Shown piece by piece: positions 1 through 38,088 of a stretch of 38,088 bases of DNA. The stretch spans positions 1-38,088 of the forward strand of contig WALT01000008.1 of assembly GCA_015522695.1 (NCBI GenBank). Reading direction: 5' to 3'. Numbering within the stretch: position 1 is the stretch's first letter; every line of letters begins with the position of its first letter. The notes under the pieces were generated by a model, which had not been told where the DNA came from, searched no databases, and saw only the letters and a program-made list of their open reading frames with translations. Origin of the DNA: Nitrososphaerota archaeon (GTDB lineage: Archaea > Thermoproteota > Nitrososphaeria > Conexivisphaerales > Conexivisphaeraceae). Position numbers and translations under genes: made by a program.

Positions 1-1
1 C

Positions 2-184
2 GGTGTACGGCTTTATAGGGATGTCACCTTCTTCCTACTCAGAAGGACCGGGATGAGCCAGCGGAAGGCGTTACTACAGGGAAAGGGAATGAAGGCTCTC
101 GGCTATAGCTCCCTATACGTCCTCCTCAGGATGCTCCATTTAACGTTGCGTCGGAAATCTCGATATTCGAAAAGAAATAATTGA
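2..184 (+). CDS. C-terminal end of an unidentified protein (5' partial)
   Basis: One frame is open from the window edge to a TGA at 182-184 and gives about 60 residues rich in Leu, Arg and Lys. The segment LGYSSLYVLLRMLHLTLRRK resembles a basic, amphipathic C-terminal tail such as those of glycosyltransferases or membrane-associated proteins, but I recognise no family. The other two plus frames close early. An AT-rich stretch begins just after the stop, which fits a gene end. The call rests only on openness and composition, so it could be chance. Confidence 0.3.
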   Translation, partial: GVRLYRDVTFFLLRRTGMSQRKALLQGKGMKALGYSSLYVLLRMLHLTLRRKSRYSKRNN

Positions 185-586
185 TCCGTCTATATAAAAC
201 TATATAAAATTGAAATTGGATGAGATATCTTCATCATTATGGCCTCAACGTCGTGCACATCTATTAGTCGAATATCTCGGTCTGTAATAATAAGGAGGCG
301 AAGGGCCCTTGTCTCGATCTTAGTCCAACATCTTTTCATGTTAAAGTCAACTGCATATCTCAGAGGTATCTTCGGAGAAGATCAATGGAGTAAGGTTATG
401 TTATTATATTTACAGAGGTCGAAATCGTGTTGCTGAAAAAGTTCAGGAAAAATTCTAGAGGAATAGACCGGCTCGTTACAGGTTAGGAGACTATTGTTCA
501 CCTTCGAGGATTTATCTTCAAGATGTCGGAAAAGATGCTGGGAGTTGCATAACTGATCGGTTGCTCATCGACATGATCCTCGAGAT
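185..586. other. Gene-free stretch with AT-rich promoter-like tract
   Basis: No convincing gene. At 190-213 there is an AT-rich tract with two TATATAAAA-like words, which could serve as an archaeal TATA element for something downstream. The only open stretch (239-436, 65 codons) has a serine/arginine-rich product with no family features, and I do not accept it as a gene. Confidence 0.5.
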
Positions 587-1813
587 GTGATCAGAGTATT
601 GTCGATTAGCTTTCTATGTTCGACGAGTATAGAGGCGTCATCATCTACTTCGCTAAGGTTTTACACCACTGGGCTCCCTCATCATCGGAGGTGTTCGCGC
701 TCGAGTGAGGTCGATGGCCGACCGCTCATTGAAAGAGGTGGAGGATCGAGGGATCATATCAAGATATTGGGGACGGAGAGCCTAGGGGTTAGGAGCCTCT
801 CCTGCCTCGTGGAGGCTCAAGGACACAAGGTACTAATCGATCCCGGCATATCGCTCGGCTTCACGAGGTGGGGTCTCCATCCACATCCTATCCAGGCTGC
901 AGCCGGTGACACCATCAGGAAGGAGATAATCGAGGCGTGGCGCTCCGCAACTGACATAGTTGTGAGCCATCCGCATGGCGACCACATGCCCCTTCCAGAT
1001 GCCAATCCATTTCAGTTGCATCTGAGGAGCGTGATAGGATTGAACGATGACGCTAAGATCTGGATCATCGGAGGTACATATGCACTCGGCAGGGCTAGGA
1101 TCAGACTTGAGGCCTTGGAGGAAGCCTTCCACGGCAAGGTCGTCGAGGTCGAAAGGGATGGGCTTAGCTCAGGTCCCATATCCTTCCATGGTCCAGCACC
1201 CCACGGCGAGGGAAGCCATACGATGGTGATGCTCACGATGGTGGATTACGGCGATGGAAGGGTACTACATGTGCCTGACACCCAGTTGACCTCCAAGGAG
1301 GCCGTAGAGATGATCCTCACGCTGAAACCGGACGTCGTGGTAACCGATGGCCCAGCGCTTTACAGATACATCCGTGATCCTTGGAGGACCAGGAGATCGC
1401 TCGAGAAGGCCGAGATGAACCTGGAGCTTATGTCGAGGATCGTCGACATGGTGATCGTGGACCATCATCTGTTGAGGTGTAACGAGGGGCTGGCATGGTT
1501 GAAGAGGGTGAGGAGGAAGATCAAGCATCATAATGGCTCAGCGATACTCACGGCGGCCGAGTATATGGGGAGGCCACTGCTCATGCTCGAGGCCTGGAGG
1601 AGGACCCTCTACAAGGTCTTCCCCATCGACGATAACTGGTTCATACCAAGTCAACATTATGAGGCGACCCTGAAGAATTATGTGGAGATCTACTTTAAAC
1701 TCCTGCAAATGGCATCGAGATACCCATGTCTGGATGAGGGAACACTGGCCGAGTTGCTGGAAGATCGCGATGTGAATATCGGTGATGTCCATTCGCGCAG
1801 AGCCTCCAGCTGA
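587..1813 (+). CDS. UPF0282-family metallo-beta-lactamase-fold hydrolase
   Basis: Archaeal UPF0282-type member of the metallo-beta-lactamase fold; function unknown, probably a cytosolic metal-dependent hydrolase. The family hallmark block GTESLGVRSLSCLVEA begins at about residue 62. It is followed by LIDPGISLGF and then the metal-binding motif SHPHGDHMP (HxHxDH). Further His residues lie in PHGEGSHTMV and VDHHLL, as expected for a dinuclear metal site. The start is doubtful. The GTG at 587 gives about 58 extra residues of low-complexity, non-conserved sequence. The next good in-frame codon, TTG at 767, would remove the first beta strand. A start near 745-767 or a sequence error upstream is likely. 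The C-terminal part reads cleanly to the stop. Confidence 0.85.
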   Translation: MIRVLSISFLCSTSIEASSSTSLRFYTTGLPHHRRCSRSSEVDGRPLIERGGGSRDHIKILGTESLGVRSLSCLVEAQGHKVLIDPGISLGFTRWGLHPHPIQAAAGDTIRKEIIEAWRSATDIVVSHPHGDHMPLPDANPFQLHLRSVIGLNDDAKIWIIGGTYALGRARIRLEALEEAFHGKVVEVERDGLSSGPISFHGPAPHGEGSHTMVMLTMVDYGDGRVLHVPDTQLTSKEAVEMILTLKPDVVVTDGPALYRYIRDPWRTRRSLEKAEMNLELMSRIVDMVIVDHHLLRCNEGLAWLKRVRRKIKHHNGSAILTAAEYMGRPLLMLEAWRRTLYKVFPIDDNWFIPSQHYEATLKNYVEIYFKLLQMASRYPCLDEGTLAELLEDRDVNIGDVHSRRASS

Positions 1814-2209
1814 GATGGACAACCTATTCCTCCATCGTCGGGTTCGCGATCCCGGGGAAATGAATGTCGATGGACGTCCTGATATTTCTCCGGGGGTCTC
1901 CATCGAGGATATAGCCCTCGTTTCCTCGTCGATGTACATGGGAAGGACCTCCAGGCTTGCACCCCTCTGTGAAACGGTTATCCATCGATCGGAGTGTGAC
2001 GTCGTGACGACTTCCAGGACTACGTCATTCCTTTTCCAATTCCAATCTAACATGAAGTCCTCCCAGGGAAAAATCAGGGTATTAATCCGTCCCAAAATTG
2101 TCCAGAAATTCTTTATCTCCCAGAAAACAGTTGATGCTAGCACCGAATGCCAAGAATTCCAGCCCTCTGACTTCAAGGTCCTTGATTTAAGCCTTGGGAA
2201 GAAGAGATT
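1814..2209. other. Stretch without a supported gene
   Basis: Between UPF0282 and the flippase operon there are open frames on both strands (about 140 and 210 codons), but each runs into UPF0282 antisense or has no recognisable family, no plausible ribosome site and no TATA element. The content is more AT-rich than the flanking genes. It may be a decayed gene. I see nothing specific. Confidence 0.4.
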
Positions 2210-2224
2210 TTAAAAAAAGAAAAA
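2208..2224 (-). terminator. Poly-U-type archaeal terminator of the flippase operon
   Basis: Read on the minus strand this is a run of T (five T, C, seven T), which immediately follows and includes the end of the small downstream ORF. Archaeal RNA polymerase terminates at U-runs without requiring a hairpin, so this is a good candidate 3' end for the minus-strand flippase transcript. Confidence 0.5.
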
Positions 2225-2407
2225 GAAGGGAGAAGGGAATGTGTTCATCACGCACCGGCTATGGGTATGCCCTCTTGATGACACCGGGTATCCACCTGGA
2301 GCGATCCAAATGAACGGTTCTAGCACAATCAGCATGCCTTCGGACTGGACAATTTTGGATATGAGAAGTTTGAGCTCATCACGTGTTGACGTGAACGTCT
2401 CCATCAT
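2210..2407 (-). CDS. Possible small protein translationally coupled to the flippase gene
   Basis: A 65-residue frame starts with ATGATG overlapping the TGA of the upstream flippase gene, the usual geometry of translational coupling, and ends in the T-rich terminator. The first half (RDELKLLISKIVQSEGMLIV) looks like ordinary amphipathic helix and strand. The last residues (FFFFF) merely translate the T-run. I recognise no family. It could be a real short protein or a fortuitous frame between stop and terminator. Confidence 0.3.
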   Translation of the reverse strand: MMETFTSTRDELKLLISKIVQSEGMLIVLEPFIWIAPGGYPVSSRGHTHSRCVMNTFPSPFFFFF

Positions 2408-3339
2408 CGAGATCCCCTTCTGGCCCAGTCGATAAGCGCCGGGATCACGAATGCTGCATCGACGGCTATGCTGATCATCCTGTACATGAGCACACCGGAC
2501 AGGGCCATGTGCCATGGGATCCCGGAGGCCGCATAGATCGCGCTCGTCCCTGAGTCGGCGATCCCTATCGATCCTGGTATACCTGTGGGCACGGCCAACA
2601 GCACGGCATACACAGGATATGCGAGGAGTACCATCAGGATCGGCGGCCTGGAGCCCACAGATGTCAACGCCATCGCCTGAGCGAGGGAGCTCAACATCGT
2701 CTGAAGGAGAGCGAGGCCGGCGGCGACCGGGATGGCCCGCGACCTAGCGGTCGACCCCATCCCCTCCACGACCCCCTCTACAGTCCTTCCCAGCCTGCCG
2801 AGCCTCTTGGATAAAGGCAGAAATGCATGGGGAAATGTGGCCAACGCCAGCACGATGACTATCGCCATGGATGAACCGACCAGCAGCGTATAGGATGCAG
2901 TTTCTGGCAATATCCCTGACAGTGATCCAGGGGCTATGAGCGCAGCTAAGGAGGAGGCTACTAACATCCTCTGTAGGAGCCCGACTGAGAGAGCATCCTT
3001 GGCCGGAAGGCCAAGCTTAGTTGAAGCATATGTGATCCTCAGTGCCTCACCTCCAGCTCCGGCGGATGGCAGTGCTACATCCCCCAATATCGCCATTGCA
3101 GATGCCTTGACGGAGGCCCTCAGGGAGATCTCGTGCTTCGAGGCCCTCACGATCAGATACCAACCAGCGGCGAAGCTAGTGACCGCCCCGGCCTCTAGGG
3201 CGGCCGAAGCCATCAAATGGAAAGGATCGGCCCCTGATATCTCGGTGGCTATCCTCTCCGGTCCGCTCGAATATATTATGTACGTCAGGGCTACCATGCC
3301 GACGGCCAGCAACGTGACCCTAAGCCAGGCGCGCATCAT
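2404..3339 (-). CDS. Flippase-like integral membrane protein (UPF0104 / lysylphosphatidylglycerol synthase TM family)
   Basis: Polytopic membrane protein of the flippase-like UPF0104 family, thought to act in the export or modification of lipid-linked molecules; the substrate is unknown. Visible features are about eight hydrophobic segments, the conserved early block PSAGAGGEALRITYASTKLG and the late block VPTGIPGSIGIADSGTSAIY, both family signatures. The frame is open to 3381. I prefer the ATGATG at 3336-3339 (MMRAWLRVTLLAVG), because the extra 14 residues are non-hydrophobic and a first transmembrane helix follows directly. Its paralogue at 9328-10347 has the same signature blocks. It is divergent from the radical SAM gene and may be co-transcribed with the small ORF at 2210-2407. 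Confidence 0.85.
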   Translation of the reverse strand: MMRAWLRVTLLAVGMVALTYIIYSSGPERIATEISGADPFHLMASAALEAGAVTSFAAGWYLIVRASKHEISLRASVKASAMAILGDVALPSAGAGGEALRITYASTKLGLPAKDALSVGLLQRMLVASSLAALIAPGSLSGILPETASYTLLVGSSMAIVIVLALATFPHAFLPLSKRLGRLGRTVEGVVEGMGSTARSRAIPVAAGLALLQTMLSSLAQAMALTSVGSRPPILMVLLAYPVYAVLLAVPTGIPGSIGIADSGTSAIYAASGIPWHMALSGVLMYRMISIAVDAAFVIPALIDWARRGSR

Positions 3340-3424
3340 CCAACACCGATTTAGAGGACTGTGTATGGATATGGCGAACATCCGGAGGACAGCAAGTATT
3401 TCGAAGGGAGTTCATCGACATAGA

Positions 3425-3446
3425 CACAGGCACAGGCACAGGCACA
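3425..3446. repeat. Hexanucleotide microsatellite (CACAGG)n
   Basis: About 3.7 perfect tandem copies of CACAGG lie in the divergent intergenic region between the flippase and the radical SAM gene, just upstream of the latter's TATA box. Replication slippage is the likely origin. Confidence 0.8.
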
Positions 3447-3468
3447 TATTGTCATCAGACGAACTACC

Positions 3469-3480
3469 CTTAAAATATAT
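3469..3480 (+). promoter_or_regulatory. TATA box of the radical SAM gene
   Basis: CTTAAAATATAT is centred about 32 bp before the ATG at 3507, placing the transcription start within a few bases of the start codon (near-leaderless mRNA), the pattern seen at several genes in this window. Confidence 0.55.
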
Positions 3481-3506
3481 CCGAAACCTCGATAACATCG
3501 ATGTAG

Positions 3507-4553
3507 ATGGTCAACTTCCCTCTGCCTTCCTCCTGGACGATATTAGCAGCTGCTAAAGGATACCTCGGCTTCTTAGCTGGTGATACGTCCCCACTCTTCG
3601 CATCATACAACGTGACCTATAGGTGTAACCTCAGATGCGAGTTCTGCTACGCATGGAGGTCGGATTACCCCGAGCTGGACTATATAGGAGCTAGGAGGAT
3701 CGTGCGTGAGGTATGTTCCTCAGGAGTATTGGCCCTCGACTTCAGCGGTGGAGAGCCCTTCCTCAGGAGGGACTTGGAGGCTCTCGGCTCCTTGACCAAG
3801 GCTTTCGGCTGCCTGTCGGGCGTCAACACCAACGGCACCCTCATAGATGCGGATAGGGCCTCAAGAACTGCTATCTCATTCGATTATGTGACCGTGTCGA
3901 TAGATGGCACTGAGGATGTCCATGATAGGATCAGGGGTGTTAGAGGAACATATCGCAGAGCTAGGGCAGCTATGGAGGCCCTCAAGGACAATGGAACCCG
4001 AGTTGGGATAAGCTCCGTCGTCACCACGAAGAACACGGCATCGTTGCTCAAGGCCTGGAAGGAACTCGATGGCCTATATGACTATCTGGTAATACAGCCT
4101 GTGATGCCGCCTCCTGGCAGAGCTCCAGGCGCTGCTGAGCTCGTGAAGGGTGCGAAATCCTTGGCTGCATCGGGCATAGAGGTCCTACCTCCTCCCGAGT
4201 TCTTGGAAGGCATCCCCGCCTATTTGGAGGGAAGGGCTCCTAAGATCTGCGATGCCATCAAGCTATACTTCGCCGTTGGACCCATGGGAGAGGTGCTGGC
4301 CTGTGGATCCAGGAACGATATCGTGCTAGGCAATATATTGGAGAAGCCCATCCGTGAGATATTATCCAAGCCTCCTCGGGACGCCTTAGAGAAGATCAGG
4401 ATATGTAAAGGCTGTTGGGCGGCCTGTACGGTCGGCGTAAGCCTGGCCATAAGGAGGCCGTTCGGCTACCTTCTATGGCTTGCACGCAATTCCCTTAGAG
4501 CTCGTCCCCTTCAGGCGATCGGCCCGGGAACGCTCCGATCTGACCGAAGATAA
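3507..4553 (+). CDS. Radical SAM protein with SPASM-like C-terminal cysteine cluster
   Basis: Radical S-adenosylmethionine enzyme. The signature CNLRCEFCYAW (Cys40, Cys44, Cys47) binds the catalytic [4Fe-4S] cluster. It is followed by the glycine-rich SAM motif DFSGGEPFLR and by TVSIDGTEDVHDRIRGVRGT, both typical of the MoaA/PqqE/SPASM group. The C-terminal third has Cys residues in PKICDAIKLYF, EVLACGSRND and ICKGCWAACTVG, a pattern expected of auxiliary-cluster SPASM/Twitch domains. Substrate unknown. Members of this type modify peptides, make cofactors or act on heme. No precursor peptide or cofactor gene is evident nearby, so the role cannot be assigned from context. The start ATG at 3507 has a well-placed TATA box. 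Confidence 0.9.
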   Translation: MVNFPLPSSWTILAAAKGYLGFLAGDTSPLFASYNVTYRCNLRCEFCYAWRSDYPELDYIGARRIVREVCSSGVLALDFSGGEPFLRRDLEALGSLTKAFGCLSGVNTNGTLIDADRASRTAISFDYVTVSIDGTEDVHDRIRGVRGTYRRARAAMEALKDNGTRVGISSVVTTKNTASLLKAWKELDGLYDYLVIQPVMPPPGRAPGAAELVKGAKSLAASGIEVLPPPEFLEGIPAYLEGRAPKICDAIKLYFAVGPMGEVLACGSRNDIVLGNILEKPIREILSKPPRDALEKIRICKGCWAACTVGVSLAIRRPFGYLLWLARNSLRARPLQAIGPGTLRSDRR

Positions 4554-4597
4554 TGTCCATATTGATGCCATTTCACCATCGATGACGAAGATCGCGG

Positions 4598-5158
4598 TCA
4601 CTCTATTCCCAGTTTTACCTTTATCCTGGCGACGTCCTCCTCCAACTTTGCAAGTCTCTTGTCCAGAATCTCCCTCAAATCCCTTCTGAGATCCCTTATC
4701 TCGTTGACTATGGATGTATGTCCCTCAACCAGCCTTTTCTCGAGGCGTTCCTGGCCCTTCAGGAGCTTGTCCTGGCCCTCGATGAGGCGTTCCTGGCCCT
4801 TCAGGAGCTTGTCCTGGCCCTCGATGAGGCGTTCCTGGCCATCTCTGATATCCAGACCTGCATCCACGATCTTGGATAACTGTTCCAAGCTGAGCATCCT
4901 GTAATATGATTCAACGCCCATCACGTAGCCTCTGTGCTCCTCAACCTTTATCGATTCCACCACAGCCCTCTTGGGCCTCTCCCTTCTGGCAGCGTCGATG
5001 AATCCCCTAATGGCCTCATCGTTTCCACTGGCCAGAACCTCCAGGGTTCCATCCTCAAGGTTTCTGGCTTGAAACCCGGATATCCCCAGAGCTTCGGCAA
5101 GCCCCAGCAAGAAGATCCTATAGCCGACCTCCTGAACCTTGGTTCCCTTGATCACCAT
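4598..5158 (-). CDS. Acylphosphatase-like domain fused to a repeat-built coiled coil
   Basis: The N-terminal ~85 residues match acylphosphatase. The segment GTKVQEVGYR corresponds to the GxVQGVGxR phosphate-binding loop with its catalytic Arg kept, and ARNLEDGTLEVLASG carries the conserved Asn. After a short linker (SYYRMLSLEQLSKIV) comes a long charged helix with a 14-residue repeat (GQERLIEGQDKLLK), then LRRDLREILDKRLAKLEEDV, predicted coiled coil. Classical acylphosphatases are about 90-100 residues and stand alone, so this is an unusual architecture. The coiled coil suggests oligomerisation or partner binding. The frame is open to 5212, but a TATA-like TTAAATAG near 5200 lies inside that extension, so I favour ATG 5158. 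A paralogue with the same layout lies at 8580-9260. Confidence 0.75.
   Translation of the reverse strand: MVIKGTKVQEVGYRIFLLGLAEALGISGFQARNLEDGTLEVLASGNDEAIRGFIDAARRERPKRAVVESIKVEEHRGYVMGVESYYRMLSLEQLSKIVDAGLDIRDGQERLIEGQDKLLKGQERLIEGQDKLLKGQERLEKRLVEGHTSIVNEIRDLRRDLREILDKRLAKLEEDVARIKVKLGIE
4742..4840. repeat. 42-bp tandem repeat encoding the coiled coil
   Basis: Two full copies of a 42-bp unit starting at 4742 and 4784 are followed by a partial third from 4826. Each unit encodes 14 residues (two heptads) of the acylphosphatase-coiled-coil protein. The copies are essentially identical at the DNA level, indicating recent duplication or ongoing slippage. Confidence 0.9.
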
Positions 5159-5606
5159 CCTGATCGGCAATCTTATCCACAAAGGGATGCTTGAACTATT
5201 TAACGTTATCATCAGTCCTCCTTTTGACCGCCCAAGGAAGATGAGGGATGGCCGTCGGCATATCCAATTCCAATATCTTCAACGCCCACTACCTACTGCT
5301 CATGGAGGAGCCCTTGGATTGTTCTCGAAGTCAATTTGATGTCGCCCGGAAACCGTCGATGATCTCCAAGTCGACGAATTCGGGACCTTCCGGCTCACAG
5401 ATCGGCCATGCATCTAACAAGGGCTGGAACGAGCCTAACCCAGCTCTCGTAATGGATCTGCCCTCAGGATCTCCAGGAACCACAGGTCTTCGTCTCGGTC
5501 ACAAGCCTTGAGCTCATGTGAGCGAGCAACGCGAAGGTAAGTGCATCCTGGAAGCATTACAATCCTAGTAAAAGGTAAACCCTCATCGATAAACCTCTAT
5601 TCATCT
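5159..5606. other. Intergenic stretch, possible tiny ORF on the minus strand
   Basis: No secure gene. It contains the promoter of the acylphosphatase-coiled-coil gene at its left end (TTAAATAG near 5200). A 50-codon minus-strand frame (5331-5483, GTG start) ends with a protein-like segment, PEGPEFVDLEIIDGFRATSN, but has no family match, so it may be a gene remnant or chance. The strand has several stops elsewhere. Confidence 0.35.
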
Positions 5607-7619
5607 TTATTGCTTTTTATCGATGTTACAGGTTATTGCCCTTAAATTTGGGAAGCCAGAGATAGGATCGTAATCGTTCCAGTCGGTGAGCTCATTTATC
5701 CCGCTCCATCCGCTGACCACACCTACAGCATTAGGATGAATATATCTACTTAATTTCACCTTTATCTCCCTTTCAGCGTTTACGGTCCGTAGAATTACAA
5801 GGTCACCGTCCTTTATATCATAACGTTGTGCAGTCTGTGGATTTACGTAGAGCAACGGTTCTTGCTCTAGCGATCTGAGTGCAGGGATATTTCTGAACTG
5901 TGAACTGACGTATCCTTGACGCTTTAGGCCGGTTATCAGCAGTAGTGGATAACGGCCATCGAGGGCGATCTTCCTTCCATATCTGGGAATAGGATCTTGG
6001 CCAGCTTCCTCTAGACGTTTGGAGTAGAGTTCTATTTTCCCCGACGGTGTCTTAAAGCCTACATCCTCGTAGCCCTTGAACCTCTTTTCCGAATAGTAGA
6101 TACCCCCTCCTTGCCTATCTACCTCTTCCAGCTTGATCCCAGATGGACCGATCACGGCCCTTATGGCCTCCCTGAGATCTTTCCAAGGGAAGTATTCGCT
6201 CATGCCGAGCTTTCTCGCCAGCTCCGCGAATATCATGATGTCGGGTTTTGCCTCTTCCAGAGGAGGGACTACCTCTTTACCTATGGCCACATAAGGAGGT
6301 GCGATGTAATGTCCATAATCGCCTATGGCTGGACGTTCTAAGAAATCCGCGGCGGGAAGAACTATGTGAGCCAGCTTTGCGGTCTCCGTCATAAATACAT
6401 CTATCACGACGAAGAGTTCCAGGTTCGCAAGCGCCCTTCTAACCTTCCTCGTATCAGGCCATGTGACCATCGGGTTGCCACCTGCCAGTATGAGGACCTT
6501 CACAGGGTAGGGCTTTCCTTCAGCCATCGCATCTATCATGTTCCTCATATGGGCTGAGCGCTCTATCTCATAGAAGAATGGGAACTCTGAGCCTCCGAGC
6601 GGCTCTCCATTCACTCTATCCGTAAATCTCAACATCAACATCGGGAGCCTGACTCCAAGCATGTTCCCTCCCTTCACATCTAGATTCCCGGTTATGGCAT
6701 GTAGGATCGCAAGCGCACGCGATGTTTGAACTCCATCCAGCTGTAGCTCGATGCCAGCCCCTTGGAGAATACTTGAGGGTTTTAGAGTTGCATACATCCG
6801 GGCTGCTTCCTCTATTTTCTCCTTCGGAACGGTCGTCATCTTCTCAACAAACTCAGGGGTGTATACCGCGACGCGTTCCTTTAGTTCCTCGAAGCCTATA
6901 GTCCACCTATCGACGAATCCCTCGTCATGAAGACCTTTAGTTATGATCACGTTTATGAAGCCCAGCGCCAGCGCAAGGTCGGTCCCCGGTAGAGGCTGGA
7001 GCAATAGGTCGGCCCTATCCGCAAAATGGTTCGGCCCAGGATCTATTATGATGAGCTTGGCGCCCCTCCTCTTGGCCTCTAAGACCCTAGATCCCCAACG
7101 GGGATAGAGCGTGGCATAAGGATCGCTTCCCCAGAGCACCATACAATTCGTTTCCTCGAACCTCGGAGCGCTGACGTCACCATAGGTCAAGATATGTCCT
7201 ATGGCACGGGATAGATAGGATATCGATGAGACGGACGAGAAGTTAGGGGTACCGTAAAGATCTGCAAACCTCATCATGAACCATTTGACGAGGTGATGCC
7301 CGACGCCCACCCCCTGGAAGATGGCCACCTTCCTCTCCTCACGTTCTCCCTTGAGCTCCCTGAGCTTGCTGGCGATCATATCCAACGCCTCATCCCAACT
7401 CGCCCTCCTCCATCCATCTGCTTCATGGATGAGAGGGTGCCGTAACCTACCAGGAGAGTGATGGATCTCGGGCAGCGCCTTGGCCTTCATGCAGACTTCC
7501 CCTCTGTTGCTGGGATTTTCCTTCACCCCGCTCACTCGAATTACATCGCCATCCTTCAAGTACACGTCGATCCCGCAATAGTAAAAGCACAGTTCGCAAA
7601 TGGTCCTCACCTTCCTCAC
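5607..7619 (-). CDS. Molybdopterin-dependent oxidoreductase, DMSO-reductase superfamily
   Basis: Large catalytic subunit type enzyme of about 670 residues binding bis-MGD. With a GTG start at 7619 the [4Fe-4S] motif sits at the usual N-terminal place: Cys8, Cys11, Cys15 and Cys43. Further hallmarks are WDEALDMIASKLREL, VLWGSDPYATLYPRWG, LIIIDPGPNHFADRADLLL, LAGGNPMVTWPD, ADFLERPAIGDYGHYIAP and the C-terminal MGD-binding TPSGKIELYSKRLEEAG. The Mo-ligand region reads NFSSVSSISYLSRAIG, with Ser where many relatives (formate dehydrogenase, PhsA/PsrA) have Cys/Sec. No Tat signal is present, so a cytoplasmic location is likely. No Fe-S or membrane partner is adjacent. Substrate undetermined; polysulfide/thiosulfate-reductase-like or formate-dehydrogenase-like are possibilities. 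The frame is open to 7865, but the strong ribosome site and the Cys spacing decide for 7619. Confidence 0.88.
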   Translation of the reverse strand: MRKVRTICELCFYYCGIDVYLKDGDVIRVSGVKENPSNRGEVCMKAKALPEIHHSPGRLRHPLIHEADGWRRASWDEALDMIASKLRELKGEREERKVAIFQGVGVGHHLVKWFMMRFADLYGTPNFSSVSSISYLSRAIGHILTYGDVSAPRFEETNCMVLWGSDPYATLYPRWGSRVLEAKRRGAKLIIIDPGPNHFADRADLLLQPLPGTDLALALGFINVIITKGLHDEGFVDRWTIGFEELKERVAVYTPEFVEKMTTVPKEKIEEAARMYATLKPSSILQGAGIELQLDGVQTSRALAILHAITGNLDVKGGNMLGVRLPMLMLRFTDRVNGEPLGGSEFPFFYEIERSAHMRNMIDAMAEGKPYPVKVLILAGGNPMVTWPDTRKVRRALANLELFVVIDVFMTETAKLAHIVLPAADFLERPAIGDYGHYIAPPYVAIGKEVVPPLEEAKPDIMIFAELARKLGMSEYFPWKDLREAIRAVIGPSGIKLEEVDRQGGGIYYSEKRFKGYEDVGFKTPSGKIELYSKRLEEAGQDPIPRYGRKIALDGRYPLLLITGLKRQGYVSSQFRNIPALRSLEQEPLLYVNPQTAQRYDIKDGDLVILRTVNAEREIKVKLSRYIHPNAVGVVSGWSGINELTDWNDYDPISGFPNLRAITCNIDKKQ

Positions 7620-7860
7620 ACTTCCCTCCTCCAAGATTGGCCGCCGATTTATCAGTACCAGTAACTTCCTTATAAATTTTTGATATATGGTCGTGTAATT
7701 ATTGAAAAACTGAAGTTCATCCATCGGTATATGAAGACCAAGATTTGAATATGAACGGCCGTCATCATCAAGGGTCACCAACTTCAGGATGCGTATGGGA
7801 GCAGCCCATCGTATATGGGATGGCATCAAGGCCCCCGTAGGTGCTGGATCGGCTGAATGG
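7620..7860. other. Leader and promoter region of the molybdoenzyme gene
   Basis: On the minus strand GGAGGAGGG (7624-7632) lies four bases before the GTG at 7619, a strong Shine-Dalgarno match that fixes the start. A TATA-like AAAATTTATA lies at 7671-7680, giving a leader of roughly 30 nt. The rest of the stretch up to the recombinase repeats holds no supported gene. Confidence 0.55.
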
Positions 7861-7968
7861 GACAAAAACGCCCGTTTTTGTCGTGAGATCGATATGCCTT
7901 GACAAAAAGGGGTTTACGGGAAGTTTTAGTTATTTCCGGACGACAAAATGGTCTCGCAGATTTTGTCG
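7861..7968. promoter_or_regulatory. Cluster of five GACAAAA motifs: candidate recombinase site/operator
   Basis: GACAAAA occurs at 7861, 7901 and 7942 and, inverted, at 7876-7882 and 7961-7967. The first pair forms a 10-bp-arm inverted repeat (7861-7870 and 7873-7882) with a 2-bp centre. The last pair forms 9-bp arms (CGACAAAAT, 7941-7949 and 7960-7968) with a 10-bp spacer, and the recombinase ATG (7948) lies inside its left arm. Arrays of inverted sites next to a serine resolvase gene are typical of res sites, which also repress the gene. Assignment to this recombinase is inference. Confidence 0.6.
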
Positions 7969-8583
7969 ATAATAGACAGACCCCTCGCAGCCTATATCAG
8001 AGTGTCGACGAGGAAGCAGGAGACCGAGAATCAAGTGATAGCGATAGGGGGATGGCTCGAGGCGCGCGGACTTGGCTGGGATGATGTGGACTACAGGTTT
8101 GATGATGTAGAGAGTGGAGCTGAGGATAGGAGGCCCGGATTCACCGAACTCTGGAGGCTTGTGAGATCGGAGAGGGTTGGAAGCATCGTCGTCTTTGAAC
8201 TATCGAGGCTGAGCAGGAGACAGCGTACACTGATAGATTTTCTCTATGATTGTGTGGAGAGAGGGATCACTGTGTATTCAGTGAAGGAGAGCTATCTGAG
8301 CGACTGGATGTCCGATCCTCGGAGTCGCACGATAATAGTAGGTCTTCTGTCGATACTCTATGACCTGGAGCGGCAGATGATAAGCGAACGCACGAAGGCT
8401 GGTCTGGAGAGGGCCCGTACTCAAGGTAAGAGGGTCGGCAGGCCACGTAAAATAACTGAAAGGGAAAGAAGGGAGATAGCGAGACTACGTCACCTTGGGG
8501 TTCCCATGACCAAAATAGCTGCGATGTATGACGTCAGCCCCAGGACGATAAAGAGAAGACTCATTGAGTGGGGATCAGCCTAG
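7948..8583 (+). CDS. Serine recombinase (resolvase/invertase type) with C-terminal HTH
   Basis: Small serine recombinase of 211 residues. AAYIRVSTRKQETENQ carries the nucleophilic Ser within the Y-x-R-V-S-T motif. FDDVESGAEDRRPGFTELW and VVFELSRLSRRQRTL are the conserved catalytic-core arginine blocks. LERQMISERTKAGLERARTQ is the long dimer E-helix, and GKRVGRPRKITERER leads into a C-terminal helix-turn-helix (GVPMTKIAAMYDVSPRTIKR). The size and order match Tn3/gamma-delta resolvase and Hin-type enzymes, not IS607 (N-terminal HTH) or large integrases. Probable role: site-specific resolution or inversion of DNA, perhaps a remnant of a mobile element. It is convergent with the next gene (4-bp overlap of stops). 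Confidence 0.93.
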   Translation: MVSQILSIIDRPLAAYIRVSTRKQETENQVIAIGGWLEARGLGWDDVDYRFDDVESGAEDRRPGFTELWRLVRSERVGSIVVFELSRLSRRQRTLIDFLYDCVERGITVYSVKESYLSDWMSDPRSRTIIVGLLSILYDLERQMISERTKAGLERARTQGKRVGRPRKITERERREIARLRHLGVPMTKIAAMYDVSPRTIKRRLIEWGSA

Positions 8584-9260
8584 CTCTTCTTGGTCAGGAT
8601 CTTCTCGAGTTTAGACACTCTGACCTTCAGATCCGCGATCTCATCGAATATCACCCTCCTGAGTTCCTCCCTGGTAAGCCTGCCCTCCTCCCTGACAGCC
8701 TTTTCAACTTTATCGACCTTCTCCCCTACACTATCTACCTTCTCCCCAACTTTATCGACCTTCTCCCCTACACTATCTACCTTCTCCCCAACTTTATCGA
8801 CCTTCTCCCCTACACTATCTACCTTCTCCCCGAGCTCAGCTCTCGTGCTCCTGATCTCATCCCTGATGTCGAGCAGTATCGGTATCGCTTTGCCCCAATG
8901 CTCCATCTGAAATATCTGTATGGCCCTCTCTATGGGAGGGATCGTCCCACCGTAATCCTTCCACTCTATTGCCGATACCTTCGCTCTCTCGGGTAAGCTT
9001 CGTTGCAAAGAGCCAGCTAAGGCTTCAATCTGTTGACCATCGCCTTCGGCCAGCACCACTACGGCTTGCTCTCCCTTTACGAACTCGTTATAGACCATCA
9101 ATCTGTCTATACCCAACGATAAAGCCAAGTTCATTATCGCTACCCTAGCACCGACCTCATGTAATCTGGCACCTCTCGCCACTATCTTCCTTTTCACATG
9201 TATACCGCTGTGCAGGTGAGATATAAGCTGAACGCCTTCTGACTCGGAATCATTCCGCAT
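8580..9260 (-). CDS. Second acylphosphatase-like/coiled-coil protein
   Basis: Paralogue in architecture of the protein at 4598-5158. The N-terminal part KRKIVARGARLHEVGARVAI resembles the acylphosphatase first strand and loop with the Arg kept, and LMVYNEFV keeps an Asn at the expected place. A helical linker follows (PIERAIQIFQMEHWGKAIPI). Then comes a run of heptads alternating GEKVDSV and GEKVDKV, and a final amphipathic helix (IADLKVRVSKLEKILTKK). The coiled coil is stricter than in the first copy. Function unknown; the acylphosphatase fold may serve for ligand binding. It lies 67 bp downstream of a flippase-like gene on the same strand, probably one operon. The start is uncertain; ATG 9260 is listed, and a later GTG near 9201 would begin right at the domain. 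Confidence 0.7.
   Translation of the reverse strand: MRNDSESEGVQLISHLHSGIHVKRKIVARGARLHEVGARVAIMNLALSLGIDRLMVYNEFVKGEQAVVVLAEGDGQQIEALAGSLQRSLPERAKVSAIEWKDYGGTIPPIERAIQIFQMEHWGKAIPILLDIRDEIRSTRAELGEKVDSVGEKVDKVGEKVDSVGEKVDKVGEKVDSVGEKVDKVEKAVREEGRLTREELRRVIFDEIADLKVRVSKLEKILTKKS
8706..8831. repeat. Three 42-bp tandem repeats encoding heptads
   Basis: Units start at 8706, 8748 and 8790 and are nearly identical. Each encodes 14 residues (two heptads, one ending SV, one ending KV) of the coiled coil. The period equals that of the repeat at 4742 although the sequence differs. Confidence 0.9.
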
Positions 9261-9327
9261 ATACTGACCTACCGTTCATCCTCCTCTTCCTCGAATAATC
9301 ACCGGAAGCCTCCCTCGACATCTCATT

Positions 9328-10347
9328 TCACTGTGTGGACACGTGATCCTCAAATGAGCGGATTTCCTCCAGCTTGGTCGGCCTTATGTGCCTGGACTCC
9401 CTGAGGAATATCGCGAACGTTATCGTTAGATCTGTCGAAAGCACTAGAGCTCTGGAGAGCAGTACGGCCGCGACGGCAATCGCCCTCGGTACCCCGACCG
9501 CTATGTAGGCTAGGCTCATCCCCGTCTCCACAACACCGATAGAGCCAGGTATCCCCACAGAGCTCACGGTGAGCATGACGTACACGGGATACACGGCGAG
9601 CACGAGCGAATATGATATGGAATATCCGAGGGAGTAGAAGACCGCCATCTGTCCTGCGGCCCCACCCATCCACTGCGCCAGCATAGCAGCGAACGCTGTG
9701 ACCATGTTCCCTCTAGAGCCCCTGATCTCAGCCAGGCCGATTGCGATGTTCTCCATGGAGTCCGCAGCCTTCTCCCTTATCCCCTCAGCCACAGGCAATA
9801 CGTTCAGGACCTTTCTTATCTTGGTGATCATCATCTCGGGTGCTACCATCGTGAGGCCCAAGAGGATCAAGCCGATCACAGAGATAATAGCGTACAGCGT
9901 CTCGAGAGGGCCTGGGCTAATTCCCAGTGTGACGAATCCGGCGAGGAGCAGCAGGATGAAGCTCACCATGTAGAGGAACCTATGGACCGTGACGGAAGCT
10001 ATCGCCTTATGCGTAGGTATCGACATCTTGTTGCGTGCATACGCGACCCTCATGAACTCACCGCTTATCGAGGCGGATGGTATCGTTATGTCGCCGAATA
10101 TACTCAGGAGGCTCGCCTTTATCGAATCAGAGGGCTTAGGGAAGAGCGAGAGCGCCCTTAAGAGCTCATGCCATGCAGCTCCGAACAGGAGCATCGAGAA
10201 GATCTCGAGACCTACGGCTAGCACGAGAAGACCTGGGTTCGCCCTCTCGGCCACCTCGATGACCCCAGCCGGGTTGTTGAAGTAGAATACGGCGACCACG
10301 GCGGCGACACCCGCCATCAGCAACAACATTCTCCATCTTCTCTTCAA
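9328..10347 (-). CDS. Flippase-like integral membrane protein (UPF0104 type), second copy
   Basis: Polytopic membrane protein of about 339 residues in the same family as 2404-3339. It shows the block PSASISGEFMRVAYARNKMS and the late signature SSVGIPGSIGVVETGMSLAY, with about eight to nine hydrophobic helices. Family members are believed to move or modify polyprenyl- or lipid-linked substrates; the substrate here is unknown. The start is a TTG at 10347 preceded by a GGCTAGG stretch; ATG 10329 is an alternative. A TATA element (10382-10392 read on the minus strand) lies about 40 bp upstream. It is followed by the acylphosphatase-coiled-coil gene, suggesting a functional pair, because the first flippase copy also has such a gene nearby. 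Confidence 0.87.
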   Translation of the reverse strand: MKRRWRMLLLMAGVAAVVAVFYFNNPAGVIEVAERANPGLLVLAVGLEIFSMLLFGAAWHELLRALSLFPKPSDSIKASLLSIFGDITIPSASISGEFMRVAYARNKMSIPTHKAIASVTVHRFLYMVSFILLLLAGFVTLGISPGPLETLYAIISVIGLILLGLTMVAPEMMITKIRKVLNVLPVAEGIREKAADSMENIAIGLAEIRGSRGNMVTAFAAMLAQWMGGAAGQMAVFYSLGYSISYSLVLAVYPVYVMLTVSSVGIPGSIGVVETGMSLAYIAVGVPRAIAVAAVLLSRALVLSTDLTITFAIFLRESRHIRPTKLEEIRSFEDHVSTQ

Positions 10348-10381
10348 TTCCTAGCCTTGGCCGAGTTAAAGGCTGTCCATG

Positions 10382-10421
10382 CATATATAAATGGATGTGT
10401 ACGAGATATCTATTTATTATG
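10382..10421. promoter_or_regulatory. Divergent promoter region of flippase and sua5
   Basis: CATATATAAAT at 10382-10392 fits a TATA box for the minus-strand flippase. TATTTATTATG at 10411-10421 is centred 30 bp before the sua5 ATG (10446) and fits its TATA box. The assignment is by spacing only. Confidence 0.5.
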
Positions 10422-10445
10422 TAGTTATGAGCAACGAGGGCCAGA

Positions 10446-11066
10446 ATGCCCACCTTGTTCCATGTCGATGGTTGTGATGGCGCTCTTTCACGTGAGGCGA
10501 GGAGGGCAGTCGAGGAAGCGTTACGATCGGGGAATTTGATCGTATACCCGACCGATACCGTATATGGTCTCGGGTGTAACCCCTCGATCGAAGAAGCGGT
10601 GGGGAGGATCTTCGAGATCAAGAGAAGGCCTTCCAACAGGCCACTCCCTTTGCTCGTGACAAACCTGGAGGCCGCTGAGAGGATAGCAGTGTTCGACGAT
10701 GTGGCCTACAGGCTAGCCTCCAAGTTTTGGCCAGGAGCATTGACATTGGTCTTAAGGGCTAGGGTGCCAAGACCACTGCGTGGAAACACGATAGGAGTTA
10801 GGATCCCGAACTGCAGGCCAGCAGTGGAGGTCGCAGAGGCTGCTGGCGGCGCCATCATCGGGACGAGTGCGAACGTGTCCGGGACGCCTCCCCCTAGAAT
10901 GTTGAGTGAGACATTGGACCAGCTTGGCCCTCATGTGTCGATCGCGGTAGATGGTGGAGTTCTCCCGGGTATTCCGTCGACGGTATTGGATCTTTCTGGT
11001 CAAGAGCAGATCATTCTGAGGGAAGGTGCCCTTCCTTCCTCTAATATCCTAGAGGTTCTAAGATGA
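10446..11066 (+). CDS. sua5: Threonylcarbamoyl-AMP synthase (Sua5/YrdC/TsaC family)
   Basis: Makes threonylcarbamoyl-AMP from threonine, bicarbonate and ATP, the first step of t6A37 modification of ANN-decoding tRNAs; cytosolic. Family hallmarks are all present: the N-terminal LIVYPTDTVYGLGCN, IFEIKRRPSNRPLPLLV, FWPGALTLVLRAR, TIGVRIPNC, IIGTSANVSGTPPP, and the late block PSTVLDLSGQEQIILREGALP. At 206 residues it is a YrdC-domain-only form without the C-terminal Sua5 domain. The ATG at 10446 gives the standard short N-terminus. The last 26 bp overlap the convergent DUF2797 gene. Confidence 0.95.
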   Translation: MPTLFHVDGCDGALSREARRAVEEALRSGNLIVYPTDTVYGLGCNPSIEEAVGRIFEIKRRPSNRPLPLLVTNLEAAERIAVFDDVAYRLASKFWPGALTLVLRARVPRPLRGNTIGVRIPNCRPAVEVAEAAGGAIIGTSANVSGTPPPRMLSETLDQLGPHVSIAVDGGVLPGIPSTVLDLSGQEQIILREGALPSSNILEVLR

Positions 11067-11949
11067 GCTTATGTGCTGATGTGGATAGCTTGACGGAGAT
11101 CATACCTTCAGATCCCTCCAACAGGAGGAAGCCCTGTGAATAACCTGCGATCCTGTATTCGCTCCTCATGCTGGGTCTGCCGGGTTCGGGTAACCTGTAG
11201 GGCGACTCCACGTATAATAACCTCCGTTTCCAATCGATCCCGAGATCCATTGCCACCCTCTCAGCGACCCTAGCCAGGAGATCAGCTGCAGCCTGCCTAT
11301 CCCCCTCGACGAGCTTCCTCGGCCCCTTGTCGGAAACTCCAGCCTCCCTCGACAGTCTCATCTCGGCCTTCCTAGCCTTCAGGAGGCTATCGGTCTCGAG
11401 TATCACAGTCGCGACTAGGTGATGCTGCTCCGCCAACCTGTTCAGAAGCCTGAACGACCTGGTGAGTCCTACCTTCACCTTTCTTCCCCCATGTGCGACC
11501 ATATATATCGTATACTTGAGCTCCGTTCCCAGTTCTTCATCGACCTTTCTGCAGGCATCTAAGGACCAACCGGCCACGCACGTCTCATACAGTGCTCTGA
11601 GCGAACCGATATGTTCGTTACAGTAGCCCCTCGGAGTCCTCCTTGTACAATATCTCCTCTCGAGCGGATCGTCGTGCCTGTACAGAGATCCATCATGCCA
11701 CCTACAATAAGGAGGGTCCGCCTCGCCCATGACGAGCACCCTCGAGCTTGGACGGAGGAGAACGGATCCCCCATCCTTAAGGCTCTGAGCTAGGAGGCCG
11801 CTGAACTCCAACTCATGTCTCTCAAGCTTTCTACTCACACCGATATATGTCAGTAGCCCTTGGGGCTCTGTCTCCTCGATTCCCGCTAGCTTCGTCCTCT
11901 TGATGGCGACCCTCGCCACGAGCAACGGATGTATATGGCCGTAACCCAT
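11041..11949 (-). CDS. DUF2797 family protein
   Basis: Matches the DUF2797 pattern. An N-terminal beta-rich part is followed by a cysteine-containing segment (YCRWHDG, RRYCTRRTPRGYCNEH) that could bind a metal. Then comes YTIYMVAHGGRKVKVGLTR, which resembles a GIY-YIG-like core strand pair, followed by LNRLAEQHH and KAEMRLSREAGVSDK. No characterised function is known to me; a nuclease-like or zinc-binding role is speculative. The frame is open to 12000, but that would overlap the divergent methyltransferase. The ATG at 11949 (MGYGHIHPLLVARVAI), preceded by AT-rich sequence, is preferred. Confidence 0.75.
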   Translation of the reverse strand: MGYGHIHPLLVARVAIKRTKLAGIEETEPQGLLTYIGVSRKLERHELEFSGLLAQSLKDGGSVLLRPSSRVLVMGEADPPYCRWHDGSLYRHDDPLERRYCTRRTPRGYCNEHIGSLRALYETCVAGWSLDACRKVDEELGTELKYTIYMVAHGGRKVKVGLTRSFRLLNRLAEQHHLVATVILETDSLLKARKAEMRLSREAGVSDKGPRKLVEGDRQAAADLLARVAERVAMDLGIDWKRRLLYVESPYRLPEPGRPSMRSEYRIAGYSQGFLLLEGSEGMISVKLSTSAHKLILEPLGY

Positions 11950-11978
11950 AATTAAACTGGTGCTCCAAGTCCCAACTC

Positions 11979-12554
11979 GTGTCCGGCATACTCCTCTCAC
12001 TAGTTTACAGGCTGATGCCGCGAGGAACTTACAGGAGGCTTGCGATCGAGGTGGATACCTGTGGAGGACCGACGATAGACATCGGTGGAGGACCGGGTCT
12101 CTTAGGCCGTTATCTGTCTAGCTACTATGTAGACGTGGATCCTGAGATTGCACTTCTGAGGGAAGCATCCAGGAGGCCGAAAAGCAATGAAGTATTGGGG
12201 GTTGGCGAGGCCCTTCCCATTAGAGGTGGCTCCGCGGGATTCGTGGTGCTCATGGATACTCTCCACCATACGCTGGAGCCCGATAGGGTGCTCGAGGAGT
12301 CGACAAGGGTGCTCGCCCCAGGAGGCTGTATCGAGATCCTGGATGTCGATTCCTCCTCCAAGCTCTCCCGTCCACTGATCATCATCGAGAGGCTTCTCGG
12401 CTATCCAGCACGATTTATGAGTACCTCGTCTATCCTTGACGTCCTGACCAAACTGTATCTGAACGTGGAGATCGTCGATAAGGGATTGCTTTCCGTGAAG
12501 GTCAGGGCTAGAAAAGGGCGGCCGCAAGTATTATCGCCACAACCCCGCCCATGA
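11979..12554 (+). CDS. Class I SAM-dependent methyltransferase
   Basis: Small methyltransferase. TIDIGGGPGLLGRYL is the SAM-binding motif I, VDVDPEIALLREA carries the acidic residue that binds the SAM ribose, GEALPIRGGSAGFVVLMDTL is motif II/III, and VLAPGGCIEILDVD follows. The target is unknown; the UbiE-like layout is compatible with a small molecule or lipid. The start is either GTG 11979 or the ATG near 12014, which still precedes the SAM domain. The 3' end overlaps the convergent DUF1614 gene by 47 bp. Confidence 0.85.
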   Translation: MSGILLSLVYRLMPRGTYRRLAIEVDTCGGPTIDIGGGPGLLGRYLSSYYVDVDPEIALLREASRRPKSNEVLGVGEALPIRGGSAGFVVLMDTLHHTLEPDRVLEESTRVLAPGGCIEILDVDSSSKLSRPLIIIERLLGYPARFMSTSSILDVLTKLYLNVEIVDKGLLSVKVRARKGRPQVLSPQPRP

Positions 12555-13251
12555 ATATCCCGTCGAAGGTGCCAGCACCACCGATGCTCACGAGCCATGC
12601 CCTTATCCTGTCCCCATGGAGCCAAAGGTTCAGGACGTCAGCACCTAGCAGGGTACCGTAGACGGCGCTAACGTATGCGATCGAGGGCACGAGGAGGGGA
12701 ATTCCGATCGCAAGCGCCGCGATGAGTGAGAATGCGACGGAAGCCAACGGAGGTAGTAATCCTGGCACCACGACACCCACCCCATCCACGATCCTCGAGT
12801 ACTTGTATGTGATGAGCGCCACCGCCGCCGTCGAGACCAATAGGGCGACGATTCCGGATCGTCTGACGGCGATTCCGACAGCCATGAGCGTGGCGATCAC
12901 GAGAGGGATCATCGCCCCTCCGATGTTCACTGCTACCATGGATTCCTTGATACCATGTTTCGGCCTCGCGACTGGGACCGGGATGCCGAGGACGGTCATG
13001 AAGTCCATCTCGAGCCATTCCATCTCCACGAACTTGCTCTTCACGACCACGTTCAAGAACCCCAACAGGGGCGATAGGAATAGAAGCACGGTGGCAAGGG
13101 GAGCGACGACCGTTAGCCCCAATGGGGCGAGCGCATATAGGAGGGCCCTGGGTATCCAGAAGCCCCAAATGAAGGGAGCGAACAGGAGGAGGAAGAGCAG
13201 GGCTAGCACACCAGGGTGTGCTGGTGGTGCTATGATCAGCCTCCTTCCCAC
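12508..13251 (-). CDS. DUF1614 integral membrane protein
   Basis: Archaeal DUF1614 membrane protein of about 247 residues with seven to eight hydrophobic segments. Family-like elements are the N-terminal PPAHPGVLALLFLLLFAPF, the central VNIGGAMIPLVIATLMAVGI and the C-terminal VSIGGAGTFDGIFMGGVVAI. Function unknown. It follows ecfT by 41 bp on the same strand and could be read through from the ECF operon, but the family is not known as a transporter component. Confidence 0.8.
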   Translation of the reverse strand: MGRRLIIAPPAHPGVLALLFLLLFAPFIWGFWIPRALLYALAPLGLTVVAPLATVLLFLSPLLGFLNVVVKSKFVEMEWLEMDFMTVLGIPVPVARPKHGIKESMVAVNIGGAMIPLVIATLMAVGIAVRRSGIVALLVSTAAVALITYKYSRIVDGVGVVVPGLLPPLASVAFSLIAALAIGIPLLVPSIAYVSAVYGTLLGADVLNLWLHGDRIRAWLVSIGGAGTFDGIFMGGVVAIILAAALF

Positions 13252-13292
13252 GCCCTTCTCAGGGGGATCGTGGGGAAGATAAGTGTTGGCGG

Positions 13293-13952
13293 TTAGATGC
13301 CGAGTAATGCTAGGGTCACCGGGGTGAGGACTAGTATCAGGACCTCCACGAGATCCCTTGTCGTGATCGCGACCCTCCTCCAGAAAACCCTCTCGTCCGA
13401 GAACCCGCGGGACTCCATGGAGTAGCCTATGGATTCGGCTGCCCGATATGCATAGCCGATGATCGATATGGAGAAAGGCTTGATGAGCCTTATGACGTCG
13501 AGAGGTCCTCTATATAGGCGCCTCGATCTATAAGCCTCGATGATCAGATCTGCATACCCGACGATCCTAGTGGCCAGCAAGTAGGCCGTGTAGAAAGCAT
13601 AGGCCATGTCCGCCGGCATTATACGGGAGATGCCCTCGGCAAGCTCATAGGGCTCGGTGGATGCTGCGAAATAGGCTGAGATCCCCGCTAGGGTCAATAT
13701 CCTAGCTAACACGAGGACCCCTGTGGCCACAGGGTCGCCGCCCCTCCAGAGCGCCACCGCGGCATTAAACCAAGCTAGCCCCACCGCCAAGGGGCTGGCC
13801 ACGATGACGGCCTTGATCAGGATCCTGGGACTTCTCTCCAAAGATAATGCGAAGACCATGGAGAGCATGAGGAGGGCATAGATGGGACTCCTATACCACG
13901 TCAGGAGGCCCACGGCCACGATGGCAGCCGCCGACCTCGCCAGGGCCCTCAT
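13293..13952 (-). CDS. ykoC: ECF transporter T component (EcfT/YkoC-like)
   Basis: Membrane scaffold that couples the ATPases to the substrate-binding S component in an energy-coupling-factor importer. There are five or so hydrophobic segments, and the cytoplasmic helix carries the coupling motif YSMESRGFSDERVFW (a variant of the A-R-G signature) near the C-terminus. The start ATG overlaps the stop of the upstream ATPase gene by 4 bp. The gene order S, tandem ATPase, T matches ykoEDC, proposed thiamine-precursor (hydroxymethylpyrimidine) transporters. Confidence 0.85.
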   Translation of the reverse strand: MRALARSAAAIVAVGLLTWYRSPIYALLMLSMVFALSLERSPRILIKAVIVASPLAVGLAWFNAAVALWRGGDPVATGVLVLARILTLAGISAYFAASTEPYELAEGISRIMPADMAYAFYTAYLLATRIVGYADLIIEAYRSRRLYRGPLDVIRLIKPFSISIIGYAYRAAESIGYSMESRGFSDERVFWRRVAITTRDLVEVLILVLTPVTLALLGI

Positions 13953-15226
13953 ACCACCCTCACCTCATCCGGTCGCCCTTCGAACACGATCCTTCCGTCT
14001 GAGAGCACGAGGGCCCTGGAGGCCGTTTCGACGGCGAAGCCCACATCATGTGTTACAGCGATCACCGCCACCCCACGTCCAGCAGCCCTCTTCAACGCGT
14101 TCGCGACGAGCCTTTTGTGATAGGCATCCAGACCCACGGCTGGCTCGTCGAGGATCAGGATACAGGGATTCAGCGCCAGGGCAGAGGCCATGGCCACGAG
14201 CTTTTTCGTCCCGATGCTCAAGCTATACATGGGCCTCGAGATGGCCCATGAAGCCCCGACGAGCTCGAGGATTTTTTGAGGGCTTCCCCCGGTCCTGGAG
14301 ATCTTAAGGCTCAAGGCCACGTCCTCCTCAGGCGTGACTCCAGCGAAGAACGGATCGGGGTTCTCCGGCACGTAGACCACGGGACATCCCCTTCCCTTAA
14401 CCTCCCCTGAGCTCGGCTTCAAGAGGCCAGCCATAATCTTGGCGAGCGTCGTCTTCCCAACGCCGTTCCTTCCCATCACCGCAACGACCTCCCCCCCTCC
14501 CAATCCTAGACTCACCCCACGTAGCACGTGTTTCATCTTCCTCCCGTACGAAAACCATATTTCCCTGACCTCAAGGATCTGAGGGCCGCCCCCGGGTTTC
14601 TCAACTTCGGGGGGAAGAGGGGGGTTTGGGGCGAGCTCGACGAAATCCCTCCCCTCCCTCCTTTCATACCTCGCCTCGATAACGCTGCTGCCCCTCCTAA
14701 CGACCTCCTCCAGGAGCCCTTCCAATTCACGCTTAGTCGGGGGGTCCAGCCTGGCGGCAACGTTATCCAATAGCAGGACGTCAGGACCGTGCGCCATCGC
14801 GCTTGCTATAGCTACCCTCACCTTCTCACCCGAACTCAGCGTCCCGACGGGCCTCCAAGCCAGATGTTCAGCCCCCACATCCCTGAGGGCCTTAAGCGCC
14901 ATAGCCCTGATTTCATCCGGTTCAGCGCCCAAGTTCTCGAGGGTGAAGGCGACCTCGTCTGCAACGATGTAGGCGACGAACTGTCTCTCCGGCTCATCGG
15001 TGACGAATCCTATCTTGGCCGCCAGGCTCCTCCTGTCAGCATCGACGATCTCCAACCCATCGATCCTCACGCTCCCCTCGTATCCTAGGAGCCCGGCCAT
15101 GGCATGGAGGACGCTGGTCTTCCCGCTACCCGTTGGACCGATCAGGTCGAGCGCTTCGCCCTCCCCTAATTTGAAGGTCAGCCAGTCCTGGAGCCTTCCC
15201 GGTATCCTCGCATCGAATGAGATCAT
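13949..15226 (-). CDS. ykoD: ECF transporter ATPase, tandem-fused (YkoD-like)
   Basis: Two ABC ATPase domains in one chain of 425 residues. NBD1 has Walker A GPTGSGKTSVLHA and signature LSSGEKVRVA. Its Walker B reads VLLLDNVAARLD, with Asn in place of the catalytic Glu, and the H-loop region lacks the His (SVIEARYERR). NBD2 has Walker A GRNGVGKTTLAK and signature LSIGTKKLVAMA (weak). Its Walker B, ILILDEPAVGLD, and H-loop, VIAVTHDVG, are intact. Thus one composite ATP site (NBD2 Walker motifs with NBD1 signature) is complete and the other degenerate. It powers the ykoEDC-like importer at the membrane. It overlaps both neighbours by 4 bp, indicating coupled translation. Confidence 0.92.
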   Translation of the reverse strand: MISFDARIPGRLQDWLTFKLGEGEALDLIGPTGSGKTSVLHAMAGLLGYEGSVRIDGLEIVDADRRSLAAKIGFVTDEPERQFVAYIVADEVAFTLENLGAEPDEIRAMALKALRDVGAEHLAWRPVGTLSSGEKVRVAIASAMAHGPDVLLLDNVAARLDPPTKRELEGLLEEVVRRGSSVIEARYERREGRDFVELAPNPPLPPEVEKPGGGPQILEVREIWFSYGRKMKHVLRGVSLGLGGGEVVAVMGRNGVGKTTLAKIMAGLLKPSSGEVKGRGCPVVYVPENPDPFFAGVTPEEDVALSLKISRTGGSPQKILELVGASWAISRPMYSLSIGTKKLVAMASALALNPCILILDEPAVGLDAYHKRLVANALKRAAGRGVAVIAVTHDVGFAVETASRALVLSDGRIVFEGRPDEVRVV

Positions 15227-15780
15227 AGTGGGGACCGGCCCAGTGCACCAGCCCTTCTAGCCGCATCGACGAAGGCCTTGATGAGGAGGCCGCCCAGTAT
15301 AACCCCGCTGATGGCATATAGGATGAAGAGGGAGAGGTGCATCCAAAGCGGATAGAACCTGGCCTCCGGATAGAAGGGGGAGATGAGGATGTCGAATGGA
15401 TATGCGGCGATCGCCGGGAGCGCACCGGCGACGGCCATCGAAGCATAGTCCCATCTCTTGTATCTGAAGAGCCGGAAGCCGAGCTCGCTCATGATGCCCT
15501 GTGCTGGTCCATAGTAATACAGGAGGACGCTGTACGGGCTCAGGGCTAAAAGCTCTATTATCGACCCGATCGTCTCCCCCAGGAACGCGGCCCCTGGCTT
15601 CCTCACCACGTAACCGGCCAGCGTGGCGCCGATGAACCAGAGACCATATATCGCCGCTATACCGAAATGGCCGCCCACCGCTTGGATCGGCATCGCTATG
15701 ACATCGCTCACGAAGGCGAATATGGCGCCGGCGACGACGCTCATCGCGGCCACCATCGCTATGTCCCTGCCCGTATACAT
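15223..15780 (-). CDS. ykoE: ECF transporter S component, YkoE-like (thiamine/HMP)
   Basis: Membrane substrate-binding component of 185 residues with about five to six helices. The segments GGHFGIAAIYGLWFIGATLA, GYVVRKPGAAFLGETIGS and SPYSVLLYYYGPAQGIMSEL, and the FRYKRWDYASMAVAGALPA block, match the YkoE family, linked to thiamine or hydroxymethylpyrimidine uptake. First gene of the ECF operon. Its ATG at 15780 lies about 35 bp from a palindrome shared with the divergent thiR-like gene, which supports the thiamine assignment and suggests repression when thiamine phosphate is ample. Substrate choice between thiamine and HMP is not decidable here. Confidence 0.85.
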   Translation of the reverse strand: MYTGRDIAMVAAMSVVAGAIFAFVSDVIAMPIQAVGGHFGIAAIYGLWFIGATLAGYVVRKPGAAFLGETIGSIIELLALSPYSVLLYYYGPAQGIMSELGFRLFRYKRWDYASMAVAGALPAIAAYPFDILISPFYPEARFYPLWMHLSLFILYAISGVILGGLLIKAFVDAARRAGALGRSPL

Positions 15781-15803
15781 GCCGCTCGACTCTTTACTAA
15801 ACC

Positions 15804-15816
15804 AAGTTATAAAATT
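15804..15816. promoter_or_regulatory. Shared TATA region of the divergent thiR/ykoE promoters
   Basis: AAGTTATAAAATT is AT-rich on both strands and lies about 35 bp from both the thiR ATG (15848) and the ykoE ATG (15780). It can serve as TATA box in either direction. A weaker copy of the operator half (ACCAAGTTAT) overlaps its left edge. Confidence 0.5.
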
Positions 15817-15835
15817 TTAATAACCAGGTTATTAA
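15817..15835. promoter_or_regulatory. Perfect 19-bp palindrome, candidate ThiR operator
   Basis: TTAATAACCAGGTTATTAA is perfectly palindromic around a central A. It sits between the TATA region and the thiR start, and also beside the divergent ykoE promoter, the ideal place for a repressor to block assembly or transcription in both directions. The next gene encodes a ThiR-type regulator. Archaeal ThiR proteins are known to control thiamine genes through palindromic sites. That this site is the operator is inference. Confidence 0.75.
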
Positions 15836-15847
15836 TTATTAGGGGGT

Positions 15848-16747
15848 ATGACCCCCTATGAGCTCGTCGGAAGGTACGTGGAGCCCCACTTGAGGGCGAT
15901 CGTGGCGTCGAAGCTCGCCAAGGCTGGGCTTAGCCAGGGAAAGATAGCCAAGCTCCTCTCAGTAACCCAACCGATGGTCAGGAGGTACACGTCGGCTGGT
16001 CCTGATGTCGCATTCGGGAAATTGGAGGAAGCTGGACTCGAGCGCGACGAGGCCGAGGCCATCACCTCCGTGCTGGCGGATATCTTGGCCAGGGATGATC
16101 CATGGGGTTATCGAAGGACGCTGATCCATATATTGACATCGCTCCTGAGTCGAGAGGTCTTCTGCTCCCTACACAAGAGGCTCGACCCCCAGATCCCTGC
16201 GGATTGTAATCTATGTCACAGCCTCTTCTCCTCATCGAGCGATCTATATGTTGAGGATGTGAGGAACGCCTTCATGATCCTCCAGTCGAGCTCCAAGGCA
16301 TACATGTTGGTTCCGGAGGTAGGGATGAACATAGTGTCGGCTCCTCTCACTGCGAGGACGCCGGGTGAGGTCGTGGGCTTCCTCGGTCGTATAGTCAGGG
16401 TCGGAAGCAGGATAATCGCTGCGGGAGAGCCCGTATATGGAGGCAGCAGACATACGGCGATGGTCCTCCTTCTGGCGAAAAGCAGATGGGATGAGATAAG
16501 GGCAGCTATAGCTGTCAGATATGGGGAGGAGTACCTTGAGAAGGTAGATGGACCGGTCGTGTTCTCAGGACCTCACGGTGATAGATCGGATCTCCTCGTC
16601 GACCTCAAGATGTCGCTGGCAGAACAGCAAGAGAGGCCAGCGGCCCTAGTGGACCTCGGGAGCACAGGAGTAGAACCCGTCATATACATATTCTCCATGA
16701 GGGCCACGAAGGCTGCCGAGAAGGCCCTGAGACTTCTCGTCCAGTAA
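15848..16747 (+). CDS. thiR: ThiR-like transcriptional regulator (HTH plus ThiN-like domain)
   Basis: N-terminal helix-turn-helix (AGLSQGKIAKLLSVTQPMVR) is followed by a central linker with Cys residues (CSLHKRLDPQIPADCNLC). The C-terminal half (about residues 130-299) resembles ThiN, the archaeal thiamine-phosphate synthase domain: VPEVGMNIVSAPLTARTPGE, VGFLGRIVRVGSRI, GSRHTAMVLLLAKSRWDEIR and a closing VDLGSTGVEPVIYIFS. In archaeal ThiR proteins this domain senses thiamine phosphates rather than making them. Context agrees: divergent ykoEDC-like operon, a palindrome in the shared promoter and a downstream transporter gene. Start ATG 15848 follows AGGGGGT. An alternative is a bifunctional ThiN enzyme, less likely without ThiD fusion. 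Confidence 0.88.
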   Translation: MTPYELVGRYVEPHLRAIVASKLAKAGLSQGKIAKLLSVTQPMVRRYTSAGPDVAFGKLEEAGLERDEAEAITSVLADILARDDPWGYRRTLIHILTSLLSREVFCSLHKRLDPQIPADCNLCHSLFSSSSDLYVEDVRNAFMILQSSSKAYMLVPEVGMNIVSAPLTARTPGEVVGFLGRIVRVGSRIIAAGEPVYGGSRHTAMVLLLAKSRWDEIRAAIAVRYGEEYLEKVDGPVVFSGPHGDRSDLLVDLKMSLAEQQERPAALVDLGSTGVEPVIYIFSMRATKAAEKALRLLVQ

Positions 16748-16781
16748 ATGCTCAAAGCCAGGCTAGAACAGGGAAGGAGCG

Positions 16782-17924
16782 TTGGCCAGAGCTCGCTTAG
16801 CGCTAGCAGCCTGTTGGTCCTCCTGGTTCTGGGTCTGGACGATCAGGATGACCTTTACGGTACTGGTCCCTGCGTTAGCGCTCGATTTCCACCTCTCGCC
16901 GGTGGATGCAGGACTTCTGGTTGGGGCCTTTCAAGCCACGGTGGCCGTTGGGATGGTCGGCTGGGGGCCCTTGGCAGATATCGTCCCTCCGAAGATCGTG
17001 GCTAGCTCGCTTCTTGCGTCCTCAGGCCTCCTCCTAGCTGCTTCATCACTAAGTCCTTCCTATCCCATCCTTCTGATGCTATCCCTCGCAGCAGGAGCGG
17101 CCCTGGGAGGATGGCAGCCAAATTGTGTGCCGCTGATCGGAAGCCTATACGAGCGGAGGAGGGGGAGTGCCCTCGCCGTATACGATACAGCTGCCCCAGT
17201 GGGTTTTACCGCAGGAGCCCTCATGGTTGCTGGGTTCTATGGCCTCCTGGGATGGCAAGGGCTCATAATGGTGGTCAGCTTATTGGCCCTCCTCCCTTCA
17301 ATCATGGTGTATGTAATTGCACCTAGTGGCCGCATACCGAGGGGAACACGAGGTCGTGGAGGTAGGGCCAGCCTACTCTTCTCGGCCCTTCTAGTGTTGG
17401 CATTCATCGCCGTGAGCGGCAGCGTCATCGGCCTCCCAGCATACCTGCCGGTCTATCTGACAACCTTCGCCGGTATGAGCATAGCCGGTGCGGCAAGTCT
17501 AGTAGGATTGCCTAGGCTCTCGGGTGTAGTGGGACAGCTTCTGAGCGGATGGGCCAGCGATGAACTAGGCAGGAGAAGGGTGATGGTGATCCTCTTAGCC
17601 ATCATACTGGCCGGTGACGTCGGCGTGGCTTTCTTCGGGGGCTCAGGTCAAGCGATAGCGATCTCGCTATTGGTGACTTTCATCGCTGGCGCCGCTTTCT
17701 ATCCAGTCGCACTCGCACTTGTATACGAGTCATATCCGGGGTACAGAGGTGCGGCCACCGGGATCTTCCTATTCTTGGGAAACATAGTCGGCTCCGGGCT
17801 CATGCCTCCGATTCTAGCCGCAGCGGACATCACGTTCCCTCCGGGCTCCAGCCTCTGGCTGATCGCTGTTATGGCGCTAGTGGGGCTCATCGCCTCGCTA
17901 ACCATGAAGAAAACTGGTCTGTAA
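16782..17924 (+). CDS. MFS transporter, probably in the ThiR operon
   Basis: Major facilitator superfamily protein of 380 residues with about twelve hydrophobic helices. Motif-A-like segments are visible as GWGPLADIVPPKIVAS (loop 2-3) and SGWASDELGRRRVMVI (loop 8-9). The start is TTG 16782, preceded by GGAAGGAG at a suitable distance. It begins 34 bp after thiR on the same strand, so it is likely co-transcribed and a good candidate for a thiamine or precursor permease. That substrate is inferred from context only. It is followed by a small inverted repeat (ATCCTT/AAGGAT, 17941-17959) that might mark the transcript end. Confidence 0.88.
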   Translation: MARARLALAACWSSWFWVWTIRMTFTVLVPALALDFHLSPVDAGLLVGAFQATVAVGMVGWGPLADIVPPKIVASSLLASSGLLLAASSLSPSYPILLMLSLAAGAALGGWQPNCVPLIGSLYERRRGSALAVYDTAAPVGFTAGALMVAGFYGLLGWQGLIMVVSLLALLPSIMVYVIAPSGRIPRGTRGRGGRASLLFSALLVLAFIAVSGSVIGLPAYLPVYLTTFAGMSIAGAASLVGLPRLSGVVGQLLSGWASDELGRRRVMVILLAIILAGDVGVAFFGGSGQAIAISLLVTFIAGAAFYPVALALVYESYPGYRGAATGIFLFLGNIVGSGLMPPILAAADITFPPGSSLWLIAVMALVGLIASLTMKKTGL

Positions 17925-18065
17925 AACACCGTTTTCGGAGATCCTTGAACTTGAAGGATGTCAGCTGGCTGAATCGAGATGGGATAACATGCCGTTCCAG
18001 GGAGCCATGAGATCTGCTTGAGCACGTCGACCTCTACTCGACCCCCAGATAGCCTGGATCGAGCA

Positions 18066-18074
18066 GTTTATAGG
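18066..18074 (+). promoter_or_regulatory. TATA box of the RecB-like nuclease gene
   Basis: GTTTATAGG is centred about 28 bp before the ATG at 18098, implying a near-leaderless transcript. Confidence 0.5.
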
Positions 18075-18097
18075 TTCCAAGCTCAACTGGGTTCTAC

Positions 18098-18799
18098 ATG
18101 CCGAGGAACATCTCCGGACCTGAGAGGTGGAGGAGCAGCGAGAGGATAGCAGCCAGATTCCTTGAGGAGAGTGGGTATAGAATGCTGGAGGTACACAAGA
18201 AGATAGTCCTTAACGACCTCGAGGTGGGCGAGGTAGATTTCACGGTGGAGAAGGACGATGTCGTGTACGCTGTGGAAGTCAAGGCAGGCAGGCTCGATGT
18301 GAACGGGGTGAGGCAGGCATATGTGAACGCTGAACTCATCGGTGCAAGACCGCTCATCGTCTGTAAGGGTTTCGCTGATCCGTCAGCTGGGACGCTAGCA
18401 GGAAAGCTTGATGTAGAGGTCCTCGTGCTCTCCGACGTCTTCCTGGTAGATCAAGAGGAATTAGAGGTCCTGATAAAGGGGACAGTCGAGCACGTGCTTG
18501 AGGAGTACTTGACCTTTCTACTATCTTCACCACTCGAACTGACCGGGGAAGAGGAGAGGCTGCTAAAGGCCATCACATCCACCTACAGGATCATGGATGC
18601 GGCTGAGGAACTCGGGATCGATGTGACCGAACTCGCCAAGAGGATAGATCGGCTCAAGGATCGAGGGATACTGCCTCGTTGGGCCCGCCACTACACGAGC
18701 GCCAAGGGAGCTGCTGGGCTTATGTTGGTGAAGAAGAGGTTCTATGAACTCCTGTCGGCTCTGGATAGAGGAGAAGTTCACTTCTCGTCCACGCCCTAG
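18098..18799 (+). CDS. RecB-like PD-(D/E)xK nuclease with C-terminal winged helix
   Basis: Restriction-endonuclease-fold protein conserved in archaea. The nuclease core spans about residues 10-110: an N-terminal helix ending in AARFLEESGYRMLEVHKKI, then GEVDFTVEKDDVVYAVEVKA, giving the catalytic Asp and E-x-K, followed by GVRQAYVNAELIGARPLIV. The C-terminal half (SSPLELTGEEERLLKAITST, MDAAEELGIDVTELAKRIDR) is a predicted winged helix for DNA binding. Likely a DNA repair or processing nuclease; relatives are often annotated RecB-like. Monocistronic with its own TATA box. Confidence 0.8.
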   Translation: MPRNISGPERWRSSERIAARFLEESGYRMLEVHKKIVLNDLEVGEVDFTVEKDDVVYAVEVKAGRLDVNGVRQAYVNAELIGARPLIVCKGFADPSAGTLAGKLDVEVLVLSDVFLVDQEELEVLIKGTVEHVLEEYLTFLLSSPLELTGEEERLLKAITSTYRIMDAAEELGIDVTELAKRIDRLKDRGILPRWARHYTSAKGAAGLMLVKKRFYELLSALDRGEVHFSSTP

Positions 18800-19049
18800 T
18801 TTATGCCATCATCCAAGGGATGTCCACGCACCTGTGTAGAAACAATGACCGAAGCGATCCATCGAGGAACAGCTTTTAAAGGGCGCGTTCTGGCGATATT
18901 TCCGTCCATGAACATCCAAAAAAGTTGATCATTAAATGAAAGGGTAGCTAGCCATCATCCCTCATGTCGACGGCCGCCATACCATAGGAATTGATGTGTA
19001 AATGGCCCATCGTTCGGCGAAGCCATCGCAACATCGTGGAACACTATAG

Positions 19050-19907
19050 CTATAGGCGTGCATAGACCCCTGCGGCAGCCCTGAGAAGGTCCCTTTCGGT
19101 CAGTATCCCTATGGGCCTCTCTCCATCATATATTAGGACAGCTCCAGCTAGGTTCTTCTCCATCACGTCAGCGGCATATTCGAGTGTTGCCTCCGGGAAC
19201 ACCTTGAGTATTCTGGGATACATCAGCGAGTCCACCGTCTCCTCTTCAAGGAGTCTGGCACCCTTCTCCCTGATCCTTTCTGCATGCTCGAGCGAAGAAT
19301 AGTGCTTCAATATAGCAGTCTCGCTGACGATCCCTACGGGTTTACCGTCCTCCTCTATCGGTATCCTCCTGATACCCCTATCGACCATCCTCCTCTGGAC
19401 ATCTATCACCTTAGAATGTACTGGCATCAATATGAGCTCCCTGGACATGTGGAAGTATACCCTATCTCCCGTCATGAGCGAGGCTATCTTCCTCGTGACA
19501 TCCCTCTCGGTGACTATACCGGTCAGGTCTCCGCGGCCGTTGAAGACGAGGACGTAGCCGGAGGCCTTCCTGAACATTATCCTAACTGCCATCAGGAGGT
19601 CTTCGTCCTCCGATACCTTGGAGAAATCGTAAGAGAGGAATTTCTGCACAGGTTGCTCCAAGGTCTCCGAAACTTTAGCGGTCCCTCCTCTAAGCTCCCT
19701 CTCCGCAACGCGGAGGAGGAGGGCATTAGCCTTAGTGGCAGTGAGGACCCCGGCGACATTCGAGGAGCTATCCAGAACCGGGACCCTTCTGAACTTCCTC
19801 TCCCCCATCTTTCTGACGACATCGATAAGCCTCTCGTCGAGGGAAGCGGTCACGACAGGGCTTGTGGCGGTCTCAGATATTCCTATCCTCGTGAGCTCGG
19901 ATATCAT
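19050..19907 (-). CDS. Protein with four CBS domains
   Basis: Two Bateman modules (four CBS repeats) make up almost the whole chain of 285 residues. Repeat hallmarks are KFRRVPVLDSSSNVAGVLTA, KASGYVLVFNGRGDLTGIVTE with RDVTRKIA, GIRRIPIEEDGKPVGIVSE, and LAGAVLIYDGERPIGILTER. CBS pairs bind adenine nucleotides or SAM and act as energy or redox sensors, but no effector domain is fused, so the partner is unknown. I choose ATG 19907; a TTG two codons earlier is also open. A TATA box (GCATATATAGC around 19931-19941, minus strand) lies about 29 bp upstream. Confidence 0.92.
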   Translation of the reverse strand: MISELTRIGISETATSPVVTASLDERLIDVVRKMGERKFRRVPVLDSSSNVAGVLTATKANALLLRVAERELRGGTAKVSETLEQPVQKFLSYDFSKVSEDEDLLMAVRIMFRKASGYVLVFNGRGDLTGIVTERDVTRKIASLMTGDRVYFHMSRELILMPVHSKVIDVQRRMVDRGIRRIPIEEDGKPVGIVSETAILKHYSSLEHAERIREKGARLLEEETVDSLMYPRILKVFPEATLEYAADVMEKNLAGAVLIYDGERPIGILTERDLLRAAAGVYARL

Positions 19908-20014
19908 CGACAATCACTATGGCTGGCCGGGCTATATATGCGCTATGGGCCATCGTGTGAGGGATCGTTGGCGGGCGGACGTGTTCCTTAAAAGGAAGGC
20001 AGCCCTGAACATCG

Positions 20015-20335
20015 ATGATGCTGGTAGCTGTGCCCGTGGAGGAGAAGGGGGATCTCGATAGCAAGGTCGCCGATACTTGCGCGAGAGCTCCTTACATAAT
20101 CCTGGTGGAATTGGGTGATGGTGAGTCGAGGATCGTGAAGACGATTGAAAATCCCGCACTCGAGTTCAAACATGGCGCCGGTCCCATCTTCGTCAAGACC
20201 CTCATGGATGAGGGCGTCGAAGCGGTGACATGTCCAGATATAGGTGAGAGCGTCTCGGAGCTCCTGTTGGAGCATGACATAAAAGTGCTCAAGGCGAGGC
20301 CTGGACAGAAAATGATGGAGGTTATCAGCCGATAA
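20015..20335 (+). CDS. NifX/NafY-type dinitrogenase cofactor-domain protein
   Basis: 106-residue single-domain protein of the 'dinitrogenase iron-molybdenum cofactor biosynthesis' fold (RNase H-like). The pattern VAVPVEEKGDLDSKVADTCA, YIILVELGDGESRIVKTIEN, GAGPIFVKTLMDEGVEAVTC and ELLLEHDIKVLKARPG fits. Many archaea without nitrogenase carry such stand-alone proteins, thought to handle Fe-S or Mo/Fe cofactors. No nif genes are visible here, so nitrogen fixation is not implied. The window encodes at least two molybdoenzymes, but a link is speculative. A CCTTAAAAGG stretch about 25 bp upstream may be its TATA box. Confidence 0.85.
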   Translation: MMLVAVPVEEKGDLDSKVADTCARAPYIILVELGDGESRIVKTIENPALEFKHGAGPIFVKTLMDEGVEAVTCPDIGESVSELLLEHDIKVLKARPGQKMMEVISR

Positions 20336-20523
20336 AGGGAACTCAAAGCTATCGTCGATACGGACCCCCGGATGTTCCGAAGATACTATACTCGTCGATT
20401 TCCAGACGTGAGATCGAGCACTCGGAGGAATATGAATCGTTGCTCGTTCGTGCCATAGATGACGATGAGCATCATCTTCTGACATGTCTAGGCTAACGTA
20501 ACTGGTCATCATTACAGAAGACT
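20336..20523. other. Left part of a 627-bp gene-poor interval
   Basis: No supported gene between the NifX-like gene and the nitroreductase (20336-20962) apart from the palindrome and a weak ORF listed separately. This left part has no recognisable TnpB, TnpA or other mobile-element coding sequence in any plus frame that I read. Confidence 0.4.
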
Positions 20524-20574
20524 CGGCGAGAAAGCCCTACCCTAACTTAAGTTAGGGTAGGGGATGAATCGCCG
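20524..20574. repeat. 28-bp perfect palindrome nested in an outer inverted repeat
   Basis: Bases 20535-20562 are perfectly self-complementary: CCCTACCCTAACTT followed by its exact reverse complement, with centre TTAA. An outer pair CGGCGA (20524-20529) and TCGCCG (20569-20574) flanks it, so a transcript could fold into a long hairpin with an internal loop. The GGGTAGGGGATGAATCGCC flank recalls right ends of IS200/IS605-type elements, but no transposase is present. Operator, remnant element end and structured RNA are all possible. Confidence 0.8.
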
Positions 20575-20889
20575 TTAGGAGTTAAATAGGGCTTTTCCAA
20601 TGTTTTTGAGTGGGTCGCTCGGATGTAGCCTGAAGCTGGAATAATTCTTCTGGCTGAAAGGAGGGAGGAGGCTCCAGCAAAGCGGGATAGGGCTATATGC
20701 GCTATCTAGGGGCTGGCTTGACACAGCCCAGAACTCGGTATGACTATGATCATGATGAAGCCCTCGGGAAAAACCGAGGATCTCCCTCACTTCAGTGAGG
20801 AGGGTGTCAAATTCCGTTAGCCAGCGACTTTCCATCCCCATCGTGGTACTCCTCTGGAGAAGATCGTCCCAAGCAAGTGGAGGTATCAT
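20575..20889 (-). CDS. Weak ORF, no family
   Basis: A 104-codon minus-strand frame (ATG 20889) ends next to the palindrome. Its product (for example SRWLTEFDTLLTEVREILGF) is protein-like in places but I recognise no domain, and no TATA or ribosome site decides for it. The extension beyond 20889 runs antisense through the nitroreductase promoter and gene and is rejected. It could be chance or a decayed gene. Confidence 0.18.
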   Translation of the reverse strand: MIPPLAWDDLLQRSTTMGMESRWLTEFDTLLTEVREILGFSRGLHHDHSHTEFWAVSSQPLDSAYSPIPLCWSLLPPFSQKNYSSFRLHPSDPLKNIGKALFNS

Positions 20890-20925
20890 CACCGGCAATG
20901 CTGAATCGTCATAGAAACCTAATAG

Positions 20926-20936
20926 CTTTAAATAAT
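20926..20936 (+). promoter_or_regulatory. TATA box of the nitroreductase gene
   Basis: CTTTAAATAAT is centred about 32 bp before the ATG at 20963, giving a short leader. Confidence 0.55.
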
Positions 20937-20962
20937 ATCTCCTCCAGCCTCCAGAATGCAGG

Positions 20963-21664
20963 ATGAGCTTCTGTCTCGACTTGATCGCGAAACATAGAAG
21001 CATAAGGAAGTTCAAATCTGAACTTGTGAACGATGATGACTTAAACAGTATTCTAGAGGCTGCAAGGAGACATCCTTCTCCGAGGAACCTCCAACCCCTC
21101 ACGATCACCGTCGTCAAGGATGAGGAACTGAAGGGAAGGATAGCCACTCTTCTGGGTGACCAGCAACATATCAGGGAGGCCCCCATCCTCCTCGTCTTCA
21201 GCCTCGATCTCATGAAGGCCTTGAGGGCAGTTGAGCTGAGCGGTAAAGAACCCACTAGGATCTCCCACGCGATCCTGCTCGCCGGGACGTTATCCACAGG
21301 TATAGCATTAGCTTGGTCCCTTCTGGCTGCGGAGAGCTTGGGCTATGGTGCCTGTGGAATAGCTGTGTATAGGAGGTCATGTGAGGTGGCGGACCTTCTC
21401 AAGTTGCCGAAATACGTCCTTCCCTTAGCAGGGCTCTTAGTGGGTAGGCCCGACGAGAGCCCGGAGTTGAGGCCCAGGCAACCTCTACAAGCTCTGCTGG
21501 CCAACGATGGCTATGGTGATGCTGAAGGGAGGGCTGAGCTCTACGCTTCCATCTCGAGCGATTTCCGGGAAAAGCTCGCCGATATCATCGGCAAAGGAGG
21601 GTTCTACGATGAGATCGCATGGAGCTTCACCCAATGCTTACGCAGACAAGGATTGTTGGAGTGA
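20963..21664 (+). CDS. Nitroreductase-family flavoprotein
   Basis: FMN-dependent nitroreductase fold, 233 residues, probably a cytosolic homodimer. Typical features are the N-terminal HRSIRKFKSELVNDDDLNSI with the FMN-phosphate-binding RSIRxF motif, AARRHPSPRNLQPLTITVV, the central HAILLAGTLSTGIALAWSLL helix, ESLGYGACGIAVYRRS, and LPLAGLLVGRPDESPELRPR, which is the standard C-terminal FMN segment. Substrate unknown; family members reduce nitro groups, quinones or flavins, or act in dehalogenation or BluB-like chemistry. Transcribed alone from its own promoter. Confidence 0.93.
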   Translation: MSFCLDLIAKHRSIRKFKSELVNDDDLNSILEAARRHPSPRNLQPLTITVVKDEELKGRIATLLGDQQHIREAPILLVFSLDLMKALRAVELSGKEPTRISHAILLAGTLSTGIALAWSLLAAESLGYGACGIAVYRRSCEVADLLKLPKYVLPLAGLLVGRPDESPELRPRQPLQALLANDGYGDAEGRAELYASISSDFREKLADIIGKGGFYDEIAWSFTQCLRRQGLLE

Positions 21665-21781
21665 AGCCCTCCACGGAAGGGGTCCCCAATTGAGAATCGA
21701 GACGTCTCCCATCTACGATCTTTAATCACGATATCTCCTCGAGCTGGAAGCCCCTGTGGAAGCTGGGGGTGTTCATCCGGT

Positions 21782-24700
21782 TCACCACGACCTCCTTCGT
21801 CCGAACACTTCCGGATATTTCTCGGTCAGTTCCATCAAGTCGACCTTCTCGACCTCAACAAGGTAGCCGCTGACGGTCATGCCAGGACACCTCCTCGATA
21901 TCGTCTTGAACGGCGATATCAGGTTGATGGCACCTCCTCTGTCGATCTTGTCCTCTATGGACACGATATCCACCCTCGACCCTTTATCCATGCGGACAAC
22001 TCCCTTGGGCACCCTGTTCGTCAAATATGCACCCGCGAGCACGGTCCCTCTATCATTGTAGACCTTGACTATGTCCCCATCGATTATCCCCCTCCTCTCG
22101 GCGTCGATCGGGTTCATCCATAGAGGCTCATACGGGTAACCGTCAGGACCGCTGATCTTCGAGGCCGGGAGCTCCACCAACCAAGGGTTGTCATCTCCCT
22201 GTGCATGAACCCTCCACCTCGGGTGATTGGAAACCATGAGCAATGGATACCTTTCTGACCTGGGATGTGACAGGCTCTCCTGGTGGGTCTCCCCATACGG
22301 TATATAGTGTGGAACCGGAGGCCTTTCTCCATCATCCGGGAACCTCTCGGCGAGCCCCACGGAGCGGAACTCTATCTTGCCGGTTGGTGTCTCCAATGGA
22401 TGTCCCTCCGGATCCTCGTAGAACCACCTTAGCCCTGGTTTCACCCTCCCCATCCTCTTTATCTCCTCCCACTCTTCCGAGGTCGGGGCTGGCAACAGTA
22501 CCATTTTCTTCTCCTTAAGCTCCTTCCAATCGATCCGTTTGGCCATGGGAGACTCCTCATAGCGACTTTTGACGAACTCCTCGAATCGTGGTAATGTTTT
22601 CAGTCCAAGTTTATCCTCTATAGCTCTAATTATATCATAATCGCCCTTCGCCTCCCCGATGGGCTCTATGCACATGTCCGTCCATATGATCGAGACCGGG
22701 GGTATGCCCGTGGCCCTGACGGCGAAGTCCTCCTGCTCGAATGGCGTCGAAGCCGGCAAAACCAGATCGGCGAACTTGCAGTCGTTCTCGAACCATGGCT
22801 CTATCACCAAGACGAATTCGAGCTTGGAGCTTCTGAGGGCCTCCATCATCCTATAGGTTCCATTCCAGCTTGTAAGCCAGCTCCCGTTCTCATCTATCAA
22901 CATGTGTATCCCAGGCTCTCCCTCCCTCGGAAACCTATGCTTCACGAACTGATCCTCCCTCGATGCATTTATCGCCGCAGAACCGTACCATTCGATGGAT
23001 GGGCTGAGTATCGCCTCAGGGAGGAGGGTTTTAGGTATCGAGGGCTCGTGTGGTTCGAAAACGTAGCTAACGTAGGGGTTCCTCGGAAGGTTTGATGGAT
23101 GTAGATCTGGGCTGGCTGGTACGCTCGGAACAGGTTCCGACGATGCCGGTTTAGGCCTGGCTCTAGAGCTCTCCGCCGGTATCCTGACGTGATGCACGCC
23201 TGGCCTTCCAAGTCCCTGCATCGCGGATAGGAGCACCTCAAGTCTAGCTGGCTCCGTTGCGTAGGGACCCCTTATCTTCGGCCCACCGTAGTGATATGCT
23301 ATCGATGTCCTCTTCCTCGCCCATTCCCTGGCCAGAGCCCTTATAGTCTCGACTGGGATTCCCGTTATCCCCTCAGCCCATTCCGGGGTCTTCGGTATCC
23401 CATCCTCATCCCCCATCACGTACTTCTTGAATTCATCGAAGCCCACCGTGTGCGTCTCGATGTATTCCTCATCATATGTCCCCTCCTTTATCCAGATATA
23501 TGCTATGGAGAGGTATAGGGCTGCGTCGGTGTTGGGCCTTATCGGTATCCATTTATCCGCATGGACGGCTGCTGTATGGTTCAGGTCTGGAGATATGAAC
23601 ACGAGCTTTATACCAGCACGTTTTATCCAATCCATGGTGATCGAGCCGCTCTGGCTCCAAAAGCCCCATGAAGTGGTCTCGGGATCGCACCCAGTACATA
23701 TCATCATCTCCGTGTTCTCCAAGACATCCTCCCAGATATCATCCTGATATTGATGACCTCTGTACGAGTCCATGCCCCAGGCGTGCTTCGCACCCCAGTA
23801 GTAACCCTCGAAACTATCCGGGTTCCTCTGCACATGGATACATCCCCCCAAAACTTCACATAGAGCATGTGCATATGAATGTAGACTGCGCCATGTGCTG
23901 TGCCCCAGGCCGTCGGCCATCACAGCTACCGCAGTGGTGCCGTACTTATCCACGATCCTCTTCACCTCCCTCGCTATGATGTCGAGGGCCTCATCCCAGC
24001 TTATCCTCATGAACTTCGATTTCCCCCTGTTCTGTGGATTCCTGTTCTCGGGGCTCCAATCGACCCTCCTCAGCGGATATCTCACTCTAGCTGGAGAGTA
24101 GACCCTCTCCTTGTACGCGATCTCATAAGGGGCGGGAAGGCTCCTAGCAGGCCTCGTGAACTCCCGTCCCTTGGCTGCTATCCCATACACCAGGCCCTCA
24201 TCGAAGTATATCGGCCTGATCCTGATAATCCTTCCAGCTCTGATATGCACCTCCTGCGGGAGCTCAGCCATCCCCAGCCCCAATAGATTCGTCGGGAGGT
24301 AACAGATCCTGATCCTTTCGGATTCCTCCCTGAGCTTCTCAGCCTCTTCCTCCCCCATCCTCCTGAGCACCGTCAGTTTGGGGCTCCTCCCGTAAAACTC
24401 GTCCAATATATCCCCCATCCTCCTCATCTCCTCCATATGCTCAGCCCTCCGTGGCCTTCCACCTCCTAGGATCCTGAAGTCCTCCTCTACCAATTCCCTT
24501 GCCAGTAGAGCTACACCTCTATAGAAATCCGTCGACGCGTTCTCGATAATGTTCTCGGAGAGTTTTGGGAGCCAGTACGTCAGGTGCTTCTCCAAGAACT
24601 TCCTCTGCTCCTCCAGGAACCCCTCGATCTCCTCATCGTCATCCCTCCGCATGGCATCCAACGTTTTATCACAAAGATACGCCATGAACTGCAATTCTAT

Positions 24701-25093
24701 AGCGGCATGATCCGGAGGCTCGTGAAATACCCGAAGCTTATCTACACCGGCTTTCCAGTATTCCCTGAGCACCTCTTCAGCATATACCTTCATAATCAGG
24801 CCTCGTCCGCTCCTGTAGCTCGACTCCGAGGGATGCGGCAGTCCTCGAACGCCGAGGAATAGATCGGCATAGTCTGTCGCTAGCTCCAGCACCGTCTTTC
24901 CTCGATCCCTAATCCCATCCAAGTAGCGATAGATGAGTCCCAGACCCTCACCTAATCCACTAGAAGACATGAGGGCTTCGTGGAGCTCTTCGAGAAGATC
25001 TTCATCGGCTTCCCTCTCGAAGAGTCTGGAGAGGAGAAGATATGCCGCACACCTACCTCTAGTCACCTTTTCCTGTAGCTCGGATGAACCCAA
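21782..25093 (-). CDS. TorD-type chaperone fused to a transhydroxylase-like molybdopterin enzyme
   Basis: One frame of 1103 residues. Residues 1-210 are a TorD/DmsD-like chaperone: helical, with EPPDHAAIELQFMAYL at 125-140, the family signature. Residues about 262-1103 are a DMSO-reductase-superfamily catalytic subunit (WDEALDIIAREVKRI, GCDPETTSWGFWSQ, LVLPASTPFEQEDF, TPTGKIEFRSVGLAE). There is no CxxCxxxC cluster. The segment NPDSFEGYYWG places Asp426-Ser427-Phe428 where pyrogallol-phloroglucinol transhydroxylase has, to my recollection, Asp-Ser-Trp with Ser on Mo, and His398 precedes it at a similar distance. So it belongs near that transhydroxylase and its relatives, including aromatic-compound enzymes. 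Start TTG 25093, or GTG 25066. No Tat signal, hence cytoplasmic. The fusion is unusual, because TorD proteins normally act in trans. Confidence 0.85.
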   Translation of the reverse strand: MGSSELQEKVTRGRCAAYLLLSRLFEREADEDLLEELHEALMSSSGLGEGLGLIYRYLDGIRDRGKTVLELATDYADLFLGVRGLPHPSESSYRSGRGLIMKVYAEEVLREYWKAGVDKLRVFHEPPDHAAIELQFMAYLCDKTLDAMRRDDDEEIEGFLEEQRKFLEKHLTYWLPKLSENIIENASTDFYRGVALLARELVEEDFRILGGGRPRRAEHMEEMRRMGDILDEFYGRSPKLTVLRRMGEEEAEKLREESERIRICYLPTNLLGLGMAELPQEVHIRAGRIIRIRPIYFDEGLVYGIAAKGREFTRPARSLPAPYEIAYKERVYSPARVRYPLRRVDWSPENRNPQNRGKSKFMRISWDEALDIIAREVKRIVDKYGTTAVAVMADGLGHSTWRSLHSYAHALCEVLGGCIHVQRNPDSFEGYYWGAKHAWGMDSYRGHQYQDDIWEDVLENTEMMICTGCDPETTSWGFWSQSGSITMDWIKRAGIKLVFISPDLNHTAAVHADKWIPIRPNTDAALYLSIAYIWIKEGTYDEEYIETHTVGFDEFKKYVMGDEDGIPKTPEWAEGITGIPVETIRALAREWARKRTSIAYHYGGPKIRGPYATEPARLEVLLSAMQGLGRPGVHHVRIPAESSRARPKPASSEPVPSVPASPDLHPSNLPRNPYVSYVFEPHEPSIPKTLLPEAILSPSIEWYGSAAINASREDQFVKHRFPREGEPGIHMLIDENGSWLTSWNGTYRMMEALRSSKLEFVLVIEPWFENDCKFADLVLPASTPFEQEDFAVRATGIPPVSIIWTDMCIEPIGEAKGDYDIIRAIEDKLGLKTLPRFEEFVKSRYEESPMAKRIDWKELKEKKMVLLPAPTSEEWEEIKRMGRVKPGLRWFYEDPEGHPLETPTGKIEFRSVGLAERFPDDGERPPVPHYIPYGETHQESLSHPRSERYPLLMVSNHPRWRVHAQGDDNPWLVELPASKISGPDGYPYEPLWMNPIDAERRGIIDGDIVKVYNDRGTVLAGAYLTNRVPKGVVRMDKGSRVDIVSIEDKIDRGGAINLISPFKTISRRCPGMTVSGYLVEVEKVDLMELTEKYPEVFGRRRSW

Positions 25094-25118
25094 CGATCAT
25101 CCTCATCCTCCTCCTTCC

Positions 25119-25130
25119 AAATATAAGCTT
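25119..25130 (-). promoter_or_regulatory. TATA box of the TorD-molybdoenzyme fusion gene
   Basis: On the minus strand GCTTATATTT lies about 33 bp before the TTG at 25093, followed by a purine-rich GGAAGGAGGAGG stretch that may aid ribosome binding. Confidence 0.5.
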
Positions 25131-25625
25131 GCCTTCTTCACATCCAGTAACAGTGGTCCTGAGATCTTTCCAGGATGGTTTCCTCACCGATCGAGTGACA
25201 TCGGGTCACGGCCCGATGTGCCCAGACCATATCAGAAAATCCTGCCGGCGGCCGATGGATCTTCTATGAATAATTTCTTCCTCGAATCCTCAAGGAGTAT
25301 GATCACTGACCTCAAGGTCACCTGGTCGCAGCGGAAGAGGATCATGGGACCAGATCGACATCGATATGGGCAGGCTCCTCCCTTCCTAGATGGGTTTTAT
25401 GGGTCCATATGAGGCGGACATTTCTTCAGGTTCTGTGATCCAGGTCATGAGATACCACAGCTAACGGGCCATTCTAGGCGACTCGAGTCCTGCCTAATGG
25501 TAAATCAGTTGGAGCTTTAAGAAAGATGATTGCAGAGCTCGAATATAACATTTTTGTTTTTCGCAAGCTTAGGATATACACTATAGACATTTCAATCGGT
25601 CATGTTGAGATCATGGAGGGAAATG
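25131..25625. other. Gene-free interval with two inverted repeats
   Basis: No supported gene. Two inverted repeats lie upstream of the molybdoenzyme promoter: ACATCGGG/CCCGATGT (25198-25219, 6-bp loop) and TGACCT/AGGTCA (25308-25321, 2-bp spacer). Either could be an operator. A plus-strand frame from 24933 to 25412 is mostly antisense to the fusion gene and is not accepted. Confidence 0.45.
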
Positions 25626-26330
25626 CTAGATCCCCAGATAGGCCTTTTTCACATGTGGATTATTTAATAGCCCCTCACCTATATCCTCGAGGACTATCCT
25701 TCCGTTCTCCAATACGTATCCCCTATCAGCTATGGAGAGCGCCTTTTGTACGTTCTGCTCCACAAGTAGTATAGATACACCTTCTTCATATATTTTCTTC
25801 ACCGCATCGAACACCTGCATCACCAGTATAGGTGCAAGGCCGAGGGATGGCTCGTCCAGCATGAGTAGTTTCGGTTTGCTCATGAGCGCCCTTCCCACCG
25901 CCAACATCTGTCTCTCTCCACCGCTCATCGTCCCGGCGAGCTGTTTCTCCCTCTCTTTCAGTCTCGGGAAAAGCGTGTACACCCACTCGATCGTATCAAA
26001 TCTCTTCTCCCACGCCTCCTTCGTATATGCACCGAGCTCCAGGTTTTCCTTCACCGTCATCTGCGGAAAGAGCCTTCTCCCCTCGGGCACTTGGACTACT
26101 CCTTCCTCGACTATCTTATGAGGAGGGATTCCATCTATTCTCTTATCCAAGAAGTGCACGCTACCGGAACGAGGGTGTAGGAGCCCGGATATCGTCCTTA
26201 AGGTGGTCGTTTTCCCCGCTCCATTGGAGCCCACGAGGGCTACTATCTCACCCTTCTCGACCTTCAGGGATACGCCCCAGAGCGCCTGCAGGTCTCCATA
26301 GAAGACATCTATGTCACTTACATCGAGCAC
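25626..26330 (-). CDS. livF: Branched-chain-amino-acid-type ABC transporter ATPase LivF
   Basis: ATP-binding subunit of a Liv/HAAT-type importer. Walker A is GSNGAGKTTTLR, the signature is MSGGERQMLAVGRALMSKP, and Walker B is LLMLDEPSLGLAP. The family-specific block VLLVEQNVQKALSIADRGYV contains a Gln-Asn where most ABC ATPases have the H-loop His, usual for LivF. It is the last gene of the minus-strand liv operon, 11 bp after livG. It acts at the cytoplasmic face with LivH/LivM. The substrate may be a branched amino acid or another carboxylate such as an aromatic acid. Confidence 0.95.
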   Translation of the reverse strand: MLDVSDIDVFYGDLQALWGVSLKVEKGEIVALVGSNGAGKTTTLRTISGLLHPRSGSVHFLDKRIDGIPPHKIVEEGVVQVPEGRRLFPQMTVKENLELGAYTKEAWEKRFDTIEWVYTLFPRLKEREKQLAGTMSGGERQMLAVGRALMSKPKLLMLDEPSLGLAPILVMQVFDAVKKIYEEGVSILLVEQNVQKALSIADRGYVLENGRIVLEDIGEGLLNNPHVKKAYLGI

Positions 26331-26341
26331 ACTCTCACCTC

Positions 26342-27061
26342 CTAGATCATGTATTTCTCCCCTAGGTAAGCTTCTATGACCTTGGCGCTATTGGCTATCT
26401 CCTCCGGCGGTCCTTCAGCTATCTTCTCACCATGATGTAGCACGATGATCCTCTTGGATATGCTCATCACGGCCCTCATCACGTGCTCGACCATGATTAT
26501 CGTCACACCCCTTCTGTTTATCTCCTTTATCACCTCCAACATCTCGGATATCTCGGTCGGGTTGAGTCCGGCTACTACCTCATCCAATAGGAGCAGCTTG
26601 GGGTCGAGGGCAAGGGCCCTCGCCAGCTCGACCTTCTTCCTCATGGCGAGTGGTAGCTCCTTGGCTTTACGCTTCATCACATCCTTAAGTCCGACGAGGT
26701 CGAGGATCTCCTCCACTTTGGCCTCGGCTTCGGAGAGGGACGCGCCCTTTGTCAGAGCTCCTACCATCGTGTTTTCGAGCACGGTCATATTATGAAACGG
26801 TTTTACGAGCTGGAACGTCCTGGCTATTCCCATCTTCGCCCTCTCATGTGATGATTTCCTCGTAACGTCTTTACCATCGAATATCACCTTTCCCGAGGTG
26901 GGATTATAGTACCCAGCTATACAGTTGAAGGTCGTGGTCTTCCCGCTACCGTTCGGGCCTATCATCCCCATAAGCTCGCCCTTATCGACCTCGAAGGATA
27001 ACTCTTTGACAGCGATCAATCCCCCGAACGCCTTAGTTAACCTGTCGACCTCGAGTATCAT
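26342..27061 (-). CDS. livG: Branched-chain-amino-acid-type ABC transporter ATPase LivG
   Basis: Second ATPase of the importer, 239 residues. Walker A is GPNGSGKTTTFNCIAGYY, the Q-loop region is ARTFQLVKPFHNMTVLEN (characteristic of LivG), and the signature area is LPLAMRKKVELARALALDP, where the canonical LSGGQ is altered to LPLAM. Walker B is LLLLDEVVAGLNP, and the H-loop is MVEHVMRAVMSIS. Signature divergence is unusual but the rest is intact. It lies 8 bp after livM. Confidence 0.93.
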   Translation of the reverse strand: MILEVDRLTKAFGGLIAVKELSFEVDKGELMGMIGPNGSGKTTTFNCIAGYYNPTSGKVIFDGKDVTRKSSHERAKMGIARTFQLVKPFHNMTVLENTMVGALTKGASLSEAEAKVEEILDLVGLKDVMKRKAKELPLAMRKKVELARALALDPKLLLLDEVVAGLNPTEISEMLEVIKEINRRGVTIIMVEHVMRAVMSISKRIIVLHHGEKIAEGPPEEIANSAKVIEAYLGEKYMI

Positions 27062-27068
27062 AGTCAGG

Positions 27069-28079
27069 TTATCCTACCCCTCCTCGTAAGAGTTTTTCAT
27101 CTATATAACCCCAAATGCCCGTCGGCAACACCAGTACCACCGCCACGACTATGGCTCCGAATGTGAATATATCGAAGCCAGCCGCAACCCCTATGTATGC
27201 CCTTAGATACTCTCCTAGGCCCACCCTCACTAGAGAACCGATTATCGGACCTATAACCGTTCCCATACCTCCTACTATTCCTATCACAAGGGCATCTAGA
27301 CCGGTGAAGGGGCTCAGCACTCCTCCAGCCTCCCAGGCCGGATCGATGTATCCCATATAGTTCGCGTAAAGTCCTCCAGCTATCCCAGCAAAAGCGGCGC
27401 TGACCAGCATCGCAAGCATCTTCAGTTTAAATGTATTAACACCTAGGGACGCAGCGGCGTCCTCATCCTCCCTTACCGAACGGAAGAGTAGACCATATTT
27501 CGATCTCGTCAGTTTATATGTTAGATAAAACGCTATTATCATGAACACCAGTGTGATATAATACCAGCTGAACTTGCTTTTGAAATCTATGATAAAACCG
27601 AACATGTTGACCGGTTGAGGTACAGGTACTGGCACGCCCTCTGCACCTCTCGTGACACCTGACCAAGCCAATATGATGAGCCTGACCATCTCCGCAAACG
27701 CTAACGTAGCGAGCGCGAAGTAGAAGCCCCTCAGTTTGAACGTCACCGCCCCCAGAGCCATGCCCGTCACTATCGCCATCGCCGCTGAGGCTATGAGGGT
27801 TAGCCAAGGATCCATATGATAGAAGTACACCAGGAGGGCGGAAGCATAGGCACCTGTACCTAAGAGGACCTCATGTCCCAATGAAACCTGTCCAGCATAG
27901 CCAGCTAGGATGTTCCATGACTGTCCGAAAACAGCATATATCATCGCCAGGATCAATATATGTAGGAGGTATAGCCGATAGGGTGTAGCATAAATCGCCG
28001 GCGGTATTAAAAATAGCACTATTATACCCACCGTTTCCAATAGGAGCCTCGATCTGTCGGTGATACCGAGCTTCATCAC
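27069..28079 (-). CDS. livM: ABC transporter permease LivM
   Basis: Membrane permease of 336 residues with about ten hydrophobic helices. Hallmarks are YAVFGQSWNILAGYAGQVSL with GHEVLLGTGAY, LRGFYFALATLAFAEMVRLI, the cytoplasmic EAA-like loop VREDEDAAASLGVNTFKLK, and GGMGTVIGPIIGSLV. The GTG/ATG start overlaps the livH stop (GTGATGA), so translation is coupled. It pairs with LivH to form the channel. Confidence 0.95.
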   Translation of the reverse strand: MMKLGITDRSRLLLETVGIIVLFLIPPAIYATPYRLYLLHILILAMIYAVFGQSWNILAGYAGQVSLGHEVLLGTGAYASALLVYFYHMDPWLTLIASAAMAIVTGMALGAVTFKLRGFYFALATLAFAEMVRLIILAWSGVTRGAEGVPVPVPQPVNMFGFIIDFKSKFSWYYITLVFMIIAFYLTYKLTRSKYGLLFRSVREDEDAAASLGVNTFKLKMLAMLVSAAFAGIAGGLYANYMGYIDPAWEAGGVLSPFTGLDALVIGIVGGMGTVIGPIIGSLVRVGLGEYLRAYIGVAAGFDIFTFGAIVVAVVLVLPTGIWGYIDEKLLRGGVG

Positions 28080-28969
28080 ATCTTACCACCTAGAAGACCT
28101 TGTGGTCTTATGAGGAGAATTCCCAGGAAGATGGCGTATGCCACGACATCCTTGATGGACGCTGGGATGAATATCACTGCTATCGATTCTGCAAGACCTA
28201 TAATCAAGGCGCCATAGAACACACCCAGGATGCTGCCGAGACCGCCGAGGACGCATATTATGAACATCAACAGTACGAGTTGCTCGCCAACCCAAGGGTA
28301 TAGATAATAGACGAGGGAAAGGAGGGATCCTCCGAGGGCAGCGAGACCTAACCCTATCCCCATGCTCAGCGTATGCATCCTATCGACATCTATCCCCATC
28401 AGGGCAGCGGCATCCGGATCCTGACTGACCGCCCTGATGGCTTTCCCCACCTTTGTACGGATGAGGAAGAAATATAGCATCAAATATACTATTACGGCGA
28501 ACATGAAGACGACAGTATATCCCATATCTAAACCGATTCCTCCTATACTGAAGGTCGTCCCCCAGTACGGGTTCGGTACCCGTCTGAAATTGCTCGTCCA
28601 GATCATTTGTGCCCCACTGGCCAGGGCTAACGATGCACCATACGTCAATATGACTGAACTGTTTATCATCTCCTCCAGTGGCCTTTTGAATAGCGGTTTA
28701 ACGAGCCACATGAATGGAAACCCGACCGCGAACATGACGGCGAAGGACACCGGAAGGGAGAGGAGCGGTGGGACGCCGAAGATCGTAAGGAGCCAAAATG
28801 TAATGTACATCCCCAACATCGCGAAGTCGCCATGCGCCAGGTTGATCACCTTCATCACGCCGAATATCATGGAAAGTCCTACAGCTATGATCGCATAAAG
28901 TCCTCCCAGAAATATTCCATATACGATGCTCGATGGAAGTAGCGCCAGCACCATTTCTAGGCTGAGCAT
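28076..28969 (-). CDS. livH: ABC transporter permease LivH
   Basis: Permease of 297 residues with eight or so helices. Hallmarks are GGLYAIIAVGLSMIFGVMKV, INLAHGDFAMLGMYITFWL, the coupling loop IRAVSQDPDAAALMGIDVDR, and VLGGLGSILGVFYGALIIG. It is the first gene after the presumed termination zone behind livK. Upstream AT-rich sequence may add an internal promoter, but read-through from livK is the default. Confidence 0.95.
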   Translation of the reverse strand: MLSLEMVLALLPSSIVYGIFLGGLYAIIAVGLSMIFGVMKVINLAHGDFAMLGMYITFWLLTIFGVPPLLSLPVSFAVMFAVGFPFMWLVKPLFKRPLEEMINSSVILTYGASLALASGAQMIWTSNFRRVPNPYWGTTFSIGGIGLDMGYTVVFMFAVIVYLMLYFFLIRTKVGKAIRAVSQDPDAAALMGIDVDRMHTLSMGIGLGLAALGGSLLSLVYYLYPWVGEQLVLLMFIICVLGGLGSILGVFYGALIIGLAESIAVIFIPASIKDVVAYAIFLGILLIRPQGLLGGKM

Positions 28970-29027
28970 CGCATCAGTCTTACCAAGAAGCCAATTAAAA
29001 AATGTTAAGGCTTAAAGGCAGGGGCAC

Positions 29028-29051
29028 AAAAAACTGATATTATAAAAAAAG
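29028..29051 (-). terminator. U-run terminator/attenuator between livK and livH
   Basis: On the minus strand two T-runs (seven and six T) follow the livK stop within about 50 bp, and a third T-run lies near 28997-29002. Archaeal polymerase stops at such runs, so many transcripts may end after livK, giving an excess of binding protein over the permease and ATPases, as is common for ABC importers. Confidence 0.5.
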
Positions 29052-29077
29052 TGAAGTAGTGGTGTCCAGTCCTGCGT

Positions 29078-30490
29078 CTACGGCGTTGTTAGTGCTGCAA
29101 CAGCGGCCTTCGGCGGATATACTGCGTAGAATGATAGACCGTTCGACTGCCATGGGATGTTCGCAGGTATTCCATCTACCTGACGTACCTTCTGTATCTG
29201 GTAGGTCACCAGATTGTACTTCCACCAACCGGCATGGCCGTTAGGATAGAAGAGTATTGGACCCATCCATGGCAGGAACATGTTCGTAGATGCGATGGCA
29301 TTCCTTAGATCCGTGTGATCAAGTGATTTCGCCCTCGTCACGGCATCCTTGATTATGTACATCACGCCTATGCCGGCCCATGCCTGGAAGTCTATCGGCC
29401 TCTTGTACTTATCCCAGAACTTATAGCTTATATCCATGACTGCAGGTAGATATGGCCATTTCTTGTTAGGCCAGAACTCGGAGGCCATAACCATACCCTC
29501 AGCGCCCTTTCCGGTCAGATCGATGAACTTCAGGGTCTGCGGTCCAGCGCCAGAGATGGTCGAAATCGGCACGTTGATTCCTACCTCCTTGGATTGCTTC
29601 ATTATCAATGCTGCGTCCGTCAGATAGCTCACCAAGCCGATGAGATCGGGATTGGTCGCCTTAACCTTCTGCAGTGTTGGCCTGAAGTCCGGCGTCCTCT
29701 TCTCATATGGCTCATCATAGACTATCGTCCATCCATACTGTGGAGCCAGCTTCTTGATGGCCCTCAGTGAAGCCTGACCATACTCACTGTTCTCGGCGAG
29801 TATGGCGACCCTCTTCGCCTTAGGATAGAGCATGCTGAGTACATGACCCATCATCAACATGTACTCAGTCGAGTTCGGCGCGGTCCTGAATACCCAGTGA
29901 TAACCTCTAGCGGTTATCGTGTCTGCACTGCAGCCTATCGTCACATAGGGTACGTGATACTTCTCGGTGACATCCTCGATCGTGTAGCCAGCTCCGCTGG
30001 CGAACCCGCCGACTACGACGTTGACCTTGTCGACCGTTATCAGCTTCTCGGCTGCAGCCGCAGCAGCCTTATAGTCGATCCCGAAGTCCTCTATATGGAG
30101 CTCTATCTTGGCCCCCAACACTCCACCCTTGGCGTTTATCTCATCGGTGGCGAACTTCACGCCATCCAGGCCGCTCTCGCCGAAGTAGGCCAACGGTCCA
30201 CTGAGCGGTTGGACGACGCCGACCTTGATCACCTTTCCAGCTAACGGAGCGGCCGCAGGCGCTGTGACCGTCTTCGTCGCAGTGACAGTACTCGTAGCGG
30301 TAACCGTTTTGGCCGCACCTGGCGCTGTGACCGTCTTCGTGGTGGTGACGGTGACGGGCGCAGGGACGGCGCTGAGTCCCCAGAAGTAGCCACCTGCGAT
30401 ACCGACGACGAAACCGACGATTACTGCAATTGTCGCTACTATAGCTGCTGATAAAACTACTCCTCTTCTCATTCTCTCCGCATAGTACAT
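29078..30490 (-). CDS. livK: ABC transporter substrate-binding protein LivK-like
   Basis: Periplasmic-binding-protein type I fold of about 470 residues. An N-terminal membrane anchor (RRGVVLSAAIVATIAVIVGF) is followed by a Thr/Ala-rich linker with repeated TKTVTA units, the typical extracytoplasmic stalk of archaeal binding proteins, often glycosylated. The ligand domain starts at KVIKVGVVQPLSGPLAYFGE and includes KIELHIEDFGIDYKAAAAAA, VNVVVGGFASGAGYTIEDV, RVAILAENSEYGQASLRAIK and FQAWAGIGVMYIIKDAVTRA. The start is ATG 30490; TTG 30502 and ATG 30472 are alternatives. TATA-like words lie at 30501-30512 and 30523-30530. The ligand may be a branched amino acid or an aromatic acid; the family covers both. 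Confidence 0.92.
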   Translation of the reverse strand: MYYAERMRRGVVLSAAIVATIAVIVGFVVGIAGGYFWGLSAVPAPVTVTTTKTVTAPGAAKTVTATSTVTATKTVTAPAAAPLAGKVIKVGVVQPLSGPLAYFGESGLDGVKFATDEINAKGGVLGAKIELHIEDFGIDYKAAAAAAEKLITVDKVNVVVGGFASGAGYTIEDVTEKYHVPYVTIGCSADTITARGYHWVFRTAPNSTEYMLMMGHVLSMLYPKAKRVAILAENSEYGQASLRAIKKLAPQYGWTIVYDEPYEKRTPDFRPTLQKVKATNPDLIGLVSYLTDAALIMKQSKEVGINVPISTISGAGPQTLKFIDLTGKGAEGMVMASEFWPNKKWPYLPAVMDISYKFWDKYKRPIDFQAWAGIGVMYIIKDAVTRAKSLDHTDLRNAIASTNMFLPWMGPILFYPNGHAGWWKYNLVTYQIQKVRQVDGIPANIPWQSNGLSFYAVYPPKAAVAALTTP

Positions 30491-30779
30491 ACTAGTCCCC
30501 AATATTTATAATTTACGTAAACGATATAAACAGCAATATGGAATGTGGTCCTAGATCAATTAGTATTAATCGATATCGAAACAGAACAGAGAAAGAGGAA
30601 TAGAATATACGGATTCCACCAAGAAGCTCGATCGGCACCCCCATAATAATCTATATACATATCTATACACATCATGATATCGATGTCCATAGTGATATCA
30701 CCGACAGATCCAGGTTGGGATTGTTCATTCCCGATCCGATGACAAAAGACGGAAATATCCGTTAGACCTTCCGCTCGTC

Positions 30780-31919
30780 GTGCACAGGGGGATTGGTGAA
30801 TCTGGAACATACGTCGGTATAGCGTTCATGGTGCTCCTGGTGACGTTCGCCTTGAGATATGGCTATGGTGTTGTCGCCAAACCCATGGCGACGGAACTCT
30901 CGCTGAGCAATGAACAGGTGGGTGCGATAGCCAGTGCCTATTTTCTGATATATGCCGCATCGACCCCGATAGCCGGTTTCCTCGCGGACGTCGTGAGCGT
31001 TAGGGCGATCCTCGCCGGCTTCATGGCGATGATGGGCTTCGGTTCGTTCCTCACGGCATCATGTGGGGACTTCTATTCCTGTGTACTAGCTTATGCGCTT
31101 GTAGGTGCAGGAAGCGGAGCTGGCTGGGCCCCCATGGCAACCCTCTCCAGGAGGGTTCTGCCGAGGTCTAGGCGTGGCCTGACGCTAGGGATAATCGACT
31201 CTGGAAGTTCAGTTGGCTTCTTCATGGCGAGCCTCCTCCCTCCTCTTCTGCTTGAAGGTGGATATAGCTGGAGGCTCAGCTGGATCATCTGGGGTATATT
31301 GTCCTTGATCGTGGCCATCGCTGCCGCAACGTCGATGCCCGGAATGAGGGGTGGACAGCATCTGAGCCCTCTAAGAGGCTCCAAGGTTTGGATCATAGCT
31401 GCATCCTACATGATGTTCGGTAGCGCGCTAGCGATTCCGCTTACCTTCGTGGTGAAGTTCGGAGTGGAGGAGATGGGGATGGTATATGCCGCTGCTGCGA
31501 TGATCGCAGCGACGATAGCCCTGTCGAGCATTCCAGGAAAGATCGCGATATCTCACGTATCCGATAGATATGGAAGGCACAGGATACTCGCCACAAGCCT
31601 CTTATTACTAGCGGTCGGAATAGCGTTGACCGCGACGTTCCGCTCCCCGATGACCTCCTACATCTTCGCGATCATGATAGGATTGGGATATGGAGGTGCT
31701 ATACCCATCTACGCTGCCATGGCAGCCGATACCAGCGAGATGGCTGGTACCGTACTTGGAATGTGGACCGTGTTCTTCTCGCTGGGCTATGCTACGACCT
31801 CGTGGGCTGCTGGACGATTGACGGACATCGTTGGCAGCTATATACCATCTTTCATCTTGGCTGCTGGACTGGCTTGTACAGCTGCGCTCCTCATCCTCGT
31901 AGCCAGGATTTTGCACTGA
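30780..31919 (+). CDS. MFS transporter (first of a tandem pair)
   Basis: Major facilitator protein of 379 residues with twelve hydrophobic helices. The N-terminal FALRYGYGVVAKPMATELSL and NEQVGAIASAYFLIYAASTP, followed by GFLADVVSVRAILAGF, and the second-half SHVSDRYGRHRILATSLLLL are MFS motifs. The resemblance is to carboxylate and oxalate/formate-antiporter-like members, though the substrate is unknown. The GTG start at 30780 is the only one that keeps helix 1; upstream 30503-30779 is AT-rich with no gene. Adjacent to a close relative at 31981, it may have arisen by tandem duplication. Confidence 0.87.
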   Translation: MHRGIGESGTYVGIAFMVLLVTFALRYGYGVVAKPMATELSLSNEQVGAIASAYFLIYAASTPIAGFLADVVSVRAILAGFMAMMGFGSFLTASCGDFYSCVLAYALVGAGSGAGWAPMATLSRRVLPRSRRGLTLGIIDSGSSVGFFMASLLPPLLLEGGYSWRLSWIIWGILSLIVAIAAATSMPGMRGGQHLSPLRGSKVWIIAASYMMFGSALAIPLTFVVKFGVEEMGMVYAAAAMIAATIALSSIPGKIAISHVSDRYGRHRILATSLLLLAVGIALTATFRSPMTSYIFAIMIGLGYGGAIPIYAAMAADTSEMAGTVLGMWTVFFSLGYATTSWAAGRLTDIVGSYIPSFILAAGLACTAALLILVARILH

Positions 31920-31951
31920 GGCTGCACATCGGCTGGATATAATATCATCAG

Positions 31952-31960
31952 CTTTATATC
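31952..31960 (+). promoter_or_regulatory. TATA box of the second MFS gene
   Basis: CTTTATATC is centred about 26 bp before the ATG at 31981, implying a leaderless transcript, so the second MFS gene has its own promoter. Confidence 0.6.
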
Positions 31961-31980
31961 AACCTCTAAAACCTACGAGG

Positions 31981-33342
31981 ATGAGCTTGGATAGACCTTA
32001 TCTGATCCTCATAGCCTCCTTCTCAGTAGCGTTCATGGCCTATGGGATCAGATATACCTACGGAATCCTGCTGCCGGAGATGATGGCAGGGCTTGGAATG
32101 GGAAACACCGTGGCTGGCCTTGTCTACTTCTCCTTCTTCCTCTCCTACACGATAGTATCACTACTCGTCGGGCTGCTCGTGGACTCATGGGGAGCACGAC
32201 GTACCGTATTGACGTTCCTTCCCATCTTCGCTGTGGGGGTGGGCCTGATCGGGATGGCTGGATCAGCGTTGGAGGCAGCGGTATATCTCGCCATCGTTGG
32301 AGTAGGAGCATCTGTCGGTTGGATCCCATTGGTTATCTGGGTACAGATGGCGTTCCCAGCCAGGAGGGGGTTCTACTTAGGAATCCTACAGACGGGTTGC
32401 AACATGGGGTTCGGTACCATGGGGCTGATCGTACAACCACTTGCCTCGATAATGGGTTGGAGAGAGGTCTGGATGGTTCTTGGCCTCATGGCGGCCGTCT
32501 GGTTGATTCCACTAGCTATTTTGGCCGGGGACATGATCCCAGGAGGGGATGGAGGACCCCCGATCGACATCAGGAGGTTGACATCACTCGTACTCAAGGG
32601 AAGGGCTTGGGCCGGTGGAATCTCATACATGTTTGCAGCCTTCGCAATAATGGTACCGGTGACCTTCGTCAAGGCTTTCGCCTCTCTAGAGCTGGGGATG
32701 AGCGCTGAGGTGGCAGCTTCCATGTACGCGTTGATGGGGTTCATGGGGGTGGCGGGGGCTGTGATAGTCTCAGCTGGATCGGATATCCTCGGCAGGAAGA
32801 GGACCCTAATTCTGGCCAATACGATTTTAGCGATCGGACTCATCGGCCTTTATGCCGTGAAGGGCGGTATCGACATGTCGGCCTGGATCTCGGTGCTTGG
32901 ATTCAGCTATGGATCCATCTGGCCTCTCTATGCTGCTCTCGCGAGGGACGAGTATGGATGGGGAACAGCTGGATCTGTTATGGGCTTGTGGACGGTGTTC
33001 GCTGGGCTCGGACTACTGGCTGCACCACCGATCGGTGGTCTGCTCGCGGACTTCAGCGGTAGCTACAGGCCAGCATATCTTCTGGGCGCCGTCATAGCTA
33101 TGGCTTCACTCGTGCCGCTGGTGATGGGAGGGAGAGGATCTGTCCATGTCCGATTTCATGAAGATGCCATGGAACGAAGTATCGCTGAATATAAAGGCGT
33201 ATGGTCGAGGGGCCATGCCCATCATCCTGGATATCCAGGATCGTATGTTGGAAGTCGGTTCATGCAGGGATATTGGAGTAGAGCACGCCGAGAGCTATTG
33301 TCAACGCTCCGATCACGGCGTTCAGTATCGAGAGGGCTATAA
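31981..33342 (+). CDS. MFS transporter (second of a tandem pair) with long C-terminal tail
   Basis: MFS permease of 453 residues. MAYGIRYTYGILLPEMMAGL, GLLVDSWGARRTVLTF and SDILGRKRTLILANTIL are the motif-A-like regions, and twelve helices end near residue 380. The last 65-70 residues (RGSVHVRFHEDAMERSIAEY onward) are polar, basic and unlike a transporter core. The final 83 bp overlap the convergent membrane-protein gene at 33260. The extension may be a true cytoplasmic tail or read-through after loss of the normal stop. Substrate unknown. Its placement between the liv importer and the ligase operon suggests transport of a related carboxylate. Confidence 0.87.
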   Translation: MSLDRPYLILIASFSVAFMAYGIRYTYGILLPEMMAGLGMGNTVAGLVYFSFFLSYTIVSLLVGLLVDSWGARRTVLTFLPIFAVGVGLIGMAGSALEAAVYLAIVGVGASVGWIPLVIWVQMAFPARRGFYLGILQTGCNMGFGTMGLIVQPLASIMGWREVWMVLGLMAAVWLIPLAILAGDMIPGGDGGPPIDIRRLTSLVLKGRAWAGGISYMFAAFAIMVPVTFVKAFASLELGMSAEVAASMYALMGFMGVAGAVIVSAGSDILGRKRTLILANTILAIGLIGLYAVKGGIDMSAWISVLGFSYGSIWPLYAALARDEYGWGTAGSVMGLWTVFAGLGLLAAPPIGGLLADFSGSYRPAYLLGAVIAMASLVPLVMGGRGSVHVRFHEDAMERSIAEYKGVWSRGHAHHPGYPGSYVGSRFMQGYWSRARRELLSTLRSRRSVSRGL

Positions 33343-33826
33343 GCCCCTTCATCGATGAGTTCACGGAGCGTACATCATCGACCAGGTACCAGGTGAGGCC
33401 CTTCGTACCGGGCTCTATCTTCCTTGCACCTATCCTGTACATCTTGGGCAGTTGATAGAACTGGAGGACCCCATTAACCACTATCAACAACAGCGTCACC
33501 AAGAGCTCCGAGCCCAGGATGAGGCCCCGGAACGTCGAGATCATCGAGAGCGTGCCAGAGACCCCAGAGGATGCCTGTTGTACCAGCTCGGGCTCTAATA
33601 GATAAGCGGTGCCCAATCCACCTATTATCGCCAGGACCAGGAATATCCATGAGAATTGGAGGATCTTCCTCGTCACCTCCCTCGTGAGGATGAGCCTCTG
33701 TGGTGGAGGGAGGAGCCTTACACCTGAGAGGTATGCAGCGGCGAGCCAGATGTAAAGCCCCGTATAGAGGGACAGGAACAGCACCCTCACCGTGACCATC
33801 GAAATCACGGAGACTACGTCCATCAT
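33260..33826 (-). CDS. Small integral membrane protein, four to five TM segments
   Basis: 188 residues. Hydrophobic segments are about MVTVRVLFLSLYTGLYIWLA, ILQFSWIFLVLAIIGGLGTA, RGLILGSELLVTLLLIVV and LIALSILNAVIGALTIALGV. I recognise no family with confidence. Its layout is similar to the His-containing membrane protein at 35862-36353, but it lacks comparable conserved histidines. It is the last gene of the operon, 11 bp after the CoA ligase, so it could be a membrane partner of the pathway. Confidence 0.7.
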   Translation of the reverse strand: MMDVVSVISMVTVRVLFLSLYTGLYIWLAAAYLSGVRLLPPPQRLILTREVTRKILQFSWIFLVLAIIGGLGTAYLLEPELVQQASSGVSGTLSMISTFRGLILGSELLVTLLLIVVNGVLQFYQLPKMYRIGARKIEPGTKGLTWYLVDDVRSVNSSMKGLIALSILNAVIGALTIALGVLYSNIPA

Positions 33827-33837
33827 CGCCTACCCCC

Positions 33838-35181
33838 TCATCTATCGCCTTTAATTAACGTTCCATCAGGACCTCGCAGGATCCTGACAAGTTTTCTATG
33901 TGCAAATGGCAGCCTCTCCCTCGCCACCAACCTGGCTTCAATCCCTATCCCCAGCTTCTTGTGCGCGACCCTGTCGATCTCATCTAGCATCTCAGCACAT
34001 GGATCGCGATCCCCCTCCCTCCCTATCAGGAGCTTGAGCTTGTCGCCGCCCGCCTCCGGGTTGACTATCGTGAAGAGCCTGTATCCACATACTTCCTCCA
34101 CGACCAGCGAGACTTCATACGGTGTCATCAGCCTACCATTCATCCTGAATGTGTTATCGAGCCTATCGAATATCCTGACCCTATAATGCGTCCTGCCGCA
34201 CTCGCACCTTTCCCTCTCGACCTGAGCAAGGTCGTCGCCCAAATACCTGATCACGAGTGGACCACCTAGCAGGAGAAGTGTGGATATCCACCTACCCTTA
34301 CCGCCATAATCCACGGGCTCCAGGGAATCCATCTCCACGAGTTCGAGGAGATCTACATCCATCCAGACATGCCATCCCCTGTGAACGTAACAGTCGGCGC
34401 TTCCCCACACGCCGTCCGTGTTCCCTCCAGCATCGAAGACATCGATCACATCCGTCTCATCCATGATCTTCTTCCGAAGCCCCTGTGTCATGGGCTCACC
34501 GGATAGTTGCATGTATCTGACGCTCGAGAATACCTTCCTGGGCTCGACGCCGATCCTCGTCGCCTCCTCCATGAGCGCCTGGATCATCCATGGTATCCCG
34601 ATGAAGTAATCGGGTTTGTTGTCCAACATTGTCCTCATCATGTTGTGGATGTACTTCTGCATCGTAGTGCCCCAGGGCGTCACACATGATGCGCCCATCT
34701 TGGTCAGGACGAGGTTCGTCATGATCCCCAGGAAGTGCCAGCCCGTGAGGACCTGGAACACCTTCATGCCAGGCCTCAGCTTCGTCATCCAATAGTGTCT
34801 CATGAACAGCTTCTCTACTATCTCGTCTGCGAAGGCCTGGCCCATGCCGAGCACGGTATTCACCCCTGTGGTCCCGGATGTCATCGAGTAGATGCTGATC
34901 TCCTCGGGTTTACAGGAATAGAGCCCTGCTGTCGGATCGCCTGGAGCCGTTGACCTCCTCACGTCATCCTTCGTGTATGGGGGTATCCTCCTCTGGAAGT
35001 CGTGCATCGAGTTTATGTCGTCCGGGGTTACGCCGACCTCCTTCCACCTCTTCCTATAGAAGCGGGAGTTATCATATGCATATCTGATCACCGCCTTCAA
35101 TTTCCTGAACTGTATATCCTCCAGATCCTTATAGGACATCGTCTCGGCTTCTTCATCGTAGTACTCACGGTCGGCTATCAC
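33838..35181 (-). CDS. PaaK-like acyl-CoA ligase (phenylacetate-CoA-ligase family)
   Basis: AMP-forming CoA ligase of about 447 residues; activates a carboxylic acid, typically aromatic (phenylacetate, benzoate-like), with ATP and CoA. Hallmarks are YDNSRFYRKRWKEVGVTPDD, the P-loop IYSMTSGTTGVNTVLGMGQA, GGNTDGVWGSADCYVHRGWH, and IFDRLDNTFRMNGRLMTPYE (hinge). The C-terminal domain holds the likely catalytic Lys in FAHRKLVRI. The frame is open to 35286, but GTG 35181 overlaps the stop of the preceding gene (GTGA) with GGAGGT 9 bases upstream, so I set the start there. Substrate unknown. Confidence 0.88.
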   Translation of the reverse strand: MIADREYYDEEAETMSYKDLEDIQFRKLKAVIRYAYDNSRFYRKRWKEVGVTPDDINSMHDFQRRIPPYTKDDVRRSTAPGDPTAGLYSCKPEEISIYSMTSGTTGVNTVLGMGQAFADEIVEKLFMRHYWMTKLRPGMKVFQVLTGWHFLGIMTNLVLTKMGASCVTPWGTTMQKYIHNMMRTMLDNKPDYFIGIPWMIQALMEEATRIGVEPRKVFSSVRYMQLSGEPMTQGLRKKIMDETDVIDVFDAGGNTDGVWGSADCYVHRGWHVWMDVDLLELVEMDSLEPVDYGGKGRWISTLLLLGGPLVIRYLGDDLAQVERERCECGRTHYRVRIFDRLDNTFRMNGRLMTPYEVSLVVEEVCGYRLFTIVNPEAGGDKLKLLIGREGDRDPCAEMLDEIDRVAHKKLGIGIEARLVARERLPFAHRKLVRILRGPDGTLIKGDR

Positions 35182-35843
35182 AGTGAGACGACCTCCACGC
35201 CGCTGGGCCCGCATTCGAGCGATGTGCGATGTGACCTTCTCTCCTTCGCGAAGAGCGGCCTGACCTCCACGAAACCAGAGCTGCACTTGACGTCGTAATA
35301 ACCGGATGGATAGTAGAGGGAGCCGTCCTCGAGCAGCCCGAGGAAGAGCCCATCATCGGACTTATAGAGCAGATGACGGGAGAATACACCAGGGCCGAGC
35401 TTAACCTCCCGTGGTAGGGGTGCAGGATCTGGATGTACGATGAGGACGATCTCCAGATTCGGGTTCGCCGAGGCGATGTCCCCTCTCTCGAGGTTTGAGC
35501 GAAAGACCGAGACGAGTTCCGACCTTATCATGAGGACCTCGGGCTGGAGCATCGAGAACATGAACGCGCTTCTGGCGGCGAGCTCTGGCACCCCATCGAC
35601 GCTCATCATCGAACAGTCGAGGATCTCGCATGCACCGCGCCTGAGCTCTGGAGCATATGCCCTCGAGACGACTATCGCTGGAAGGGACATGCTGAAGTCG
35701 TATACCAGGACTTTATTCCTCGCATGAACGCCTGACCGATCCATGAGGTTGGCCAGGACCTCAGCTAGAGCCTCGAGCGACCTTCGTGTCAGGTAGATAT
35801 AGCGAACATCGGGCTCATCCCAGGGCTCAGCCTGTATTATCAT
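35178..35843 (-). CDS. Partial PaaK/ANL-like protein without catalytic motifs
   Basis: 221 residues. The segment TRRSLEALAEVLANLMDRSG, then NKVLVYDFSMSLPAIVVSRA and ELAARSAFMFSMLQPEVLMI, resembles the PaaK N-terminal-half region that follows the P-loop (helix, 'D.V...' strand, and the search for the binding surface). I see no (S/T)-rich P-loop, no hinge and no C-terminal Lys domain. So it looks like a degenerate ligase fragment retained as an open, well-spaced gene. It is translationally coupled to the intact ligase (4-bp overlap), suggesting a subunit or regulator. The similarity is by eye and modest. Confidence 0.55.
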   Translation of the reverse strand: MIIQAEPWDEPDVRYIYLTRRSLEALAEVLANLMDRSGVHARNKVLVYDFSMSLPAIVVSRAYAPELRRGACEILDCSMMSVDGVPELAARSAFMFSMLQPEVLMIRSELVSVFRSNLERGDIASANPNLEIVLIVHPDPAPLPREVKLGPGVFSRHLLYKSDDGLFLGLLEDGSLYYPSGYYDVKCSSGFVEVRPLFAKERRSHRTSLECGPSGVEVVSL

Positions 35844-35861
35844 CGGATCTCCATTACGCTC

Positions 35862-36353
35862 CTACATGTGGACGATCAGATGTATGAGCTCGGCATAGAT
35901 TACCATCAACACTATTATCGTTATACCTATCCTGTTCTGAAACTTTATCGAGAACATCACGCGATTCCTGAAGGCTGGGGACATCGAGTATTTGTATAAG
36001 CTGAGCTTGGGGGGGAAGTAGAAGGTCAGCAGAACCCCATTTATCAGTGCGACGAGCGTCAATATCATGCTAGCCAGGAGGGGCCATCCGATTGGATGTA
36101 GAAGGCCGCTGACCGTCAACATCCCCTGGAGATATACCATCACTAGGCCTGTAGCCGACATCGTGATCAAGGATATCCAGGGTATGACGGTGAACATGTA
36201 TTCGGCGTGCTTCGATATGAGCCCGGCTTGGGATGCGTTTATCACACCGAGCTTCTTGCTGAAGGCGAACTCATGGGCTATCTGACCTCCCACCCAGGCC
36301 GCTGCAGCCACTACATGGACGATCAGCAGGGATATGAACAGGATGCCCACCAT
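35862..36353 (-). CDS. His-containing membrane protein (CopD/cytochrome-like)
   Basis: 163 residues with four hydrophobic helices. The N-terminal LIVHVVAAAAWVGGQIAHEF has two His residues and the WVGG motif seen in CopD-like and other small heme-binding membrane proteins. Further His residues occur in ISKHAEY, LHPIGW and LIHLIVHM. I infer a possible heme-b membrane anchor carrying electrons between the quinone pool and the adjacent Fe-S subunit, but heme ligation is not proven. It sits 12 bp after the truncated ligase gene in the same operon. Confidence 0.65.
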   Translation of the reverse strand: MVGILFISLLIVHVVAAAAWVGGQIAHEFAFSKKLGVINASQAGLISKHAEYMFTVIPWISLITMSATGLVMVYLQGMLTVSGLLHPIGWPLLASMILTLVALINGVLLTFYFPPKLSLYKYSMSPAFRNRVMFSIKFQNRIGITIIVLMVIYAELIHLIVHM

Positions 36354-36365
36354 GATAGATCACCC

Positions 36366-37526
36366 CTATCTGAACGATGCCTCCTCCAAGTAGAAGTATC
36401 CGTTTTCATCCTGGAAACCGTATACTTCCGTGCCGAGCCAATTTGTATCCTTTCCCATTATCCTGACCTTCGTCTGACGTTGCCTGGGATCTCCAACATC
36501 CTTATCCATGTCTATGAAAGCACCCCTCAAGGCTAGCTCGCCGTGATCCCCAGGCCCCATAAGCCTCCTACCCCTGTACCAGCTGGCCTCCAAGATCTCG
36601 GATATCACGGCCTCAGCGTTCGTTATCGGGATGCCGGCGGATCCGTGCACGTTGAAGTCCCTCGGGTTGGCGAACACGATGCCCCTCCCGGACACGCCGA
36701 ACATCTGGAGCACCTGAAGCCCAGACCTCTTCTCCAACGACCTGATGATTTCAGCCTTCAATGGTCCCTCGACGCCTACATATGAGAGGGAACGTCTCTT
36801 GGATCGTAGAAAATCCCCCAGCTCCCTCGATCGAGCGAGCTCCCTCGACGCGAAGAGCACAGTAGCTTCCCCATCCATAACCGCCAAACCGCCGATATCC
36901 CTGGAGAAGGAGAGGGGGAGCCCGAGCATGAGGGAGGAGACGGCGGAGAAGAATGTGAATTCCCTTCCATAAGGTCCTAGGAGCGCTATACCGTCCTCCG
37001 ATTGCAGGCCGGAGAAAGCGGAGAACGATTGGATGGCATTCCACATGTCGGCCATATAATACATCGCCTTGATGTCATCCTGGAATGAGAGCATGATCGC
37101 CGGTTCCTGGGATATCCAAGAGGACCTCTCCATCCCCTTCACAGTGACCTTGATGTCCTTATCGGGGTCACCCGTGGAACTCGACTGGTCTATCAAGACC
37201 CTGCATGCCGGGTTGAGCGACCTATCCATTAAGATCTCCATCGAGAGACCTGTGAGAAGTGAGGTGGCTATGCCTATCAGATATGCTAAGGGATCATCAG
37301 CGGACACAGTGAAACAGCCTTCCTTCCCCAGCGCATCGGCAGTCCTTCTGACCTGAGCTGTGAACGAGGTCCAGTCCAACGAATATACATCGGACTTATA
37401 GCGCCATCTGATATCACGGCTCAGGAAGTCCTTCGGAAGTTCTGTCAACTGTAATGTCCTCGGGATCCCCTCGGGCCAATAGAGTGATTCCCAAGCTTGG
37501 AATTCGGCTGCGACTAACTTGGACAC
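36366..37526 (-). CDS. Degenerate acyl-CoA synthetase-like protein (ANL N-domain only)
   Basis: 386 residues. N-terminal WPEGIPRTLQLTELPKDFL and SFTAQVRRTADALGKEG match the start of AMP-forming ligases. The end, LQVLQMFGVSGRGIVFANPR, GSAGIPITNAEAVISEI and GTEVYGFQDENGYFYLEE, matches the late N-domain (YGMTE..., GSVGxP, TGDxGYxDEDGY). The ATP P-loop expected in the middle is absent (the equivalent reads IMLSFQDDIKAMYYMADMWN), TGD is GTE, and the C-terminal lid domain with the catalytic Lys is missing. The frame is intact and tightly packed in the operon, so it is probably a pseudoenzyme or scaffold rather than a pseudogene. Confidence 0.7.
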   Translation of the reverse strand: MSKLVAAEFQAWESLYWPEGIPRTLQLTELPKDFLSRDIRWRYKSDVYSLDWTSFTAQVRRTADALGKEGCFTVSADDPLAYLIGIATSLLTGLSMEILMDRSLNPACRVLIDQSSSTGDPDKDIKVTVKGMERSSWISQEPAIMLSFQDDIKAMYYMADMWNAIQSFSAFSGLQSEDGIALLGPYGREFTFFSAVSSLMLGLPLSFSRDIGGLAVMDGEATVLFASRELARSRELGDFLRSKRRSLSYVGVEGPLKAEIIRSLEKRSGLQVLQMFGVSGRGIVFANPRDFNVHGSAGIPITNAEAVISEILEASWYRGRRLMGPGDHGELALRGAFIDMDKDVGDPRQRQTKVRIMGKDTNWLGTEVYGFQDENGYFYLEEASFR

Positions 37527-37546
37527 CAGTCCCTCACCTCCCCCTA

Positions 37547-38088
37547 TTACTTATGCGTTCTGGACATGCGTATCTCCCCGAGATCGACGTCACCCTCGAC
37601 CTTGAACTCGAACTCCTCTGTTTCATAGCCATCATATTCGACCTTGACAATGTACGTTCCTCCATAGTCCACCTCCATCATGAAATCCCCGAATGCATTC
37701 GTCTTGGTCTGTACCACGATGTCTCCAGAGGCCTTATCCACGACGGCCACATCGACACCTCCAGCACACTCGTCTGTATCCGATAGGATCACGGAGCCCC
37801 CTATGATCGGCTTCGGAAGCCCTAGGTATCTGACGGCCGGCCCGATCCCGTTGGGCGCTCCTGGAAGTAGCAAGTCCTTAAGGCGATCGGGCGATAGCTC
37901 GGAGGCCTTCTTATAGACCTTCGATACATCGCTCTCTGGGTCATCCAGGTCCCCGAATACCATGGCTCCGGTAGGACATGCCTCCACACATCTCGGCTTC
38001 CTCCCCTCGTCGAGGAGATGTGCGCACATGGTGCACTTCTGGGCTATCTTGAGCTCATCGTTCATCGATATCGCACCATATGGGCACG
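37547..38088 (-). CDS. Ferredoxin/transthyretin-like subunit of a molybdoenzyme (5' partial)
   Basis: The frame enters from the right edge (CPYGAISMNDELKIAQKC continues upstream of the internal ATG at 38065). Fe-S motifs are CPYGAI, CTMCAHLLDEGRKPRC and CVEACPTGAMVFGD, as in NrfC/PhsB-type four-cluster or three-cluster subunits. After VRYLGLPKPIIGG comes a beta-rich domain (GGVDVAVVDKASGDIVVQTK, TNAFGDFMMEVDYGGTYIVK), a carboxypeptidase-regulatory/transthyretin-like fold. This two-part layout is that of the small subunit of pyrogallol-phloroglucinol transhydroxylase. Its catalytic partner is probably encoded just outside the window, or could be the fusion protein at 21782-25093. Confidence 0.85.
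   Translation of the reverse strand, partial: CPYGAISMNDELKIAQKCTMCAHLLDEGRKPRCVEACPTGAMVFGDLDDPESDVSKVYKKASELSPDRLKDLLLPGAPNGIGPAVRYLGLPKPIIGGSVILSDTDECAGGVDVAVVDKASGDIVVQTKTNAFGDFMMEVDYGGTYIVKVEYDGYETEEFEFKVEGDVDLGEIRMSRTHK

Follow-up and report, generated by a model that had tools for sequence, protein, structure and literature searches.

NarJ binds NarG, an enzyme that is not exported, at its N-terminus and at a second site, and cofactor insertion depends on NarJ; the apoTorA-TorD conformation is kept without the signal peptide (PMC10609526, PMC5123574). How chaperones of the TorD/NarJ type hold the apo-enzyme during entry of the bulky cofactor has been hard to establish, partly since the complexes are transient. 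Enzymes of the RhL/PgtL family carry a Ser-ligated Mo and are cytoplasmic (PMC10100899), while Mycobacterium tuberculosis has a "fused nitrate reductase", NarX, in which several Nar parts are combined in a single chain (PMC7759655). No description of a fusion between TorD and a catalytic subunit was found in the open-access literature searched, the coverage of which is incomplete, so that "undescribed" is a provisional term; the words "fused" and "fusion" are absent from a survey of the NarJ subfamily (PMC4464133).

Here we describe such a fusion, encoded in the window (the whole stretch of DNA that was analysed, 38,088 nucleotides). Its parts are as follows.

21782..25093, minus strand: fused torD-pgtL-type gene, 1103 codons plus stop, TTG start
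24470..25093, minus strand: TorD/NarJ-family domain, residues 1-208 (PF02613 at 86.8 bits, conserved positions, model)
24674..24721, minus strand: TorD signature EPPDHAAIELQFMAYL, residues 125-140 (D128 and H129 do not vary among 25 aligned TorD domains)
24314..24469, minus strand: joint or linker, residues 209-260 (residues 210-246 predicted to be disordered)
21785..24313, minus strand: RhL/PgtL-type Mo/W-bisPGD catalytic domain, residues ~261-1103 (Pfam, match to 4v4c, pLDDT mostly 85-98)
23813..23815, minus strand: Ser427 of NPDSFEG, presumed Mo ligand (aligned to NPDS of PgtL 4v4c)

A chaperone and a molybdoenzyme in one reading frame

The preliminary description of this DNA, made from the sequence alone, had proposed an uninterrupted frame of 1103 codons; this was confirmed, with no break, and the strand, previously unstated, is the minus strand (25093 to 21782). 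The product matches, in order, the Pfam models Nitrate_red_del/TorD (PF02613; residues 46-178, 86.8 bits, cut-off 22.2), AhtL-like_1st, the PgtL-type first domain (residues 282-328, 32.3 bits, cut-off 27), Molybdopterin (residues 336-826, 114 bits, cut-off 24) and Molydop_binding (residues 952-1059, 61.1 bits, cut-off 26.8). At the sequence level, it is thus confirmed that two complete domains, one of the TorD/NarJ family and one of an RhL/PgtL-type Mo/W-bisPGD enzyme, are joined in one real chain. With both parts above the Pfam cut-offs in a single frame, the earlier proposal of a genuine two-domain chain, in which a chaperone is tethered to its client, was borne out.

The TorD signature EPPDHAAIELQFMAYL was found where it had been reported, and the E-P-x-D-H motif of the TorD/NarJ family is present in it as EPPDH (residues 125-129). 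Thirty positions were defined by at least 90% conservation across 17 unfused TorDs: the window protein keeps all of them, and the fusions of genomes G278 and G780 (see below) keep 27 and 24, respectively. The closest sequence to the TorD part is TorD 1n1c. When modelled separately, this domain gave a pLDDT of 82.5, and Foldseek matched the model with YcdY, DmsD, TtrD and NarJ with bound NarG signal peptide (probability 1.00). The predicted domain therefore has the all-helical fold of the redox enzyme maturation proteins (REMPs). Known members of the TorD/NarJ family are also free-standing and act in trans, which is not the case for the window copy, fused as it is in one frame; on sequence grounds, membership of this REMP family (PF02613) applies to the domain and not to the whole fused protein.

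Identity of the catalytic domain

Among solved structures, the large subunit of pyrogallol-phloroglucinol transhydroxylase (4v4c) is closest to the enzyme part both in sequence and in fold (TM 0.83 on the target), in agreement with the earlier recognition of a transhydroxylase-like molybdoenzyme. The protein has the PgtL-type first domain, the Molybdopterin domain and the Molydop_binding domain of the RhL/PgtL family, all above cut-off, and its predicted ligand, Ser427, is aligned with the NPDS serine of PgtL and is invariant among eight aligned enzymes. No Tat motif was seen at the enzyme's own N-terminus when residues 220-265 were read directly, as the preliminary description had also found, and the predicted enzyme fits the cytoplasmic, Tat-less character of the family. 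An Fe-S subunit gene lies beside the large subunit at the G278 fusion and not at the window gene; such adjacency is a genomic habit of the RhL/PgtL family rather than a strict criterion.

Of 136 near-invariant positions of the family, 9 are altered in the window enzyme, H396L and C742S among them (family median 2). Its H398 aligns (phmmer) with H144 of PgtL, which we take to be a catalytic residue. The reaction is uncertain because of the long branch of this enzyme (see below), the altered near-invariant positions and the absence of an adjacent Fe-S subunit gene; the enzyme probably acts on a phenolic compound or on another aromatic one.

A fused nitrate reductase of the NarX type was considered and rejected: this would need a composite of NarG-, NarJ- and NarI-like parts, whereas the window protein consists of TorD followed by a PgtL-type enzyme, the narG model scores 73.7 against a cut-off of 1084, and a NarI-like region is absent.

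The joint and the unfused relatives

Two further features of the gene lie at the joint.

24434..24436, minus strand: internal ATG in frame at codon 220, the position of the start in unfused homologues; may serve as a second translation start
24446..24450, minus strand: GGAGG, 9 nt before the internal ATG; putative ribosome-binding site (match by eye)

Prediction of the structure of the joint, a check suggested in the preliminary description, gave residues 210-246 as disordered and flexible (pLDDT below 50 in the full-length AF2 model). TorD homology runs in frame to about residue 208 and the N-terminal tail of unfused enzymes can be aligned from about residue 220, so that only about 10 residues of the joint are left without a homologue for checking. 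The longest homopolymer at the joint is 3. A TGA in another frame sits just before the internal ATG, and together with the GGAGG these elements look like the relic of two abutting genes, which one indel, real or artefactual, could have joined. The internal ATG with its GGAGG may also yield free enzyme from the window gene. It had been proposed that the fused chaperone acts once per enzyme: the tethering stands, and the once-only action is uncertain, as the putative internal start could add free enzyme.

Unfused torD and enzyme genes are found in the same genome and in relatives. Contig C27 of the same genome has a paralogue of the enzyme (54%) together with a divergent torD (48%) and a gene for PgtS, and in two genomes of the window's family (G001 and G002) the torD genes are separate. 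The operon order torD-enzyme-FeS on one strand, observed in G002 (contig C106) and in G663, is the gene order that a fusion needs. G001 also has a PgtL-type enzyme (L052:9246-11975) with no Fe-S subunit gene in the stretch examined, like the window's fused copy. In several relatives the PgtL matches contain an in-frame TAG; recoding was rejected as an explanation, since at the one locus checked (L012) this is an ordinary stop before pgtS.

Most of the unfused relatives' enzymes have no Tat signal yet keep torD, and for this reason service of TorD to Tat-less enzymes appears to be general here. In these archaea TorD would thus serve RhL/PgtL-type enzymes without a Tat signal as a rule, and the fusion merely tethers it. 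The preliminary description had argued that without a Tat signal the usual proofreading role of TorD cannot apply. The absence of such a signal does not leave a TorD-type protein without a role, as seen in the unfused relatives, with torD beside Tat-less enzymes, and in NarJ, which serves the non-exported NarG (PMC10609526). Two enzymes of the same family in Candidatus Terraquivivens (L092:9875-12676 and L102:9968-12712) have a twin-arginine signal-like N-terminus, which suggests that the enzyme family switches between cytoplasm and export.

Occurrence and origin of the fusions

A search of archaeal genomes for the same two-domain order, as had been recommended, yielded a second case. In G278, an archaeon of another order of the same class, one frame of 1139 codons encodes the same domains, with 47.5% identity over the full length; no evident ribosome-binding site with an enzyme start was found at its joint, and the Fe-S subunit gene is kept next door. 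A third fusion was identified in a genome of the Bacillota lineage.

L218:5495-8569, plus strand: TorD-DmsA fusion, 1025 aa, genome G780

This protein matches TIGR02166 (1011.8 bits, cut-off 777.7), PF02613 and an Fe4S4 domain. It leaves no room for an N-terminal Tat signal and is apparently a soluble cytoplasmic enzyme of the DMSO-reductase type. Its gene is followed by one for a ferredoxin-type subunit and then by an unrelated AzlC gene. No similar TorD-DmsA fusion was seen in four other genomes of the same family.

The PF02613 searches gave 47 matches in 400 genomes of the class, about 105 in 398 genomes of the phylum, about 85 in 250 genomes of the phylum to which Sporomusa belongs and, among those listed, more than 150 in 299 Pseudomonadota; the four samples overlap slightly. 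PF02613 was in frame with a complete molybdoenzyme in 3 of about 390 matches among those listed, namely the window, G278 and G780. Among the closest enzyme relatives, 78 genome loci were all free of a TorD fusion, none was seen in the sampled relatives of the window's family or order, and no relatives turned up when viral contigs were scanned. Separate genes in every close relative had been named beforehand as an argument against the fusion; within the family and order, as sampled, the genes are indeed separate, but the fusion recurs farther away, in G278 and G780.

Several other candidates were discarded. On a Citrobacter freundii plasmid, the only plasmid record covering at least 80% of the query, the torD and enzyme genes are separate. 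A 1026-aa frame of G111 with a weak PF02613 match encodes an unrelated repeat-rich protein of secreted type, and the long frames of G1236 and G1215, which owe their length to over-extension in GC-rich DNA, are not fusions. A different N-terminal fusion was observed in an actinomycete.

L096:3514-7083, plus strand: PgtS-PgtL fusion, 1190 codons, Actinomycetes MAG

In this protein a PgtS-like Fe-S subunit with a CarboxypepD_reg domain is placed at the N-terminus of a PgtL-type large subunit, and its gene directly follows another PgtL-type gene.

In the enzyme tree, the window protein forms a long branch (0.69-0.72) beside a clade of 20 archaeal and proteobacterial rows, and the G278 protein is paired with a Bathyarchaeota enzyme. 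Forcing the two together cost 89 log-likelihood units (p-AU 2.5e-5), and a single origin of the archaeal fusions was rejected on the basis of the enzyme domain; sisterhood of the two TorD domains was neither required nor rejected (p 0.315). Since the archaeal enzyme domains do not form a clade, the fusion probably arose more than once. Three events (two archaeal fusions and the DmsA one) are the simplest count, and an old fusion with later splits or exchange keeps some probability as an alternative to repeated fusion; the long window branch urges caution. The architecture is real and rare, built from known families and probably recurrent.

Function of the fused TorD domain

We consider it likely that this is a genuine fusion of torD with an enzyme gene, and that the product is a cytoplasmic RhL/PgtL-family Mo/W-bisPGD enzyme which carries its own maturation chaperone. 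The TorD domain is most likely a tethered cofactor-insertion chaperone. Neighbouring torD and enzyme genes would have fused to give one chain, in which the chaperone is attached covalently, via a flexible linker, at the N-terminal position where free chaperones of the NarJ type bind their client. In principle, the linker (210-246) would have the length needed to bring TorD to a docking site on the enzyme part. During insertion of Mo-bisPGD, while the catalytic domain is still open, TorD would dock on it, either within its own chain or on a neighbouring one, and after loading it would stay as a loose N-terminal lobe, the internal ATG possibly giving extra free enzyme. We infer that cofactor insertion in cis is the best-supported reading, on account of the N-terminal TorD, the flexible linker, the conserved TorD positions and the precedent of NarJ and TorD. 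In the full-length AF2 model the TorD rows were poorly aligned and the pLDDT of this domain was low, hence the model offers no docking pose.

Three other explanations were weighed against this one. In the organism, torD and the enzyme could be two abutting genes, the single frame resulting from an assembly error of one base, or from a frameshift at the strain level, around codons 208-220. The in-frame ATG at the homologous start position, the GGAGG 9 nt before it and the TGA in another frame have the look of a remnant of such a pair, the relatives in the family and order are unfused, and the genome is a 34-contig assembly. We nevertheless regard this as very unlikely, as the joint has no homopolymer longer than 3, G278 shows the same architecture with no evident enzyme start, G780 has a third fusion, and it is improbable that a full frame was restored by error three times independently. 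It is also improbable that TorD has ceased to be a chaperone and become a permanent structural or electron-transfer-interface part, perhaps in place of the missing Fe-S subunit. A fusion does entail stable attachment, and no pgtS adjoins the window gene, where a convergent nitroreductase gene lies downstream instead; but a purely structural role would not demand full conservation of the chaperone motif positions, TorD has no redox cofactor motif, and the fusions of G278 and G780 keep a neighbouring Fe-S subunit gene, which argues that TorD is no replacement there.

The window copy might, finally, be a decaying or idle paralogue in which the fusion is a tolerated accident without function. Its long branch (0.69-0.72), changes such as H396L and C742S at near-invariant positions, the lack of an adjacent Fe-S subunit gene and the intact paralogues elsewhere in the genome point this way, but 1103 intact codons, the retained Ser427, the alignment of H398 with H144 of PgtL and the 30 of 30 TorD positions make such decay hardly probable. 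Beyond the preferred reading of a tethered chaperone, the fusions could represent a convergent class of self-maturing molybdoenzymes, in which TorD, permanently tethered to complete catalytic subunits of two or more MopB subfamilies (PgtL-type and DmsA-type), would load or reload them in cis throughout their life, the internal start in the window supplying chaperone-free subunits; we think this doubtful.

Genomic surroundings

The window gene is followed downstream by a convergent nitroreductase gene, with no adjacent pgtS. The following features complete the locus.

25626-30502: Liv-type importer, upstream of the fused gene
33838-35286 (minus), 36366-37526 (minus) and 30780-33342 (plus): PaaK-like AMP-dependent ligase pieces and two MFS carriers
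37547-38088, minus strand: PgtS-like Fe-S subunit, C-terminal part, cut by the contig end

Some of these genes have weak similarity to aromatic-acid carriers. The importer, the MFS carriers, the PaaK-like ligase and the truncated PgtS would suit aromatic-acid metabolism, and the region resembles a locus for aromatic compounds. The ends of contigs C30 and C31 fall within the N-terminal part of the same kind of PgtS-like gene, their final 151 bases being identical, and contigs C8 and C9 share the point at which they resume. These shared ends indicate that a repeat broke the assembly there; the true join is to either C30 or C31.

Comparison with known systems

A natural covalent pair of chaperone and enzyme would offer structural studies a complex that is already trapped. 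It would also allow the part that TorD plays in cofactor loading to be told apart from its role in Tat proofreading, and the recurrence of the fusion argues for a close one-to-one relation between chaperone and client.

The window domain has the domain, fold and EPxDH motif of the TorD/DmsD/NarJ redox enzyme maturation proteins (PF02613). The known members are separate proteins which act in trans, whereas the window chaperone is part of its client's own chain. With PgtL (4v4c) and the RhL/PgtL family, its best match in sequence and fold, the window enzyme has in common the NPDS serine and a predicted cytoplasmic, Tat-less character; it differs from PgtL in its N-terminal TorD domain, in the absence of an adjacent Fe-S subunit gene and in sequence (~30% identity). 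NarX, which includes a NarJ-like region, is likewise a single chain combining several parts. Compared by description only, it is put together from pieces of Nar subunits and has no demonstrated nitrate reductase activity, whereas the window protein joins a chaperone to an intact catalytic subunit. The PgtS-PgtL protein of L096 is also an N-terminal fusion on the same enzyme family, but its fused partner is an Fe-S electron-transfer subunit, and that of the window protein is a chaperone.
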